Source: Bacteroidia bacterium (GTDB lineage Bacteria; Bacteroidota; Bacteroidia; Chitinophagales; Chitinophagaceae). From it: a stretch of DNA of 64,000 nucleotides. The notes under the pieces were generated by a model that was not told where the DNA came from, did not search any database, and worked only from the letters and a program-made list of their open reading frames with translations. Positions 1-64,000 of this stretch are shown here, in pieces. Position numbers and translations under genes: made by a program. Location of the stretch: the NCBI GenBank assembly GCA_030427635.1, contig JAUIBA010000001.1:186001-250000 (forward strand), read 5' to 3'. Numbering within the stretch: the stretch's first letter is position 1; each line of letters begins with the position of its first letter.

Positions 1-833
1 CGATTGTTGGTAATATTCTGCTCACCTTCGGCAGTAGTAAGGATGAGTGTATAGTGGTGCAGGCCTGCTTTTTCTGCTTTTACTGCAAATGAGAAAGACC
101 TGTCGAACCGGTCACTGTTTACCGGAACGGCAGATGAGGCTACCGTTTCATTGCCTTCCATAAGCGAGAGCGTTCCGTTATACCCCCGGCAAAGCGCTGC
201 GAGTACATCGGCGCGAACTTCGAAAGTGCTGTTTAGTGTCGCTGTTTTATTGGCGTATACTCTTGATAGTCTTATGTCCTTTTCCCGGGTGCTATCGCCA
301 ATGCCTATAGTAAAGAGCGGTCCCTGCCAGGGTATCTGAGCCCATGCGGGACTAACACCTGCATTAAAAATACCATCAGTGGCCAGTATTACTGCGGCTG
401 CATCATCAATGCCTGTAAGCTCGCCAGCTGCATTGAGTGCTGAGGAAATATCAGTAGCCTGCATCTGGTAGGAGTAAAGGCTGTCTGTGCTCATGCGGTC
501 GCCAAAAGCCCTGTGCATGACTCTGTACTTATCGCTCAGCTTTGCTGCCAGCGCTTCTATGTTTTGACGATATGCTGTAGAGTCGGCACCCAACGCCCTG
601 CCGGCTGATACAGAATTGTCGTGCAGAAAGAGAACAACCGGCTTTTCGGTCTCATATCTTGTATTGACACTATCAGGCACTACCAGCAGCATACATGCCG
701 CCGCTACCAATGCCCCCCGCAGGATGGCGGTAAGCCATGGCATAGGTATAGAACGCTTTTTATCGGCCCGGAATACCCACAGCGCAGCACCCAGAGAAAC
801 AGCTATGGTCAGTAACCACCAGACGAATTGCAT
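1..833 (-). CDS. VWA-like inner-membrane protein, C-terminus cut off by window edge
   Basis: The frame is open from an ATG at 833 to the window edge, so about 277 N-terminal residues are visible and the C-terminus is missing. Two hydrophobic segments (about residues 3-21 and 33-52) are followed by an extracytoplasmic or cytosolic part with a von Willebrand A-like pattern: DNSVS at residues 72-76 matches the DxSxS metal-site motif, and an ILATDG strand lies further on. This resembles the BatA/BatB-type or glutamine-amidotransferase-like VWA membrane proteins common in Bacteroidota; substrate and partners are unknown. A TTAGTTTG box ends 7 nt before the ATG, so the mRNA may have almost no leader. 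Confidence 0.75.
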   Translation of the reverse strand, partial: MQFVWWLLTIAVSLGAALWVFRADKKRSIPMPWLTAILRGALVAAACMLLVVPDSVNTRYETEKPVVLFLHDNSVSAGRALGADSTAYRQNIEALAAKLSDKYRVMHRAFGDRMSTDSLYSYQMQATDISSALNAAGELTGIDDAAAVILATDGIFNAGVSPAWAQIPWQGPLFTIGIGDSTREKDIRLSRVYANKTATLNSTFEVRADVLAALCRGYNGTLSLMEGNETVASSAVPVNSDRFDRSFSFAVKAEKAGLHHYTLILTTAEGEQNITNN

Positions 834-944
834 AAGAGGGCAAACTAAATAAAAAAATCAAAACGATACCTTTTATAACCCTGGTAATATGCAGTGATAG
901 CGGCAGCGGCAATTCATTTTGGTATTTTTAACATTCTGCAAGCA

Positions 945-952
945 TAAATTTG
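945..952 (+). promoter_or_regulatory. Bacteroidota -7 promoter box (TAAATTTG)
   Basis: Exact match to TAnnTTTG, with a possible TTTG -33 element at 918-921. It lies 36 nt upstream of the beta-barrel gene start at 989. Confidence 0.5.
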
Positions 953-988
953 CCGCAGGGAGCATCATTTGGCCTAATTTCACACGCA

Positions 989-1777
989 ATGAAGTACATA
1001 CTGGCATCTGCTATCATTTTTCTTCAGGCCGGTACAGCACTGGCACAGACAGACCTGTTCGGCCCATCAGAGAGTAAGGAGGCGCGCTCCGGAGTATTGC
1101 TAATGGGCAATCTGGGGTATGACTTCCCTGCCGGTGATATGGCAAAGCGGTTTGAAAGCTCATGGAGAATGGGGCCGGGATTTGTTTATAAGTCAAAGTC
1201 AAACTGGCTGATAGGTGCAAAGTTTGACTTCATTGTAGGTAAGAATATTAAAGAAGACTCTCTGATGATAAATATCAGAGACAAGTATGACAGCCATAAA
1301 CAGAACCTGTACGAGTTTATAAACAATGACGGCCAGCGTATAGGTGTACCAGTATATGAGCGTGGGTATGCAGTAGGGGTGAGCATCGGCCGGATTTTTT
1401 CCCGCTCCAAAGATCATCCTGATAATGGGTTTACGGTACTTACTACGGCTGGTTTTATGCAGCACCGCATCAATATCTATGACAAGGATAAGTCTGTGAT
1501 GCAGCTGCGCAACGATTATATAAAGGGTTATGACCGGCTTACCAATGGGTCTTTTGTAGAGCAGTATCTGGGGTATTCCTATTTTGCTGCCAATAAGCTG
1601 GTCAACTTCACGGTGGGGGCAGACATACTGGTAGGATTTACGCAGGGCCGCCGCGATTACCTTTATGACGTTATGCGCCCAGATAATGCAAAACGTCTGG
1701 ATATTCTCATTGGTCTGCGTGGTGGCTGGATAATACCCATATTCAAGCGGAAAGCAGAGGATATGATGTTTGAATAG
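989..1777 (+). CDS. Secreted beta-barrel-like outer-membrane protein, unknown function
   Basis: The 262-aa product starts at an internal ATG (989) because that places a clean signal peptide (MKYILASAIIFLQAGTALAQ) at the N-terminus. An upstream in-frame ATG at 950 would overlap the promoter box and add a non-signal extension. The rest is rich in alternating aromatic/polar strands with glycine turns and ends in a basic tail, as in 10-12-strand Bacteroidota barrels. No catalytic motif was recognised. It is convergent with the next gene (10-nt gap). Outer-membrane location is inferred from the signal peptide and strand pattern only. Confidence 0.7.
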   Translation: MKYILASAIIFLQAGTALAQTDLFGPSESKEARSGVLLMGNLGYDFPAGDMAKRFESSWRMGPGFVYKSKSNWLIGAKFDFIVGKNIKEDSLMINIRDKYDSHKQNLYEFINNDGQRIGVPVYERGYAVGVSIGRIFSRSKDHPDNGFTVLTTAGFMQHRINIYDKDKSVMQLRNDYIKGYDRLTNGSFVEQYLGYSYFAANKLVNFTVGADILVGFTQGRRDYLYDVMRPDNAKRLDILIGLRGGWIIPIFKRKAEDMMFE

Positions 1778-1787
1778 ACATCTGGTA

Positions 1788-3161
1788 TCAGCGGGATATT
1801 TCAGCCCGTTCTTTCCAGTAGGTATCTCCGTCTATGAGGTACTGCTCATATTCGTCATAGTTCATTTCTACCTTGCCAAATGACTTACACCAGGCCTGAA
1901 AGGTCATTCTGTCCCAATGGATAGCTATGCGTGAATACTGGTAGCTCTGAAACATATTGAGCGCTATAAACGAGCATAGTATTACTGTGCCTGTGATGCG
2001 TGCAGGCTTACTTTTTCTGCTGAGCCACTCTATAAATGCGGCCAGTGGCAATGACAGTACCGCCAGTGTTTCTATAAGTGGCCTGCAGCCAAAGCTTCCA
2101 CCATACCACCACATGCCCCAGCTGAATACCACATATATCATCAGTACATAAAAGACAACAATAGCGGGGATAAGCCAGCTATACATTTTTCTCAGGTGCC
2201 ATAGTCCCGCCATGCCCACGAATGCAACGGGTGTATATATAAACCATCCTTTACGGAAGCTGAATAGTCCTTTCCATATTTTGGGTTTCAGGAAAAAGAA
2301 GTGTTCCCCTTCGTAAGAATAGGTAATGAGACGCCCGGAGGTTTGGTACCAGTATGCCATCTGCAGGCTGCATACAGCTATACAAAGCAGACCTGCTATT
2401 GCTACAGGGACTGCACTACGTATCAGCAGGGTGCCTTTAGCTTTCATGTCGCTGATGCTGCCAGCCTGCCATAGCAGGGGTAGTATGACTATGAGCCCGT
2501 TTACGGGCCGGGTAATGATAATCCAGCCCAGCAGCAGGCCCATGAGGTACAGATACCGGCGGTGCGGGGTACGGTGCCAGCTATCTGTAAGGTAGACAAA
2601 GGCTGCGAAAAGGGTGAAGGAGAGGGGGTGACTCATGCCCTGGTCAAATGCCGTGTAATGGTAAAGGTTAGTGCCGAAGAACAACAGCATAAGCGTTATG
2701 GCGGTAATACCATCGGAATAGTAACGTAGCAGCAGCCTGCGGGTAATAGCAAGCCCTATAACCAACAGGACAGGGTAGGTGAGTATTACCGCTAGGGCGT
2801 AAGGGGTAGCATATCCGTCGGCCGGAGCGGCTCCGGTTATTTTACACCACGCATGGGCTACCAGGAAAAAGGGTAGTTCAGCAATAGCCAGCCCCATCGG
2901 GTATTTGTCTATCTGGTTGCCATTGTCCAGCTTATGATTGCCGTATGGACGACCGGGCTCACTGCCACCGAATCTGTATTTTTCATACAGGGGCGGAAAA
3001 AAGCCGTAAGTGACAACATCATTGTATATTATGGTAGCCGGAAGGTAGTTGTAATAGCCAAATGCATCGAAAGAAGGGATACCATGATCCCAGTTCCGGC
3101 GATTGTTGATGACCAGCAGGCTTACCAGCAGAGCGGTTATGATTGCTATACGGGACCACAT
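1788..3161 (-). CDS. Polytopic membrane protein, GT-C glycosyltransferase-like
   Basis: The 457-aa product has an N-terminal membrane segment, then an acidic loop with DAFGYYNYLPA at about residues 32-42, then roughly ten further hydrophobic segments and a soluble C-terminal tail. An acidic residue in the first large loop of a polytopic protein is the layout of GT-C/GT39-type glycosyltransferases that use lipid-linked sugars. The family assignment rests on this architecture and the aromatic/acidic loop, not on a diagnostic motif. It lies 36 nt downstream of the next minus-strand gene and may be co-transcribed with it. Substrate unknown. Confidence 0.6.
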   Translation of the reverse strand: MWSRIAIITALLVSLLVINNRRNWDHGIPSFDAFGYYNYLPATIIYNDVVTYGFFPPLYEKYRFGGSEPGRPYGNHKLDNGNQIDKYPMGLAIAELPFFLVAHAWCKITGAAPADGYATPYALAVILTYPVLLVIGLAITRRLLLRYYSDGITAITLMLLFFGTNLYHYTAFDQGMSHPLSFTLFAAFVYLTDSWHRTPHRRYLYLMGLLLGWIIITRPVNGLIVILPLLWQAGSISDMKAKGTLLIRSAVPVAIAGLLCIAVCSLQMAYWYQTSGRLITYSYEGEHFFFLKPKIWKGLFSFRKGWFIYTPVAFVGMAGLWHLRKMYSWLIPAIVVFYVLMIYVVFSWGMWWYGGSFGCRPLIETLAVLSLPLAAFIEWLSRKSKPARITGTVILCSFIALNMFQSYQYSRIAIHWDRMTFQAWCKSFGKVEMNYDEYEQYLIDGDTYWKERAEISR

Positions 3162-3197
3162 AGGGGGCGGAGGATGGCTGTAAGTGTGATTTAGTTA

Positions 3198-4550
3198 TTA
3201 GTCTTCGTTTTCTTCTTTGTTCTTCAGGCTCTTTTTGCTTTCGTTTTTATCATCGCCGTTGTCTTTTGCCTGTTCCTCCTTCTTTTCTGTATCCTTATCC
3301 TCATCACTTTTTTTCTTGTGATTTTTTTCGCGTTTTTTCTTTCTGGCTTTTTTTCGCTGTGCTTTTTCTTCCTGCTTTTCGTACTTCTCTTCGTCTATAA
3401 ACCCGTACAGCCCCTGGTCTATTATCCGGTCCAGCATTTCTATTTTTCCCTCGGGTGTGCCGGTCTCCGTCAGGGTGACATCGTATCCGTTCTCATCCGC
3501 ATTGGACCAGTTACCAGTTAAGTTGCGTCCTTTCTGTTTCAACTCCATGACACCCATTGCCAGCTCGTCTTCTATTATCCATTTTCCCTCTGCGTTTTTT
3601 CTCAGCTCTATACGTACGTATCGTTTGTTTTTCCCCAGCCGGTACAAGCCATCATACAGCTGCTCACGTCCGGGCATGTGCTTCATGAATCGTATGTATA
3701 GTGCTATATCGTCGTCATTGTCCAGTTTTCCCTCATAGTATTTTCGGTCCACAACCTCTTTTCTTATAGGGTCAGGGTCTTCATCTTCTATTACATCATC
3801 ACGGTTTATGGCATATATATCTTTTTCTTCTTCAGTAGTATCACTTGTGGCAGTACTGTCGGCTTTCGCTGCAGTGGTGTCTTCGGCACCGTAAGGGTGC
3901 TCGGCAAGCCAGGCAAAGTATGCCTGCTCCATTTCTTCTCTTCTCTGAAACTCCTCTACGGTATTGGCCTGTAATATGTTCAGCACCTGTCCGCCAAAGA
4001 AGCGATTGCCTATCTTTTGTATCTCCAGTACTTTAATGCCATAGGTAGTGCGGTTGTAACGGTCATTTACGAACAGATATCCCTGAAACCGCTCCGGTAT
4101 TACATGCCTGAAACCGGAAAGTGAGGGGTGAGGTGCAGATGCGTGCAGCTCAAACCGTGCCATTACTACTTTATTCCACATTACCCCTGAGTCTTCTCCC
4201 TTGCCCAGTACATGGGCATAATTGCCTATGATACTCTTGTTATAGAGCGGGTCGAACTCTACAAAAACCTGAGGATGCTCCCGGAGTTTTTCAAATTCGG
4301 CGGCAGCTTCGGGGCTTTTATCTTTATTATGCAGTACCATACCCCAGAGGGTATCGAAGGTGGGGAAAAGGTCAAAGAAGGCGGCAGTATCTTTTGTTTG
4401 CAGTGTACCCAGTAGTTTATTTACCAGTTCTGTTTCTGTAGCCGGCCATTTATTTCTGCGCTTACGCCCTTGCCCATGAGCAGGTGCATTTGCCAGCATT
4501 ATCAGTAAAATAAGTGTAACCGTCTTCAGAAATTGATCTCTTTTCGTCAT
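3198..4550 (-). CDS. Secreted protein with lysine/glutamate-rich C-terminus, unknown
   Basis: The 450-aa product has a signal peptide (hydrophobic core LKTVTLILLIMLANAPAHG, cleavage near residue 26), a folded middle part, and a strongly charged tail of about 60 residues of Lys, Glu and Asp from about residue 385. No known family was recognised. The tail could be a disordered linker or a polyelectrolyte segment. A TAACTTTA box (4562-4569, minus strand), one mismatch from TAnnTTTG, lies 11 nt before the ATG. Confidence 0.65.
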   Translation of the reverse strand: MTKRDQFLKTVTLILLIMLANAPAHGQGRKRRNKWPATETELVNKLLGTLQTKDTAAFFDLFPTFDTLWGMVLHNKDKSPEAAAEFEKLREHPQVFVEFDPLYNKSIIGNYAHVLGKGEDSGVMWNKVVMARFELHASAPHPSLSGFRHVIPERFQGYLFVNDRYNRTTYGIKVLEIQKIGNRFFGGQVLNILQANTVEEFQRREEMEQAYFAWLAEHPYGAEDTTAAKADSTATSDTTEEEKDIYAINRDDVIEDEDPDPIRKEVVDRKYYEGKLDNDDDIALYIRFMKHMPGREQLYDGLYRLGKNKRYVRIELRKNAEGKWIIEDELAMGVMELKQKGRNLTGNWSNADENGYDVTLTETGTPEGKIEMLDRIIDQGLYGFIDEEKYEKQEEKAQRKKARKKKREKNHKKKSDEDKDTEKKEEQAKDNGDDKNESKKSLKNKEENED

Positions 4551-4649
4551 GTGCCTGATGATAAAGTTAGTTTATTCACCGGAATGTCTTTTCGTGCAGA
4601 AACTGACGAGAATCAGTTTTTCAAATGGCGTTTGTGAATATGGTATTAG

Positions 4650-4657
4650 TAGTTTTG
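4650..4657 (+). promoter_or_regulatory. -7 promoter box (TAGTTTTG) of SDR gene
   Basis: Exact TAnnTTTG match 20 nt before the SDR ATG. It supports the start at 4678 over an upstream in-frame ATG at 4549, which would lie outside the transcript. Confidence 0.5.
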
Positions 4658-4677
4658 GCAAAAATCAGTTTTCAGGC

Positions 4678-5430
4678 ATGGGACGTCTTCAGGGAAAAGT
4701 AGCAATAGTAACCGGTGCAGCGGGTGGAATAGGGGCAGCAATAGCAAGGTCTTTTGTATCGTGCGGCGCATCAGTGATAGCTACAGATATGCAGTATCAG
4801 AAGCTGAAGTCGTGGGTGGATATTGTGGCCGCCAACGGACTTTCCATTCAGTGCATGGCTCATGATGTGACATCGGTAAATGACTGGAAAGCAGTTGTGG
4901 ATTTTGCTGTTGCCACATATGGCGTTGTCAATATCCTTGTAAACAATGCAGGTGTATATCCTGCGGGTGCCAATAGTGAGAATACTACGCTGGAGGACTG
5001 GAATAAAGTATTGAATATCAACCTTACAGGGCCATTCATTGGGGCACAGATGTGTGTGCCGCATATGAAAAAAGCAGGTGCAGGTTCTATTGTGAATATT
5101 TCTTCCATTGCCGGTATAGTAGGAGGGAATGGACCTGCATATTCTGCATCGAAGGGTGGCCTGCGCATGCTTACCAAAGATATGGCCGTGGAGCTGGCCC
5201 CGGCTGGCATCAGGGTAAATTCTATACATCCCGGAGGTGTACTTACCCCAATGACTGAAGGCATAGTAACCATGCCCGGCAGCGATGAAATACTGAAAAG
5301 CATGTGTCCTATGCAGCGTATAGGTGAAGCTCATGAGATAGCGAGCGGAGCCTTGTATCTGGCATCTGACGAGTCGTCGTATGTTACCGGTACGGAGCTG
5401 ATAATAGATGGAGGACTGGTGGCCAGATAA
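4678..5430 (+). CDS. Short-chain dehydrogenase/reductase (SDR)
   Basis: This is a classical 250-aa SDR that would oxidise or reduce a hydroxyl/carbonyl substrate with NAD(P)H. Visible motifs are the Rossmann TGAAGGIG (residues 12-19), NNAG, the catalytic Ser in NISS, and YSASK with the Tyr and Lys of the active site. Near the end, SSYVTGTELIIDGG is the usual C-terminal signature. The length is typical. The start at 4678 follows the promoter box and the family N-terminus (GKVAIVTG close to residue 6). The substrate cannot be read from sequence, and the neighbours give no pathway. Confidence 0.92.
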   Translation: MGRLQGKVAIVTGAAGGIGAAIARSFVSCGASVIATDMQYQKLKSWVDIVAANGLSIQCMAHDVTSVNDWKAVVDFAVATYGVVNILVNNAGVYPAGANSENTTLEDWNKVLNINLTGPFIGAQMCVPHMKKAGAGSIVNISSIAGIVGGNGPAYSASKGGLRMLTKDMAVELAPAGIRVNSIHPGGVLTPMTEGIVTMPGSDEILKSMCPMQRIGEAHEIASGALYLASDESSYVTGTELIIDGGLVAR

Positions 5431-5482
5431 ATATTGATCTTTGGATTTCATATAGTTGTACCTTAGCATGTAGTACACTGTT

Positions 5483-6073
5483 ATGAAAAAACATTATATC
5501 CTATATCTGCTTATTTTTCTGTGCTATACAGCTCATGGACGCATAGCATGGGGGCCTGAGGTCGGGTTGGTATCGGCTGGCATTAAGTCGTCTGTAGCTA
5601 CCAGTTATTCCACACAATCTCTTTCTGCATTCAAGGCTGGCCTGGAACTGCAAAGCCGCATTAATCCTAATTTCTATTTCAGAACCGGATTGTTTTACTC
5701 GCCTTATGGCTATAAGGTAGAAAAGTATAACAGTGAGGTGTACATAGGGATGGCTGAAGTGCCTGCATACTTTCTGCTGAAGACGGGACTGCCATGTAAA
5801 CCCAGATTTATACTGGGGGCGGGGCTGCTGGCAATGTCGCCAGTGCATGAAAATGATGCCGCTAAGAATAATCAGTTTCCCGAGCTGAGACAAAAGTCGG
5901 CAGCTACCAGCAGTCTGAACTTTGGGTGGGGCCTGCTGGCAGGTATAGAAATGCCCCGGGGCGTCTCTGTAAAAGCGGCATATCAGAAAACTTTTGCTGA
6001 TGGCAGTAAAACCACCTTTCATCAATACAGTATTACTGTAGGCTATCTGGTGAATAAGTTATCCCGGAAATAG
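5483..6073 (+). CDS. Small outer-membrane beta-barrel (PorT-like)
   Basis: The 196-aa product has a signal peptide (KKHYILYLLIFLCYTAHG) followed by eight or so amphipathic strands separated by Gly/Asn turns, with GLFYSPYGYKVE-type strands and a conserved GWGLLAGIE near the C-terminus. This fits the 8-stranded outer membrane beta-barrel domain so common in Bacteroidota. A degenerate box TACCTTAG lies about 15 nt upstream of the ATG. Function unknown, with no binding motif visible. Confidence 0.72.
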   Translation: MKKHYILYLLIFLCYTAHGRIAWGPEVGLVSAGIKSSVATSYSTQSLSAFKAGLELQSRINPNFYFRTGLFYSPYGYKVEKYNSEVYIGMAEVPAYFLLKTGLPCKPRFILGAGLLAMSPVHENDAAKNNQFPELRQKSAATSSLNFGWGLLAGIEMPRGVSVKAAYQKTFADGSKTTFHQYSITVGYLVNKLSRK

Positions 6074-6080
6074 GGTTGTC

Positions 6081-6794
6081 TCAGACGTTAAGATAGAATG
6101 GGCGTAACAGTGTGGCAAATTGCTCTGTATAGCTACCTTCGATGTCTTTGATGATGAGTGTTTCTGTGTCTGGTGCAGGTACTTGTCTGAATGATAACAG
6201 GCTAACCATTCTTTTTATCGCTGCTGCAGGTGTATGTTTTACCTCCAGCCGGGCATATTCATTGATGCCATACTTCTTCAGTACCGGGTACCAATGCTGT
6301 ATTTCAGCGGCAGGCAGCAGGAGGGAAAATGTACCATCAGGCGATAATAAGTTGCTAACGGCATGTGCCAGCTCGTGGGCTGTGAGGGTTACATTGTGCC
6401 GGGCTATGGATTTTTGTTCGGTTTCATTTTTCAGACTGTTGCGGAAAAATGGCGGGTTGCAGATGATGAGGTCGTATTGATGCCCCGGATTATATGTTCT
6501 TATATCCTGATGCATTATGTGCGTGCGGCTGGCCCAGGGAGATGAGGCCGCATTAATGGTTGCCTGCTGTGCTGCATCAGCGTCATATTCTACCGCTTCT
6601 ATTATGGTATCACGGCTACGCTGTGCCAGCATCAGGGCCAGCAGACCGGTGCCGGTGCCAATGTCCAGTATACGCTCTATAGCAACCGGGAGTGGGGTCC
6701 ATGCGCCCTGTATGCAGGCATCGGTAGTTACCTTCATGGCACAGAGGTCCTGATGGAGGGTAAACTGACGGAACCGGAACCACGTATTGCTCAT
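6081..6794 (-). CDS. trmN6: tRNA1(Val) A37 N6-methyltransferase
   Basis: The 237-aa SAM-dependent methyltransferase has motif I ILDIGTGTG (residues 42-50) and the amino-methyltransferase motif NPPF at 113-116. Together with the N-terminal FRFRQF..HQD pattern and length, this matches the TrmN6/YfiC family, which methylates N6 of A37 in tRNA1(Val). The ATG lies 1 nt after the tsaD stop, so both tRNA-modifying enzymes are almost certainly translated from one message. Confidence 0.88.
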   Translation of the reverse strand: MSNTWFRFRQFTLHQDLCAMKVTTDACIQGAWTPLPVAIERILDIGTGTGLLALMLAQRSRDTIIEAVEYDADAAQQATINAASSPWASRTHIMHQDIRTYNPGHQYDLIICNPPFFRNSLKNETEQKSIARHNVTLTAHELAHAVSNLLSPDGTFSLLLPAAEIQHWYPVLKKYGINEYARLEVKHTPAAAIKRMVSLLSFRQVPAPDTETLIIKDIEGSYTEQFATLLRPFYLNV

Positions 6795-6795
6795 A

Positions 6796-7806
6796 TTACC
6801 AGGATGCGCGTGCGCTGGGTACTACTGAAAGGTCGGTAAACTGGCCTGCCAAATATTTATGATAGCCGGTAATACCAATCATGGCAGCATTATCGGTACA
6901 GTATTCAAACTTAGGGATGAATACCTTCCAGCCATTGCGCTTGCCGGCATCCCGCAGGGCCTGCCTCAGGCCACTGTTGGCAGATACACCACCTGCTATC
7001 CCTACCTGATTAATACCCATATCCTTTGCGGCCCGTTCCAGCTTGGTCATCAATACCTTAATAATGGTGTACTGAACAGATGCACATATATCTGCAAGGT
7101 TTTTTTCTACAAAGTCAGGGTCTTCTTTCTTCTGTGCCTGCAGGAAGTAGAGGACAGATGTTTTTATACCGCTGAAGCTGAATGAGTACTCTTTCATTTC
7201 CTTAGTAGGGAAGCGGAACCGGAGCGGATCGCCCTGTGCAGCCAGCTTATCTACCAGCGGGCCACCGGGATAGGGCATTCCCAGCATTTTAGCTACCTTA
7301 TCAAAGGCTTCGCCGGCAGCATCGTCCATGGTTTCGCCCAGCACTTCCATATCCAGATGGCTACGGCACAGTACTATCTGTGTGTGGCCGCCGGATACGG
7401 TAAGGCACAGGAAAGGAAATTCAGGCTGATCATCTATAAAGTGAGCCAGTACATGCGCCTGCATATGGTGTACAGCTATAAGTGGCAGTTTCAGCGCCTG
7501 GGCAAATGACTTGGCAAAGCAGCTGCCTACCAGCAGCGAGCCTATGAGACCGGGAGCCTGTGTAAATGCTACTGCTGTGAGCTCGTTTTTATTTACTCCT
7601 GAGTCTTTCAGCGCCAGGTCTACTACAGGTACTATGTTCTGTATGTGCGCCCGTGATGCCATTTCAGGCACTACACCACCGTAGCGCTCATGTACCTTCT
7701 GTGTGGCTATGTGATTGCTCAGGACTCTTCCGTTCTGTATTACGGCTGCACTGGTCTCGTCGCAGGACGATTCTATGGCCAGTATGTTTATGTCATTCTG
7801 CTGCAT
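6796..7806 (-). CDS. tsaD: tRNA threonylcarbamoyladenosine biosynthesis protein TsaD
   Basis: This 336-aa ASKHA-fold protein transfers the threonylcarbamoyl group to A37 of ANN-decoding tRNAs together with TsaB and TsaE. Visible are the N-terminal ILAIESSCDETSAA, the metal-binding His pair in HMQAH, SGGHTQ, and the C-terminal CTDNAAMI signature. The ATG at 7806 was chosen because a TAAATTTG box ends 6 nt upstream; a TTG nine bases earlier would be at or before the predicted transcription start. It heads a two-gene unit with trmN6. Confidence 0.95.
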   Translation of the reverse strand: MQQNDINILAIESSCDETSAAVIQNGRVLSNHIATQKVHERYGGVVPEMASRAHIQNIVPVVDLALKDSGVNKNELTAVAFTQAPGLIGSLLVGSCFAKSFAQALKLPLIAVHHMQAHVLAHFIDDQPEFPFLCLTVSGGHTQIVLCRSHLDMEVLGETMDDAAGEAFDKVAKMLGMPYPGGPLVDKLAAQGDPLRFRFPTKEMKEYSFSFSGIKTSVLYFLQAQKKEDPDFVEKNLADICASVQYTIIKVLMTKLERAAKDMGINQVGIAGGVSANSGLRQALRDAGKRNGWKVFIPKFEYCTDNAAMIGITGYHKYLAGQFTDLSVVPSARASW

Positions 7807-7812
7807 GCCGTG

Positions 7813-7820
7813 CAAATTTA
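7813..7820 (-). promoter_or_regulatory. -7 promoter box (TAAATTTG) directly before tsaD
   Basis: Exact TAnnTTTG on the minus strand, ending 6 nt before the tsaD ATG. Given the usual spacing in this phylum, transcription should start at or within a few bases of the start codon. Confidence 0.55.
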
Positions 7821-7892
7821 CGGAATGGAAGGTAGTATAGTCATACCGTGCTTTCAGTAATGGAATGCCGTTTTTATCGTAGGTTTACCGCC

Positions 7893-8648
7893 ATGAAACC
7901 AAAGCATCCTTCTTTGCCCATGCTGGCAGGCCGCAAGCCTGTGCTTGAAGCCCTGCAGCAGGGGGCTGCTATTGAGAAGATATTTATGCTGCGTACGGCT
8001 ACCGGGCCTGAAATAGCTACTATAAAGCACAAGGCCCGTGAGCTGAATGTACCTATAAGTCAGGTGCCGGCAGAAAAGCTTGATGGTATGACCCGGGTAC
8101 AGCATCAGGGTGTGGTGGCATGGGCGTCACTGCTGCACTATGTAGACCTCCAGTCGGCAATTTCTTATGTAGTAGATAAGGGAGAGGTACCATTGTTTCT
8201 GCTGCTGGACGGTGTAACAGATGTGCGTAATGTGGGCGCTATAGCACGCAGTGCCCTATGCTGTGGTGCACAGGGACTTATATTGCCTACCTCTCATGCA
8301 GCCTCACTTACAGAAGAAGCAATTAAGACGTCGGCAGGTGCGCTGCGTAAAATTATGCTGTGCCGCATACCTTCTGTACCGCAGGCGGTAGATGTACTGC
8401 GGCTCAATGGTATACAGGTGCTGGGTACGCAGATGCAGGGTAGTATACCTGTATATAATGCTGACTTAACCATTCCTTCTGCCATAGTAATGGGTGCAGA
8501 GGATACGGGTATCAGTAAGGATGTGGTAAAGCGTGCCGACCAGCTGATAAGCATACCTATGTCATCAGGGTTTGATTCGCTCAATGTATCTGTAGCTGCA
8601 GGAATGGTGCTGTATGAGGCTATGCGCCAGCGGTTGCTGACAGTATAG
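7893..8648 (+). CDS. rlmB: 23S rRNA 2'-O-ribose methyltransferase (RlmB/TrmH family, SpoU)
   Basis: The 251-aa product has the substrate-binding N-terminal domain (LAGRKPVLEAL, residues 11-21) and the SPOUT catalytic domain with all three motifs: DGVTDVRNVGAIARSA, VMGAEDTGIS, and IPMSSGFDSLNVSVAAG. This family methylates a 23S rRNA ribose (G2251 in E. coli). The start at 7893 is preferred over ATGs at 7848 and 7860 because the family N-terminus begins near it and a TAGGTTTA box lies just upstream. It is divergent from tsaD. Confidence 0.92.
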   Translation: MKPKHPSLPMLAGRKPVLEALQQGAAIEKIFMLRTATGPEIATIKHKARELNVPISQVPAEKLDGMTRVQHQGVVAWASLLHYVDLQSAISYVVDKGEVPLFLLLDGVTDVRNVGAIARSALCCGAQGLILPTSHAASLTEEAIKTSAGALRKIMLCRIPSVPQAVDVLRLNGIQVLGTQMQGSIPVYNADLTIPSAIVMGAEDTGISKDVVKRADQLISIPMSSGFDSLNVSVAAGMVLYEAMRQRLLTV

Positions 8649-8653
8649 ATGTA

Positions 8654-9310
8654 CTACTTGAAGAGATACATAAGGCGTATGCTCCACACATTATTGAACT
8701 GCTGACTACGCCCGTAATACTGAGCTGTTTTGTCGCGGATGGAGAGCAGGGAATACTGAAAACGTACATTGGCAAAAAAGCCTTTCCAGCAATGGAGGCT
8801 GCCGCCTAATAGAAAATTATAATCGCTTTTTTTGAACGGATAGTCATTCAGGTCCACATTCATAGCGGGCTGGGTGGTTATCTGTTCCTTTGCGGTGCCC
8901 AGCCGTGAGTAGGAAAAACCTGCCCCGAAATGGTTCATATGACTATCAAAGTAGTTAATCATGAACGGTACTTCGGCATAGTTGAGCGTTATGGTATAGT
9001 CAGTAATAAATATACCGGGAGCGGCTACAAATATGTCTTTGGAGCGTGCTCCCTTCTGTGTGTACAGTACTTCCAGGCTTCCCTTTATATGTTCCGGGTC
9101 CATATTGAAGTAAACGATGCCGCCTACATTCAGCCCCTGTTTGGAGTAGCCGGCGAAATTGTCTCCATCTACCTGTGTAAAGTTGCCCCCGAATATGAGA
9201 CCGCCATGAAACGTGCTATATTCATCCAGATAACTTTCCTGCGCCTGCAGCCGGGATATGCCCGCCATAAGCAGCAATATGAATATATATGCGTGTTTTC
9301 TGAACTTCAT
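8654..9310 (-). CDS. Outer-membrane beta-barrel protein, tandem paralogue 1
   Basis: The product is about 218 aa with a signal peptide and PorT-like barrel strands. The segment QVDGDNFAGYSKQGLNVGG and the later LYTQKGA strand are nearly the same as in the next gene (QVDGDNYAGYYKMGLNVGG, LYSQKGA), so the two arose by tandem duplication. The start is ambiguous: an in-frame ATG at 9322 lies 4 nt after the TAGGTTTG box and one at 9310 gives a shorter signal peptide; 9310 is given here. Function unknown. Confidence 0.75.
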   Translation of the reverse strand: MKFRKHAYIFILLLMAGISRLQAQESYLDEYSTFHGGLIFGGNFTQVDGDNFAGYSKQGLNVGGIVYFNMDPEHIKGSLEVLYTQKGARSKDIFVAAPGIFITDYTITLNYAEVPFMINYFDSHMNHFGAGFSYSRLGTAKEQITTQPAMNVDLNDYPFKKSDYNFLLGGSLHCWKGFFANVRFQYSLLSIRDKTAQYYGRSQQFNNVWSIRLMYLFK

Positions 9311-9326
9311 AGCCGGAAACATTAAT

Positions 9327-9334
9327 CAAACCTA
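9327..9334 (-). promoter_or_regulatory. -7 promoter box (TAGGTTTG) of barrel paralogue 1
   Basis: Exact TAnnTTTG on the minus strand. An ATG follows after only 4 nt and a second in-frame ATG after 16 nt. Confidence 0.5.
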
Positions 9335-9367
9335 CAGGAAAATACCGATACAGCCTATTTAAAAAGG

Positions 9368-10054
9368 TCAGAGAAATACGTACATGATACGGACCGACCA
9401 CAGGTTGTTGAACTGTTTCTGAGACCGGGACACATCGGGCGGTGAATACGTTCGCAGCGGTACGGCACCATACTGGAACCGCACATTAAAGAAGAGTCCT
9501 TTCCATACGTGCATCTGGGCGCTGGCTACAATATCCAGCCCGTCGCTCCTGAAGGGGTATTTGTTGACATCTATATTATAAGTAGGGTAGGTTTCTACTT
9601 TTTCGGCAGTATTCAGCAGCCTGCTATATGCTACTCCCAGCCCAAAGTGACTCTTGTGCTTGTCAAAATAGTTGAGCATTACCGGTATTTCGGCAGTTGG
9701 CAGGTCTATAGAGTATTTTGTAATGAGTGTGGCACTGTCAGATGGCAGGTACCTTGCCCCATTATCTTTTGCACCTTTCTGACTGTACAGCAGCTCAAAA
9801 CTGAGTGCCAGATTGTGATGCAGTCTCAGATAGCCTATACCTCCTACATTCAGCCCCATTTTATAATAGCCAGCATAGTTGTCACCATCTACCTGGCAGA
9901 AGTTGGTACCCACGAGCGCGCCAACTGATATGACCTTTATCTTGTCGGTATATACATCGGCCTCATCAGATATCTGGGCGTGAGTACTGGCAGAGAAAAG
10001 TAACAATAGAAGAATAATGACAGGATATGCTGCGAATTTTCTACTTTTATTCAT
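9368..10054 (-). CDS. Outer-membrane beta-barrel protein, tandem paralogue 2
   Basis: The 228-aa product starts at 10054, where MNKSRKF begins a signal peptide ending in STHAQ. The open frame continues upstream to 10306, but that part is antisense to the divergent gene and has no signal peptide. Barrel strands and the QVDGDNYAGYYKMGLNVGG segment are shared with paralogue 1. Its ATG is only 16 nt from the ATG of the divergent gene, and its promoter box lies inside that gene. Confidence 0.75.
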   Translation of the reverse strand: MNKSRKFAAYPVIILLLLLFSASTHAQISDEADVYTDKIKVISVGALVGTNFCQVDGDNYAGYYKMGLNVGGIGYLRLHHNLALSFELLYSQKGAKDNGARYLPSDSATLITKYSIDLPTAEIPVMLNYFDKHKSHFGLGVAYSRLLNTAEKVETYPTYNIDVNKYPFRSDGLDIVASAQMHVWKGLFFNVRFQYGAVPLRTYSPPDVSRSQKQFNNLWSVRIMYVFL

Positions 10055-10070
10055 TGAAACAGCCGTGGTA

Positions 10071-10379
10071 ATGAGCTTCAAATATACACCAAACACACTG
10101 AAAAAACTGGAAGAGCTGTTCGAAGAGTGCGGATATATCATCCGGTACGAAAAAGGACACTTCAACAGTGGATATTGCATACTGGAGGAGCGGAAAGTGG
10201 CCGTCATCAATAAGTTCTTCGCAGTAGAAGGGCGCATTAATGCGCTCATGGAAATTCTGCAGACCATAAATGTGAATGAGGAAATACTGAGTACAGAAAT
10301 GCTCAAGTGGTACCGGCAGTTAAAAGCCGACCCGGATTTCCGTTCCGGTCAGTCTGTGCAAACCAAAATAGATATCTGA
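10071..10379 (+). CDS. Conserved small cytosolic protein, unknown function
   Basis: The 102-aa product has no signal peptide and a mixed alpha/beta composition (LKKLEELFEECGYIIRYEKG near the N-terminus, then the strands SGYCILEERKVAVINKFFAV). It resembles a small Bacteroidota-conserved protein I have seen in many genomes without an assigned role. The start at 10071 is chosen because the upstream in-frame extension overlaps the divergent gene. The stop is followed after 2 nt by the GTG start of the MBL hydrolase, so the two are likely translationally coupled. Confidence 0.75.
   Translation: MSFKYTPNTLKKLEELFEECGYIIRYEKGHFNSGYCILEERKVAVINKFFAVEGRINALMEILQTINVNEEILSTEMLKWYRQLKADPDFRSGQSVQTKIDI
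10079..10086 (-). promoter_or_regulatory. -7 promoter box (TATATTTG) inside the divergent small gene
   Basis: Exact TAnnTTTG on the minus strand, 24 nt before the barrel paralogue 2 ATG. It lies within the first codons of the plus-strand gene beginning at 10071, so the two transcription units overlap. Confidence 0.45.
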
Positions 10380-10381
10380 TA

Positions 10382-11146
10382 GTGAAAGTTACGTTTCTAG
10401 GCACAGGAACCTCTCAAGGGGTGCCATTCATTGGATGTCCGTGTGCGGTGTGCAACTCACAGGACAAACGTGATAACCGTCTCCGGTGTGCCATATGGAT
10501 ACAGACGGGAGATGTGAGTATTGTTATTGACAGCGGTCCCGATTTTCGATATCAGATGCTGCGGGCCGGAGTAAAACATCTGGACGCTATCGTATTCACC
10601 CATGGTCACAAAGACCATATTGCAGGGCTGGATGATATACGCCCGTATAACTTTTTCAGTGGCAAGGCGGTAGGCGTTTATGCTACTACCGAAACTCAGG
10701 AAGCACTCAGGAGAGAGTTTTCCTACATTTTCTCTGATATAGCATATCCCGGTATTCCACAGATAGACTTACATACTATAGATGCACAGACCCCATTTAG
10801 TATAAAAGGGGTGGAAATAATACCCATAAGGGTACTACATTATAAGCTGGAGGTGCTGGGTTTCAGGATAGGAGACTTCACGTATATTACTGACGCCAAT
10901 TATATTGCTCCTGAAGAGATGCAAAAGGTAATAGGTAGTAAGTGTGTGACTATCAATGCATTGAGGAGTGAAGCGCATATTTCTCATTTTACACTTCCCC
11001 AGGCTATAGAGGTAGCAAGAGATACCGGAGCACCTGATACCTATTTTACCCACATAAGTCACCAGCTGGGGCTGCATGCCGCAGTAGAGTCCTCCCTGCC
11101 AGATGATATGCATCTGGCATATGACGGACTGGAACTACAGTTTTAG
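10382..11146 (+). CDS. MBL-fold metallohydrolase (PhnP-like phosphodiesterase family)
   Basis: The 254-aa metallo-beta-lactamase-fold protein has the metal motif HGHKDH (HxHxDH), an IDSGPDFR strand, and a late ITDAN. The N-terminal LGTGTSQGVPFIGCPCAVC, with two close Cys, matches the PhnP-like branch, whose best-known member hydrolyses cyclic phosphodiesters. The GTG at 10382 was chosen because it lies 2 nt after the previous stop and gives the family N-terminus (KVTFLGTGTS). Natural substrate unknown. Confidence 0.88.
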   Translation: MKVTFLGTGTSQGVPFIGCPCAVCNSQDKRDNRLRCAIWIQTGDVSIVIDSGPDFRYQMLRAGVKHLDAIVFTHGHKDHIAGLDDIRPYNFFSGKAVGVYATTETQEALRREFSYIFSDIAYPGIPQIDLHTIDAQTPFSIKGVEIIPIRVLHYKLEVLGFRIGDFTYITDANYIAPEEMQKVIGSKCVTINALRSEAHISHFTLPQAIEVARDTGAPDTYFTHISHQLGLHAAVESSLPDDMHLAYDGLELQF

Positions 11147-11165
11147 CTTCCGGTTTACTGATTTA

Positions 11166-12914
11166 TCAGAACGGCACATCATCGTCAAAAGACGGGGGAG
11201 GGGTAGGCTTACCACTGCCGCCATGGCCTGGCAGATCGTCATCGTCCCAGCTCATATTATTAGCTTTTGACTGCATTGTCTGGAAGCCGGTAGCATTGTC
11301 CTGGATGAACAGTTTTGAGTCGCCAAAGTTGCTGTTGTCGCGGCGGATACCTGCGGAAGGATTATCACCTGGACGGCCAGCAAAGCCACCAGGAGGCGTG
11401 CCGCCGCCAAAGTTACCACCACCACCACCAAAGTTGCCACCACCTGCAGGAGTATCACCCCCCTGTGGCCTGCCTCTGAAAGCATCGAAGTTGTCGTCTT
11501 CCATATCCACAAACTTCTGATACTCTTTTATGAAGCGCACCTTTACCTGGCCGGTGCTACCGTTACGGTGTTTGGCTATATGTATGTGTGTTTCACCCTC
11601 TATGGTTTCGCCCATCTCGTTGGTGCCATTACCGTAGTATTCGGGACGGTACAGGAACATTACCAGATCGGCATCCTGCTCTATCGCTCCCGATTCACGA
11701 AGATCACTCAGCTGAGGTACTTTTGACTCTTTACGGGTTTCTACCGAACGGTTAAGCTGGGACAGCGCTATGATAGGTACTTCCAGCTCTTTTGCCAGAG
11801 CTTTCAGGTCTCGTGATATTTTACTGATTTCCTGCTCACGGTTACCACCTTTCTCCACACTGGCCTGCATCAGCTGCAGGTAGTCAATCAGTATCATCTG
11901 AATGTCGTGCTTCTGCTTCAGCCTCCGGGCCTTGGCACGAAGTTCAAATATGTTCAGTGCGGCCTGGTCGTCAATGAATATCTTGGCCTGCGACAGCTTT
12001 GTCATACGCTGCGACATCTGTATGAACTCATGTTCCGCCATTTTACCCTTGGTTATGGCTTCCATGCTTACTTCAGTAACGCAGCTCAGCATCCTTTTTA
12101 CTATCTGCCCTGCACCCATTTCCAGTGAGAAGAGGGCTACCGGGAAGGCCTTGCCGGCGTTCATAGCGGCATTCATAGCCAGGTTAAGCGTGAAGGCGGT
12201 CTTACCCACGGCAGGACGGGCAGCAAGGATGATAAGGTCTGTTTTCTGCCAGCCACCGGTAATTGCATCCAGAGCCGCAAATTTTGATGGTACACCCGTT
12301 ACATCATCAGTTTTTTTACGGGTTTCGTCAATTTCGTTTATGGTACGTACCAATACTTCCTGCAGACTTTTGAAGTTTTTACGCAGGTGCTTGTCGGTGA
12401 TATCATACAGGCCTGTTTCTGCCTTATCCAGCAGGTCAAACACGTCTGTACTGTCTTCATATGCATCGCTTATTACTGAGCTGCTGATGCGTATGAGCTC
12501 CCGCTGAATGAATTTTTCCATTATGAGGCGGGCATGCGCCTCTACGTGCGCGCTGGAGAGTACGCTCATGGTAAGGCGGGTAAGGTAGTAGGGACCACCT
12601 ACCAGTTCCAGCTCATTGCTCTTGCGCAGCTCCTCGGTAATAGTGAGGAGGTCCACAGGGGTACCCTTGTCAAAGAGGCGCCTCATGGCTCCATATATCT
12701 TCTGGTGTGCGTCAATGTAAAAACAGTCGGCAGACTGTATCACCTCCAGTATCTGGGCAAAAGTGTCTTTTTCCAGCATGGCAGCTCCCAATACTGCTTC
12801 TTCCAGTTCGGGGGCCTGTGGAGGCACCTTCCCATATACGAGTGTGGAAACATCGGTCTTTCTGCTTTGTGAACGGGATGTGTTAGAAAAATCTTTTTTT
12901 GTATTGACTGCCAT
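11166..12914 (-). CDS. dnaB: Replicative DNA helicase DnaB with SSB-like C-terminal tail
   Basis: This is a 582-aa RecA-fold hexameric helicase. The N-terminal domain (about residues 30-170) binds primase; the motor has Walker A ARPAVGKT at 232-239 and the Walker B-type LIDYLQLM. After about residue 485 the protein continues as a roughly 95-residue Gly/Pro/Asn-rich tail that contains SWDDDDLP and ends exactly in FDDDVPF. That combination, a disordered Gly-rich linker plus an acidic tip with terminal Pro-Phe, is the architecture of the SSB C-terminus. E. coli DnaB (about 470 aa) lacks it. Function of the tail is inference. Confidence 0.96.
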   Translation of the reverse strand: MAVNTKKDFSNTSRSQSRKTDVSTLVYGKVPPQAPELEEAVLGAAMLEKDTFAQILEVIQSADCFYIDAHQKIYGAMRRLFDKGTPVDLLTITEELRKSNELELVGGPYYLTRLTMSVLSSAHVEAHARLIMEKFIQRELIRISSSVISDAYEDSTDVFDLLDKAETGLYDITDKHLRKNFKSLQEVLVRTINEIDETRKKTDDVTGVPSKFAALDAITGGWQKTDLIILAARPAVGKTAFTLNLAMNAAMNAGKAFPVALFSLEMGAGQIVKRMLSCVTEVSMEAITKGKMAEHEFIQMSQRMTKLSQAKIFIDDQAALNIFELRAKARRLKQKHDIQMILIDYLQLMQASVEKGGNREQEISKISRDLKALAKELEVPIIALSQLNRSVETRKESKVPQLSDLRESGAIEQDADLVMFLYRPEYYGNGTNEMGETIEGETHIHIAKHRNGSTGQVKVRFIKEYQKFVDMEDDNFDAFRGRPQGGDTPAGGGNFGGGGGNFGGGTPPGGFAGRPGDNPSAGIRRDNSNFGDSKLFIQDNATGFQTMQSKANNMSWDDDDLPGHGGSGKPTPPPSFDDDVPF

Positions 12915-13325
12915 TTAAGTTGTCGCTGAATGCGTTTTTATCTCGGTTAAATCTTTCGGTTCAGAGGTCAGTTTTCCAGGAAAACACATTTCGTTTGTGT
13001 TATCCGAAGTTTAAATTGTCGTTAAGTCACAGATTGTGTGTACCCCTGGAATGACTGCTAATGCAACGAATGTAAATGCGAAAAACAGAACCTCAAACAA
13101 AAATGGGTCGTATAGTTTTAAGCACATCATAAACATCATTTGCACCGGTTCTGAACGTAAAGTTCTGAAATTCCCGTGGTTTTCAACACATATTATTTGT
13201 TATCCACTTTCCGTCCACACAATATCCACTATCGGTGGGGATAAATCATTTTGTTAAGCGTTTTTTTGAGAAGATGGTTTTTGCTATTAACTCGGGTTAT
13301 CTTTGCTGAAATTAATGTAATACTG
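12915..13325 (+). other. Intergenic region dnaB-pheT with DnaA-box-like sites
   Basis: 411 nt between divergent dnaB and pheT. No convincing gene. It holds the pheT promoter and a cluster resembling DnaA boxes: TTATCCACT at 13200-13208, ATATCCACT at 13222-13230, and TGGGGATAA at 13236-13244 (reverse complement TTATCCCCA). Two of these differ by one base from TTATCCACA. Confidence 0.4.
13298..13305 (+). promoter_or_regulatory. -7 promoter box (TATCTTTG) of pheT
   Basis: Exact TAnnTTTG ending 20 nt before the pheT start codon. It shows that in-frame starts at 13251 and 13296-13319 are not used. Confidence 0.5.
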
Positions 13326-15737
13326 ATGGTAATTTCCTATCAATGGCTGCGTGACTATCTGCCTGTATCGCTTACAGCAGACGAGTTGAGCAGTATACTC
13401 ACCTCCATAGGGCTGGAAGTAGAGGCTGTAGAGCCGGTAGAGGCCGTAAAAGGAGGGCTGAATGGTGTGGTTACAGGGCATGTGCTTACCTGTGAGCGTC
13501 ACCCCAATGCTGATAAATTAAGTATCACAACGGTAGATGCCGGAGCCGGAGAGCCCCTGAATATAGTATGTGGTGCGCCCAATGTAGCTGCCGGTCAGAA
13601 GGTAATTGTAGCTACTGTAGGCGCTACACTTTACCCTACGGAAGGAGAGCCGCTTACTATAAAGAAAGCAAAAATACGTGGTGCAGAAAGCGCCGGTATG
13701 ATATGTGCCGAAGATGAGCTGGGCATGGGTACCAGCCATGCAGGCATTATGTTGCTACCGGCAGATACCCCTGTGGGTATGCCTGCCCGCCAGTACTTTA
13801 ACCTGCCGGAGACTGACTATGCCATACATATAGGCCTTACGCCCAACCGCTCTGATGCCAACAGCCACATAGGTGTGGCGCGGGATGTGTGTGCATGGCT
13901 CAGCCATCACCGTGGTGGCAACAATCAGGTATGTCTGCCACAGATAGTGCCTGCTGCTACCGGTGATGTGCCTGAGGGCGCTCCTGCCATAACGGTAAAA
14001 ATAGAGGCTGCTGATGCATGCCCCCGGTATGCGGGTATCGGTATCAGTAATGTAACCATAGGCCCATCGCCGGAATGGCTGCAGCGCAGACTGGCTACTA
14101 TAGGTGTGCGCAGCATCAATAATGTGGTGGATGTGACCAACTATGTGCTGCATGAGTATGGCCAGCCATTACATGCATTTGATGCAGGTAAGATAGCCGG
14201 AGGCGAGATAGTAGTGAAACATCTGCCAGAAGGTACCACCTTTCTGGCGCTGGATGATAAAGAGCGTAAACTGCGCGCTGAAGACCTGATGATATGTGAT
14301 GCATCGGGGCCTATAGCTATGGGCGGTGTATTTGGCGGTAAGTACAGTGGTATTACGGAAGAGACGCGCCATGTGTTTCTGGAAAGCGCCTATTTTACCC
14401 CAATGGGTATCAGGCGCACATCGCTGCATCATGGCCTGCGTACCGATGCTGCTACTCACTTTGAGAAGGGGGTGGATGTGAATAATGTATTGCCTGCGCT
14501 GTACCGTGCTGCTGCAATGATAGCAGGAGTATCGGGAGGTGTGCCGTATGGCGGCGTGAGCGATGTATACCCTGCATTGCTGCACCGTACAGAGGTAACA
14601 GTACGTTATGACTATATAAGAATGCTGAGTGGCAAGGACTACAGTGCCGATGCCATAAAAACGATACTGCTGGCACTGGGATTTGTGATAGCAGAGGAGA
14701 GTGAGGAAGGGCTGCTACTGGGTGTGCCGTCCAACAAGCCGGATGTATCCCAGCCAGCCGATATAGTAGAGGAGATACTGCGTATAGATGGGCTGGATAA
14801 TATAACTATTCCTGAGCGGCTTAATATATCGCTTACAGGGCAGTTGCCATCTGACCGTAAAGTGCGCGAGCGCACTGCTACACTGCTGTGTGGCGCCGGT
14901 ATGCAGGAGATAGTTACCAACTCTATAGTAAACAGTAAATACTATCCTGAGCGGGAAGGGCTGGTGCGTATGATAAACAGCCTTACCAGTGAGCTGGACT
15001 GTATGCGCCCTTCTATGCTGGAAGGAGGCCTGGAGGTGATACAGTATAACTGCAACCGCAAAAACACAGACCTGGCTCTTTTTGAGTTTGGCAATGTATA
15101 TGTCCGGGCAGAAAAGGGATATGAGCAGGAGGCAAGGGTAGCGCTATGGATTACCGGCAATGTGCGCAGCGCTTACTGGCAGGGCAAGGCTTTACCAGCC
15201 GATATCTTTTACCTCAAAGGTCTTGTAAACAATATGCTGGCATATGCCGGTATAAAGGGTGTAGCTATAGCGTATGATGGTGATGCGCAGGTGTGGAAGT
15301 GGAAGAATAAAGAGCTGTGCCGTATATATCAGGTGCCTGCGGCTACCCGTAAGACATTTGACATAAAGCAGGATGTGTTCTATGCCGAGGTTAACTGGGA
15401 CCTCTGGTATCAGGCTGCTACGGCTGCCGCTGTAAAGTATAGTGAGGTAGCTAAGTTCCCGTCGGTGCAGCGAGACCTGGCCCTGGTGCTGGACCGTAAG
15501 GTTACCTACCAGCAGGTGCAGGAGGTTACCGCCCAGCAGAAGATAGCAGAATTGCAGACCTTTGGCCTGTTTGATGTATTTGAAAGTGAAAAACTGGGTG
15601 CAGGGAAAAAATCCCTTGCGCTTAATTATACATTCCAGCTACACGACCGCACGCTTACCGATGCGGAAACCGGAGCGCTGATGAATAAACTGGCTGATGC
15701 CTACAAAAACAAACTGAATGCAGTGATAAGAGACTGA
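13326..15737 (+). CDS. pheT: Phenylalanine--tRNA ligase beta subunit
   Basis: The 803-aa beta subunit of the (alpha-beta)2 PheRS charges tRNA-Phe with the alpha subunit PheS, which is not in this window. The N-terminus MVISYQWLRDYLP fits the family; it is followed by the tRNA-binding OB domain (GHVLTCERHPNADKL), B3/B4 and B5 domains (DIVEEILRIDG), and the C-terminal anticodon-binding domain (FPSVQRDLALVLDRKVTY). Start 13326 is fixed by the family N-terminus and the promoter box. The stop codon overlaps the next ATG by one base. Confidence 0.97.
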   Translation: MVISYQWLRDYLPVSLTADELSSILTSIGLEVEAVEPVEAVKGGLNGVVTGHVLTCERHPNADKLSITTVDAGAGEPLNIVCGAPNVAAGQKVIVATVGATLYPTEGEPLTIKKAKIRGAESAGMICAEDELGMGTSHAGIMLLPADTPVGMPARQYFNLPETDYAIHIGLTPNRSDANSHIGVARDVCAWLSHHRGGNNQVCLPQIVPAATGDVPEGAPAITVKIEAADACPRYAGIGISNVTIGPSPEWLQRRLATIGVRSINNVVDVTNYVLHEYGQPLHAFDAGKIAGGEIVVKHLPEGTTFLALDDKERKLRAEDLMICDASGPIAMGGVFGGKYSGITEETRHVFLESAYFTPMGIRRTSLHHGLRTDAATHFEKGVDVNNVLPALYRAAAMIAGVSGGVPYGGVSDVYPALLHRTEVTVRYDYIRMLSGKDYSADAIKTILLALGFVIAEESEEGLLLGVPSNKPDVSQPADIVEEILRIDGLDNITIPERLNISLTGQLPSDRKVRERTATLLCGAGMQEIVTNSIVNSKYYPEREGLVRMINSLTSELDCMRPSMLEGGLEVIQYNCNRKNTDLALFEFGNVYVRAEKGYEQEARVALWITGNVRSAYWQGKALPADIFYLKGLVNNMLAYAGIKGVAIAYDGDAQVWKWKNKELCRIYQVPAATRKTFDIKQDVFYAEVNWDLWYQAATAAAVKYSEVAKFPSVQRDLALVLDRKVTYQQVQEVTAQQKIAELQTFGLFDVFESEKLGAGKKSLALNYTFQLHDRTLTDAETGALMNKLADAYKNKLNAVIRD

Positions 15738-16009
15738 TGCAGGCGCTACATGAACTCAATATGAAACTGACCGCATTACTGAAAAAGTATGCGGCACTGG
15801 AGGCCGAAAACAAACGGCTGAAAGACACTATTGCCAAAGGTCAGGTAGCGCAGGAGCAGCTCAATGCACGCATAGCACAGCTGGAAAAAGACATGGTGAG
15901 CGTAAACCTCTCTACCGTAGCAGGAGATGAGGAGCGTGGTAATATGCGCATACAGCTGGACCATGTGATAACCGAAATAGACAGAATACTGAACACACTC
16001 AATGACTGA
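15737..16009 (+). CDS. Small coiled-coil protein (ZapB/DUF904-like)
   Basis: The 90-aa product is almost entirely one heptad-rich helix (LKKYAALEAENKRLKDTIAKG). In Bacteroidota a small coiled-coil gene commonly sits directly after pheT and before the cell-division gene zapA. Here no zapA follows, so a ZapB-like role is a guess from position and shape. The ATG overlaps the pheT stop (TGATG), indicating translational coupling. Confidence 0.7.
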   Translation: MQALHELNMKLTALLKKYAALEAENKRLKDTIAKGQVAQEQLNARIAQLEKDMVSVNLSTVAGDEERGNMRIQLDHVITEIDRILNTLND

Positions 16010-16502
16010 CAGGTTTTATGCAGGCTTTATGGTGCTGGTGTCGTCGCTGCTGCTGCTACAGGCATGCACGCAGGACCGGCAGCCGTGCCTCACACCCAAA
16101 GCCTCTATTCTTAAAGCAAAAGCAGTAAGGGTACTGGCCGATGGTACGGCACAGGATACGGCACTGCCTGCGGCTGTGCTGGCACCGATTACGGGCGGCA
16201 CACTGTCTGGTACGCTGTACCCGGGTGGTTCTTCATTTACCCTGTCCCTGTCGCCGGTGGCAGATAGTGCACAGTGGATATTTGCTACAGATACAATAGG
16301 TGTGGTGCCGGATACGATTACATTCCGCTACGAGCGGCAGCTACATTTTATATCTAATGCCTGTGGCTATACCTACTACTATACTATCAACTCAGTAACG
16401 GCTACCGGCCATTCATTAGACTCAGCAGTAATTAAAGACAGAAGCGTAAACAGCAATGCGAATACCGTACATACCGAGCTTTATATACACCCTCAGCCTT
16501 AG
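16002..16502 (+). CDS. Lipoprotein, DUF6452-like
   Basis: The 166-aa product has a lipoprotein signal peptide (VLVSSLLLLQAC, lipid attachment at the Cys of LLQAC, residue 22). The rest is beta-rich with a CxxxT start, and a late NACGYTYYYTI strand. Size, pairing with the next gene and the Cys-containing pattern resemble DUF6452, a Bacteroidota periplasmic lipoprotein family usually next to DUF6048; this is recognition from memory, not a search. It overlaps the coiled-coil gene by 8 nt and the next gene by 47 nt. Confidence 0.75.
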   Translation: MTDRFYAGFMVLVSSLLLLQACTQDRQPCLTPKASILKAKAVRVLADGTAQDTALPAAVLAPITGGTLSGTLYPGGSSFTLSLSPVADSAQWIFATDTIGVVPDTITFRYERQLHFISNACGYTYYYTINSVTATGHSLDSAVIKDRSVNSNANTVHTELYIHPQP

Positions 16503-17208
16503 TGTGGCAGCGGTGGTATGCAGCCCGGCTATGAGCCGGGCGCAGACTGCTGCAGCTGATACTGCCAGTGCTGAGGAGTCAGATCCTGCCCCGCGCAGGA
16601 AATATACCGCCGGGCATCAGCTGGCCATAGGAGCCGATATCCTATACCCTGTACTCAACAGCATGATCGATAACAGGTATAGCTATGAGGGGGAACTGCA
16701 CTATTACTGGAAGAATGAATACTACCTGGTGGCCGAGGGCGGCTGGGGAGGGTCGGATGTGACTTATGACGACCTGAAGTATACTACCAGCAATTACTTT
16801 ATGAGGCTGGGCTTCAATAAGAGTATTCTGTACCGTGAGAGCGAGCACGACTGGGACATGATGTTTGCAGGACTGCGGCTGGCAGGCGGTAATGTATCCC
16901 GCAATGAAGGCAGCTATGTGGTGGTAGACAGTACCTGGGGTTCAGTGTCTGGTACCAGCCCGGCTAAGAGTTTTCCTGTGATATGGACAGAGCTGAATCT
17001 GGGTATGCGAGTGGAGCTGGTACCGCATCTGATGGCAGGCTGGAATATAAGGGGCAAGTTTATGATGAACGGTAAGTCATTCCGCGATCTGCAGCCGCTC
17101 AATATTGCCGGTTTTGGCCGGGGCGATAAAAATGCCGCCTTCGACTTCAATGTATATCTGGAGTATGCTATCCGCTGGAACAGGAAGGGGGATGGGGAAG
17201 AGAAGTAG
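16456..17208 (+). CDS. Outer-membrane barrel protein, DUF6048-like
   Basis: The 250-aa product has a signal peptide (cleavage near SRAQ, residue 30) and beta-barrel strands (YEGELHYYWKNEYYLVAEGGWG, then AGLRLAGGN and later LNLGMRVEL). The charged C-terminus RWNRKGDGEEK follows a final aromatic strand. It resembles DUF6048 and sits next to its usual partner. The ATG lies 47 nt inside the preceding lipoprotein gene in another frame; downstream in-frame starts would remove the signal peptide, so the overlap is probably real. Confidence 0.72.
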   Translation: MRIPYIPSFIYTLSLSVAAVVCSPAMSRAQTAAADTASAEESDPAPRRKYTAGHQLAIGADILYPVLNSMIDNRYSYEGELHYYWKNEYYLVAEGGWGGSDVTYDDLKYTTSNYFMRLGFNKSILYRESEHDWDMMFAGLRLAGGNVSRNEGSYVVVDSTWGSVSGTSPAKSFPVIWTELNLGMRVELVPHLMAGWNIRGKFMMNGKSFRDLQPLNIAGFGRGDKNAAFDFNVYLEYAIRWNRKGDGEEK

Positions 17209-17389
17209 TGTTTATATTGCGTACTGAGCTATAGTCTGGTACATTCAATATACCTGTTAACCCTTACACCCGTGCCAGTGGTTTCATAAAATAACAGACT
17301 TTCATACTGAAGTAAACCGGGGCATAGGCCATGGCAAAGTCCTGCTGTGAAAGGTTTGTTTCATAGTTGTTGATGTGTGTACCGGTAGC

Positions 17390-18268
17390 TTATCTGCCCT
17401 TCTTTTTGGGCTGAGGAATTACTTTCTTTTTCGGTGCTGGCTTGTGTGCCGGTGAAAAGTCCCGGCCTTTTGTTTTTGCCGGTTGTTGTTTGCGGCTTTG
17501 TGGTCTGTTCTGGGCGGTTTGTTCTTTACGTGGTGCAGGCTTGTCGTTGGTTTTTACCGATTCGGCTAACATCTCGTTCATTTTGTCGGTCTCCTGCGGG
17601 GTAAAGTAGCGCCAGTGGCCCACGGGCAGTTTGCCCAGTTGTATGTTCATTACCCGCACACGGGTCAGTGTCATTACCTTATAGCCCAGGTATTCGCACA
17701 TGCGCCTTATCTGCCGGTTCAGTCCCTGTGTAAGCACTATCCTGAATCTGCGGCCGGCTTCCTGCCGCACATGGCAGGGGCGGGTAGTGGTGCCCAGTAT
17801 GGGTATGCCGTTGCTCATCTTTGTGACAAACTCAGGCGTTATGGCCTTATCTACTGTAACTATATACTCCTTCTCGTGATGATTACTGGCGCGGAGTATC
17901 TTGTTCACTATGTCGCCATCATTGGTGAGTATTATCAGGCCATCAGAGTCTTTATCCAGCCTGCCTACGGGAAATATGCGTTTAGGATGGTTGATAAAGC
18001 TGATGATGTTGGTTTTGTCCTTGAGGTCGGTAGTAGAGGTTACGCCTACAGGCTTGTTAAATGCTATGTAGATAGCCCGCCGGGTAGATGATTTTACCGG
18101 TTCTCCATCTATGGCTACCTTGTCGCCGGTATATACCCGGGCACCAGGCAGTGCCAGCTCGTCATTTATTGTTACTCTGGCCTGCTCTATGAGCTTATCG
18201 GCCTCCCTGCGCGAGCAGAAGCCTGTAGCGCTTATATACTTGTTAAGACTGGTGCCCTCACTTACCAT
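17390..18268 (-). CDS. rluF: 23S rRNA pseudouridine synthase RluF (RsuA/RluB/E/F family)
   Basis: The 292-aa product has an N-terminal S4 RNA-binding domain (LNKYISATGFCSRREADKLI) and the catalytic domain with GRLDKDSDGL carrying the catalytic Asp, then GLNRQIRRMCEYLGY. The closest match by pattern is RluF, which makes Psi2604 in 23S rRNA. A Lys/Pro/Gln-rich basic tail of about 60 residues extends the C-terminus, likely for RNA binding. ATG 18268 is chosen over a GTG 6 nt upstream because the promoter box ends 5 nt before it. Confidence 0.92.
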   Translation of the reverse strand: MVSEGTSLNKYISATGFCSRREADKLIEQARVTINDELALPGARVYTGDKVAIDGEPVKSSTRRAIYIAFNKPVGVTSTTDLKDKTNIISFINHPKRIFPVGRLDKDSDGLIILTNDGDIVNKILRASNHHEKEYIVTVDKAITPEFVTKMSNGIPILGTTTRPCHVRQEAGRRFRIVLTQGLNRQIRRMCEYLGYKVMTLTRVRVMNIQLGKLPVGHWRYFTPQETDKMNEMLAESVKTNDKPAPRKEQTAQNRPQSRKQQPAKTKGRDFSPAHKPAPKKKVIPQPKKKGR

Positions 18269-18273
18269 TTGCA

Positions 18274-18281
18274 CAAAAATA
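18274..18281 (-). promoter_or_regulatory. -7 promoter box (TATTTTTG) directly before rluF
   Basis: Exact TAnnTTTG on the minus strand, ending 5 nt before the rluF ATG. Confidence 0.5.
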
Positions 18282-18606
18282 TGCGATAACCCGTCATGTT
18301 GTGCAGCCGGGGGTGTCGGGTGTTGTTTGGGGGCTTTTTATGGTGTCTGTTGTTGTCTTTTTCTTTTCAAATCTGCGTATAGGATTTATGTACTTGCTGC
18401 TGCCACCCAGTACCTGCAGATCTGGTTTAAATTGGGCTATCGGTTCCTTTTTCTTTCTGTAGCATTCCATATCTTTCATAATATTCCGGTGTTTTTAGTG
18501 AGTTTGTATTTCTTCAAAAATCATGCCGTATTATGGGATAAAAAGCAGTTTACTATGTTACAGATTTAATGAAGCGGCATATCCTGCCATTATAAATACC
18601 ACTGCT

Positions 18607-18614
18607 TATTTTTG
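18607..18614 (+). promoter_or_regulatory. -7 promoter box (TATTTTTG) directly before lipoprotein gene
   Basis: Exact TAnnTTTG ending 7 nt before the ATG at 18622. Confidence 0.5.
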
Positions 18615-18621
18615 TACTCAC

Positions 18622-19632
18622 ATGTTCAGAATTCCATTGTTGCTACTTGTTTGTACGTTTATAGCTGCCTGCTCCGGCGATACCGGTAAGGAGGAGCAAC
18701 AGGCTATTGTAGTAAAGAAGGCAGTAGGTTATGGTCGTATAAGGCATGGCCGTATATATGAGAAGGAGAAGGTGATTGATATACCGCTGTCAGCTCTGGA
18801 GAATAATCTGAATAGTAAGGTACATACCGTGCGTTTTACCGGTTATAAATACACGGGCAAGAAAAAAACGCTGACAGATAGTGGCAGCAATGTGTACAAT
18901 GCATCAGGAATGCTCACCAGGCAGCAACGGTACAATGAGAAGGGGAAGGTGCTATGGAATGCGGTATATACCTACAATGCCGCTGGTATGCCCGAACATT
19001 GGTTCATTCACTTATCGGGTGCAGTGGCTACAGATGATACTACCACATTCAGCTATGATAAGGCCGGGAGGCGTATAAAGGCGGTGGTAACCTCTTCTGT
19101 AAGCAGCAGGAGTGGGCGTAAAGATTATTTCTATGACCGTAGCGGGCAGGAAACAGAGGTAAGAGCGTACAACAGTGCCGGGGTGCTGAAGACCACTATG
19201 CGCTCCGTATATGACAATAAAGGAGATCAGGTACTACTGGCCGAGCTGTTTCCTGATGGTACGCCCTATATTTCCCGTCAGGCGACTTATGATGCTGCAG
19301 GTAATATAGTAAGTCTGTCATTTCTGCTGGGTGATTCCGTAACCCGGCGCACAGAGATGATCAATGATACCCGTGGCAAGCATACGAATATTAAAATGTA
19401 CTCAGGAAGTGGCGCTCTCCGCTCTCATACAGAATGCACTTATGATGAGCATGGTAATATGAGCAGTCGCACTACCCGTGACAGTCTGGGCAAGCAGCAG
19501 GGATATGCATTGCGCTTTGTGCATGAGTATGATGAGGTCGGCAATGTGACATCTGAAACGATATTACGCAGCCGGGGTAGCGACTGGCAGCCACAGACAC
19601 AGATACTGTATCGTTATACCTATCATCCGTAA
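18622..19632 (+). CDS. Lipoprotein with YD/RHS-like repeats
   Basis: The 336-aa product has a lipoprotein signal peptide (FRIPLLLLVCTFIAAC, lipid Cys at residue 17). From about residue 80 it is built of short repeats with the pattern (T/S)YdxxGnxxs, for example YNASGMLTRQQRYNEKGKV, FSYDKAGRRI, YDAAGNIVSL, and YDEHGNMSS. These look like YD repeats of RHS-type beta-shell proteins but the protein is far too short to be a toxin carrier. Surface or periplasmic structural role is likely. ATG 18622 is set by the lipobox and the promoter. Confidence 0.75.
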   Translation: MFRIPLLLLVCTFIAACSGDTGKEEQQAIVVKKAVGYGRIRHGRIYEKEKVIDIPLSALENNLNSKVHTVRFTGYKYTGKKKTLTDSGSNVYNASGMLTRQQRYNEKGKVLWNAVYTYNAAGMPEHWFIHLSGAVATDDTTTFSYDKAGRRIKAVVTSSVSSRSGRKDYFYDRSGQETEVRAYNSAGVLKTTMRSVYDNKGDQVLLAELFPDGTPYISRQATYDAAGNIVSLSFLLGDSVTRRTEMINDTRGKHTNIKMYSGSGALRSHTECTYDEHGNMSSRTTRDSLGKQQGYALRFVHEYDEVGNVTSETILRSRGSDWQPQTQILYRYTYHP

Positions 19633-19692
19633 GCGGGTGGATATGTGATGTTTCTTTAACGGTTACCTTACATTCATAGCATTAAAATCCAG

Positions 19693-19700
19693 TAACTTTG
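19693..19700 (+). promoter_or_regulatory. -7 promoter box (TAACTTTG) of OmpA-like gene
   Basis: Exact TAnnTTTG, 39 nt before the ATG at 19740. It excludes the upstream in-frame ATG at 19698. Confidence 0.5.
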
Positions 19701-19739
19701 TGGCCTGTTCATTCTCAATCCATTAAAACAGCTTATAAA

Positions 19740-20630
19740 ATGAAAAGTACAATCACACTCTTGTCGGGGGTATTACTCTGGACAACCCTCACTACATCGT
19801 GCATTGTTTCCAAAAAGAAATATGATGCGGAGACACAGCGGGCAGAAAAAGAAAAAGCAGAGAAAATAACCCTGGGCAAAAAGCTGGATGAGCAGGTAGA
19901 CCTGAATAAAAAACTGAATGCTACCAATGTGGGGCTGAATAATACGATTGCATCACTGAACAGCCGCATAGGCAGACTCAAGGACAGCATCAGCGATTAT
20001 GAGTCGCAGCTGCGTGAGCTGAATAACCGTGTGAACGTACTGGGTGATGAGAAGGAAAGCGCCCGCAGGCAGCTGAAGTCTACCAAAGAGCAGGTAGATG
20101 AGCAGCGTCGCCGTCTGGAGCAGCTGCAGGCCCTGCTGGACCAGCAGAAACAGGCAGCAGAAGCACTGCGCAGCAAGATAGCCGAAGCGCTGAAAGGCTT
20201 TAACAGCAATGAGCTTACGGTGAAAATGAAAAATGGCAAGGTGTACATCAGTATGCAGGAAAGCCTGCTGTTCCCATCGGGTAGTGCAGTGGTAAACCCT
20301 AAGGGTAAGGATGCCCTTAGCAAAGTGGCTGGCGTACTCAATACCAGCGCCGATATCAATATCAATATTGAGGGACACACAGATAGTATTCCTATCCACA
20401 CCGCTAAGTTTGCCGATAATTGGGAGCTGAGTACTGCCCGTGCTACATCTATAGCGCATGTACTTATAGACGACTATCACGTGGTGCCTGCCAAGCTGGT
20501 AGCCAGTGGCCGTAGTGAATATGACCCTATAGGGCCCAACAGTACCCCTGATGGCCGTGCACAGAACAGGCGTACAGAGATAATACTGGAGCCACGCCTC
20601 AATGAGCTGATGAAGCTTATGGGAGAATAG
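19740..20630 (+). CDS. OmpA-family peptidoglycan-binding lipoprotein
   Basis: The 296-aa product has a lipobox (LTTSC, lipid Cys about residue 21), a long coiled coil (about residues 30-145), and a C-terminal OmpA domain with IEGHTDSIPI, NWELSTARATSIAHVLI and GRAQNRRTEIIL that binds diaminopimelate in peptidoglycan. The layout, a lipid anchor plus helical stalk plus OmpA domain, tethers the outer membrane to the cell wall. ATG 19740 gives the signal peptide directly. It is followed by a strong terminator, so it is probably monocistronic. Confidence 0.92.
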   Translation: MKSTITLLSGVLLWTTLTTSCIVSKKKYDAETQRAEKEKAEKITLGKKLDEQVDLNKKLNATNVGLNNTIASLNSRIGRLKDSISDYESQLRELNNRVNVLGDEKESARRQLKSTKEQVDEQRRRLEQLQALLDQQKQAAEALRSKIAEALKGFNSNELTVKMKNGKVYISMQESLLFPSGSAVVNPKGKDALSKVAGVLNTSADININIEGHTDSIPIHTAKFADNWELSTARATSIAHVLIDDYHVVPAKLVASGRSEYDPIGPNSTPDGRAQNRRTEIILEPRLNELMKLMGE

Positions 20631-20659
20631 TGGTGGATATTAAATATATGATAAATCAG

Positions 20660-20697
20660 AGCCGGACTGTGTGGTAACGCAGTCCGGCTTATTTTTC
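20660..20697 (+). terminator. Rho-independent terminator after OmpA-like gene
   Basis: Perfect 10-bp stem AGCCGGACTG (20660-20669) / CAGTCCGGCT (20680-20689) with a 10-nt loop, followed by TTATTTTT. Confidence 0.9.
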
Positions 20698-20716
20698 AAA
20701 GTTGTATTTTGGCATA

Positions 20717-21688
20717 ATGATGAATATTGGCGTAATGACATCGGGGGGCGATAGTCCCGGAATGAATGCTGCTGTAAGAGCCGTGGTGCGTACCGGCATA
20801 TATCATGGTATGAATGTGTTTGGCATCAGGCACGGCTACCAGGGCATGATAGATGGCGATATTTTCCGCATGGAGGCAAAGGATGTTTCCAACATCATAC
20901 AGCGTGGCGGGACCATTCTGAAAACCGCACGCAGCAAGGAATTCATGACAGAGGCTGGTATGCAGAAGGCATATGAGCAGCTGCGCAGTCATAACATAGA
21001 CGGGCTGGTGCTTATAGGTGGTGATGGCACCTTTCGCGGGGCTGTCAGCTTCTTCAGCAAGTATGCCATACCTGCAGTGGGGCTACCCGGCACTATAGAT
21101 AAAGACCTGTCTGGTACTGATTTTACCATTGGCTTTGATACTGCTGTAAATACGGCTGTTTCTGCCATAGATAAGATACGGGATACTGCCGAGGCGCATG
21201 ACCGCGTATTTGTTATAGAGCTTATGGGGCGCGATGCCGGCTATATAGCACTGAACAGTGGTATAGCATGTGGTGCAGAGGACATACTGATACCTGAGAC
21301 AGAGACGCATATAAATGACCTGCTGGACCGTATAGAAGCAGATGGCAGACGAAAGAAGACCGTTCAGATAATAGTAGTGGCTGAGGGTGATGACTTTGGC
21401 GGCGCTGCAGAGGTACATGCTGCTATCACAGCCCGGTTTCCGGCACTGGATGTACGCTCCTGTGTGCTGGGCCACATACAGCGTGGCGGCTCACCGTCCT
21501 ATGCCGACAGGGTACTGGCCAGCCGTATGGGGCATGCCGCTGTGAATGCGCTCAGAGAGGGCAGGACACAGGTGATGGTGGGTATTATGAACGGAGAGGT
21601 AGTACACACCCCATTTGCCAATGTCATTAAGGGTACTACGCCCGTGAGCAGCGACCTTATAGAAATGATACGGGTACTCAGCATTTAG
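20717..21688 (+). CDS. pfkA: ATP-dependent 6-phosphofructokinase
   Basis: The 323-aa product converts fructose 6-phosphate to fructose 1,6-bisphosphate, the committed glycolytic step. Visible motifs are GVMTSGGDSPGMNA, the ATP/Mg site GGDGTFRGA, the catalytic TIDKDLSGTD with its Asp, GRDAGYIAL, and LGHIQRGGSPSYADRVLA. The GGDGT form (Gly after GGD rather than a PPi-type Asp) points to ATP use. ATG 20717 and 20720 are adjacent; a TATTTTGG box (20705-20712), one base off consensus, ends only 4 nt upstream, so the leader is very short. Confidence 0.95.
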   Translation: MMNIGVMTSGGDSPGMNAAVRAVVRTGIYHGMNVFGIRHGYQGMIDGDIFRMEAKDVSNIIQRGGTILKTARSKEFMTEAGMQKAYEQLRSHNIDGLVLIGGDGTFRGAVSFFSKYAIPAVGLPGTIDKDLSGTDFTIGFDTAVNTAVSAIDKIRDTAEAHDRVFVIELMGRDAGYIALNSGIACGAEDILIPETETHINDLLDRIEADGRRKKTVQIIVVAEGDDFGGAAEVHAAITARFPALDVRSCVLGHIQRGGSPSYADRVLASRMGHAAVNALREGRTQVMVGIMNGEVVHTPFANVIKGTTPVSSDLIEMIRVLSI

Positions 21689-21735
21689 ATGATAATGGTC
21701 ATGTGCAATGGCATAACAATTACTATTTTCGTGCC

Positions 21736-22770
21736 ATGAATCTTAAAGATCGTAAGCCTGTATATTACAGCGAATACCTGCAACTTGATAAGATACTGAA
21801 CGCTCAGGAGCCGGAGAGTGATAAAGAGCATATACGTGCCGATGATGAAATGCTATTCATCATCATTCACCAGTCCTACGAGTTATGGTTCAAGCAGATA
21901 CTGCATGAGCTGAACATTGTGCGCAATGTTTTCCTGCAGGCCAGTATCCAGCACAATTCGCCGGACATGTACAACAGTGTACACAGGCTAAAGCGCATCT
22001 GCAGGATTCTGGAGGTGGCAGTGATGCAGATGGGCGTTCTGGAAACCATGACCCCACTGGACTTTCTGGATTTCAGAGACCTGCTGCGTCCGGCATCCGG
22101 CTTTCAGAGTATTCAGTTTAAGATTATTGAAGCTACTCTGGGTCTTCATTATGAGCATCGCCACGGGAAGGCATATTATCTGTCTCAGCTTACGCCACAG
22201 GATGTGGAGCGTGTGAAAAAGGCAGAAGAGCATCGCTCTCTGCGCTCCCTGCTGGACGAGTGGCTGGCCCGCATGCCATTTCTGCAGAGTGGTAACTACT
22301 GGGAAGGTGATAACAACAAAAGTTTCTGGAGTAACTACAGGGAGGCATACAGCAGTGGTCTTTCAGAGGGGGAAATGCAGAACCTGAAGATATTTGACAG
22401 CATATTCATTGAAGACAGCGCATATCCCGAAGGGCGTGCCTTCAGCGCAGCGGCGGCAAGAAATGCCATGTTTATCATGCTTTACCGCGATCAGCCATTG
22501 CTGCAGCTGCCTTATGAGCTGCTGAGCACGCTTCTGGAGGTAGACCAGCAGTTGTCTATGTGGCGGCACAGGCATATACATATGGTGCAGCGTACCATAG
22601 GCAAGCGAGTGGGTACAGGTGGCAGCACTGGCGCCGAGTATCTGCGGGGTGCGGCAGACAGTCATTATATATTCCGTGAGCTGTCAGAGTTAACCTCGTT
22701 CCTGCTGCCACGTCATATGTTACCAACATTGCCTGATGCGCTCCGTGCCGACCTGGGATATAAGCAATAA
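21736..22770 (+). CDS. kynA: Tryptophan 2,3-dioxygenase
   Basis: The 344-aa heme enzyme opens the indole ring of L-tryptophan to N-formylkynurenine, the first step of the kynurenine pathway. Motifs are DEMLFIIIHQSYELWFKQI near residue 45-63, the RHIHMVQRTIG segment with the proximal heme His, and GTGGSTGAEYL. ATG 21736 gives the family N-terminus. No other kynurenine gene is in the window. A TATTTTCG box (21724-21731) ends 4 nt before the ATG. Confidence 0.95.
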   Translation: MNLKDRKPVYYSEYLQLDKILNAQEPESDKEHIRADDEMLFIIIHQSYELWFKQILHELNIVRNVFLQASIQHNSPDMYNSVHRLKRICRILEVAVMQMGVLETMTPLDFLDFRDLLRPASGFQSIQFKIIEATLGLHYEHRHGKAYYLSQLTPQDVERVKKAEEHRSLRSLLDEWLARMPFLQSGNYWEGDNNKSFWSNYREAYSSGLSEGEMQNLKIFDSIFIEDSAYPEGRAFSAAAARNAMFIMLYRDQPLLQLPYELLSTLLEVDQQLSMWRHRHIHMVQRTIGKRVGTGGSTGAEYLRGAADSHYIFRELSELTSFLLPRHMLPTLPDALRADLGYKQ

Positions 22771-22803
22771 CGGGATGCCTGCAGATAGATGCCAGGAAAT
22801 GTT

Positions 22804-22811
22804 TACATTTG
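22804..22811 (+). promoter_or_regulatory. -7 promoter box (TACATTTG) of small lipoprotein
   Basis: Exact TAnnTTTG, 19 nt before the ATG at 22831. It supports that start over the in-frame ATG at 22789. Confidence 0.5.
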
Positions 22812-22830
22812 TGAGCAATTGACAAAAGCG

Positions 22831-23070
22831 ATGAGATATATTATACCGGGCCTTTTAGCTTTTTTGTTTATTATTTCTATTGTCCTGTCATCATGTGCCA
22901 GGCCGGAGCTGGTGTGTGAGTGTCGCTTCCCGCAGCTTGGTGGTCAATACACTAAATACATAGGCCGTAAGGCTAAAACATCATGGTCAGATGCCGTTAA
23001 GGAATGTCATTACTTTGACTCTACTTCATGGGGCAGATATGATACCTGTTTCGTAAAGGAAATCAGATAA
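22831..23070 (+). CDS. Small lipoprotein, unknown
   Basis: The 79-aa product has a lipoprotein signal peptide (LLAFLFIISIVLSSC, lipid Cys about residue 22) and a mature part of under 60 residues with four further Cys (VCECRF, KECHYF, YDTCFV). No family recognised. Disulfide bonds are plausible given the Cys count and the export signal. Confidence 0.65.
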   Translation: MRYIIPGLLAFLFIISIVLSSCARPELVCECRFPQLGGQYTKYIGRKAKTSWSDAVKECHYFDSTSWGRYDTCFVKEIR

Positions 23071-23209
23071 GTTGTTTTTGCTGCATACAGGTAGTTATAG
23101 TCAGGGTTCTGTTTTATCATTCAGTTATTTAGCTGTTACCGTAATAATGTTTCGTAGCAGGTACTACATCCTTTAATGTATTCCTGTTCATCAGAACGTA
23201 AATAACAGC

Positions 23210-23251
23210 CTTAAAGAATAAGAGCGGCAGCGTTTTTAAACTCTGCCGCTC
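23210..23251 (-). terminator. Terminator downstream of htrA (possibly bidirectional)
   Basis: Perfect 9-bp stem GAGCGGCAG (23222-23230) / CTGCCGCTC (23243-23251). Reading the minus strand it is followed by TTATTCTTT. The plus-strand tail is weaker (CTGTATTTC). Confidence 0.75.
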
Positions 23252-23275
23252 CTGTATTTCTATGAAATTTGAATG

Positions 23276-24751
23276 TTAGTTGGCCTGCTTCAGGGTATAA
23301 TAGTACATACCCTGTGTGCCGGGATAGAAGCCCGCTATCTGCACGGCCTGATTGCTGGCAAGCAATTGCTGGAGGTCTGTTACTGCGCCTACAGCGATAT
23401 TATTGATGCCCGTTATGACGAATCCCTTTTTTATTCTGGTTTGCTGAGCAAATGCTCCCGTACCTGCATCTGATACTATCAGTCCCTTCTCTATACCCAG
23501 TTTACTTTTCTCACCAGTATTCAGCGGGCGTATTGTAGCACCCATCAATTTTACAGGAGAGTTGCTCTTCAGTATATCGGTAGTGCCACTGATGTTGGTG
23601 AGTTTTACCGTTGTGGTCATAGGCTTATTGTTGCGGGAAAACAGTACTGTAATGTTATCGCCGGGATGGTAGCGGGCTATCTGACCCTGTACATCGGATG
23701 GGCTGTTTACTGCCACACCGTTTATCTGTGTAATGAAGTCGCCTTTTTTAAGGCCTGCTTTGGCAGCGCCACTGTTGCTGCGCACCCCAGTGATATATAC
23801 CCCTTCGTTCTTATCCAGGCCCACTGCTGCAAGTGCTTCAGGTGATGCAGAGCGACTGTCAAGATATTCAATACCCATATAGGCACGCTGCACAGTGCCA
23901 TAACGTGTGAGGTCATTGACTACTTTACGTACAATGTTGGCAGGTATGGCATATGAGTAACCTGTATAAGTGCCCGTAGGTGAAGCAATGGCAGAGTTAA
24001 TACCTATCAGCTGGCCGCCGGTATTCACCAGCGCACCGCCACTATTACCGGGGTTTACTGCAGCATCTGTCTGTATGAAAGACTCAATAGCAGATGCTCC
24101 TGACCGCTGCTTGTTTACGCCCAGCGCACGTCCTTTTGCACTCACTATGCCGGCTGTAACTGTGGCATCAAGATTGAGCGGGAAGCCTACTGCCAGTACC
24201 CATTGCCCCAGTCTCACATCATCAGAGTTACCAAACTCCATGAATGGTATATCTGTTTCTCCATCTACTTTCAGCACTGCAATGTCGGTAGAGGGGTCGG
24301 TACCTACTACTCTGGCTTTGGCTGTATAACGGTCGTTGAATGTTACGGTAACTTCGCTGGCATCTGCCACTACATGGTTGTTCGTAACAATATACCCATC
24401 AGGGCTTACTACTACACCAGAGCCGGAGCCTACCTGAGAGGGGATATAATACTGCCGCTGCCCGAACAGTTGTCCGAAGACATCGCCCATACTATTATCT
24501 GTAATAATACGTGCGGCTGTAGCCGTTTTAATATGTACTACTGCTTTTACGGAGGACTCAGCCGCCATTTCAAAGCCTGCTGATGCAGGAGCTGCAGTAC
24601 CTGCATAATTAACGTAATTGACCGGTACAGACTTACTTTCAGAAGCGCTGAAGTGTGAACCTGTGGTGGTAAGCATGCGCGATGCTACGAATAGCGTGGT
24701 TACAGATGTCAGTGCAGCTGTAACAATCACCGGAAATAATCTGTTTCTCAT
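23276..24751 (-). CDS. htrA: Periplasmic serine protease, DegP/HtrA family
   Basis: The 491-aa product has an N-terminal membrane anchor or signal (about residues 5-25), a trypsin-like domain with the full triad His126 (TNNHVV), Asp156 (TDIAVL) and Ser237 (GNSGGA), one clear PDZ domain (KKGDFITQINGVAVNSPSD) and a second PDZ-like domain at the C-terminus. It degrades or refolds misfolded envelope proteins. Promoter at 24788-24795. No CpxR/RpoE-like site was recognised. Confidence 0.95.
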   Translation of the reverse strand: MRNRLFPVIVTAALTSVTTLFVASRMLTTTGSHFSASESKSVPVNYVNYAGTAAPASAGFEMAAESSVKAVVHIKTATAARIITDNSMGDVFGQLFGQRQYYIPSQVGSGSGVVVSPDGYIVTNNHVVADASEVTVTFNDRYTAKARVVGTDPSTDIAVLKVDGETDIPFMEFGNSDDVRLGQWVLAVGFPLNLDATVTAGIVSAKGRALGVNKQRSGASAIESFIQTDAAVNPGNSGGALVNTGGQLIGINSAIASPTGTYTGYSYAIPANIVRKVVNDLTRYGTVQRAYMGIEYLDSRSASPEALAAVGLDKNEGVYITGVRSNSGAAKAGLKKGDFITQINGVAVNSPSDVQGQIARYHPGDNITVLFSRNNKPMTTTVKLTNISGTTDILKSNSPVKLMGATIRPLNTGEKSKLGIEKGLIVSDAGTGAFAQQTRIKKGFVITGINNIAVGAVTDLQQLLASNQAVQIAGFYPGTQGMYYYTLKQAN

Positions 24752-25052
24752 AACTGTTTATGCTGTTTTCTTTTGTACTTGCTACCTCAAAAATATTGCC
24801 TGATGACTATATGGTTTTGTTAAAAACTAACCTGCTCTATATGCTTTATTTTTTGTTTAATGGTTTGAAAGTCAATTGTTTAAATGGTTTATTTTGTTGT
24901 TTTCAGGTTTCCTGTCCTTCCATGTTCTGTGTCCGTAAAGTACCGATTTAAAATATCTTTCACAGTTGAACGGGCTGTTGTAAGGTCAGTATTTATGTAA
25001 TATTGTCATCAATGTCAGACAATATGTAGCATCTGACATAAAACACACTACA
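24752..25052 (+). other. AT-rich intergenic region htrA-phzF
   Basis: 301 nt between divergent genes. It contains the htrA promoter box and a T-rich stretch (about 24820-24910). No gene or clear regulatory dyad seen. Confidence 0.5.
24788..24795 (-). promoter_or_regulatory. -7 promoter box (TATTTTTG) of htrA
   Basis: Exact TAnnTTTG on the minus strand, 36 nt before the htrA ATG. Confidence 0.45.
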
Positions 25053-25841
25053 ATGAAGCTGAAAATGTACCAGGCTGATGCCTTTACTGATACCCTTTTT
25101 CGTGGCAACCCGGCAGCAGTATGTATGCTTAACGACTGGCTTCCGGAAACAATGATGCAGGCTATTGCTGCAGAGAACAATCTGGCAGAAACAGCTTTTC
25201 TGGTGGCCGGAGATGATGGGTATCATATTCGCTGGTTTACACCTGTGGTAGAGGTAGACCTTTGCGGACATGCCACACTTGCCGCAGCACATATACTTTT
25301 TGCGTATTACTCTCCGGAAGCGACAAGTATATGTTTTTACTCGCAGCATAGAGGTGAGCTACATGTGTCCAGAGACGGAGATATGCTTACTCTTGATTTT
25401 CCGGCAGATAAGCCCTTGCAAATACCTATACCTCAGGAACTGAAAGACGGACTGGGCATAGAGCCCATGGAGGCACTAAAGGGGAAAACGGACATCATGG
25501 CTGTATTGCCTACAGAAAATGATGTGCTGAGCCTGAGGCCGGACTTTAATATGCTGGGTAAGCTGGATGCAAGAGGTATTATTGTTACAGCGGCTGGCAG
25601 TAGTGTTGATTTTGTATCACGCTTTTTCGGGCCGCAATCGGGTATTGATGAGGACCCTGTAACGGGTTCGGCACATACTACGCTTGCACCGTACTGGGGG
25701 GCAGAACTGGGTAAAAAAGAACTATCCGCAATTCAGCTATCTGAGCGGCGTGGATATCTCTGGTGCAGGCTGCATAATGACAGGGTAATGATCAGTGGAA
25801 AGGTGGTAACGTATATGGAGGCAGAAATATTTGTTCCATAG
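25053..25841 (+). CDS. PhzF-family isomerase/epimerase-like protein
   Basis: The 262-aa product has the duplicated DapF-like fold of the PhzF family. The N-terminus YQADAFTDTLFRGNPAAV, the catalytic Glu46 in NNLAETAF, CGHATLAAAH, and EDPVTGSAHTTL are all present. Members isomerise small metabolites by proton transfer; most bacterial copies are not in phenazine clusters, and there is no phenazine gene here. It lies 64 nt upstream of clpP on the same strand, but a promoter with operator-like dyads separates them. Confidence 0.9.
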   Translation: MKLKMYQADAFTDTLFRGNPAAVCMLNDWLPETMMQAIAAENNLAETAFLVAGDDGYHIRWFTPVVEVDLCGHATLAAAHILFAYYSPEATSICFYSQHRGELHVSRDGDMLTLDFPADKPLQIPIPQELKDGLGIEPMEALKGKTDIMAVLPTENDVLSLRPDFNMLGKLDARGIIVTAAGSSVDFVSRFFGPQSGIDEDPVTGSAHTTLAPYWGAELGKKELSAIQLSERRGYLWCRLHNDRVMISGKVVTYMEAEIFVP

Positions 25842-25859
25842 CATACGGAGTGACAACCC

Positions 25860-25873
25860 TGGAGTATACTCCA
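25860..25873 (+). promoter_or_regulatory. MerR-type operator-like palindrome
   Basis: Perfect 14-bp palindrome TGGAGTATACTCCA lying upstream of the -7 box TAGGTTTG (25879-25886). The GGAGTATACTCC core has the form of operators bound by MerR-family regulators, which sit in the promoter spacer. A MerR gene is located at 26502-26903. Confidence 0.55.
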
Positions 25874-25878
25874 CCCCT

Positions 25879-25886
25879 TAGGTTTG
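25879..25886 (+). promoter_or_regulatory. -7 promoter box (TAGGTTTG) of clpP
   Basis: Exact TAnnTTTG, 19 nt before the clpP ATG. It is flanked and overlapped by two dyads. Confidence 0.55.
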
Positions 25887-25911
25887 CATACAAAGAGATA
25901 TTTGTATGCAA
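25884..25911 (+). repeat. Perfect 11-bp inverted repeat spanning clpP promoter and start codon
   Basis: TTGCATACAAA (25884-25894), 6-nt spacer GAGATA, TTTGTATGCAA (25901-25911). The left arm includes the end of the -7 box; the right arm contains the clpP ATG (25906-25908). It could be a second operator or, in a read-through transcript, a hairpin hiding the start codon. Confidence 0.8.
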
Positions 25912-26505
25912 TTACAACAATTACATTATTCTGAAACGCAGGAAGAAATGCCTGCATCTCAAACACCTTTCATAACTGCAGCAATAAGCAAAAGGCTGCT
26001 GGAAAACAGGAAGGTATTCTTATGGGGCGCGGTAGAAGATGAAAGCGCACGTATGGTGGTAAGCCAGCTGGTATATCTTGCTACGGAAAGTAAAGAGCCT
26101 GTTCATCTGTACATCAACAGTCCGGGAGGTATGGTAACTGCGGGGAATGCGATACTTGATATTATGCACAGCATTAAGGCTCCGGTATATACTTATTGCC
26201 TGGGGTTTGCAGCATCTATGGGGGCCATTTTGCTTTCAGCCGGGGAAAAAGGGCATCGTTATATATACCCTTCAGCAGAAGTGATGATTCATCAGCCAGG
26301 TATGGGGGGCGTACGCGGGCGTGCCTGGGAGATAGAGACTCATGCACGGCAGATAGCAAAAGCCAAACAACTTGCTGCGGCATTACTGGCAAAAAACTGT
26401 GACAGGTCTCTGCAGCAGGTGCTGGATGACTTTGATAAGGACTATTGGATGGATGCGGATGAGGCTATTAAATACGGTATTGTAGACCGGCTGGTAACAG
26501 ATTAA
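25906..26505 (+). CDS. clpP: ClpP-like ATP-dependent protease subunit, stand-alone copy
   Basis: This 199-aa serine protease of the Clp family has an intact triad: Ser104 in GFAASMGAILL, His129 in VMIHQPG, and Asp175 in DDFDKDYWM. INSPGGMVTAG is also conserved. It is not next to clpX or tig, as the housekeeping clpP usually is, so it is probably a second, conditionally used paralogue. Its promoter carries two dyads, and it is convergent (4-nt overlap) with a MerR regulator gene. That suggests local control, which is inference. Confidence 0.93.
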   Translation: MQLQQLHYSETQEEMPASQTPFITAAISKRLLENRKVFLWGAVEDESARMVVSQLVYLATESKEPVHLYINSPGGMVTAGNAILDIMHSIKAPVYTYCLGFAASMGAILLSAGEKGHRYIYPSAEVMIHQPGMGGVRGRAWEIETHARQIAKAKQLAAALLAKNCDRSLQQVLDDFDKDYWMDADEAIKYGIVDRLVTD

Positions 26506-26903
26506 GCAGCCATAGCATGCACCCCTGTAATGGGTAGTATACTATCCTCATCGCCGGTAAGCACCTGTGCGCGGGCTTCTTCCAGCCGGTGACGGTATAG
26601 CTGCAGTTTGTCTATCTGCACTTCCAGATGAATAATCTTTTGCTCTATGATACGGCATACGGTGCTGCGGTCCAGCATCTGTATTTGTCTGCGTACTATT
26701 ATTTCGCGTATCTCTTCCAGCGTGAAGCCGAGTTCTTTCAGATTCCGTATGGTGTATAATGTATCCAATACAGCGTCCGGATAATCCCGATAATTACTGC
26801 CTGTCCTGCTTTTGGCAGATAGTGTTATGAGGCCTATTTTTTCATAGTACCGTATGGTGTCGCGGCTAAAGCCAGATAGTTCAGAAAGCTTTCCTATGAG
26901 CAT
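26502..26903 (-). CDS. MerR-family transcriptional regulator
   Basis: The 133-aa product has an N-terminal winged helix IGKLSELSGFSRDTIRYYEKIGLI and the second element YPDAVLDTLYTIRNLKELGFTLEEI, then a dimerisation coiled coil (EQKIIHLEVQIDKLQLYRHRLEEA). The C-terminal sensor region is short, with no Cys cluster, so a metal is unlikely. MerR proteins bind palindromes inside long promoter spacers; such a palindrome lies at 25860. It follows the histidine kinase gene by 12 nt and is probably co-transcribed with it. Confidence 0.93.
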   Translation of the reverse strand: MLIGKLSELSGFSRDTIRYYEKIGLITLSAKSRTGSNYRDYPDAVLDTLYTIRNLKELGFTLEEIREIIVRRQIQMLDRSTVCRIIEQKIIHLEVQIDKLQLYRHRLEEARAQVLTGDEDSILPITGVHAMAA

Positions 26904-26915
26904 ACTCCTGATTTT

Positions 26916-28913
26916 TTATGCAGCTCCCGCTGCCGGAATAGTGAAATAGAATGTAGTGCCTTTTCCCGGTGTTGACTGAACCCATATTTCACCACCATTT
27001 TCCCGTACAAACTGCTGACAAAGCATGAGTCCTATACTGGTGCCTTTTTCATCGGCAGTGCCACGCGTGCTGCTGGCAAATGGCTTGAATATATCATTTA
27101 TCCTGTCAGGAGATATACCAACGCCCGTATCTGCTACTGAGAACACTATCATGCCGGGAATCTGTTTGCTATCTGCGCTGATGGTTACTGAGCCTCCGGG
27201 GTGCGTGAATTTAATGGCATTTGAAAGCAGGTTGCGGATAATAAACTCAAAGTGAGATGCATCGGCCGATACAGAGATGCCATCTGTAACTCTGGATGTT
27301 ACAGATATCTGCTTATGATTGGCAGATGTATTTGTAAGCTGAATACAGTTATTGACATATGCTGTGGCAGAGAATGTTGTTTTGTTCAACCCGGCTCCTT
27401 TTATCTGCGCCTGTCCCCAGTACAGCAGCTTATCCAGTGTTTCATTGGAAGCCTGTGTGTGTATAATGATGCTGTCTGTGAGGTATTGTCGTTCCTCATC
27501 GGTAATGTCCGGGGCATTCATAAGGTCCAGCATTACGGGGATGTTGCCTATAGGGCCACGGAGGTCATGGCCAATGATGGAGAAGAGCTTGTCCTTCATT
27601 TCGTTACTGCGCTGCAGGTCGGCCTCTCTGAGTGATAACTCAGCATTCAGTCGGGATGTACGCCTCAGCGACCAGAATGCGCCAACAAGGGCTGCAGCAA
27701 GTAGTGCGGCTATTACCAGTGTTGCATTTCTTGTAAGTCGTGCTGTGTTACTCTTAGCCTCGGCAAGCGCCAGACGCGCTGTAGATGCTTCCAGCTCCTG
27801 TACTGCCAGCAGATTGGCTATTTCTTTTGCCTTGTCTGTACTTTCCAGGCTGTCTTCCAGTCTCCGCAGTCTGGAAAGTGTAACAAAAGCATTCTTATAG
27901 TCTCCTGTCTGGCTGTACATATCTACCATTACATCGTAAATATCTGCCTCTATAGAGCGCATGCCCAGTGCCCGTATGGTATCAAGAGTTCCGTTCAGTG
28001 TTTTCAGCGCTGTTGCCGGGTCCTGTTTGCCTACTACTGCAGCCCGGCTTATGGTGAGGCGGGCGTGCTCTTCAGGCATATTTTTATCTTCGGTCAGCTT
28101 TAGTGCCTCGTCAATGTAGTGTAATGACATTTTATCATTACCGAGATTGTCATATACGATACCCAGATTGTTCAGCGTCATCATGCGCAGCCCTGCTTTT
28201 TCAGGGGCGCTGCTTCCTGCCAGCGCTTTTTCAAAGTAGGGTAGCGCTTTGCCTATGTCGCCTTTTTTCGCATACACAATGCCTATGTTGTTGTACACAT
28301 ATACGATGTCTGTAGTTGTCTGCACTTTACCTGTTTCCAGCAGTTTCAGTACTTTGGCATAATATTCCAGCGCCTGATCCAGTGCGTTTGTTTTTTCACT
28401 CACTACTCCTATTCTGAAGTAGGTGCTTGCTACTCCGTTAGTATCCTGTATGGCTTCAAAAAGTGTGAGTGCCTGTGTGAAGTGTTTTATTGCATCTTCA
28501 AAGTCGCCTAGCTTCCCATCTATTACTCCCAGTCCGTTATGAGCATTTGCCATTCCATGCTTGTCGTCAAGTCTGCTGAATATTTCCAGTGCACTCAGCT
28601 GTTTCTTTTTGGCCGCTTCAAACCGCCCATGTGAGCCATCTACCAGCGCCAGCAGTACTGTCATAGAAGCAATACCTAACTCGTTTCCCGATTCTGTGAA
28701 TTCATCCAGTCCTCTCTTTGCATACCATTGTGCAGAGTCGGGCTGAGCATACTGGTAGTGATTAAAAACTTTTGTGTAGGCAGCAAGTTTTTGTTCTACG
28801 GTGCTGCTGCTGTTATTCATGATTGCAATGTTGTCAGACAGCACTGTCTGAGCGGGAGCACATTGCGGTATTACCAGTAACAGAAATAAAAAAATGACCA
28901 ATCTCATAGGCAT
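26916..28913 (-). CDS. TPR-domain sensor histidine kinase
   Basis: The 665-aa product has a signal peptide (residues 1-21), about six tetratricopeptide repeats in the periplasmic part (for example GDFEDAIKHFTQALTLFEAI, GDIGKALPYFEKAL), one membrane segment (ATLVIAALLAAALVGAFW) and a cytosolic coiled coil. The kinase core has the H-box FSIIGHDLRGPIGN and the ATPase G boxes ADTGVGIS and GTSIGLMLCQQF. This is a common Bacteroidota type. No response regulator is adjacent; instead a MerR gene follows directly. Confidence 0.93.
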   Translation of the reverse strand: MPMRLVIFLFLLLVIPQCAPAQTVLSDNIAIMNNSSSTVEQKLAAYTKVFNHYQYAQPDSAQWYAKRGLDEFTESGNELGIASMTVLLALVDGSHGRFEAAKKKQLSALEIFSRLDDKHGMANAHNGLGVIDGKLGDFEDAIKHFTQALTLFEAIQDTNGVASTYFRIGVVSEKTNALDQALEYYAKVLKLLETGKVQTTTDIVYVYNNIGIVYAKKGDIGKALPYFEKALAGSSAPEKAGLRMMTLNNLGIVYDNLGNDKMSLHYIDEALKLTEDKNMPEEHARLTISRAAVVGKQDPATALKTLNGTLDTIRALGMRSIEADIYDVMVDMYSQTGDYKNAFVTLSRLRRLEDSLESTDKAKEIANLLAVQELEASTARLALAEAKSNTARLTRNATLVIAALLAAALVGAFWSLRRTSRLNAELSLREADLQRSNEMKDKLFSIIGHDLRGPIGNIPVMLDLMNAPDITDEERQYLTDSIIIHTQASNETLDKLLYWGQAQIKGAGLNKTTFSATAYVNNCIQLTNTSANHKQISVTSRVTDGISVSADASHFEFIIRNLLSNAIKFTHPGGSVTISADSKQIPGMIVFSVADTGVGISPDRINDIFKPFASSTRGTADEKGTSIGLMLCQQFVRENGGEIWVQSTPGKGTTFYFTIPAAGAA

Positions 28914-28935
28914 ATATTGTCATCAGAGGATATAT

Positions 28936-28951
28936 CGCATAAGTATATGCG
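28936..28951 (-). repeat. Short inverted repeat upstream of the kinase gene
   Basis: CGCATA / TATGCG separated by AGTA, lying 22 nt before the kinase ATG and just downstream of a TAAATTGC box resembling a promoter. A possible operator; too short to be certain. Confidence 0.35.
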
Positions 28952-29016
28952 CAATTTAGTCTGTTCCATTCAAAAAAAGATTGTCTGGCTCTGATAGAAT
29001 ACTGTATAGATAGTAT

Positions 29017-29643
29017 TTAGTAATGTATGCGTGGCCGGTGTGGGGCCAGAGAGTGCCTGAAAAGGCCTCTTTCTTCGTCAAAGAACTGTAGGCCAAGGTG
29101 GAGGCCGCAATCCAGAAATGAGCCGGGACCTGTAGCATAAAACAGGTTTTTGTTGTATCCCTCTTTGTTCTCTACAAGCCCTGCCAGCTTCAGTCCGGCA
29201 TTTACTTCTATGAAGAAGTGACCAAAGTTGTACCTTCTGCCTACACCGCCACCTACAAAGAGGTATTTGTCGGGGCTTATGTATGGGTCTTCTGCTCCGG
29301 CATAGTATGGCTTAGGTATGTAGCCTGCATCACCTGCGCCGCCCCTGCCATAGACGAAAAATTCGTCATCGGCATTCAGCGCAAAATATCGATGGTAGGC
29401 TATGGATATCTGATTGCCAGGGAAAAAACCATAATAATGACGATAGCCTGCAACAACGGAGTGTTTGGAACTGAGCCGGTATTGGAGCTGAACGCCTGCT
29501 TTAGAAAGCAGACTTAACGGATTGGTAGCATGAACAGACCATCTGTAAGGTGTGTACGGACAGAATTGCGCAGTCGCCACCTGACGGCACGAGAAAAATG
29601 ATAATATAGCTATGATAATTCCTGTCCGGTGATTTAAGATCAT
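29017..29643 (-). CDS. Secreted barrel-like protein, unknown
   Basis: The 208-aa product begins at 29643, where MILNHRTGIIIAILSFFSC starts a signal peptide ending near VATAQ; an upstream frame start at 29685 has no signal. The rest has beta-barrel strands (KAGVQLQYRLSSKHSVVAGYRHYYG, FIEVNAGLKLAG) and a Leu/Phe C-terminal strand followed by a basic His/Pro tail. The Cys in SFFSCRQ could also be a lipobox, but the following residues fit poorly. Function unknown. Confidence 0.65.
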   Translation of the reverse strand: MILNHRTGIIIAILSFFSCRQVATAQFCPYTPYRWSVHATNPLSLLSKAGVQLQYRLSSKHSVVAGYRHYYGFFPGNQISIAYHRYFALNADDEFFVYGRGGAGDAGYIPKPYYAGAEDPYISPDKYLFVGGGVGRRYNFGHFFIEVNAGLKLAGLVENKEGYNKNLFYATGPGSFLDCGLHLGLQFFDEERGLFRHSLAPHRPRIHY

Positions 29644-29746
29644 TGCCTGGTAATACTGCTTGGTATATTCACTGTCTGCATACAAATATCGTGTTTGTAA
29701 TGCAAGAATACTAGCGCTATGCGCTATTTTCTTTTCTGATGTATTG

Positions 29747-31039
29747 TTATGTGAAAATACGCTTCAATGCCCATGCTTTCAGGTGCATTTCCTGCCATTC
29801 ACCATCAGGGGTACTGTCCCAGGTTATGGCTCCTCCGGTGGCATAGCTCAATATTCCCGATGAGGCATTGTAATAGAGTGAGCGGATAATTACATTGAAA
29901 TCAAAATTGCCATCGGGTGATATATAGCCTATAGTGCCGGAAAACAACTCCCGCCGGAAGCGCTCGTAATGTTCTATAAGCTCCATCACTTTATATTTCG
30001 GTGCCCCGGTCATACTACCCATGGGGAAGCTGGCATGAATAATATCTGCAAACTCAGCTTCCTGTTTCAGTGTACCGGAAACTGTAGAAATGAGCTGGTG
30101 TACCTGAGGGAATGTGTAAACGCCGAATAGCTCATTTACCTGTATGCTGCCGGGCATGCAGCATCGGGCAAGGTCGTTACGAACAAGGTCTACTATCATG
30201 ATGTTTTCTGCCCGTTCCTTTATGTCGGCTGCCAGTTGTGTGCGTATTGCATCATCTGCAGCCTTATCTGTACCTCTGCGTGCGGTGCCCTTAATAGGCT
30301 GGGAAATGATTGTACCGCCATTCCGCTGTATGTAACGCTCAGGGCTGGCGCACCACATGTACTGTTCATCCCAGCGATAAAATGCTGCGAAAGGTGCCGG
30401 TGAGAGCGTATTCAGTTTATGAAACACTGCTGTAGCATCAGGGGGGGAGGGTAGCAACGCACTGCCAGACGTACAGTAGTTAATTTCGTAGCAGTCTCCA
30501 TTACGTATATGTTCGCGCAGGGTGTCTATATGCTGCTTGTAAGTAGTCTCGTCTGTATCCGCATTAAATACTACCTGTGGGATTGTGGTAACATCAATAT
30601 CGGGAGATGTGGCAAGGATGGCATTCCATATGTCTTCCGGACTATTTACGGAGTTTATGGTAAGTGATGTACACCCCTTGTTGATGATGCAAACTGTTTC
30701 CGGTATAAAGAGCCGGGTGGCAGGAAAGCCCGTATAGGGAGTGTGCTTACTGTGAAGCCGTGGTTCTATGACGTTTTTATAGTCATAGCATATATGCCCC
30801 ATGATCCAGTTCCCACTGGTATCAGCAGAAGACATTCCGGGTGTCAATAAAGAGGACTCAGGTATAATCTTATACAGGCCGGTACCTACCAGCAGTTCAT
30901 ACCTGTCGTAGCCGGAAGAATACCCGTTACTATCTAAATAGACAAGGATATTGAATTGACGTGTCCAATTCAATATCCTTGCTTTTAAGATACCGGTATT
31001 TTCGGTTGTTATATCAAACGATGCTTCTTTTCTGTGCAA
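29747..31039 (-). CDS. pabB: Aminodeoxychorismate synthase component I
   Basis: This 430-aa chorismate-binding enzyme converts chorismate to 4-amino-4-deoxychorismate for folate. The motif PIKGTARRG carries the Lys typical of PabB (anthranilate synthases have PIAGT). VDLVRNDLARCC, GSMTGAPKYKVMELI and GTIGYISPDGNFDFNV complete the active site. The only possible start is the TTG at 31039: an in-frame TGA lies six codons upstream and there is no ATG or GTG in between. It follows the acidic protein gene by 11 nt, so translation is probably coupled. Confidence 0.9.
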   Translation of the reverse strand: MHRKEASFDITTENTGILKARILNWTRQFNILVYLDSNGYSSGYDRYELLVGTGLYKIIPESSLLTPGMSSADTSGNWIMGHICYDYKNVIEPRLHSKHTPYTGFPATRLFIPETVCIINKGCTSLTINSVNSPEDIWNAILATSPDIDVTTIPQVVFNADTDETTYKQHIDTLREHIRNGDCYEINYCTSGSALLPSPPDATAVFHKLNTLSPAPFAAFYRWDEQYMWCASPERYIQRNGGTIISQPIKGTARRGTDKAADDAIRTQLAADIKERAENIMIVDLVRNDLARCCMPGSIQVNELFGVYTFPQVHQLISTVSGTLKQEAEFADIIHASFPMGSMTGAPKYKVMELIEHYERFRRELFSGTIGYISPDGNFDFNVIIRSLYYNASSGILSYATGGAITWDSTPDGEWQEMHLKAWALKRIFT

Positions 31040-31050
31040 ACCGGCACTGT

Positions 31051-31515
31051 TTAAAAGTCATCATCATCATCGTCATAACCGCTGCCTCCGTCTGAGAAGA
31101 AGCCCAGGTCTTTGAAGTCGTCGTCTACATCAAAGTCGTCATCTTTAGATGATTTCTTACGACCGCCACCAGTTTTGGTTTTTGACTTAGGAAGATCAAA
31201 CTCCTCAAATTCCTTATCCAGATCAAACTCGTCTTCATCGTCACTTTTGAAATCATCATCGTCCATGTCATCATCCATGTCGTCGTCGTCATCATCATCA
31301 TCGTCGTCTGCATCTTTTTTCTTTTTAGATGCAGCAGATGCCGGAGCAGCTTTTTTTGCCTTTTTTGCAGGCTTTTCTTCTACTTCTCCTTCACTTTCTT
31401 CGTCGTCCTCCAGTTCATCACTTTTCTTTTTGGGAGAAGCCTTTTTAGATGCAGGAGCCGCACTCGTCTTTGCGCTTTTTTTAGGCGCATCCTTTTTGTT
31501 GATATTTGATTTCAT
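31051..31515 (-). CDS. Polyaspartate/lysine low-complexity protein
   Basis: The 154-aa product has a lysine/alanine-rich N-terminal third (residues 1-70, histone-like KKxxPKK patterns), a run of about ten Asp near residue 70-80, then mixed acidic blocks, and ends in six Asp and a Phe. No folded domain is visible. The Asp tracts are coded by GAT/GAC triplet repeats. Such bipolar charged proteins may bind nucleic acids or basic proteins; no function is assigned. It sits between purA and pabB on the same strand. Confidence 0.75.
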   Translation of the reverse strand: MKSNINKKDAPKKSAKTSAAPASKKASPKKKSDELEDDEESEGEVEEKPAKKAKKAAPASAASKKKKDADDDDDDDDDDMDDDMDDDDFKSDDEDEFDLDKEFEEFDLPKSKTKTGGGRKKSSKDDDFDVDDDFKDLGFFSDGGSGYDDDDDDF

Positions 31516-31596
31516 AGCTCTTTATCTTGATGCCGTAAAATTTTATCAGTTTGTTGAAATTGCCAAATTTTTTGAGGTGAAAATTCACATTTTTTA

Positions 31597-32868
31597 TCAG
31601 GGAGCCACAATCAGGTTGTCCCGTCCTGTTCCATTTGAGATATATGCAATAGTAGTACCCAGATATTCCTCCACAAATTTGCAGTATTTTATGAATGATT
31701 CAGGAAGCTCTTCATAGCTGCTGCAGTTGCTGACAGGAGTATCTTTCCAGCCTTCAAAGCTGGTATAAACAGGCGTGACTTCCACATCACACAGGTCGAA
31801 CGGCAGCTCGTGAGTTTCCTCTCCGTTGATACTATATGCCGTAGCAGCGCTAATGGGTGTAAAGCTATCCAGCACATCAGTTTTGGTCATGATAAGCTTT
31901 GTAACACCGCTCAGCATTACTGCATAGCGCAGCGCTACCAGGTCTATCCAGCCGCAACGACGCGGGCGGCCTGTAGTGGCACCAAACTCATGTCCGGCTT
32001 TGCGGATGGCCTCGCCCCATTCGTCATGTAACTCTGTAGGGAATGGACCACTACCTACACGTGTACAATAAGATTTGGTGATACCATACACATCTCCTAT
32101 CCATGTAGGGGCTATGCCCAGTCCGCTGCATACACCGGCAGCAATAGTATTGGATGAGGTGACGAACGGATAAGTTCCGAAGTCAATGTCCAGCATGCTG
32201 CCCTGTGCACCCTCGGCCAGTATTTTCTTCCCTGCTTTCAGGTGTGCATCCAGCCAGTATTCTGCATTTACAATGTTCAGCTTACGCAGTTGTTCTACCG
32301 CATCAAAGAACTGTGGTTCCCACTGCTGCCAGTCTACGGGTTCCACATCAAACTGCTTCATCATCTGCAGGTGCTTATTCTTCAGCTTATTGTACTTTTC
32401 AGTAAATGAAGGTGAAAGAACATCACCTACACGCAGGCCATTACGGCCTGTTTTATCCATGTATGCAGGTCCGATGCCCTTGAGCGTAGAGCCAATTTTT
32501 TCAGTGCCTTTAGCTGCCTCTGATGCAGCATCAAGCGCTCTGTGAGTGGGCAGGATAAGGTGTGCCTTCTGCGACACAAAGAGTCGCTGCAGGAGGTCTG
32601 GACACAATACACTTATTTCAGCAATCTCTTTACTGAGTGTTACCGGGTCAATAACCACACCATTTCCTATCAGGTTCAGACAATGACTCTGAAAAACACC
32701 GGAAGGGATAGTATGCAGCACTACCTTCTCTCCCTTTATATACAGGGTATGTCCGGCATTAGGGCCTCCCTGAAACCGGGCAATAATATCGTATTGTCCG
32801 GCAAGGTAATCGACTATTTTACCTTTACCTTCATCGCCCCACTGCAAGCCCAGCAAAACATCAATCAT
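31597..32868 (-). CDS. purA: Adenylosuccinate synthetase
   Basis: This 423-aa GTP-dependent ligase joins IMP and aspartate in AMP synthesis. It shows the P-loop-like GDEGKGK near the N-terminus (residues 11-17), GPNAGHT, and the later TTTGRPRRCGW and TKTDVLD typical of the nucleotide-binding region. Length is normal. A promoter at 32924-32931 precedes a leader of about 50 nt with a small CCCTC/GAGGG hairpin. Confidence 0.96.
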   Translation of the reverse strand: MIDVLLGLQWGDEGKGKIVDYLAGQYDIIARFQGGPNAGHTLYIKGEKVVLHTIPSGVFQSHCLNLIGNGVVIDPVTLSKEIAEISVLCPDLLQRLFVSQKAHLILPTHRALDAASEAAKGTEKIGSTLKGIGPAYMDKTGRNGLRVGDVLSPSFTEKYNKLKNKHLQMMKQFDVEPVDWQQWEPQFFDAVEQLRKLNIVNAEYWLDAHLKAGKKILAEGAQGSMLDIDFGTYPFVTSSNTIAAGVCSGLGIAPTWIGDVYGITKSYCTRVGSGPFPTELHDEWGEAIRKAGHEFGATTGRPRRCGWIDLVALRYAVMLSGVTKLIMTKTDVLDSFTPISAATAYSINGEETHELPFDLCDVEVTPVYTSFEGWKDTPVSNCSSYEELPESFIKYCKFVEEYLGTTIAYISNGTGRDNLIVAP

Positions 32869-32923
32869 AACCGTCAGTTTATTGTTCCCTCACAGGAGGG
32901 TTACATGCGTTTTTAAAAGCAGG

Positions 32924-32931
32924 CAAAAGTA
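32924..32931 (-). promoter_or_regulatory. -7 promoter box (TACTTTTG) of purA
   Basis: Exact TAnnTTTG on the minus strand, 55 nt before the purA ATG. Confidence 0.5.
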
Positions 32932-33035
32932 AAAATATCAGCCCGTAAAAATAAAAAAATGTTGTTCCGTTATATCCGTTATATTCCCGCCATTACTATA
33001 GTAAGGGTACTGCCCGAACCATTGTTTTTACGGGG

Positions 33036-35669
33036 TTAACCCAGTTGTGCAATACTCTCTTCCAGTACTTTTATTTTTGCCAGTGCATCACTTTGTTTTT
33101 TTCGTTCAGCGTCAACTACTTCCGGCTTTGCATTTGCTACAAAACGCTCATTGCCCAGCTTCTTTTCCACAGATACGAGAAAGCCCCTTAGGTACTCAAT
33201 GTCTTTCTGCATGCGCTCTATCTGGCCGGCAGTATCTACACTGGCAGCATCAGCTACAATATATAGCTTCTCTGTCTGCACTACTATAGATATGCTTCCT
33301 GCAACGGCAGTGTCTGTAAACAGTATCTTTTCTGCGTTTATCTGCCTGCTGAGGATGTCATTCACCGTATTATAGAACGCCTCTGATGCTGACTGTATGT
33401 GCAGTGTAATGACATCTTTTGGTTTCAGTCCGTTCTTGTTTCTTGTATCCCTTACGGCCGTTATCAGTTCCTGTAGTAATGCTCCTTCCCTGAGTGCCTT
33501 TTCATCGGCTTGTGCGTACTCCGGAAGCTGTCTGATGATAAGGTCGTCACCATCCATGCGCTCTCTGAGGATATGATATATCTCCTCTGTTACGAATGGC
33601 ATGTATGGGTGCAGCAGCTGCAGCAGACGCTCAAAGGTGCTTACTGTATGCTGATAGGTGCTGGCAGCTATTGGCTGGTCCATGCCCGGTTTAACCCATT
33701 CCAGATACCATGAGCAGAAATCATTCCATATGAGTGAGTATATGGTTTTCAGGGCTTCGCTCAGGCGGAAATCTTTCATCATTGATTCTACCTCGGCCGA
33801 TACCTGTGCCAGACGGGCATCCATCCAGCTCATGGCAAAGCGAACCTGAGTATCTTCAATATCGGCCTGACGCGACTCCCATCCTTTAACCAGTTTGGCT
33901 GCATTCCACATTTTATTGCAGAAGAAGCTGCCCTGCTCCAGTTGACTTTCATCAAACAGCAGGTCATTACCGGCCGGGGATGATATCATTACCCCAAAGC
34001 GTACTGCATCGGCACCATGGTCTTCTATGAGTTTCAGCAGGTCGGGTGAATTGCCCAGGGATTTACTCATTTTTCTTCCCTGCTTATCTCTTACTATGCC
34101 GGTAAAATATACTTTGTCGAAAGGTTTTTTACCCATGAATTCATAACCGGCCATTACCATACGTGCCACCCAGAAGAAAATGATTTCGGGAGCAGTAACC
34201 AGTGTGCTGGTAGGGTAGTAGTAGGCAAGTTCTTTATTCTCAGGGTCTTTATTCCAGTTAAATACTTCTATAGGCCACAGCCAGCTGCTGAACCATGTGT
34301 CCAGTACATCTTCTTCCTGCCGCAGCTCAGGTTTCTGGCCAGCCAGTTCAGGTTTGGCCGCTTTATACTTCTCATGTGCAGCATCAGCATTGGCTGCTAC
34401 ATATATATCACCCTCCTGGTCATACCATGCAGGTATGCGATGCCCCCACCACAGCTGGCGGCTGATACACCAGTCTTTGATGTTGCTCATCCAGTGCCTG
34501 TAGGTATTGCGGAATTTTGCCGGATGGAATTCTATTGTCTCATTCATTACAGCATCCAGTGCAGGGCCTGCCATGCCTTCCATATTGCACCACCACTGCA
34601 TGCTAAGGCGTGGCTCTATGACTACATCTGTACGCTCTGAATAACCTACCTGATTGCTGTATTCTTCTTCCTTTACAAGGTTTCCGGCAGCATCGAGGTC
34701 TTTTACTATTGCTTTTCTTACTGCAAACCTGTCCTGTCCTATATATAGCCCGGCAGCCTCACTCATGGTACCATCGTCATTGAGCGTATCTATCACCTGC
34801 AGCTTGTGTTTCAGGCCCAGGTTATAGTCATTGATGTCGTGTGCAGGCGTTACTTTCAGTGCACCTGTACCAAACTCCCGGTCTATATAGTCGTCAAATA
34901 TGACAGGAATACGCCTGTTAATGAGGGGGACAAAGCAGTACTTACCTGCCATATGAGCATATCGTTCATCTTCAGGATGCACGCATATGGCCGTATCGCC
35001 CAAAATTGTTTCGGGGCGTACGGTAGCTATTGTAATGTACTCATCTTTATCTGAGTCTATTTTATACCTTACATAGTACAGTTTTGAGTTGCTTTGCTTA
35101 TAGTTTACTTCTTCATCACTCAGTGCGGTTTTTGCTTTTGGGTCCCAGTTTATCATTTTTACACCGCGGTATATCAGCCCCTTTTCATAAAGCTCTACAA
35201 ATACCCTTATTACCGCGGCATAATAGTCATCGTCCATGGTAAATGAGGTGCGGTCCCAGTCAAGAGCACAGCCCAGCTTTTCCAGCTGTTTCAGTATGAT
35301 ACCACCGTATTTTTCCTTCCATTCCCATGCATATTTCAGAAACTCATCGCGGGAGAGGCTTTTTTTGTCAATACCTTTTTCGCGCAGCATACCCACTACC
35401 TTAGCTTCTGTAGCTATGGATGCGTGGTCGGTGCCGGGTACCCAGCATGTATTATAGCCCGACATTTTGGCTCTGCGCAGCAAAATGTCCTGTACACTGT
35501 TGTTAAGGGCATGCCCCATGTGCAGTACTCCTGTTACATTGGGGGGAGGGATTACTATTGTATATGCCGGTCTTTCGTCCGGAGTGCTGTTAAAATATCC
35601 TTTGTCTTTCCAGTGTGCATACCACTTTTGTTCAGACCCGGTATGCTGGAAGTTTTTACTCAGTTCCAT
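33036..35669 (-). CDS. valS: Valine--tRNA ligase
   Basis: This 877-aa class I aminoacyl-tRNA synthetase charges tRNA-Val. The HIGH signature appears as PPPNVTGVLHMGHALN near residue 41-56 and KMSKS is present in GRKMSKSLGNSPD. The editing domain, anticodon-binding domain and a C-terminal coiled coil (IEYLRGFLVSVEKKLGN) are visible. It has its own promoter at 35701-35708. Confidence 0.97.
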   Translation of the reverse strand: MELSKNFQHTGSEQKWYAHWKDKGYFNSTPDERPAYTIVIPPPNVTGVLHMGHALNNSVQDILLRRAKMSGYNTCWVPGTDHASIATEAKVVGMLREKGIDKKSLSRDEFLKYAWEWKEKYGGIILKQLEKLGCALDWDRTSFTMDDDYYAAVIRVFVELYEKGLIYRGVKMINWDPKAKTALSDEEVNYKQSNSKLYYVRYKIDSDKDEYITIATVRPETILGDTAICVHPEDERYAHMAGKYCFVPLINRRIPVIFDDYIDREFGTGALKVTPAHDINDYNLGLKHKLQVIDTLNDDGTMSEAAGLYIGQDRFAVRKAIVKDLDAAGNLVKEEEYSNQVGYSERTDVVIEPRLSMQWWCNMEGMAGPALDAVMNETIEFHPAKFRNTYRHWMSNIKDWCISRQLWWGHRIPAWYDQEGDIYVAANADAAHEKYKAAKPELAGQKPELRQEEDVLDTWFSSWLWPIEVFNWNKDPENKELAYYYPTSTLVTAPEIIFFWVARMVMAGYEFMGKKPFDKVYFTGIVRDKQGRKMSKSLGNSPDLLKLIEDHGADAVRFGVMISSPAGNDLLFDESQLEQGSFFCNKMWNAAKLVKGWESRQADIEDTQVRFAMSWMDARLAQVSAEVESMMKDFRLSEALKTIYSLIWNDFCSWYLEWVKPGMDQPIAASTYQHTVSTFERLLQLLHPYMPFVTEEIYHILRERMDGDDLIIRQLPEYAQADEKALREGALLQELITAVRDTRNKNGLKPKDVITLHIQSASEAFYNTVNDILSRQINAEKILFTDTAVAGSISIVVQTEKLYIVADAASVDTAGQIERMQKDIEYLRGFLVSVEKKLGNERFVANAKPEVVDAERKKQSDALAKIKVLEESIAQLG

Positions 35670-35700
35670 ATATTTCTTATCAAAAAAGATGAATTGGTTG

Positions 35701-35708
35701 CAAATGTA
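35701..35708 (-). promoter_or_regulatory. -7 promoter box (TACATTTG) of valS
   Basis: Exact TAnnTTTG on the minus strand, 31 nt before the valS ATG. Confidence 0.5.
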
Positions 35709-35757
35709 ATTATTGTAGGTTAACGCATTAACCTTACGTAGCTGTTATGTATGGGCT

Positions 35758-35811
35758 TAAAAAAAACTGCTCTGTTTTGCTTCTCCATTCGGGTGGCATC
35801 ACAGAGCAGTT
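35758..35811 (-). terminator. Rho-independent terminator after NHL-repeat gene
   Basis: Perfect 11-bp stem AACTGCTCTGT (35765-35775) / ACAGAGCAGTT (35801-35811). On the minus strand it runs into six further T residues. It sits between the NHL gene and valS. Confidence 0.85.
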
Positions 35812-35833
35812 ATGTAATAATGTCAGGACTTCT

Positions 35834-37165
35834 CTAGTTTCTGACCAGTTTTGTTACTGCTATAAGGTTGCCTTCTTTGTCTGCGACTCGTATCATATAT
35901 ATACCAGCTACGAGGCTGCTCACATTCAGGGTTGTACCGGCTGAAGACGCGGCCACAGAACTTACAACGCGGCCAGTAATGTCTGATACGGTAATGTTGT
36001 CACCATCAGCAGCACCCGCTACGAGACAGGTGGCGCTGGCAGGGTTAGGATATACTGTTATAGCGGATGCTGCAGGAATGCCTGTAACGCCTACGGTAGC
36101 ATAGGTTTTACGGATACGCTGATTATTGGCATCGGCTATATATACGCTGCCATCTGCAGCAACTGATATACCAAATGGTGTATGCAGATTACAACCATCA
36201 ACATAGCCGAGGTCTCCACCAAAACCGGGTGTGCCGTTTCCTATAATAGTAGTGATGATACCGGCAGTATCTACCATGCGTATTACATCATTGTCGGCAT
36301 CAGCAATGTACAGATTACCGATAGCGTCTACTGCCAGACCGGCAGGCCTGTTGAGCGTAGCAGCACCGGCCAGACCACCATCGCCGGTATGGCCGATGGT
36401 ACCTGTACCTGCATAGGTAGTTATGATACCTGCTGCATTTACTTTGCGTACTACATTCGCTTTAAGGTCAGAGATATATACATTTCCCTTATGGTCAGCG
36501 ACAACGGCATAAGGTGAGTCCAGTTTTGCCGTTATAGCAGGGCCATCATCACCGGCATAACCTGCTGTATCGTCACCGGCAAAGCGGCTGATGATACCTG
36601 CGGCATTAACACGGCGTACAATATGATTTGTGGCATCGGCAAGATAAAGGTTGTTATCGGCATCATATGCTATGCCGTGCACCAGACCAAATGCAGCCAG
36701 GGTAGCCGGGCCGCCGTTACCGCTGTTGCCACCCAGACCTATACCTGCAATGGTATTAATGATACCGGAAGCATTGATTTTACGGATAACGCCATGATAG
36801 CCATCGGCTATGGTCAGGTTGTTGTCGTTGTCCAGCGCTATGCCGGTAGCCCATACAGATGCAGACGTACTCACAGAGCCATCGCCTGAGTTTCCGTTAA
36901 CACCATTACCGGCAATGGTAACAATATTGCCAGATGGGTTAATGCGGCGAATCCTATAGTTAGTATAATCTAGTATGTATGTGTAGCCATTGGGGGCGTA
37001 CCTTACATCGCGGGGGGAGTGAAGAGTAGCTGCAGTAGAAACTGAGCCATCGCCACCAAAACCGCCGGTGCCAGTACCGGCGATGGTATTAATTTTCTGA
37101 AGTTGGGCTGTGGCTGATAAGGAAAACAGCGTGGCAGCAAAAATAACAGGTAAAGTAAGTCTCAT
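35834..37165 (-). CDS. Secreted NHL-repeat protein with T9SS sorting domain
   Basis: The 443-aa product has a signal peptide (cleavage near SATAQ, residue 20), then about six NHL repeats, each built on the pattern aGxGxxGxxGDGgxat-A-l-xxPxgia-D-xGNlYiaDxxNxxIRkv, forming a beta-propeller. The C-terminal 80 residues carry the T9SS type A sorting pattern (ITVYPNPAS, then SDITGRVV and GIYMIRVADKEG). It should be exported by PorSS machinery and released or attached at the cell surface. Ligand unknown. Promoter TATATTTG at 37180-37187. Confidence 0.92.
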   Translation of the reverse strand: MRLTLPVIFAATLFSLSATAQLQKINTIAGTGTGGFGGDGSVSTAATLHSPRDVRYAPNGYTYILDYTNYRIRRINPSGNIVTIAGNGVNGNSGDGSVSTSASVWATGIALDNDNNLTIADGYHGVIRKINASGIINTIAGIGLGGNSGNGGPATLAAFGLVHGIAYDADNNLYLADATNHIVRRVNAAGIISRFAGDDTAGYAGDDGPAITAKLDSPYAVVADHKGNVYISDLKANVVRKVNAAGIITTYAGTGTIGHTGDGGLAGAATLNRPAGLAVDAIGNLYIADADNDVIRMVDTAGIITTIIGNGTPGFGGDLGYVDGCNLHTPFGISVAADGSVYIADANNQRIRKTYATVGVTGIPAASAITVYPNPASATCLVAGAADGDNITVSDITGRVVSSVAASSAGTTLNVSSLVAGIYMIRVADKEGNLIAVTKLVRN

Positions 37166-37179
37166 ATTCGTTATTTGGT

Positions 37180-37187
37180 CAAATATA
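37180..37187 (-). promoter_or_regulatory. -7 promoter box (TATATTTG) of NHL-repeat gene
   Basis: Exact TAnnTTTG on the minus strand, 14 nt before the ATG. Confidence 0.5.
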
Positions 37188-37231
37188 AGGTAAAAATTGT
37201 GTCTTGTTTATGTTTCTGAACGGAGCAGCTG

Positions 37232-37693
37232 CTACTGTTTTTTTACAGGTCTGTAATTACCGTCTATAAGTTGCTTAGTTGGGCCATGAGGAACAAAATA
37301 CTGAGTTCTGTTTATCATACGTACCATGTCATAGTCGCATATGATAAACTGAAGGCCTGCAGTACCGGTAGACGCCACCAGGTTCTGAAACTGCAGATTC
37401 AAACGATAGTCATTTGCTTTGTAGTTCCATGTAAATCTTAATGTATCTATGCCCGGCGAGTCACAAGGATTAGGGTAAGTGTAGTAACCTGTCTTATCTT
37501 TATTAAATGTGAGATAGCGGGGCAGCCTGCAATCAGGAGCTGTTGAGTCGTATGGGACATTAAGATGTTCTTCCAACTCCCATTGAGCGCTTATCAGCAC
37601 ATCATTGGGGTCAGGATATTCTTTGGGTCGCCACTTTTTACAACTGAAAAACACCAGCGATGTTGCGAGCAGGGCCAGTAACAACTTGTTCAT
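37232..37693 (-). CDS. Lipoprotein, unknown
   Basis: The 153-aa product has a lipoprotein signal peptide (KLLLALLATSLVFFSC, lipid Cys about residue 18). The mature part has the pattern WELEEHLNVP, FNKDKTGYYT, LRFTWNYKANDYRLNLQF, a small beta-barrel-like layout reminiscent of lipocalin-like domains common in Bacteroidota lipoproteins. It is close to, and in line with, the NHL gene. Function unknown. Confidence 0.75.
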   Translation of the reverse strand: MNKLLLALLATSLVFFSCKKWRPKEYPDPNDVLISAQWELEEHLNVPYDSTAPDCRLPRYLTFNKDKTGYYTYPNPCDSPGIDTLRFTWNYKANDYRLNLQFQNLVASTGTAGLQFIICDYDMVRMINRTQYFVPHGPTKQLIDGNYRPVKKQ

Positions 37694-37749
37694 AGCTACT
37701 ATTTGTGGTAAAGATAGGAAATACTAATAGAATACTACCCATGTGCTTC

Positions 37750-39066
37750 TTATTCAGGCTCGCTGCCATCAATCCTTAAATTCCTTAACGAAGGAGTTCT
37801 GAACCATGTTACAGCCACTACTGCCAGCGTCATACATCCACCAAATACAACTGCCGGCACAGTTCCCATGAGTCTTGCAGTGATTCCGCTTTCCATTGCT
37901 CCAAGCTCGTTTGATGAGCTGATGAACATTGTATTAACTGCGGCTACCCGTCCCCGCATATGGTCGGGGGTATACATCTGTAGTATGGTGCCGCGTATTA
38001 CTACACTTACAGCATCCAGCATTCCTCCGGCCAATAGCATAATAAAAGCTACAATGAGTCCCCATGATACGGAAAGCCCATGGAACTCAAACAGTGGCAC
38101 TATGCCAAAGTAACCACACAGTCCAAAAACGATAGTAGTGACACCAAATCCGGCTATGCTCAGTGCCAGCTTTATGCCGGGCTTATTTTTTAATGGCAGC
38201 ATTGACAGCGCTATCAGCGTCATTACAGAGCCAATGCCCGGAGCTGCCCGCAGCCAGCCAAAACCTACTTCGCCGGCTTTAAGTATGTCATCTGTAAATA
38301 CGGGTAGCAGCGCTACAGCACCACCAAACAATACTGCAAACATATCCAGAGACAGGGCTGCCAGCACTATTCGTGTGCGGAATACAAAACGCAGTCCTTC
38401 CCCCAGACTTTTCAATACAGGCTCCCGTGTTTTGTTTAGTATAGCCTGTGCCGGTATCTGCAAAATGGCAAGCAGGCCAATCAGTTCTATACAGCCTGTT
38501 ACCACCAGGCTTGTATTAAACCCAACCAGTGCTATGAGGAAGCCGCCTGCCAATGGCCCCAAAACTGCCCCGGACTGCCATGAGGCACTGCTCCATGTTG
38601 TGGCATTGGGATACTGATGGCGGGGTACCAGCATACCCATTAGTGCAAATGCTGCCGGACTGATAAATGCACGTAATGCCCCACCAATGAATATACCTCC
38701 ATATATGAGCCATGATATATGCCGGGGGGCCATAGCGCTGGTAAAACCATCAGGCCATATGAGTAATGCAAAGTATGCAGTGAGCAGCAGGTAAAGCAGA
38801 AAGCACCCTGTTATGAGCCTCTTTTTCTCTTTAAGGTCTACAAAATGACCAGAGAACATGGAAAAACCAATGGCTGGTATTACTTCCCATAGTCCTATCA
38901 TGCCCAAAGCCAGCTTGTCGTGCGTGAGCTGATACACGTAATAGCTGATAATTGCAGCCTGCATATTGAGCGCTGTGATGATAGAAAAGCGCGTAGCCAG
39001 GTAGTAACGGAAGTTTCTGTGTGTAAGGGCAGGGTTTTTACGTAAAAATGCAGACAGATGGACCAC
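37750..39066 (-). CDS. MFS transporter (MFS_3/EntS-like)
   Basis: This 438-aa permease has about 12 membrane segments. The N-terminal HRNFRYYLATRFSIITALNMQ and the loop GHFVDLKEKKR (a variant of the MFS motif A GxxxDRxxRR) place it in the major facilitator superfamily, closest in form to the EntS-like exporters. Substrate cannot be inferred. It is divergent from the ABC permease gene, with ATGs 68 nt apart. Confidence 0.88.
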   Translation of the reverse strand: MVHLSAFLRKNPALTHRNFRYYLATRFSIITALNMQAAIISYYVYQLTHDKLALGMIGLWEVIPAIGFSMFSGHFVDLKEKKRLITGCFLLYLLLTAYFALLIWPDGFTSAMAPRHISWLIYGGIFIGGALRAFISPAAFALMGMLVPRHQYPNATTWSSASWQSGAVLGPLAGGFLIALVGFNTSLVVTGCIELIGLLAILQIPAQAILNKTREPVLKSLGEGLRFVFRTRIVLAALSLDMFAVLFGGAVALLPVFTDDILKAGEVGFGWLRAAPGIGSVMTLIALSMLPLKNKPGIKLALSIAGFGVTTIVFGLCGYFGIVPLFEFHGLSVSWGLIVAFIMLLAGGMLDAVSVVIRGTILQMYTPDHMRGRVAAVNTMFISSSNELGAMESGITARLMGTVPAVVFGGCMTLAVVAVTWFRTPSLRNLRIDGSEPE

Positions 39067-39119
39067 CGTTCAATAGTTTTTTGTGCGCCAAAATTATTCA
39101 CAGCCAGCATAATTACCAT

Positions 39120-39127
39120 TACATTTG
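39120..39127 (+). promoter_or_regulatory. -7 promoter box (TACATTTG) directly before ABC permease gene
   Basis: Exact TAnnTTTG ending 7 nt before the ATG at 39135. Confidence 0.5.
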
Positions 39128-39134
39128 TTATGTA

Positions 39135-40391
39135 ATGACAAATCTCTGGCAGATAACCAGTACCAGCATTGTTCAGGCTTTACAGGAGTTAAAGTCTAAC
39201 AAGCTCCGTACATTTCTCTCACTGCTGGGTATTGCTATAGGTATCTTTTGTATCATATCTGTACTTACGGTACTGGATAGTCTTAAAAATAATATCCAGA
39301 AAGACATGAATACGCTGGGCAGTAATGTCCTTTACATTGGCCGCTGGCCGTGGATGAATGATGAAGGTGAGTATAAGTGGTGGGAATACTGGCGCAGAAG
39401 GGGAATGACCCCTGTAGAAGTGCGTGCAATAGAAGCAAATGTGCCGGATGTAGAGGCTGTAACTCTTTGCCTGGGTACAAACAGACTTACGCTAAAGTAT
39501 GAGGACCTGGAGCTGGGTAGTATAGCCGGATATGCCGTGTTGAAATATTTTGATAAGGTACAGAATATAGATGTGGAGCTGGGTAGGTATATGTCGGCTT
39601 CTGAGCTGGATGGTGGTAATAGTGTTGTTGTATTGGGGAATACGGTAGCTCATAACCTGTTCCCTGACAAAAGAGATCCTTTAGGAAGGCATGTCACTTT
39701 TCTGGGAAAAAAGTTTACCGTAGTGGGCGTTATGAAAAAGGCAGGGCAGAATATGGCTGGCTTTGATTATGACAACTCTGTAGTTTTTCCATATTATGCT
39801 GCGGCATCGGTAGTAGATGTGCATTCCTATAATCTGGACCCTATGCTGGCTGTGCTGGCGGCTAAGGGCAGGAATACAGATGAGGTGAAATATGAGGTAG
39901 AGGGTGTGCTACGCAGAGTAAGAAAAGTAAGACCCGGACAGCCTAATGACTTTGCAATTAACCAATTGAGTCAGGTATCGGCACGGCTTAATGTACTGTT
40001 CGGTACAATTGATATGGTGGGGTGGTTTATTGGTGGGCTTTCGTTGCTGGTTGGTGCTTTTGGTATTGCCAATATTATGTTTGTTACTGTAAGGGAACGT
40101 ACACGAATTATAGGTCTGAAAAAAGCTATAGGCGCTAAAAACAGCTCTATACTACTGGAATTTTTGCTGGAGGCGATCGTCTTGTCACTTATAGGCGGCA
40201 TAGCAGGTATTGCAATTGTTTTGATGTTAAGTGTCGTATTAACCTGGTTTTTTGAATTTGAGGTTATCCTCTCGTTAAGCAATTTCTTTGTTGGTGTTTT
40301 TGTGTCTATATTCGTAGGGATAATAGCTGGTATAGTGCCTGCATTATCAGCGTCAAAAATGGACCCGGTTGTAGCTATCAGATCAAACTAA
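39135..40391 (+). CDS. ABC transporter permease, MacB/FtsX family
   Basis: The 418-aa product has an N-terminal membrane segment (LRTFLSLLGIAIGIFCIISVLTVLDSL), a periplasmic MacB core domain of about 220 residues, and three C-terminal membrane segments with the FtsX signature (GAFGIANIMFVTVRERTRIIGLKKAIGAK). Such permeases move lipoproteins, peptides or signals mechanically rather than transport small solutes. No ATPase gene is next to it. ATG 39135 fits the family start; an earlier in-frame ATG (39048) lies upstream of the promoter. Confidence 0.9.
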   Translation: MTNLWQITSTSIVQALQELKSNKLRTFLSLLGIAIGIFCIISVLTVLDSLKNNIQKDMNTLGSNVLYIGRWPWMNDEGEYKWWEYWRRRGMTPVEVRAIEANVPDVEAVTLCLGTNRLTLKYEDLELGSIAGYAVLKYFDKVQNIDVELGRYMSASELDGGNSVVVLGNTVAHNLFPDKRDPLGRHVTFLGKKFTVVGVMKKAGQNMAGFDYDNSVVFPYYAAASVVDVHSYNLDPMLAVLAAKGRNTDEVKYEVEGVLRRVRKVRPGQPNDFAINQLSQVSARLNVLFGTIDMVGWFIGGLSLLVGAFGIANIMFVTVRERTRIIGLKKAIGAKNSSILLEFLLEAIVLSLIGGIAGIAIVLMLSVVLTWFFEFEVILSLSNFFVGVFVSIFVGIIAGIVPALSASKMDPVVAIRSN

Positions 40392-40473
40392 TTATATCTT
40401 TATAATAAGGGGGTGCTTAGCCGTTGTTATCTTTCAATTTATAATAATCACTGCTCATATTAAATATTAGAAC

Positions 40474-40974
40474 ATGAAAAAGAAAAGAGTGCTGATATTG
40501 GATAAAGAACGGATAGACTTTAAGCTCAGGAGGATGGCATATGAGATATGGGAGCGCAACAGTGAGGAGAAAGAACTGGTAGTAATAGGTATACAGAGTA
40601 CAGGGAGTATTGTGGCTGCCAGTCTGGCAGCATTGCTGAAAAAGATATCTCCACTAAAAATAACGCTGATAGACGTAACCATTAATAAGAAAAGCCCACT
40701 TGATTTCGTTTTTGGGATAGAAGAAAACCTGAACGGGCGTGCTGTACTAATGGTGGACGATGTAGCCAACTCCGGCAAAACGCTTATGTATGCGCTGAAT
40801 GGCATACTGGCTTATGACCTCAAAAAGGTAATGGTCGCTGTGCTTGTAGACCGTAAGCATAAGTCTTTCCCCATAGCTGCCGACATAGTAGGACACTCTG
40901 TAGCTACTACACTTCAGGACCATATAGAGGTAGAGGCTACCGGTAAAAAAATAACGGCGGTCTATCTTGAGTAA
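40474..40974 (+). CDS. Phosphoribosyltransferase, PyrR/Hpt-like
   Basis: The 166-aa type I phosphoribosyltransferase has the PRPP loop VLMVDDVANSGKTLMYAL and an early IGIQSTGSIVAASLAALL that forms the purine/pyrimidine-site hood region. It resembles the PyrR/hypoxanthine group by size and motif. The usual Thr after VANSGKT is present. Whether it salvages a base or acts as a regulator cannot be told. It follows the ABC permease by 82 nt. Confidence 0.82.
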   Translation: MKKKRVLILDKERIDFKLRRMAYEIWERNSEEKELVVIGIQSTGSIVAASLAALLKKISPLKITLIDVTINKKSPLDFVFGIEENLNGRAVLMVDDVANSGKTLMYALNGILAYDLKKVMVAVLVDRKHKSFPIAADIVGHSVATTLQDHIEVEATGKKITAVYLE

Positions 40975-41085
40975 TGTCTTTTTGGAGTCAATCATTTTAA
41001 TTTTTACTTTCGCCCATGGAGACCGAACGAGCACTTGGGCAAAAAGTCCGTAAGTCCCTTTTTCACAATCATTTTCATATAGGGA

Positions 41086-42039
41086 ATGGCATTTACATTG
41101 GTTATTCATGGCGGTGCGGGAAATATTACGCCTGCCATCATGGACGCTCAGCTTGAAGCAGAATACACCACCGGTCTAAAGGCTGCATTAGCAGCCGGTG
41201 CTTCGGTTTTAAGGGCGGGAGGTAATGCAGTTGATGCAATTACAGCATCGGTGTCGGTATTGGAAGACAATCCGCTGTTCAATGCGGGGCGGGGTGCCGT
41301 TTTTACCAAAAAGGGGCTTAACGAAATGGATGCTGCCATTATGGATGGCGCTACGCTTGCAGCAGGTGCTGTAGCGGGTGTGCGCAACATAAAAAATCCG
41401 GTGAAGCTGGCCCGGGAAGTCATGCTCCATTCAGGGCATGTATTTCTCAGTAATGAGGGCGCCGCTGAATTTGCCCTGAAAAGAGGGGTGGATATGGCTC
41501 CGGACGATTATTTCTTTGATCGCTCACGTTATGAGCAGTGGGTAGAGATACGGGATACCGACTTTACCCAGCTGGACCACAAAGGTGATAACCTGAAGGG
41601 TGGAGTAGTGCCCAACATAGGGCATAAATTTGGCACTGTAGGTGCTGTAGCATGCGATATGCATGGCAACGTTGCTGCTGCTACATCTACCGGTGGTATG
41701 ACCAACAAGCAGTATGGACGTATAGGGGACAGCCCGGTAATAGGGGCTGGTACATATGCCAATAACAAGACCTGTGCAGTATCATGTACCGGGCATGGAG
41801 AGTTTTTCCTGCGGGCAGTAGTAGCATACGATATTTCCTGTCTTATGGAGTATAAGGGTTGTACACTGCATGAGGCATGCAATATAGTAGTAAAAGATAA
41901 GCTGGTGAAAATGGAAGGTGAGGGTGGCCTCATTGCAGTGAATGCATTGGGCGACTATGAATTCTGTTTTAACTCTGCCGGTATGTACCGCGGTATGTGC
42001 GCCAGTGACGGAAGAGAGTTGGTAGCCTTTTACGGATAG
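41086..42039 (+). CDS. Isoaspartyl peptidase / plant-type L-asparaginase (Ntn hydrolase)
   Basis: The 317-aa precursor self-cleaves before the catalytic Thr in HKFGTVGAVACD (about residue 184), making alpha and beta subunits. The N-terminal LVIHGGAGN, GGNAVDAI, NAGRGAVFT and the late STGGMTNK and GAGTYANN are the family marks. It removes beta-aspartyl groups from isopeptides or hydrolyses asparagine. Start ATG 41086 gives the family N-terminus. Confidence 0.94.
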   Translation: MAFTLVIHGGAGNITPAIMDAQLEAEYTTGLKAALAAGASVLRAGGNAVDAITASVSVLEDNPLFNAGRGAVFTKKGLNEMDAAIMDGATLAAGAVAGVRNIKNPVKLAREVMLHSGHVFLSNEGAAEFALKRGVDMAPDDYFFDRSRYEQWVEIRDTDFTQLDHKGDNLKGGVVPNIGHKFGTVGAVACDMHGNVAAATSTGGMTNKQYGRIGDSPVIGAGTYANNKTCAVSCTGHGEFFLRAVVAYDISCLMEYKGCTLHEACNIVVKDKLVKMEGEGGLIAVNALGDYEFCFNSAGMYRGMCASDGRELVAFYG

Positions 42040-42096
42040 GATTTAATAAGATATCCACATTGTAGCAGCAGTCGGTATTTTATCAGCCGATTGCGG

Positions 42097-42104
42097 TAAA
42101 TTTG
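42097..42104 (+). promoter_or_regulatory. -7 promoter box (TAAATTTG) of dnaX
   Basis: Exact TAnnTTTG, 21 nt before the dnaX ATG. Confidence 0.5.
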
Positions 42105-42125
42105 TCTTTACTGGAACTTTAATAG

Positions 42126-43961
42126 ATGTCTGATAATTATATAGTATCGGCCCGTAAGTATCGTCCGCAGACGTTTGATACAGTGGTGGGGCAGAGCCAT
42201 ATTACAACTACTCTCAAGAATGCGATTAAAAATAAGCATCTGGCACATGCTTATCTGTTTTGTGGTCCGCGAGGAGTAGGGAAGACCACCTGCGCACGCA
42301 TACTTGCAAAGACGATAAACTGCGAGTCTCCTACTGCCGAGCTTGAGGCTTGTGGTAGCTGCAGCACCTGTATCAGTTTCCGGGACAATACTTCTTTTAA
42401 TGTATTTGAGCTGGATGCTGCCAGTAACAACTCTGTGGATGATATTCGTGAACTGACCAGTCAGGTGAGGTTTGCGCCACAGCATGGTAAATACAAGGTT
42501 TATATAATAGATGAGGTGCACATGCTCAGTGCCTCGGCGTTCAACGCTTTTCTTAAAACACTGGAGGAGCCACCTCCCTATGCCATATTCATCCTGGCTA
42601 CTACCGAAAAGCATAAGATATTACCTACCATACTAAGCCGCTGTCAGATATTTGACTTTCGCCGTATTACTACCGGCGATATTGTAGGTCATCTGCAGGG
42701 CATAGCCGGTAAGGAGCATATGGTAGCCAATGAGGCAGCACTGCATGTGATAGCCCAGAAAAGTGAGGGGTGTATGCGTGATGCCCTCTCTATGCTGGAT
42801 CGTATAGCCAGTTTTACGAACGGTATGCTTACTTACAGCAATACCATGGAGCACCTTAATCTGCTGGATGCAGATTTTTATCTGCAGCTGGTAGATAATA
42901 TGCTGGCACAGGATGTGGCTGGTGTGCTGCTGAAGCTGGATGCTGCTCTTGAAAGGGGCTTTGAGGGGGATGTAATACTGGGAGGGCTTGCTGAGCATTG
43001 CCGTAATCTTATGCTTTGTAAAGACGACAGAATGGCCCGCCTGCTGGATGTGCCCGGCGAGCACCGTAAGATGTACTATGAAAAGGCCAATCAGACGCCA
43101 CCATCATGGATAATATCTGCATTGAATGTATTAAACGAGGCAGAACTTGGCTATCGTAATGCTACAAACAGGAGGCTGCATACCGAGATGTGTCTCATAA
43201 GGCTATGCTTTCTGCTGCAGGTAGTGAGCGGTACTTCTGTTAATACGGCAGTAGCCGACGAAAAAAAAAACTACAGTAATGTAGGGTCTTCGGTTCCCCC
43301 GCCGGCAGTTTCGACAGCAGTACCAGTACCACCTGCACCATCTGTTGCCCCCCAGGTACCACCTGCACGGCAACCACCTGTGGAGCCTTCTTCAGCAGCG
43401 CAGGTTTCCTCTGTGCCATCATCACCACTACCGGCTCTGCCACCCACTGACACAAAACCGGCAATAAGCAGCACTGTGCACGAAAATAAACCAGTGCCAC
43501 AAGCCCGTAAGGTGAGCCTGAATATGATTGATGACCTGGATGATGCGATGAAAAACGCTGCTACGCAGTTAAGCTCCCGTCCAACAGAAATACAGGGAGC
43601 GCTGGCGGCAGAACTCTTTGAGCAATACAAACAGGAGCTGCAGGCTGCAGGGAAAGGTGTACTGTTTTCTCAGTTTTCACTAATGAAGATAGAGGTACAT
43701 CCACCTGATGAGGTAAGGATTGTTTCGCCGCATGAGCTTACAGACACTTATGCAAGGGAGCAGCGTAACCATATGATTGACTTTTTTACGAAGCATGCCG
43801 GAATGACCATCCGTATCACTAATGAGATAAGGGAGGATGCATCACTAATGCCTGAGGAAAACAAGATATTGAGCAAAAGTGAAATGTACGAGGTCATGGT
43901 ATCTAAAAACCCTAACCTGGCTAAGCTTAGAGACGGGTTAGGGCTTCAGATAGAGTTTTAG
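42126..43961 (+). CDS. dnaX: DNA polymerase III subunits gamma/tau
   Basis: This 611-aa clamp-loader ATPase has Walker A GPRGVGKT at 47-54, the Zn-binding Cys cluster (NCES...CGSCSTC), IIDEVHMLS and an SRC motif (LSRCQIFDFR). Domains I-III occupy residues 1 to about 375; then comes a Pro/Ser/Val-rich linker (about 385-455) and the tau-specific C-terminal domains that would bind polymerase and DnaB. Ten consecutive A bases (43261-43270) lie at codons 379-382, exactly at the domain III/linker border, with stops just beyond in both other frames. This predicts a short gamma product of 384-385 aa made by slippage or frameshifting. Confidence 0.96.
   Translation: MSDNYIVSARKYRPQTFDTVVGQSHITTTLKNAIKNKHLAHAYLFCGPRGVGKTTCARILAKTINCESPTAELEACGSCSTCISFRDNTSFNVFELDAASNNSVDDIRELTSQVRFAPQHGKYKVYIIDEVHMLSASAFNAFLKTLEEPPPYAIFILATTEKHKILPTILSRCQIFDFRRITTGDIVGHLQGIAGKEHMVANEAALHVIAQKSEGCMRDALSMLDRIASFTNGMLTYSNTMEHLNLLDADFYLQLVDNMLAQDVAGVLLKLDAALERGFEGDVILGGLAEHCRNLMLCKDDRMARLLDVPGEHRKMYYEKANQTPPSWIISALNVLNEAELGYRNATNRRLHTEMCLIRLCFLLQVVSGTSVNTAVADEKKNYSNVGSSVPPPAVSTAVPVPPAPSVAPQVPPARQPPVEPSSAAQVSSVPSSPLPALPPTDTKPAISSTVHENKPVPQARKVSLNMIDDLDDAMKNAATQLSSRPTEIQGALAAELFEQYKQELQAAGKGVLFSQFSLMKIEVHPPDEVRIVSPHELTDTYAREQRNHMIDFFTKHAGMTIRITNEIREDASLMPEENKILSKSEMYEVMVSKNPNLAKLRDGLGLQIEF
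43261..43270 (+). other. A10 slippery run in dnaX, predicted gamma/tau switch
   Basis: Ten A in a row. In-frame reading continues AAC TAC AGT. One extra A gives AAA CTA CAG TAA; one fewer A gives ACT ACA GTA ATG TAG. Either shift ends translation within four codons. Confidence 0.7.
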
Positions 43962-43984
43962 AGAACTCGTACATTCATTTCTGG

Positions 43985-45442
43985 TTATGCTACTATATGA
44001 CCATACCGGTACATGTCTATAAGCTCAGGATGTATTCCCCAGTCATATGCTCCTACTTTGTCATGTAGCCTGTTGAGCTCATCAGCGTGCATTTGCTTTA
44101 TTTTTTCAGCAAGCTTGTCATGTGATGGTACGAACCCATGTTGGTAAGATGCACTCACAAGATTCTTGACCGTAAGTTCTATCGCTTTTTCGCGCGACAT
44201 ATTACGTATCAACTTTCTTTGAGGGCTGAAATACTCGTATCTGGGGTCAATTTCTTCATTGTGTATGATTTTACATAGTGTGTCTGAAAGCACCGGAGAA
44301 AGGTGAAATCCGTCACGTTTTGTTCCGGTGGCCACAATAAGGTTTTGTATGGAGGTGCGGCCTATTACGGGATAAGCGTCAGCACTCAATGGGCGGGCAC
44401 CAACATTAATAGTAGAGATAGTAGATTTATAAAAGTCGGTATTTATCTGTTCAATGGCACCGGTAAGTAAAGACTGAACAGACCCTGTTCGTGCCAGTGT
44501 ATCTTCCCGGGAAGGTGATACGAAGTTACTGGACCCGATGATAATTTCATTAAGCGGGGACTTGTGACCCACATAAAAAGGTACTGTATAGAGTCCGCAT
44601 GCCAAACCCCTGTTGGGAGTTCTTATGGTTTTTGTATGTGGCGCACCAGGACTTTTCAATTGTATAGATACTCCTATGCTGTAAAATATCCGGGGTATTG
44701 ACACTCCTACGGCGCTTCTGTCAAGAAAGTCACTGGCAGTAGCTCCGGTTGTAAGGAGAAACTGGTCGCCTTCCACAATCTGACCATTATTAAGACGAAC
44801 TGCAGATATGGAATTTCCTTCTTTCAGAATAACGTCTGCCTCTTCATCAATGAGTGTAATGCAGTCAAACTTTTCTACAGATGCTTCTATAGACCTCAGC
44901 GTGAGTTTAGGGTTCAGCCAGCCTTCGTTAGGTATGTACAATGCGCGTGTTGCTCTGTGTCTTTCCTGGGGTTTGTAATTGGGGATGTCTTTCGGATTTA
45001 TTTCAAAATGTGGCTCCATGAAATCCTTGAGAGCCTTTAGCACTACATCATAGTTTGTATCGTCAAGAGAGTCAGATGAGTGGTTGTTTATCAGATAGGT
45101 TCCCAGTTCAAAACAAGCTCCTTTAGAGCCCTGGCATGTTGCACATTCATCAATGAGGCAATTGCGCTTCATAGCGATATCCATATGGTCCAGTACAAAC
45201 TGAGGCCATATGCGTGTTGCCTGATAACTAAGTTCGAATCTAAAAATATCTATATCATTTTCAAGTCCATGCTCATCGAGTTCACAAAAAGAGTTGAGCA
45301 TAGCAGCAGCTGCCATAGTAGCAGAGTCGGGTCTGCTCTTTTTACCTATAATTATAATTCTGTCGTTTGTTCCGGCTCTTAATGCCAGTCTCAGTGCAGT
45401 GGTTAATGCGATAATACCATTGCCTATTATAACTGTAGTCAT
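43985..45442 (-). CDS. FAD-dependent oxidoreductase (DAO/glycine-oxidase-like)
   Basis: The 485-aa product has an N-terminal FAD-binding beta-alpha-beta (TTVIIGNGIIALTTALRLAL, a GxGxxx variant) and a C-terminal NLIVATGTKRDGFHLSPVLSD that closes the flavin site, as in D-amino-acid/glycine oxidases and ThiO. The middle is larger than in ThiO (about 360 aa) and an extra helical C-terminal part of about 90 residues follows. No thiamine gene is nearby. It is convergent with dnaX. Substrate unknown. Confidence 0.8.
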   Translation of the reverse strand: MTTVIIGNGIIALTTALRLALRAGTNDRIIIIGKKSRPDSATMAAAAMLNSFCELDEHGLENDIDIFRFELSYQATRIWPQFVLDHMDIAMKRNCLIDECATCQGSKGACFELGTYLINNHSSDSLDDTNYDVVLKALKDFMEPHFEINPKDIPNYKPQERHRATRALYIPNEGWLNPKLTLRSIEASVEKFDCITLIDEEADVILKEGNSISAVRLNNGQIVEGDQFLLTTGATASDFLDRSAVGVSIPRIFYSIGVSIQLKSPGAPHTKTIRTPNRGLACGLYTVPFYVGHKSPLNEIIIGSSNFVSPSREDTLARTGSVQSLLTGAIEQINTDFYKSTISTINVGARPLSADAYPVIGRTSIQNLIVATGTKRDGFHLSPVLSDTLCKIIHNEEIDPRYEYFSPQRKLIRNMSREKAIELTVKNLVSASYQHGFVPSHDKLAEKIKQMHADELNRLHDKVGAYDWGIHPELIDMYRYGHIVA

Positions 45443-45607
45443 CCTGTGTTTTTAGCAAAGGTTGACCATTGCCAGAACTTCATTAATGATATCTGTCACT
45501 TGTTGATGCTGATTTGAATCATTTTATTAGGAATTTTATAATGCAATTGGAGGGGTATTACAGGTGTTTATTGTTAATGTGCACATGATATATGAAGCCG
45601 GTTTTCA

Positions 45608-45651
45608 TAAGAAAAGAGGCTGCTATCCAAATATTTGGTAGAGCAGCCTCT
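45608..45651 (-). terminator. Rho-independent terminator after 276-aa orphan gene
   Basis: Perfect 10-bp stem AGAGGCTGCT (45615-45624) / AGCAGCCTCT (45642-45651). On the minus strand it is followed by TTTCTTAT. Confidence 0.8.
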
Positions 45652-45675
45652 GATGTGAATTACAAGATAATATTC

Positions 45676-46506
45676 TTACTTTTTCTCCGGTGGCTTTGGC
45701 TTAGCGCGGTTATAAAATGCATAACAGCGATATTCTGACGGAGTTGGGTCCAATGGCTTTGTGATAATAGGAGACCAGTTAAATATCAGCTTTCCGGCTG
45801 TTAGTGTCAGAGCACCTATCAAAGATGAAACTATAAGGTTGGTGACTCTGTCGTAAGAAGGCTCTACAAGACCACTTATGGAGCTACCGTAACCGGAAAG
45901 AGACCCATTCATTGCTGCCAGGCTCCAGCGCAGTGTGTTCATATAGTTCTGGCCGTCTATGCTGGAAAAATAAGCTGCCCATGCGCTTGCCTGATTCTTT
46001 ATCTGGGCATCCCAATATATGTAGCTGGCCACACCGGTAACTGTAGCAAGAAATAATGGTATCTGCTCATGAACCGTAAGATTAGAAATAGCAATGTTTT
46101 CTTCAATGTTTCTTACTTTTTCCACCAGTGCATCAGGGCTTACCTGTGATACCATGGGGTGGCCAATCATGAGATCAATGAATGCACCCTGTGATTCGTT
46201 AAAATCAGCATTGCCCTCCAGTATCAGATTGCTACGGAAAGAGTTAATTGCATGTGCAGCTATTGAGCTGTACTCAACGGTAACAGAAAGAGGCGGATTG
46301 GTGTTGTACAATGAGGTGACATAAGACACTACCTCATTAATCAGGTCTTCTGTAGTGGGAGAAGCTGGTAGGTTTCCAATAATTGCATCAAGTCCCGGAG
46401 CTATCTGTTCGCCTACAAGATAGTATGGGTTGATTGTGGATGAGTTTGACACTTTAAAAGTTTTACGAGTGAAATGAATAGAATTATCAATGTCCAAGTT
46501 AAACAA
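45676..46506 (-). CDS. Orphan 276-aa protein with hydrophobic C-terminal segment, unknown
   Basis: I do not recognise this protein. It has no signal peptide. Residues 1-150 are soluble and mixed alpha/beta; then follow a moderately hydrophobic stretch (PLFLATVTGVASYIYW), a Ser/Gly-rich segment (AAMNGSLSGYGSSISG) and a stronger membrane-like stretch (TNLIVSSLIGALTLTAGKLIF), ending in a basic Lys/Pro tail (AKPKPPEKK). It has its own terminator and AT-rich flanks. It lies next to the FAD oxidoreductase on the same strand but with a 233-nt gap and the terminator between, so they are separate units. Confidence 0.7.
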   Translation of the reverse strand: MFNLDIDNSIHFTRKTFKVSNSSTINPYYLVGEQIAPGLDAIIGNLPASPTTEDLINEVVSYVTSLYNTNPPLSVTVEYSSIAAHAINSFRSNLILEGNADFNESQGAFIDLMIGHPMVSQVSPDALVEKVRNIEENIAISNLTVHEQIPLFLATVTGVASYIYWDAQIKNQASAWAAYFSSIDGQNYMNTLRWSLAAMNGSLSGYGSSISGLVEPSYDRVTNLIVSSLIGALTLTAGKLIFNWSPIITKPLDPTPSEYRCYAFYNRAKPKPPEKK

Positions 46507-46636
46507 AACCGATTGATTTTCAGATGCGTTAAAGCAATAAATGATTGTTATGTGTATCTATTTTGTTGATTTTCATTTTGTTATGTCTTATTGGTTATGT
46601 GGTGGTTATTTCACTGTAGTGTATAGTTATTTTAAA

Positions 46637-46644
46637 TAGTTTTG
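46637..46644 (+). promoter_or_regulatory. -7 promoter box (TAGTTTTG) of second NHL gene
   Basis: Exact TAnnTTTG, 20 nt before the ATG at 46665. Confidence 0.5.
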
Positions 46645-46664
46645 CGCTTTTAGCAGAACTCAAT

Positions 46665-47975
46665 ATGGCTCCAGGCCGGATTATTTTTCTTTCTTATTCA
46701 TTTTTCTTTTCAGTCAATTTTGTCGTAGCTCAGGAGGTTTCGGTATTGCCTGCAGATATATGTGTGCAGCAGGGTAGTGATATTGGCAACAATGCTGACC
46801 TTGTGCATCAGAGGAGCTTTCAGGGAATATGTGTAAACGGCGCGGGAAATGTATATGTTTCGGAGTGGAACAGTGGTTATATCCTATCATTGGATGCAGA
46901 CGACAAGTGTCTGATGCCTGTTGCCGGGTCTTCGCGACAGTGGCAGCAAAAAGGATACCTTACCCGATCGGCATCAGTTACCTGTCCAAGGGGGATAGCT
47001 ACGGATAAAAGTGGCAATATATATGTAGCGCAGTATAACGGCCAGCTTATAAGACGCATAGCTCCTGACGGTACAACGAAAAATATTGCAGGTACCGGAG
47101 TTGTCGGTTATTCCGGCGATGGTTCCCCGGCTACAGGAGCCAGGCTACACTCTCCCGGGTCACTGGTATGCGATAATGCAGGTAATCTGTTTTTTACAGA
47201 AGAAGGAAATCATATTGTACGAAAAGTAGCTGCTGATGGTATGATAAGCACAGTAGCGGGTACTCCGGGCGTAGCGGGCTATGATGGCAACCATGGACTT
47301 GCCGTGTCGGCAAAACTCCATAGCCCTACTGGTATTGCTATAAGTGCCAATGGAGACATATACATATCAGACACTTATAATAATGTGGTGAGAAAGATAA
47401 CTGCGGAAGGAGTTATCACGAATATGGCCGGTAAAGGAGAAAAGGGATACTCAGGAGATGGGGACGCAGCAACTTCAGCAAGGTTAAACGCTCCTCACGG
47501 ACTGGCAGTTACGGGTTCCGGCGACTTACTTATTGCCGATGAAGGCAACAATGTGATAAGAAAAGTGTCTGTGGATGGTAAAATCACCACATATGCCGGC
47601 GCCACAGAAACAGGCAGTGCCTATACTGTGCTATTAGCTCATCCCAGAGATGTAGCTGTGGATATTGACGATAATGTATATATATTAGACTTTTCAGAAG
47701 ACATATATCGCAGGCTGCATCGCATTGGCAGCTCTGTAGAAGAAGAGCAGGAGGACGTAAAAATCGGAGCTGCATCTGACCGGTATATTCAGATTGAAAA
47801 CTGCCGTTATTCATCGGTGGCTATTCTGGATATGCAAAACAGGGTACTTTCTTTACAGGATGTTACCTCGCGTACTTTCAGAATCAATATCAGTATGCTG
47901 AAACCAGGGAATTATGTGCTGGAGTTCCGGAAAAAATCAAAGATAAAGACGGTCAGGTTTTCCGTTGCGCAGTAG
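46665..47975 (+). CDS. Secreted NHL-repeat protein with divergent T9SS-like C-terminus
   Basis: The 436-aa product has a signal peptide (cleavage near VVAQ, residue 23) and five or six NHL repeats with the same GYSGDGxxATxARLxxPxGLAV pattern as the gene at 35834. The last 75 residues form strands like a sorting domain (VAILDMQNRVLSLQDV, MLKPGNYVLEFRKKS) but lack the YPNP start and the usual GxYxxxV ending is altered. It may be a degenerate T9SS signal or a different anchor. The two NHL genes are otherwise parallel in design. Confidence 0.85.
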   Translation: MAPGRIIFLSYSFFFSVNFVVAQEVSVLPADICVQQGSDIGNNADLVHQRSFQGICVNGAGNVYVSEWNSGYILSLDADDKCLMPVAGSSRQWQQKGYLTRSASVTCPRGIATDKSGNIYVAQYNGQLIRRIAPDGTTKNIAGTGVVGYSGDGSPATGARLHSPGSLVCDNAGNLFFTEEGNHIVRKVAADGMISTVAGTPGVAGYDGNHGLAVSAKLHSPTGIAISANGDIYISDTYNNVVRKITAEGVITNMAGKGEKGYSGDGDAATSARLNAPHGLAVTGSGDLLIADEGNNVIRKVSVDGKITTYAGATETGSAYTVLLAHPRDVAVDIDDNVYILDFSEDIYRRLHRIGSSVEEEQEDVKIGAASDRYIQIENCRYSSVAILDMQNRVLSLQDVTSRTFRINISMLKPGNYVLEFRKKSKIKTVRFSVAQ

Positions 47976-48011
47976 TTTTGGTTAATTATGTAAAAAGTTA
48001 TTGATTTTTTT

Positions 48012-48040
48012 TTTGCATTCAGAATATTCCGTTACCTTTG
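48012..48040 (+). promoter_or_regulatory. Promoter of rpsT (TTTG -33 and TACCTTTG -7)
   Basis: A T10 tract (48005-48014) ends in TTTG (48012-48015); exact TAnnTTTG is at 48033-48040, 17 nt further. The gene starts 26 nt downstream. Confidence 0.6.
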
Positions 48041-48066
48041 CAGTCCTTAAAATTTATATTAAATAG

Positions 48067-48318
48067 ATGGCAAACCACAAAGCAACCAAAAAAGACGTCC
48101 GTCAGAGTGAGAAGCGCCGTGAACGCAACCGTTACTACGGTAAGACAACACGTAATGCCATACGTACACTTTTAGCCAGCGACAAAACAACTGCAGAACA
48201 GAATCTTAGCAAAGTTATATCAATGATTGATAAGCTGGCTAAGCGCAATGTAATCCATAAAAACAAGGCGAGCAACCTGAAGTCAGGTATCGTAAAGAGA
48301 ATCAGCGCAATGGCTTAA
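48067..48318 (+). CDS. rpsT: 30S ribosomal protein S20
   Basis: This 83-aa basic helical protein binds 16S rRNA in the small subunit. The N-terminus MANHKATKKDVRQSEKRRERN and the later IDKLAKRNVIHKNKASNLKS are the S20 signature. It is a single-gene unit with its own promoter and a strong terminator. Confidence 0.97.
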   Translation: MANHKATKKDVRQSEKRRERNRYYGKTTRNAIRTLLASDKTTAEQNLSKVISMIDKLAKRNVIHKNKASNLKSGIVKRISAMA

Positions 48319-48345
48319 TGCCGGCAGCGGTCTGAAAATATATAC

Positions 48346-48381
48346 AACCGTCCTGCATATCCGGCAGGACGGTTTATTTTT
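48346..48381 (+). terminator. Rho-independent terminator after rpsT
   Basis: Perfect 11-bp stem AACCGTCCTGC (48346-48356) / GCAGGACGGTT (48364-48374), 7-nt loop, followed by TATTTTT. Confidence 0.92.
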
Positions 48382-48459
48382 GTACTTTATGCATCAACTT
48401 CCTGTTGTCAGGGGGATTTTTGTGCCTTTCTTCACACTTTTTTAAAGGTACCTTTTGCG

Positions 48460-48467
48460 TACCTTTG
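48460..48467 (+). promoter_or_regulatory. -7 promoter box (TACCTTTG) of nusB operon
   Basis: Exact TAnnTTTG, 28 nt before the nusB ATG. A partial copy, GTACCTTTTGC, lies directly upstream as a near-direct repeat. Confidence 0.5.
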
Positions 48468-48495
48468 CACCCTTTAAAACAGGTTTCTCACAGTT

Positions 48496-49428
48496 ATGAT
48501 CAGTCGCAGAAATATTCGTGTCAAAGTGATGCAAACCCTCTATACGCTGGCATCTATGGAGCCGGGAGCCGGGGGGAATTCAGACGCGTCATCTGCAATC
48601 CTTAATAACAAACTGGGCCAGGTTCTGGATTTATTTACTGTGGCAGTATCGTACTGCGTACAGGTAGCTCAATATGCAGCAACAGATGCACGGATGCGTG
48701 CATCAAAATATCTGGTGTCATCTAATGACCAGAATGTGGATACAAGGCTTGCCAATAACAGCTTTGTACAGATGATGCTGAACAATAAGTCTTTCAGTGA
48801 GCGCATCAGAAATAACAAGCTGGAACGTTTTGTAGAAGAGGATACGGTAAAGAAAATATTTCAGAAACTGCTTCGCTCAGCAGCATATAGCGTGTACCTG
48901 CATGAGGAAAAGCATACTCCGGTAATGGACCGGAATATCATTCAGTACATCTGGGAAAAAGAAATACTGGAAAATGAAGATATAGTGTCAGGCTTTGTGG
49001 ACGAGCTTCCCGGATGGGAAGATGACAGCGAGCTGATAACAATGCTCATGCAGAATTTCTTCAAAGGTGCCGGGAAAGTAGATTTTTCCAGGCTGCTGTC
49101 AGCAGAAAAGCGTGAGTATGCTCAGGATTTGCTGCGGGTAGTGATGGAGAAAGAGGAGCAATGCGCCACCTTTATAACTCCAAAGCTTACTAACTGGGAC
49201 AAAGAGCGCGTAGCGCTCATAGATATGCTTCTGTTACGCATGGGGGTATGTGAATTTCTGTTTTTCCCTACAATACCTACGAAGGTTACTATCAATGAAT
49301 ACATTGATATTGCCAAACAGTATAGTACACCACAAAGCGGACAGTTTGTAAATGGGGTACTGGATAACATACTCAAGGATATGCTGAGACAGGATTTAAT
49401 AACCAAGACAGACAGAACAAAAAACTAA
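48496..49428 (+). CDS. nusB: Transcription antitermination factor NusB, long form
   Basis: The C-terminal 130 residues match NusB, which binds boxA RNA with NusE/S10 and helps rRNA transcription (WDKERVALIDMLLLRMGVCEFLFFP, then TINEYIDIAKQYSTPQSGQFVNGVLDNIL). The protein is 310 aa, about twice the usual 140; an N-terminal helical extension of about 165 residues is typical of Bacteroidota NusB. It heads the run nusB-DUF1573-yajC-coaE with short gaps, an arrangement common in this phylum. Confidence 0.92.
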   Translation: MISRRNIRVKVMQTLYTLASMEPGAGGNSDASSAILNNKLGQVLDLFTVAVSYCVQVAQYAATDARMRASKYLVSSNDQNVDTRLANNSFVQMMLNNKSFSERIRNNKLERFVEEDTVKKIFQKLLRSAAYSVYLHEEKHTPVMDRNIIQYIWEKEILENEDIVSGFVDELPGWEDDSELITMLMQNFFKGAGKVDFSRLLSAEKREYAQDLLRVVMEKEEQCATFITPKLTNWDKERVALIDMLLLRMGVCEFLFFPTIPTKVTINEYIDIAKQYSTPQSGQFVNGVLDNILKDMLRQDLITKTDRTKN

Positions 49429-49458
49429 TTTTGCGTAATCCGGTAATAGCTTAATAAA

Positions 49459-49929
49459 ATGAAACGTTATTTAATACTGGGTCTGGTAGTACTTGCCGCC
49501 TGCGGAGAAACGAAAAAGGAGACCGATACAAATCCTGACAAATTATCAACAAACCTTGTGTCTAATCCACATACTGCATCAGGTTTAGATACTGTGGCTG
49601 CAGGTATGAAACCAGTAATGGTGTTTACAGATACTACACATAGCTTTGGTAAGATACAAGAGGGTGAAGTTGTGTCGCATGAGTTCAACTTTACCAATAC
49701 AGGGAAAACTCCTTTGGTTATCAGCTCGGCATCTGGCTCCTGTGGCTGTACCGTACCGGAATATCCCAAAGATCCGATTCTGCCTAATCAGTCGGCCAGT
49801 CTGAAAGTCACTTTCAACTCAGCAGGAAAAAGCGGGCATCAGGAAAAGTCTGTTACGCTTACTACTAATACTATTGAGGGTAGGAGAATGTTATACATTC
49901 AGGCAGAGGTAGAAAAGAACGAACAATAA
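49459..49929 (+). CDS. DUF1573 lipoprotein
   Basis: The 156-aa product has a lipoprotein signal (LILGLVVLAAC, lipid Cys at residue 15) and a DUF1573 immunoglobulin-like domain with HSFGKIQEGEVVSHEFNFTNTGKTPLVI and the CGCT Cys pair. The family is widespread and periplasmic or outer-membrane-attached; function unknown. It sits in the nusB operon. Confidence 0.9.
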   Translation: MKRYLILGLVVLAACGETKKETDTNPDKLSTNLVSNPHTASGLDTVAAGMKPVMVFTDTTHSFGKIQEGEVVSHEFNFTNTGKTPLVISSASGSCGCTVPEYPKDPILPNQSASLKVTFNSAGKSGHQEKSVTLTTNTIEGRRMLYIQAEVEKNEQ

Positions 49930-49959
49930 TCTGTTTATTTATATTATAACTATTTAAAA

Positions 49960-50307
49960 ATGCAAATCAGTAATTTATTCCTGCAGGCAGCAGCTCCCGG
50001 TGCGGGTGGTCTGGGTGGTCCTGTGTTTCTTATGGTGGGTATGTTTGTAGTGATGTACTTCTTCATGATACGCCCACAAAATAAAAGAGCAAAAGAGCAG
50101 AAGAAATTTCAGGAGTCACTCAATGCAGGTGAGGATACAATAGTAACCACTGCCGGTATCCATGCCCGTATAAGCCGTGTAAATGAGGATGGTACTTTAC
50201 AGCTGGAAATAAGCCGTGGCGTATTTATGACCATTGACCGCTCTGCGGTGTCAATGGAAATGACGAGCGCGCTACGCAAGAAAAGTGAGACAGTCGCTGC
50301 TAAATAG
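49960..50307 (+). CDS. yajC: Preprotein translocase accessory subunit YajC
   Basis: The 115-aa product has one membrane segment (GPVFLMVGMFVVMYFFMI) followed by the family motif RPQNKRAKEQKKFQESL and the beta-rich VTTAGIHARI domain. It associates with SecDF of the Sec translocon. Located in the nusB operon. Confidence 0.95.
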   Translation: MQISNLFLQAAAPGAGGLGGPVFLMVGMFVVMYFFMIRPQNKRAKEQKKFQESLNAGEDTIVTTAGIHARISRVNEDGTLQLEISRGVFMTIDRSAVSMEMTSALRKKSETVAAK

Positions 50308-50353
50308 CAGTACAGAAGCATGCTTCTGTCTGTAATAATTTCATACGTGTAAT

Positions 50354-50947
50354 ATGCTTAAAGTAGGTATTACAGGAGGTATAGGGTCAGGGAAATCGGT
50401 AGTATGCCGTATTTTCCTGACCCTTGGCATTCCGGTATTCAGTGCCGACGATGCAGCGCGGTATTTGCAGGAGCATGATTCTGTACTCAGACAGCAGATT
50501 ATAGACATTATAGGGACAGGGGCATATAATGGTGCTATCCCCGACAGAAACTTCATTGCAGCAGCCGTTTTTAATAACCCACCACTGCTACAGCAACTAA
50601 ATGCAGTAGTCCATCCTGCCACAATTCAATTTGGGGAGACATGGCTGGCATCGCAAAAAACAGCGTATGCAATTAAGGAAGCGGCTATTTTCTTTGAAAG
50701 TGGCAGTAACCACACCATGGACGTTATGGTGGGTGTATATGCCCCCCGTGAAGTGAGATTAACCCGTGCTATGCAACGGGGTGGCGTATCACGTGAGAAA
50801 ATAGAATCAATAATGGCACGGCAGATGGATGATGATGAGAAGATGAAAATGTGCGATTATGTTGTGACCAATGATGATAATATGCCCCTTATTCCTCAGA
50901 TTTTGCAACTCCATGAGTCTCTTCTGGAGCATAGCAAAAACATATAA
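50354..50947 (+). CDS. coaE: Dephospho-CoA kinase
   Basis: This 197-aa kinase performs the last step of coenzyme A synthesis. The P-loop is GITGGIGSGKS (residues 5-15), followed by DDAARYLQ and VHP motifs (NAVVHPAT) of the CoaE family. Last gene of the nusB run, with no clear terminator behind it. Confidence 0.94.
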   Translation: MLKVGITGGIGSGKSVVCRIFLTLGIPVFSADDAARYLQEHDSVLRQQIIDIIGTGAYNGAIPDRNFIAAAVFNNPPLLQQLNAVVHPATIQFGETWLASQKTAYAIKEAAIFFESGSNHTMDVMVGVYAPREVRLTRAMQRGGVSREKIESIMARQMDDDEKMKMCDYVVTNDDNMPLIPQILQLHESLLEHSKNI

Positions 50948-51055
50948 CATATTGTTAAATCAGGTGATTGTGTTACTGGCAGGCAACCATTTGATGTGTT
51001 TGTCAGTTTACTTTGTTATTAAAGTAATTGTAACATCCTCCAACCACCTCACCTG

Positions 51056-53851
51056 ATGAAACGCCTCATCTCCCTTATTCTTGCACTGGTGTTTTGCAGC
51101 GGGCAGTCGTATGCCCAATACCGTATTGATGGTAGCATTACCGATACGCTCAATGCAACACAGCTGGTACTTTCATCAGTAGTGCTTATCAGAGCCAGTG
51201 ATTCTGTACTGGAAGATTTTACCAGAACTGCCAGTGATGGTTCCTTTGCTCTGCAGGCACGCACAAAAGGCAAGTATCTGCTGCAAATAGCACATCCCGG
51301 CTATGCCGACTTTGCTGATATAGTGATGGTCAATGACACTGTAGTGCATGTGAACCAGATACCCATGCTATCCAAAGAGCATATGCTCAAGGAGTTTAAG
51401 TTTACGCAGCAGGTAGCAGCAATAAAGATTAAAGGAGACACTACTGAGTATGTAGCAGACAGCTTTCATGTAAAAACAGGTGCCAGTGTGGAAGGCCTGC
51501 TTAAAAGACTGCCTGGAATACAGGTAGATAAAAACGGTAAGATTACGGCACAGGGTACAGAGGTGCAGAAGGTGCTCGTAGACGGTGAAGAGTTCTTCTC
51601 AGATGACCCCAAAGTAGTGACACAGGGCCTGCAGGCAGCGGTAGTAGACAAGGTACAGGTGTTTGATAAAAAGAGCGATCAGGCAGAGTTTACAGGTATA
51701 GATGACGGCGAGAAAACCCGTACTATCAACCTGCAACTGAAGGAAGATAAGAAGAAAGGGTTCTTTGGGAAACTGGAAGGAGGTGCCGGTACGGATAACT
51801 ATTACCAGAACCAGGCAATGATAAATGCATTCAGGGGGAAGCGCCAACTGGCAGCATTCGGTATTGTTTCCAATACGGATAAGGTGGGTCTGGGCTGGCA
51901 GGAAAATGAAAGATATGGTGGAAGTAACAGCGTCTCTGAAGTGTCGGATGATGGTAGCTGGACCATGTATGTAGATAATTATGATGACTTTGGTGGATGG
52001 AATGGCACCTACTCCGGCGATGGGCTACCTCTGGTACGTACCGGAGGCGGTCACTTTGCCAACAAGTGGAATGAAGACAAACAGCATGCATCTGCCAGTT
52101 ACCGGTATGCGCTGCAGCAGGTGAATATGGGTGGCAACAATATAAAGATGTATCTGCTGGGCGGTGATACCTCAAGGGTAAATAATGAATCTAAAAAGCA
52201 GTTCAATACAAGTGAACGTCATGCTATGAGTGGCCTGTATGAATGGACTGTAGATTCATTGACTAATATAAAACTGCGTACCGATGGTAACCTGAAACAT
52301 ATAATGACCAACTCTACCTTCCGTACTGAGATATACAATATAGTGGATAGTGTAGCAGATGTAAGTACCATTAATGACCGCACATTAAGCAGCTCATCGG
52401 ATGAAGCAGCTCTAAATGCTGACCTGCTGATAAGACGTAAATTTTCTAAAAAGGGCAGGACATTATCCATAGACCTGAAAGAGAAGTATAAGGAGATAGA
52501 GGGGGAGGGGTACCTGCTATCCACTACGGGTATCAGTGGTCTGGCTCCGTATGACTCACTGGATCAGAAAAAGCAGACTACTAGTGTTTCTCAGATGTTC
52601 AGTGCAAAGGCGAACTACACTGAGCCACTCAGTAAGGTGCTGTTTGCAGAGGCTAGTTACTCCTACTCCCAAAACAACAATACTGCCGCAAACCTGTCTT
52701 CAGAGCGGCCGGGTGTGGGTGGTGGCTATGATGTGCTGCAGGATAGCTTCAGCAGCCGGTACCGGTATAATGTAGGTATAAACCGGGGTGGACTGGGGAT
52801 ACGCTATGTAGACAAAAAACTGAACTTATCTGCTGGTAGTGAAATATCCAATACGTCTTTTCTTCAGACAGACCTGCTGCGCACAGGGGTAAGTAATAAG
52901 TACACATATCTTAACTTCTTTCCCCGTGCTGCGATAGTGTATAAAATAAAGCGACAAACCAGTGTGCGCCTGTCTTACCAGGGTAGTACGGCACAGCCTA
53001 CCATACAGCAGATACAGCCACTGAACCAGAACATTGACCCACTGAATATAGTGATTGGTAACCCTGACCTGAAGCAGAAGTTTGTGAATAACTTCAATGT
53101 GAGGTTCAATAATTATAAGACGCTGAAAGAGCAATACCTGTACATGGGCGCAACGATAAATGTAGTATCTGATGATATAAGTACCGCACAGCGAACAGAA
53201 GGCCCTACATACATTACCCAGTATATAAATGTAGATGGCAACTATCATAGTAACTGGTATGCAGGATATCGCTTCAAACTAAAAAAGCCGGCGCTGAATC
53301 TGTGGGTACATGGTAATGGTAATAACGGTCGTACCAATAGTGTAGTAAACGGTGAAAAGAATACCAGTGTAAATAACTCCTATACCGTAGGGCCTGGTAT
53401 AGGTATGTGGAAAGAAGATAAATACGACATCAGCTTTACACCGGGTGTAACCTATACTGACAACCGTGCTACAGTAAGTGCGGCCCCGGTGAACTACTGG
53501 TCTATGAACAATGAGTTCAGTGCAGAGGTAGAGCTGCCGGGAAAAGTGGAGATAGCAACATCTGTAACCCACATGCTGCGGCAGAAAACTATTGTGTTTA
53601 CAGACAATAACAGTAACGTGCGGTGGAATGCGCACATATCCAAACGGTTTCTGAAGAAAAAGGAGCTTATGGTAAAGCTGTCGGTATTTGATATACTGAA
53701 CCAGAACCTGGGATATACAAGGTCGGCATCGGGCAATGTGGTAACGCAGAACAGTTATAGTACTATAAAGAGATACGGCCTGCTGACCGTAGTATGGAAT
53801 TTTACTCACAGCCCTATGGGGGGCGCACCAGCTGATAACGATGATGAATAA
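51056..53851 (+). CDS. TonB-receptor-like outer-membrane beta-barrel protein
   Basis: The 931-aa product has a signal peptide (cleavage near QSYAQ, residue 21), a carboxypeptidase-regulatory-like domain (about residues 22-110), a plug-like domain (SVEGLLKRLPGIQVDKNGKI and VLVDGEEFFSDDPKVV) and a large beta-barrel of the OMP_b-brl_3 type. It lacks an obvious TonB box and SusD partner, so it may be a remodelled receptor. The following GLPGLI gene begins at its stop and the pair is common in Bacteroidota. Substrate unknown. Confidence 0.9.
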   Translation: MKRLISLILALVFCSGQSYAQYRIDGSITDTLNATQLVLSSVVLIRASDSVLEDFTRTASDGSFALQARTKGKYLLQIAHPGYADFADIVMVNDTVVHVNQIPMLSKEHMLKEFKFTQQVAAIKIKGDTTEYVADSFHVKTGASVEGLLKRLPGIQVDKNGKITAQGTEVQKVLVDGEEFFSDDPKVVTQGLQAAVVDKVQVFDKKSDQAEFTGIDDGEKTRTINLQLKEDKKKGFFGKLEGGAGTDNYYQNQAMINAFRGKRQLAAFGIVSNTDKVGLGWQENERYGGSNSVSEVSDDGSWTMYVDNYDDFGGWNGTYSGDGLPLVRTGGGHFANKWNEDKQHASASYRYALQQVNMGGNNIKMYLLGGDTSRVNNESKKQFNTSERHAMSGLYEWTVDSLTNIKLRTDGNLKHIMTNSTFRTEIYNIVDSVADVSTINDRTLSSSSDEAALNADLLIRRKFSKKGRTLSIDLKEKYKEIEGEGYLLSTTGISGLAPYDSLDQKKQTTSVSQMFSAKANYTEPLSKVLFAEASYSYSQNNNTAANLSSERPGVGGGYDVLQDSFSSRYRYNVGINRGGLGIRYVDKKLNLSAGSEISNTSFLQTDLLRTGVSNKYTYLNFFPRAAIVYKIKRQTSVRLSYQGSTAQPTIQQIQPLNQNIDPLNIVIGNPDLKQKFVNNFNVRFNNYKTLKEQYLYMGATINVVSDDISTAQRTEGPTYITQYINVDGNYHSNWYAGYRFKLKKPALNLWVHGNGNNGRTNSVVNGEKNTSVNNSYTVGPGIGMWKEDKYDISFTPGVTYTDNRATVSAAPVNYWSMNNEFSAEVELPGKVEIATSVTHMLRQKTIVFTDNNSNVRWNAHISKRFLKKKELMVKLSVFDILNQNLGYTRSASGNVVTQNSYSTIKRYGLLTVVWNFTHSPMGGAPADNDDE

Positions 53852-53852
53852 T

Positions 53853-54605
53853 ATGATAACCTCTATGAAGTATGCATTCATGTCACTGGTCCTTATAGTA
53901 CAGGTGGGGGTGGCAAAGGCACAGTATGTACTGAGCGGCACGATAGAGTATGAGAAGAAGGTACATACACATGCTGTAATGAAAGACTTTGGTGATGATA
54001 ATAACTCATGGTATGAGCGTATGAAATCGCAGATACCCAAGTTTAATATCACATATTTTGACCTGGTTTTTAACGGGAAGCAGACACTGTATAAGCCGGG
54101 ACGTGAATCCCCAACACCCACAAGAGCTTGGGGCTCAGACCCAGCATCGGACAATGTGGTGCTGACAGACCTTGCGACCCATAAAGTGTCGGCAGTGAAG
54201 CAGATATTTGAGCAGAAGTTTCTGGTGCAGGATACCATGCGAAAAATGGAGTGGCGGCTGAAAAATGAGATACGTACCATAGCGGGGTTTAAGTGTAGGA
54301 AAGCAGTAGGGATTATATGTGATTCGGTGTATGTAGTAGCGTTTTATGCAGATGATATACCGGTGAGTGGCGGCCCTGAAATGTTTGGTAACCTGCCCGG
54401 GATGGTGCTGGAGGTGGCTATACCGCGCCTGCATACAACATGGGTGGCTACAAAGGTGCGTGTAAAACCGCCTGTGGAAGAGGACTTTCGCGTAAAGCAG
54501 AAAGGGAAAAAAGTAGATGCGGCTGAAATGTTTACGTCTGTCATGGAGGGATTAAAGGATTGGGGTAAATGGGGTATAAGATATGTGTGGATGTCGGTAC
54601 TATGA
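53853..54605 (+). CDS. GLPGLI family secreted protein
   Basis: The 250-aa product has a signal peptide (MKYAFMSLVLIVQVGVAKAQ) and the family core GNLPGMVLEVAI, a variant of the name-giving GLPGLI. Strands typical of the family surround it (AGFKCRKAVG, VVAFYADDIPVSGGPEMFG). Several ATGs are possible (53841, 53844, 53853, 53865); 53853 lies just behind the upstream stop. Found as partner of TonB-receptor-like barrels; exact job unknown. Confidence 0.88.
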   Translation: MITSMKYAFMSLVLIVQVGVAKAQYVLSGTIEYEKKVHTHAVMKDFGDDNNSWYERMKSQIPKFNITYFDLVFNGKQTLYKPGRESPTPTRAWGSDPASDNVVLTDLATHKVSAVKQIFEQKFLVQDTMRKMEWRLKNEIRTIAGFKCRKAVGIICDSVYVVAFYADDIPVSGGPEMFGNLPGMVLEVAIPRLHTTWVATKVRVKPPVEEDFRVKQKGKKVDAAEMFTSVMEGLKDWGKWGIRYVWMSVL

Positions 54606-54655
54606 CCACTATGTGTGTATAGGATAAAATAACCGTGATACCGTAGCTGCGTTAG

Positions 54656-54663
54656 TATATTTG
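54656..54663 (+). promoter_or_regulatory. -7 promoter box (TATATTTG) of osmC-like gene
   Basis: Exact TAnnTTTG, 26 nt before the ATG at 54690. Confidence 0.5.
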
Positions 54664-54689
54664 CCGGAAACCAAAAAGAAACCACGACA

Positions 54690-55100
54690 ATGAAACGTAA
54701 TGCAACTGCCGTATGGAACGGATCGGGTAAGGAGGGTAATGGCGCTCTGACCACTCAAAGCACAACCCTTAATGCAACACAGTACTCTTTCAACAGCCGT
54801 TTTGCCGAAGGTGTAGGTACCAATCCTGAAGAACTGATAGCTGCTGCACATGCTGGCTGTTTCTCCATGAAGCTGTCTTTTGTGCTGGGCGCTGCGGGCT
54901 TTACTCCCGATAAGATAGAAACACGCTGCGATATAACTCTGGATAATGGCGCTGTAACTACCAGCGATCTGGTGGTAACTGCATCAGTACCCGGTATCAC
55001 TGCCGAAAAGTTTCTGGAGTGTGCAGAGGATGCAAAGGCAAACTGCCCTATATCTAAACTGCTGAACTGTGCTATAACGCTTAACGCTACACTGGCGTAA
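54690..55100 (+). CDS. OsmC-family peroxiredoxin
   Basis: The 136-aa product matches OsmC-type organic hydroperoxide reductases. It has two catalytic Cys, one in [14 protein letters not shown] and one in [12 protein letters not shown], with the Glu of NPEELIAAA. It reduces organic peroxides with a dithiol donor. It is a single unit with its own promoter and terminator. Confidence 0.93.
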
Positions 55101-55128
55101 TAAGTAGCAGTTACCTTATTTAATATTA

Positions 55129-55176
55129 TCATCTGGTACAGTGGGAAAGCCCCCTATACCAGATGATATTTTTTAT
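55129..55176 (+). terminator. Rho-independent terminator after osmC-like gene
   Basis: Perfect 11-bp stem ATCATCTGGTA (55129-55139) / TACCAGATGAT (55158-55168) followed by ATTTTTT. Confidence 0.9.
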
Positions 55177-55209
55177 GCCTGAATTGAAAACAAGATGACG
55201 GTGTGAGTA

Positions 55210-55683
55210 CTACAGATGTGCCTGAACCATGAACCAGTTGACATCGGTGCGGTAAGTGCAGATGCTTATTTTCATAGGGCCGTTGTTGTAGTGGTACCAT
55301 GTAGCCGGTACTTTTTCTATAGTAGTGGGCTCTTCTTTTGTAAACTTATATCCTGCCTTAGCTAGATCTGCTTTTAGGGCGAGGTAGTATTTTTTGTCGG
55401 TAGTAGAGAAGGTGATGCCTACTACTTTTGAGTTAGTGACCTGACGGCGGATTATCTTATAATTTTTTCCTTTATCACCGGCTTTGTCGCTGGTGTACAC
55501 TTTTGATATCTCATCACTCATCTTGCTTTGCAGGGAGTAGTCACTTTCCAGCATTTTGGTTTCAAAATCACTGGCATTCTTTGAGGTGAAGTTGACAAGC
55601 TCCTGCAATGGGAATGTTTGCTGAGCGTGAACCGACAGAGAAAAAACAACAGCCGAGAACAATAAAGTAACAGATTTCTTCAT
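55210..55683 (-). CDS. Small secreted protein, unknown
   Basis: The 157-aa product has a signal peptide (LLFSAVVFSLSVHAQ, cleavage near residue 21). The rest has strands and helices with many Lys/Thr (YKIIRRQVTNSKVVGITFSTTDKKYYLALKADLAKAGYKF). No family recognised. Its own promoter region is weak (a TATATTCG box lies upstream). Confidence 0.7.
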   Translation of the reverse strand: MKKSVTLLFSAVVFSLSVHAQQTFPLQELVNFTSKNASDFETKMLESDYSLQSKMSDEISKVYTSDKAGDKGKNYKIIRRQVTNSKVVGITFSTTDKKYYLALKADLAKAGYKFTKEEPTTIEKVPATWYHYNNGPMKISICTYRTDVNWFMVQAHL

Positions 55684-55722
55684 GACGTGAATATATTATG
55701 TGATATTGCGAATATACAATAA

Positions 55723-57189
55723 TCAGGCGAGGGATGCCGCGCCAGGAGCGAATAACGGAAAGTTAATAGTAAAGGTAGTGCCTGCTCCCTGTACAGATGA
55801 AACATCAAGAACGGCGTTGTGCGCTCTGATAATATTGAGCGTAAATGCCAGCCCTAAGCCGGTTCCGGTGCGCTTACGGGTAAAATAGGGTTCGAAGATG
55901 TGGTTGATATGCTCCTCACTGATGCCGCATCCATTATCGGCAATGGTGAGTGTAATACGGTCATCTGAGCCGGACACATCTATTGTAAGCATTCCCTGTC
56001 CTTCCTCCATTGCCTCTACTGCATTAATAACAATGTTGAGCAGTGCTATTTTCAGGTTTTCCTTATCGGCAGCTATATAGACGGGGGCCTGTGGTATGCG
56101 TGTTATATACTGCATACGCCGTAGTGTGATACGATCGGCAGCGGTGGCATATACCTCGGCCAGTATATCCTGAATGCTGCACCGGGTACGCATGTTGTCT
56201 CTGGGAACATTGGAATGCAGCAGCTCTGTAATAAGGCCGTTAATACGCAGGCTGTTTCTCTTTATTATATCCAGGTACAGCTTTTTTTCATCGTCGGGCA
56301 TGTCAGAGTCCGATAGCTGATCGGAAGACATCATAATGTTATTAAGCGGGTTGCGTACTTCGTGAGCCAGTGTACGAACAAGCCTCCCAGTGGCTGCCAG
56401 CTTTTCATTCTGCAGAGTGGTCTTCTCTGCCTTGCGCAGGTGGGTAACATCATGTATAATACCCTGTATCACTACTGCGTCTGGGGTAGCCTCATTGACC
56501 GTGAATGATAATATACAGTGCAGGGGGGTACCATCGGCACGGCGCATATCCACAGCACTGTCAGTAATCTGATGGCGTGCCTCCAAAGCTTCATAGTATT
56601 GAGCGCGGTCCTGCTCCCGATAGCATAAATCGGGCAGAGGAGTGCCTATGAGCGTCTGCCGGTCCATGCCCAGCAGCTGGAATGCCGCATCGTTAATATC
56701 TGTAATGCAGAAGCCGGCATCGGCCATAAATATGATATCCTTCGAGTTTTCGAAGATGCTTCTGTATTTCTGCTCGCTGTGCCGTAATGCTCTGATATTA
56801 GCTGCACGGTCTATAGTGTAGCGTATACAGCGTTCTGCCTTTTCGGTAGTAAGCTCGGCCTTGATAAGGTAATCTACGGCACCGAGCTCCATTGCCTCAA
56901 TGTCTACCTCATAATTTCCCTGACCGGTGAGTAGTACGATAGGGGTATCGTGATGGAGGTGTCGTACTTCTTTAAGAAAGTCAACCCCTGACCGGGCTCC
57001 CAGCCTGTAGTCTACAAAGGCTATATCGAAGGTGCCGGTTGCTATCTGCCTGCGTCCGTCGGCATAGGTGGGAGCCCAGGTAATGGTAAAATCATTGTCT
57101 GGCACATCGCGCAGATAACCGGAAAGAATGAAATAATCATCTTCGTCGTCATCTACAATAAGGATGGTAGCATTGCGATAAAGCTTCAT
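55723..57189 (-). CDS. Response regulator-PAS-histidine kinase hybrid
   Basis: The 488-aa cytosolic protein has, in order, an N-terminal receiver domain (ATILIVDDDEDDYFILSGYL, phospho-Asp in FDIAFVDYRLGAR, and LLTGQGNYEVDIEAMELGAVDYLIKA), a PAS domain (about residues 135-250), a HisKA domain with AHEVRNPLNNIMMSSDQL carrying the phospho-His, and an HATPase domain with ADNGCGIS and GTGLGLAFTLN. The receiver-first order lets a partner kinase modulate it. No partner is adjacent. Confidence 0.93.
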   Translation of the reverse strand: MKLYRNATILIVDDDEDDYFILSGYLRDVPDNDFTITWAPTYADGRRQIATGTFDIAFVDYRLGARSGVDFLKEVRHLHHDTPIVLLTGQGNYEVDIEAMELGAVDYLIKAELTTEKAERCIRYTIDRAANIRALRHSEQKYRSIFENSKDIIFMADAGFCITDINDAAFQLLGMDRQTLIGTPLPDLCYREQDRAQYYEALEARHQITDSAVDMRRADGTPLHCILSFTVNEATPDAVVIQGIIHDVTHLRKAEKTTLQNEKLAATGRLVRTLAHEVRNPLNNIMMSSDQLSDSDMPDDEKKLYLDIIKRNSLRINGLITELLHSNVPRDNMRTRCSIQDILAEVYATAADRITLRRMQYITRIPQAPVYIAADKENLKIALLNIVINAVEAMEEGQGMLTIDVSGSDDRITLTIADNGCGISEEHINHIFEPYFTRKRTGTGLGLAFTLNIIRAHNAVLDVSSVQGAGTTFTINFPLFAPGAASLA

Positions 57190-57201
57190 GAGTGGCTCTT
57201 A

Positions 57202-57209
57202 CAAAGATA
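57202..57209 (-). promoter_or_regulatory. -7 promoter box (TATCTTTG) of REC-PAS-kinase gene
   Basis: Exact TAnnTTTG on the minus strand, 12 nt before the ATG. Confidence 0.5.
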
Positions 57210-58018
57210 GGGGGTGAAGAATAAAAATGTACTTTATACCAGGGCTATGATACATATCTGTGTCCTTTTTCTGTAAAAATGTGCGCTGAACAATATGCTG
57301 ATTATCACTGCAATATATCTTGTATATAGCGTTTTCCTTCGTGATAGCGTTAGTATTGCTGCTCATAAGTGTAGAAATAGGACGTTGTAAAATTGATGTA
57401 ATGTGCCAGGTGTTGATGTTGTAGAAATTACTAAATATATAATGTGGGTATGCAAAAGGAATATTTCAGCAAGGAGATGCTACTGTGACCAGAAAAAGTA
57501 AAACTGCGCAGTATTTTTATTTGTGAGCAGTTTTATTTGGTAATACTATTATTGTATTGATAATCAATGTTTTGTGTGTATTGTGTGTTGGTGAAACTGC
57601 GCAAAAAGGTTGCAAAAATTGCTCGCGTACTTTTTGTTATACGACAATAGTAAGGGGTATTCGCCTGAATGCTTATTCTGATATTTGCTATGTGTAATGC
57701 GTACATAATAATATTTTGAGTGTAAAAATGGAGTATGGGCGTGAGTGTGAAAAAATGATATCCTATGCTGTGCAGCTATGGGTATATGATATGCCACAGG
57801 GAGCATATGATGTAAAAAAGATTGTAGCGTGGGTGAGGGTTTCCGGGAATAAGGGGTATCATCAGGGATGTAATATTACTGCCAGCCAAACGAGGCCGTG
57901 AGGGTGGAGGTCGTGAGAGGGACTAAGCTACCATATGCAGATGTGGCAGTGGGCACTCTGTGAATGTCTCATCCTAATATAGAGACGGATAAATAGTGAT
58001 AAACGGGAAACTATCGTT

Positions 58019-58026
58019 TAAATTTG
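58019..58026 (+). promoter_or_regulatory. -7 promoter box (TAAATTTG) of glycosyltransferase gene
   Basis: Exact TAnnTTTG, 28 nt before the ATG. The inverted repeat TAAACG(N9)CGTTTA overlaps its left edge. Confidence 0.5.
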
Positions 58027-58054
58027 TGCGGCCGGTGGGCATAGTAATAGTTGC

Positions 58055-58825
58055 ATGGTAGGTATCAGCGTCATAGTAATCACATTTAATGAGGGTAAGA
58101 ACCTTGGGCGGTGTCTGGCATCGGTAGCTGGTGTGGCAGATGAACTGCTGGTAGTGGACAGCAACTCTACTGATGATACGGTAGCGGTAGCGGCACAGTA
58201 TGGCGCACGGGTGCTGCAGCATGCATTTGAAGGCTATGCACAACAAAAGAACTTTGCTACAGAACAGGCTACTCATGACTGGATACTATCGCTGGATGCA
58301 GATGAAGAGCTGACACCGGCACTGAAGGAGAGTATCCTGAAGGTAAAGGCAGCTCCGGAAAAAAGCGTGTATAAGATGTCCCGGCTTACCAACTACTGCG
58401 GCCGGTGGATACGCCATGCCGGATGGTACCCTGACCATCAGACACGGCTATATGACCGAAGGGCCGGAAGGTGGCAGGAGCTGAGGGTGCATGAATACTG
58501 GAAGGCGGACGATGCACAGGCGGTGACGGGTGTGCTGCGGGGCGATCTGCTACACTATAGCTTTACAAGTGTGAGCCAGCATGTGCAAAAGATAGAGCGC
58601 TATACTGAGCTGGCGGCGATAGCGGCGGCGGAGCGGGGTAAACAGGCCGGCCTGCTGAAAATAATCTTCTCACCATTGTGGCATTTCATCAGCGAGTATT
58701 TTCTGAAGCTGGGCTTTATGGATGGATTTCATGGGTGGGTAATATGCCGTCTGTCGGCATATGCAGCGTTTGTGAAATACACCAAAATACGCATGTACAG
58801 TATGCAGCAAAAGGGTAATAGCTGA
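58055..58825 (+). CDS. Family 2 glycosyltransferase, WaaE/KdtX-like
   Basis: This 256-aa GT-A enzyme has the N-terminal GISVIVITFNEGKNLGRCLASV, VVDSNSTDDT and SLDADEEL with the DxD metal site. The pattern YAQQKNFATEQATHDWILSLDADEE is that of WaaE/KdtX-type lipopolysaccharide core beta-glucosyltransferases. It likely adds a sugar to envelope glycolipid. A C-terminal amphipathic helix may bind the membrane. No other LPS gene is adjacent. Confidence 0.88.
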   Translation: MVGISVIVITFNEGKNLGRCLASVAGVADELLVVDSNSTDDTVAVAAQYGARVLQHAFEGYAQQKNFATEQATHDWILSLDADEELTPALKESILKVKAAPEKSVYKMSRLTNYCGRWIRHAGWYPDHQTRLYDRRAGRWQELRVHEYWKADDAQAVTGVLRGDLLHYSFTSVSQHVQKIERYTELAAIAAAERGKQAGLLKIIFSPLWHFISEYFLKLGFMDGFHGWVICRLSAYAAFVKYTKIRMYSMQQKGNS

Positions 58826-58865
58826 TGCTGATGGCATACAGCACACTTTACAGCATGTAATAACG

Positions 58866-58873
58866 TAATTTTG
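58866..58873 (+). promoter_or_regulatory. -7 promoter box (TAATTTTG) of radical SAM gene
   Basis: Exact TAnnTTTG, 43 nt before the ATG. Confidence 0.45.
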
Positions 58874-58916
58874 CAGGCCGGACCGAAAAGGAGCCGGGGC
58901 TAAATACTGCCAGGAA

Positions 58917-60203
58917 ATGACAAGTCCATATATACTATACTCTGACGGAGCGGGAAAAATATTTGAAGATACGAGCCTGTATGTGGTAGGCCGCAGTGGC
59001 TGGGATGCTATGCCCATACCTGAAGAGGACTGGATAGAGCTACCGGATGGCGGCAATCTGTATGAGCTGCCCGGGCGCCGTGGTATAGGCATAGATGTGC
59101 AGACAGGAGAGATGCGTATATGTGAAAAAGGATGGGCGGTGGCCGCATTTATACCCCCGGCACATACGGGATTTTACCTGGCGGCATATGAAACAATGCC
59201 GGATGCGCCTACGCTGCCCCTGTTTTGCTACACGGCTGCGGGATGGTTGGATGATAAATTTTATGTGCCGGCTGTGCGCATAGAGCGCGATATAAGGCAG
59301 GAGTGCAGCGGTTTTGACCAGAATAAGGTGCATGTGGGTGTGGAAAATTTTGTGAAAGTATATCCCCACAACCGTCTTGTAAAACATCTGGCAGATAACT
59401 GCGCGCTGACCTATCACTGTCCGGCAGCAAGAAACTACTTCATAGGCAGGTGGGAGTGTCCTATACCTACGTCACCTGCATGTAATGCCAATTGTATAGG
59501 CTGTATTTCGTTTCAGCCAGAGGAAGAAACCATTGTATCTACCCAGGACAGGCTGCGCTTTAAGCCTACTGCGGCAGAGATAGTAGAGTTTACCGTACCG
59601 CATCTGGAAACGGCTCCTTACCCTATAGTGAGCTTTGGGCAGGGATGTGAGGGTGAGCCGCTGCTCATGTGGGAGACTATAAAAGAGTCTATCATAGAAA
59701 TGCGCAAGCATACGTCCAAAGGCAGTATCAACATCAATACCAATGGCAGCAAGCCCGCTGCGGTAGAAGAACTGATGAAGGCCGGCCTGGACAGTATAAG
59801 GGTGAGTCTGAACTCGGCCCGTGCAGATATCTATACCCGCTATTATCAGCCTAATAACTATAAGTTTGAAGACCTGATAGAAAGCCTGAAGGTGGTGCGC
59901 AGATATGGTGGGTGGTCGTCTATCAACTACTTTACCTTCCCCGGCATGACGGATAATATAGATGAATATGAGGCACTGCGGGAGCTGATATCAGAAACAG
60001 GGCTGAGTATGATACAGTGGCGCAACTTCAATATAGACCCTGACTGGTATCTGGGTAAAATAGGTGTAGTAGATACCGGTGAGTGCATGGGTATAAAGCA
60101 GATGATGGATCTGATACACGAAGAGTTTCCGGATGTAAAGTATGGCTACTTTAACCCGCCTATAGAGCGTATGACTAACTTTGATACAGACTTTGCCCAC
60201 TGA
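58917..60203 (+). CDS. Radical SAM protein with long unknown N-terminal domain
   Basis: The 428-aa product has the radical SAM cluster motif CNANCIGC (CxxxCxxC, Cys189, 193, 196), then GQGCEGEPLL (the GGE-like SAM site) and SININTNGSKP, all typical of the half-barrel. The first about 175 residues form a separate domain rich in strands (YILYSDGAGKIFEDTSLYVVGRS, then ELPGRRGIGIDVQTGEM) that I do not recognise. Further Cys at 162, 168 and 181 just before the cluster could hold another metal. Substrate and partner unknown; no maturase target is adjacent. Confidence 0.88.
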   Translation: MTSPYILYSDGAGKIFEDTSLYVVGRSGWDAMPIPEEDWIELPDGGNLYELPGRRGIGIDVQTGEMRICEKGWAVAAFIPPAHTGFYLAAYETMPDAPTLPLFCYTAAGWLDDKFYVPAVRIERDIRQECSGFDQNKVHVGVENFVKVYPHNRLVKHLADNCALTYHCPAARNYFIGRWECPIPTSPACNANCIGCISFQPEEETIVSTQDRLRFKPTAAEIVEFTVPHLETAPYPIVSFGQGCEGEPLLMWETIKESIIEMRKHTSKGSININTNGSKPAAVEELMKAGLDSIRVSLNSARADIYTRYYQPNNYKFEDLIESLKVVRRYGGWSSINYFTFPGMTDNIDEYEALRELISETGLSMIQWRNFNIDPDWYLGKIGVVDTGECMGIKQMMDLIHEEFPDVKYGYFNPPIERMTNFDTDFAH

Positions 60204-60237
60204 TAGCGGGCAAAGTTTATGATATCATTACTGCTTA

Positions 60238-62340
60238 CTACTCCATACCTGTGAGGGTCATAAACTCCTCTTCTGAGAGGATGCTGACGCTGCCCAGTTT
60301 CTTAGCTTTCTCCAGCTTGGAGCCGGCATCGGCACCTACTACCAGATAATTGAGCTTGCTGCTGACACCACTGAGCAGCACACCTCCTTTTGACTCTACC
60401 AGCGCCTCGGCATCGCTGCGCTTAAAGCGGCTGAGTGTGCCGGTGAACAGGAATGTTTTTCCTGCCAGTATGCCATCGGCAGCGGCCTGCTGTGCCTTGT
60501 GGTCGTTAGTGAGATTTACACCGGCAGCCGCCAGCTTATCTATCATATTCCGGTTTTCGGGGCGTGCAAAGAAGTCTGCAACAGAGGTGGCTACTTTGGG
60601 GCCTACATCGGAAAGTGTGGCCAGTTTCTCTACATCCCAATTGTAAAAGTCGCTAATGTGAGATACTGCAGCCGCCAGTGTTTTGGCAGTGGTTTCACCC
60701 ACATAGCGGATACCCATGCCATAGATGACCCTGTTGAGCGGTTGTTTCTTTGACTGCTCTATGGCCTGCTGCAGATTGCTCACCGACTTTTCGCCAAAGC
60801 CTTCCATACCTTTCACTTTATCCCACTCTATGCTGTACATGCCCGGAATATCGGGCAGGAGGCCGGCATCGTGAAACTTCTGCACATTAGCACCGCCCAT
60901 ACTGCGGATATCCATAGCATCTTTGCTGGCAAAGTGTATAATACGCTCTACTACCTGTACGGGACATGTGGCATTGATGCAGCGCCATGCGGCCTCGTCC
61001 TGCTGTTTCTCCAGCAGACTGCTACAGGCAGGGCAATGCGTGGGGAATATAATCGGCTCCTCATTGCCGGTACGCTTTTCGGGCATGGACCGTACAATGT
61101 AGGGTATGACATCTCCTGCACGCTCTACAATTACCGTATCGCCTATATGAAGGTCTTTTGCCTTTATGACATCTTCATTGAAGAGTGAAATGGATGACAC
61201 GGTAACGCCACCTATGGGTACAGGGTCTATCTTGGCAACAGGTGTTACCGAGCCTACACGACCCACCTGAAACTCCACACGACGCAGAACGCTTTCGGCC
61301 TGACGGGCTTTGAACTTATAGGCAACAGCCCAGCGCGGATGGTGAGAGGTCATACCCATTTTGTCCTGTAGTGCAAAGTCATTGACTTTAATAACCAGAC
61401 CATCTACCTCAAATGGCAAATCGTCGCGGCGGGCTTCAAACTCTGTGCAGTAGCTGATAACCTCCTGAATGTGGGTGCATACCTTCATCTCCCGTGCCGG
61501 GGCAGGGAAGCCCAGGCTGTACAGCCACTGCAATGATTTGTAATGTGTACTTAACTCGTCGGGACGCTCAGCACCGGGCAGTAATGTGTAGTCGCTGATA
61601 CTATACAGGATGGCGTTGAGTCCACGCTTACGTACTTCGGATGGGTCCAGTATGCGTAGTGTGCCTGATGCGGCATTGCGGGGATTGGCCAGTGGTTCCA
61701 GCCCCTGATCTATGCGCCGCTCGTTATATGCTTCAAATACCTTTTTATGAATAACTATTTCGCCGCGTATCTCCATCTGCTTTATGCCATACGCTGCGAG
61801 CTTTGCAGATAGCGGAATAGCGCGAATCTGCTTTACATTCACGGTAACATCTTCGCCCATTACACCATCGCCACGGGTAGCGCCACGGGTAAGGTGGTCA
61901 TCTTCATAAATGACAGATACACTGGCACCATCATACTTAGGCTCTATGCAGTACGTAATATCATCGGTACCGGCCAGCTCACGGCACTTGCGGTCCCAGT
62001 CCAGCAGGTCTTCAGCATTATAGGTATTATCCAGGCTGAGCATGGGCACGAGATGGCTCACCGCAGGAAAACGCTCGCTGAGTCCCATAGCTACACGCTG
62101 TGTGGGAGAGTCGGGCGTGAGCAGCTGAGGGTGTGCATGTTCCAGCTCTTTCAGCTTACGGAAAAGTGCGTCATATTCCACATCGGCCAGTACCGGCTCA
62201 CTGAGTACGTAGTACTTCCAATCGGCATAATTGATACAATCCCTGAGCTGCGCTACAGTGGTTGCAGCATCGGAAGCATCGGCATTCAGTAAATATATGG
62301 CCTGTTCATAAAGGCGCTTTTCGTCCTGCTTATCGTACAT
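60238..62340 (-). CDS. ligA: NAD-dependent DNA ligase
   Basis: This 700-aa ligase seals nicks in replication and repair with NAD. The adenylated Lys is Lys135 in KYDGAS; a Zn-finger with CPAC...CINATCP, helix-hairpin-helix repeats (VKGMEGFGEKSVSNLQ) and a C-terminal BRCT domain (AGKTFLFTGTLSRFKRSDAE) follow. It is complete. A TTATTTTG box (62346-62353) ends 5 nt before the ATG, another near-leaderless candidate. Confidence 0.97.
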   Translation of the reverse strand: MYDKQDEKRLYEQAIYLLNADASDAATTVAQLRDCINYADWKYYVLSEPVLADVEYDALFRKLKELEHAHPQLLTPDSPTQRVAMGLSERFPAVSHLVPMLSLDNTYNAEDLLDWDRKCRELAGTDDITYCIEPKYDGASVSVIYEDDHLTRGATRGDGVMGEDVTVNVKQIRAIPLSAKLAAYGIKQMEIRGEIVIHKKVFEAYNERRIDQGLEPLANPRNAASGTLRILDPSEVRKRGLNAILYSISDYTLLPGAERPDELSTHYKSLQWLYSLGFPAPAREMKVCTHIQEVISYCTEFEARRDDLPFEVDGLVIKVNDFALQDKMGMTSHHPRWAVAYKFKARQAESVLRRVEFQVGRVGSVTPVAKIDPVPIGGVTVSSISLFNEDVIKAKDLHIGDTVIVERAGDVIPYIVRSMPEKRTGNEEPIIFPTHCPACSSLLEKQQDEAAWRCINATCPVQVVERIIHFASKDAMDIRSMGGANVQKFHDAGLLPDIPGMYSIEWDKVKGMEGFGEKSVSNLQQAIEQSKKQPLNRVIYGMGIRYVGETTAKTLAAAVSHISDFYNWDVEKLATLSDVGPKVATSVADFFARPENRNMIDKLAAAGVNLTNDHKAQQAAADGILAGKTFLFTGTLSRFKRSDAEALVESKGGVLLSGVSSKLNYLVVGADAGSKLEKAKKLGSVSILSEEEFMTLTGME

Positions 62341-62374
62341 GGCTGCAAAATAAGCAAGTTTGCGCTTGCCTCAT

Positions 62375-64000
62375 CTACCGCTCATATACCAGACGCACAA
62401 CTTTTGCAGCACCTGATACCCCTGTGAACCGACACATATAAAATCCTGATGCCATGTCTGGCAGGGTAACAGAGGTCGCAGGTGTGCTGATATCAAATCG
62501 GGCTACTTCGCGGCCATCAATGGTGCTGACAGACAATATACCCGCCTCCGGAGTAGCTATATGCAGCGTACCCTTGCTGGGGTTGGGGAATATGCTGACA
62601 CTAACAGCATCTACTGATGTAACAGATGCTGGTTCGCAGGCTTCAGTAGTACGGATGAACAATGAAGCAGTAGCAGTATCGGCACCACAGACATTGGTAA
62701 CGATATAGCTCACGGTTACGGCTCCTGACGCTACCGCAGTAACATTGCCGGTAGCGCTGATGGTAGCAATAGCAGCATCTGAGGTACTCCATGTGCCGCC
62801 GGTTAAAGTGCTGGCAAAATCTACGATATCGCCGGGGCAGGCAGAGTCGCTACCGGAAACAGTACCTGCTGCGGGCAGAGGATTGACCGTAATATCGGCA
62901 AAAGCAGTATCGGCACCGCAGGCATTAGACACACGGTAACGGATAGTAGCAGTACCCGCCACTATGCCGGAAACAACACCGTCGGGAGAAACGACTGCCA
63001 CAACGATATTGCTGCTGTTCCATGTGCCACCGGCTACGGTAGCTGTAAGTGTCATGGTCTGGCCCACACAAAGGTCGCTGCCCCCGGCAATAGCGCCTGC
63101 TGAGGGTAATGCATTGACGGTAACCGGATGTGTGGATGTGATGAGCCCACATACTGATGGGATACTATACTTAACCGTATCAGGACCACCGGCTACACCT
63201 GTGGCAATACCCGATGTGGACACAGAGGCCCGGCCGGTAGTAATGCTCCAGATACCGCCCGGCTCGCTGGCAGAAAGTGATGCGCTGGCAGCTACACATA
63301 AAGATGAGGTTCCGGTAATGGTAGCTGCTGCCGGTGTAGCTACAACCGTTACTACTTTGGTACGGTGGCAGCCGGATGAGTATGTATAGCTGATATAAGT
63401 AGCCCCGGGTACCATGCCAGTTACAACACCTGATGCTGGATCTACTGAAGCAATAAGCGGATTAAAGCTGCTCCAGGTACCCCCTGCCGAGCTGGTGAGG
63501 GTGATGCCGGAGCCTGTGCATACATTGGATGGGCCGGCAATGACTGCAGGTGACGCCTGTACTGTGACGGTGGCATATGACTGGCAGCCAGCACCCAGAG
63601 AATAAGTAATATCAGCAGTGCCGGCAGTGACACCGGTAACTATGCCGGATGATGTGCCTATAGTGGCACTGGCACTACCGCTACTCCATATACCCCCGGC
63701 AGGTGAGCAAACCAGTGTAGTGGATGCATCTTCACAAACAGATGCACTGCCGGAAATAACACCTGGTGCAGGACCTACACTAAAATGCAGCACTCTGTAG
63801 CACCCTGTAGGAAAGCCATAAGTAATGACAGGGTTGCCGATAGCTACACCCGTAACCACACCCGATGCAGAGACGGTAGCCATAGCAACGTCGCTGCTGC
63901 TCCATGTGCCACCTGATGGTGTACTGGACAGCGCCGCAGTACTACCTACACAGGCCGATGTAGCGCCTATGATATTAGTAGGCATAGTATTGACCGTAAC
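62375..64000 (-). CDS. Ig-like repeat surface protein with T9SS sorting domain, N-terminus beyond window
   Basis: The frame is open to the window edge, and the residues before the first in-frame Met (63985) read VTVNT, matching the inter-repeat linker VTVNPLP, so this Met is internal and the gene continues. Visible are six repeats of about 72-76 aa, each with a GGTWSS core, VSxxGxVTGV-type strands and a Cys near each end, likely a disulfide. The C-terminal 85 residues are a T9SS domain (VSIFPNPSKGTLHI, then DGREVARF and GFYMCRFTG). It should be a large exported adhesin or matrix protein. Confidence 0.92.
   Translation of the reverse strand, partial: VTVNTMPTNIIGATSACVGSTAALSSTPSGGTWSSSDVAMATVSASGVVTGVAIGNPVITYGFPTGCYRVLHFSVGPAPGVISGSASVCEDASTTLVCSPAGGIWSSGSASATIGTSSGIVTGVTAGTADITYSLGAGCQSYATVTVQASPAVIAGPSNVCTGSGITLTSSAGGTWSSFNPLIASVDPASGVVTGMVPGATYISYTYSSGCHRTKVVTVVATPAAATITGTSSLCVAASASLSASEPGGIWSITTGRASVSTSGIATGVAGGPDTVKYSIPSVCGLITSTHPVTVNALPSAGAIAGGSDLCVGQTMTLTATVAGGTWNSSNIVVAVVSPDGVVSGIVAGTATIRYRVSNACGADTAFADITVNPLPAAGTVSGSDSACPGDIVDFASTLTGGTWSTSDAAIATISATGNVTAVASGAVTVSYIVTNVCGADTATASLFIRTTEACEPASVTSVDAVSVSIFPNPSKGTLHIATPEAGILSVSTIDGREVARFDISTPATSVTLPDMASGFYMCRFTGVSGAAKVVRLVYER
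62640..64000 (-). repeat. Tandem Ig-like protein repeats (six units visible)
   Basis: About 220-nt units encoding about 74 aa. Each begins near A-x-P-x-A-G-x-I-x-G, has GG(T/I)WSS at about residue 30, V(V/A)TG(V/I) near residue 48, and a Cys in the final strand. Units differ in sequence, so they are diverged rather than identical copies. Confidence 0.8.

Follow-up and report, generated by a model that had tools for sequence, protein, structure and literature searches.

A conserved adenine run flanked by stop codons in dnaX of Bacteroidia as a candidate site of RNA polymerase slippage

The dnaX locus

The window, meaning the whole 64,000-nt stretch of Chitinophagaceae DNA analysed here, carries a dnaX gene (Table 1) that is the single full-length dnaX match in its 4.25 Mb, 49-contig genome; a second, weak match covers 66 residues and is part of another ORF. 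The Pfam families PF13177, PF22608 and PF12169 locate the ATPase, lid and domain III between residues 23 and 365, and the ORF is matched by the NCBIfam models for DNA polymerase III subunit gamma/tau, with TIGR02397 scoring above its cut-off. A run of ten adenines (A10) starts approximately 13 residues beyond the end of domain III (residues 246-365), where the Pro-rich linker begins, in agreement with the preliminary description, which had put the run at the border between the two.

The sequence around the run reads GAC GAA AAA AAA AAC TAC AGT AAT GTA GGG. A transcript with one additional A would be read as GAA AAA AAA AAA CTA CAG TAA, giving a predicted product of 384 aa, and one lacking an A as GAA AAA AAA ACT ACA GTA ATG TAG, giving a predicted product of 385 aa. 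The zero-frame tau and the immediate termination following either shift, both part of the preliminary description, were thus confirmed. No known element was found by an Rfam scan of positions 42900-43700, and a scan of 42900-44000 for promoters and terminators returned nothing exceeding shuffled sequences. Two tRNA-Lys genes, with the anticodons UUU (L397) and CUU (L405), are present in the genome, and there is no further tRNA-Lys among the remaining tRNA places scanned.

Table 1. Features of the dnaX locus, in window positions
Feature	Position	Strand	Description and basis
dnaX	42126..43961	+	Tau in the zero frame, 611 aa; ORF, Pfam, NCBIfam, sole full-length match in the genome
Region common to tau and predicted gamma	42126..43260	+	ATPase, lid, domain III and some 13 linker residues; Pfam
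A10 putative slippery run	43261..43270	+	Codons 379-382 of 611; A9-A12 kept in 321 of 365 loci
Short RNA hairpin CGGC-agta-GCCG	43246..43257	+	4-bp stem ending 3 nt before the run
Tau-only part	43271..43961	+	Pro-rich linker and C-terminal domain; zero-frame ORF, homologous downstream tau part in relatives
Stop codon TAA	43277..43279	+	Reached if the mRNA has one extra base, or by a -1 ribosomal shift
Stop codon TAG	43282..43284	+	Reached if the mRNA lacks one base or has two extra

Survey of dnaX loci

Matches to dnaX were identified in 32 of 35 genomes searched from the same genus, 232 of 244 from the family, 58 of 59 from the order, 78 of 80 from the class and 59 of 61 from the phylum, these sets overlapping in part; at the thresholds used, every matched genome in the order, class and phylum searches had one dnaX match. 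Family loci were drawn from the matches listed, mostly as one per genus with most second species of a genus left out, and the named set comprises the best 80 of at least 587 candidates, making it biased towards near relatives. One partial match in the class (G341) and nine of the 44 phylum-level matches were left unread, and one locus (L002) represented another gene. Removing 24 exact duplicates and four loci cut at a contig end from the 393 dnaX loci left 365 evaluable, distinct loci; as these are related by descent, the counts given below are non-independent trials. The codon matching residue 360 served as an anchor, and a run was scored where nine or more consecutive A's occurred within the following 240 nt.

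Conservation of the adenine run

Runs of at least nine A's were present in 321 of the 365 loci: 32 of 32 in the genus, 100 of 104 in the family sample, 47 of 51 in the order, 62 of 76 in the class, 16 of 35 in the wider phylum and 64 of 67 in the named set. An alignment with close relatives had been suggested as a check of the preliminary description, and A9 or A10 is kept in all 32 readable loci of the genus. Overall, A9 was observed at 129 loci, A10 at 176, A11 at 14 and A12 at two, while the longest run was of eight A's at a single locus. The onset of the run lies a median of 54 nt past the anchor (5-95%: 28-83 nt), in a linker that is variable in both length and sequence, and domains I-III of the surveyed genes contain one run of nine or more A's in 394,734 nt.

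Of the 44 loci without a run, 19 are among the 35 from outside the class. Those of several phylum-level families, such as f72, f73, f78 and f84 (L280-L292, L295-L297 and L299), have a dnaX lacking nine consecutive A's, which implies a gain or a loss of the putative slippage cassette between them and the Bacteroidia.

Such runs could arise without any recoding if a Lys-rich motif (KKK or KKN) were retained for the sake of the protein and encoded by AT-rich codons. Lys is common at this site, the upstream part of these genes uses AAA for 68% of its Lys codons, and synonymous codon resampling alone is expected to generate at least nine A's in 110.6 of the 365 loci; however, 318 such loci were observed within the first 50 zero-frame codons. 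Furthermore, the run occupies all three codon phases (87, 112 and 122 loci), and where AAG follows the first AAA AAA, the interruption is offset by a preceding codon ending in A in 48 of 49 cases. The excess over resampling, the use of three phases and this compensation together indicate that the selected unit is the nucleotide run, and a Lys motif would account neither for stop codons in both alternative frames nor for the 46 loci, described below, in which tau is out of frame. A pure origin in codon bias or a Lys motif was rejected on the resampling and AAG-compensation data, and we consider it very improbable. On the sequence evidence, the presence of the run in dnaX is not due to chance.

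Stop codons in both alternative frames

Frames were analysed at 319 of the 321 loci with a run, leaving aside L083, which has N's beside the run, and L364. In the frame entered when a base is gained, the first stop codon follows the run after a mean of 1.85 codons, compared with 10.6 under synonymous resampling and 12.3 under shuffling, in which the 40 downstream codons were permuted; in the other frame the mean is 4.35 codons, against 13.8 and 15.2 respectively. None of 300 simulations matched these means, either for the whole set or for any single taxonomic layer, and for the phylum layer (n = 16) the observed share of loci stopping within eight codons was attained in one of 300. Both alternative frames terminate within eight codons at 289 of the 319 loci, which bears out the conservation of the two stops that the preliminary description had suggested checking, as against 16-33% at eight control places in the same genes and, for the 44 loci that lack a run, 23% at one place and 14% at another. 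A chance origin of the double stops was ruled out by the resampling, the shuffling and the control places, and the arrangement is strongly constrained across these sequences.

Termination soon after the run is also what would be expected of -1 ribosomal frameshifting at A_AAA_AAA or A_AAA_AAC within it, which would yield gamma in the manner of A_AAA_AAG in Escherichia coli. The run in the window suits such a shift, having the heptamer in frame, and across the survey it is the -1 frame in which stops fall nearest. Seven A's would nevertheless suffice for a heptamer, yet a run of eight was found only once and runs of nine or more at 321 loci, and the stop codon of the other frame is under selection as well.

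Frame states of dnaX

At 273 of the 319 loci, including that in the window, the zero frame encodes tau. At the remaining 46 it encodes gamma and ends at the run, the tau part lying in another frame, displaced one way at 37 loci and the opposite way at nine. The two-ORF arrangement, with tau out of frame, is thus absent from the window. A downstream tau part was recognisable in 42 of the 46 gamma-in-frame loci and 264 of 272 tau-in-frame loci (profile from 80 relatives, E <= 1e-5), the four gamma-in-frame loci without a match all being phylum-level. In gamma-in-frame loci, which include L149, L155, L157, L159, L161, L162, L172, L173, L202, L231, L246, L265, L277 and L278, the zero frame stops right past the run at approximately 375-425 codons and is followed, in another frame, by an ORF of around 150-235 codons resembling the C-terminus of tau. 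Such genes are likely to be annotated as truncated, and the survey suggests that this may apply to many dnaX genes. NCBIfam holds a short gamma/tau model (NF011516, 397 positions) beside a long one (NF011515, 620 positions), and the former may reflect gamma-in-frame genes having been taken for complete.

On a FastTree tree of domains I-III, containing 318 of the 319 loci (one labelled row being too short), the frame states require approximately 30 changes, compared with 38-46 in 200 label shuffles, and form 32 all-gamma clades, seven of which hold two or more loci. Family f15 is gamma-in-frame at all five of its loci, and sequencing error therefore cannot be the cause of every frame swap, although it may explain some of the 25 confined to single loci. 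Both run length and frame vary among close relatives: L216, L217 and L220 have A11, A11 and A12, and most of the window's genus has A9 with tau in frame, while L059 has A10 with gamma in frame.

Variation of this kind might be produced at the DNA level, replication altering the length of the run and thereby toggling tau within a population, as in phase variation, and the differences just described between close relatives are consistent with this. Tau is essential in other bacteria, and an off state should therefore be lethal unless corrected during expression; furthermore, whole groups such as f15 are gamma-in-frame, and the stop codons are selected as if for a product, unlike those of an off switch. 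We consider phase variation even less probable than the origin from a Lys motif. If tau is likewise essential in the gamma-in-frame lineages, these must change frame during expression. The shift required at 37 of the 46 loci is that which a -1 ribosomal slip would provide, but the other nine need the opposite one.

RNA secondary structure around the run

The short hairpin upstream of the window's run has a z score of -1.56 (24 nt) relative to shuffled sequences, and a longer, imperfect stem of 36 nt (-10.8 kcal/mol) one of -1.87; neither is significant alone. The 60 nt following the run show no downstream stem-loop (z 0.51), and the AGGA and GGAG motifs are absent from the 20 nt before it, both features being at odds with ribosomal frameshifting. 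The 110-nt stretch across the run gives a z of -2.07 (7 of 200 shuffles) through long-range pairing, and RNA structure may therefore act on ribosomes at this site. Over the 319 loci, downstream windows have a mean z of -0.35 to -0.47, with controls at -0.13 to -0.26. The slight advantage over controls, like the fold of the 110-nt stretch, counts against the polymerase, but the weakness of the signal also argues against the ribosomal alternative; together with the value for the window, it led to the rejection of a strong downstream ribosomal stimulator.

Upstream, by contrast with control positions, folding is enriched immediately beside the run. The 24-nt windows ending at it have a mean z of -0.97 (sem 0.09) relative to dinucleotide shuffles, whereas those ending 6 to 400 nt earlier have means of +0.05 to -0.26, and the upstream-abutting fold scores below -2 at 107 of the 319 loci, against 41 of 319 control windows. 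This was observed in the family (34 of 99; controls 9), the order (19 of 47; controls 2), the class (29 of 62; controls 13) and the named set (21 of 63; controls 5). There was no such enrichment in the window's own genus (3 of 32, against 7 of 32 control windows) or in the wider phylum (1 of 16, against 5 of 16). Stems scoring at least 14 occur at 76 of 319 runs but only 263 of 5104 control places, and swapping the 3' arm onto the upstream stretch of another locus gave stems in 5.5% of cases, compared with 22.9% for true pairs. Stems of eight pairs directly adjoin the run in L265, L277 and L278, and L171 has one of nine pairs.

Perfect or near-perfect hairpins of 7-9 bp, with a 3' arm ending 0-4 nt before the run, are found in L062, L066, L071-L073, L077, L146, L171, L248, L265, L277 and L278. 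Their sequences are dissimilar across lineages, and they resemble an intrinsic terminator with A's in place of the U-tract.

Other comparisons of the upstream fold were less distinct. Relative to synonymous variants, it was only weakly in excess (mean z -0.44, with controls 9-300 nt before the run at +0.26 to -0.33), and the share of loci in the lowest 5% of such variants was 0.125 at the run and 0.132 at 60 nt. In a fixed register, pairing at positions changed on both sides scarcely exceeded that under permutation (0.398 against 0.377, 0.423 against 0.403 and 0.430 against 0.421), leaving almost no covariation. A9 runs, moreover, have a weaker hairpin than A10 runs, opposite to the expectation for a helper of short runs. 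The hairpin is thus an enriched feature outside the genus, one for which the fold statistics leave a conserved structure unproven, and is likely to be a modulator in part of the class, with no general requirement for it. The preliminary description had proposed that no hairpin is needed, which may hold for the window's genus; elsewhere in the class, a hairpin abutting the run is enriched.

Proposed mechanism

We infer that the A10 run is probably a programmed site of RNA polymerase slippage through which dnaX yields both tau and gamma. Ten template T's would form an RNA-DNA hybrid consisting entirely of A:T pairs, on which the transcript could re-align and thereby gain or lose A's, such that a single transcript pool would hold dnaX in all three frames. 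Translation of the zero frame would give tau, and that of either other frame would stop within a few codons to give gamma, which would keep clamp-loader domains I-III but lose the C-terminal domain and the greater part of the linker. A cassette of A9-A12 and a stop for either alternative frame is kept by most of the Bacteroidia examined, and many lineages beyond the window's genus also have a hairpin, predicted to form in the nascent RNA, that ends 0-4 nt before the run; with such a cassette, tau and gamma would arise irrespective of the exact run length. The encoded frame would be expected to drift between the tau-in-frame and gamma-in-frame states, because slippage re-mixes the frames.

Slippage by the polymerase, which the preliminary description had considered workable, is preferred over that by the ribosome because both stop codons are selected, the lower limit of nine A's is sharp, nine loci need a shift other than -1 and a tRNA-Lys(CUU) is encoded in the genome, and because there is no downstream hairpin in the window. 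Enrichment of the upstream-abutting hairpin over the whole set also speaks for slippage by the polymerase, and the 44 loci without a run speak against it. Since the 110-nt stretch folds and the upstream hairpin is absent in the genus, confidence in this mechanism is slightly lowered. Ribosomal frameshifting at the run, in which the A_AAA_AAC heptamer would serve as the slippery site, is nonetheless unlikely. With modest confidence, we lean towards the broader proposal that dnaX is frame-indifferent in most Bacteroidia: the hairpin, the A9-A12 run and the double stops would let RNA polymerase set the mix of tau and gamma while the encoded frame drifts freely, and dozens of lineages would make tau only by slippage.

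Relation to known recoding systems

The mechanism class is already known. In Thermus thermophilus, transcriptional slippage occurs at an A run in dnaX (PMC1088944, PMC5009743), nine A's being the known threshold for slippage by the polymerase (PMC1088944, PMC5009743), and the presence of a tRNA-Lys(CUU) has been linked to it (PMC5009743). The window's gene is similar in having at least nine A's, close stops in both non-zero frames, a zero-frame tau and two tRNA-Lys in the genome, although the Thermus-type class is also defined by heterogeneous run lengths in the mRNA and by production of both tau and gamma at about 1:1. The Bacteroidia additionally have A9-A12 runs, swaps of frame state among relatives and a hairpin enriched in the class, slippage being in their case deduced from sequence. 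The preliminary description placed the run at the same position as in the known cases, which holds only loosely: the window's run lies 62% along the gene, compared with seven-eighths in Thermus (PMC1088944) and two-thirds in E. coli (PMC5009743).

The E. coli gene, in which A_AAA_AAG is preceded by a Shine-Dalgarno-like element and followed by a stem-loop (PMC5009743, PMC3711429), shares with that in the window its identity, the pair of products, as predicted here, and an A-rich slippery site. Unlike in E. coli, the window reads A AAA AAA or A AAA AAC, without A_AAA_AAG, and has no AGG in the 20 nt upstream of its run and no stem-loop in the 60 nt downstream. In place of the single tRNA-Lys that reads both AAA and AAG in the E. 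coli type, two are encoded in the window's genome, which is also unfavourable to the ribosomal alternative.

In 2013, Antonov et al. described 17 two-ORF dnaX genes from 12 genera, with runs of A7-A10, nine of them A10, and proposed transcriptional slippage (PMC3711429). The 46 loci with a zero-frame gamma and tau elsewhere are of this kind. Two-ORF genes are treated in that report as a structural type of their own, while in the present survey both types appear as states of one cassette (273 and 46 of 319); the window's tau-in-frame type would escape searches for disrupted ORFs. The main text of the report names Chlorobi examples with shorter runs and no Bacteroidetes among the nine A10 genes. 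The preliminary description was aware of no report of the arrangement in Bacteroidota; two-ORF dnaX genes with A10 were on record from 2013. Our search for slippage in Bacteroidota dnaX, by titles and the beginnings of abstracts and mostly outside the subscription literature, found no account of it.

A stem-loop directly 5' of a slippery run has a counterpart in a Roseiflexus IS element, in which it promotes polymerase slippage at U5C5 with a single-base deletion and is strictly needed (PMC5009743). The inverted repeats described here lie likewise directly 5' of the run; in contrast to the IS element, the A run is long enough for slipping alone and the hairpin is found in only part of the relatives. 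In Blochmannia, restoration of the dnaX frame has been proposed to occur through slippage in a poly-A tract (PMC3017870), but these are AT-biased endosymbionts with more than 100 coding tracts of at least nine A's each, the dnaX tract being downstream of the gamma/tau site, whereas the Bacteroidia have one conserved dnaX site in ordinary genomes.

What seem to be new are the breadth of the arrangement in the Bacteroidia, the apparent selection on both stops, the repeated swaps of frame and the hairpin. According to a 2012 review, most bacteria beyond the enterobacteria and Thermus have a dnaX devoid of any frameshift signature and may produce no gamma (PMC3290774); by contrast, in most Bacteroidia examined such a signature persists under strong selection, an argument for gamma being useful to them. 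The gamma-in-frame lineages, if the proposed mechanism is correct, would need slippage to replicate their chromosome. The survey also provides natural variants by the hundred, differing in run length, frame and hairpin, from which the slipping of RNA polymerase could be studied.

Other long adenine runs in the window and genome

The window contains two A10 runs, compared with 0.17 expected by shuffling, a count of at least two being reached in 5 of 100 shuffles. The genome has eight distinct A/T runs of ten or more (ten pattern rows), of which that in dnaX is the only one deep within a long ORF, with 378 codons before it and 229 after. Another, an A10, lies within a stop-to-stop ORF of 260 codons, five codons from its 5' edge, and five of the remaining runs are within stop-to-stop ORFs of at most 54 codons. 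A second coding run in the same genome is an A11 (L433; C30:55953-55963, minus strand), situated in a stop-to-stop ORF of 490 codons, of which 446 precede the run and 40 follow it. The window's second A10, at 48005-48014 (T10 on the plus strand), is upstream of an ORF that begins at 48068, reads MANHKATKKDVRQSEKRR and is taken to resemble ribosomal protein S20; the sequence TTTG...TACCTTTG between the T10 and this ORF resembles the promoter of Bacteroidota.
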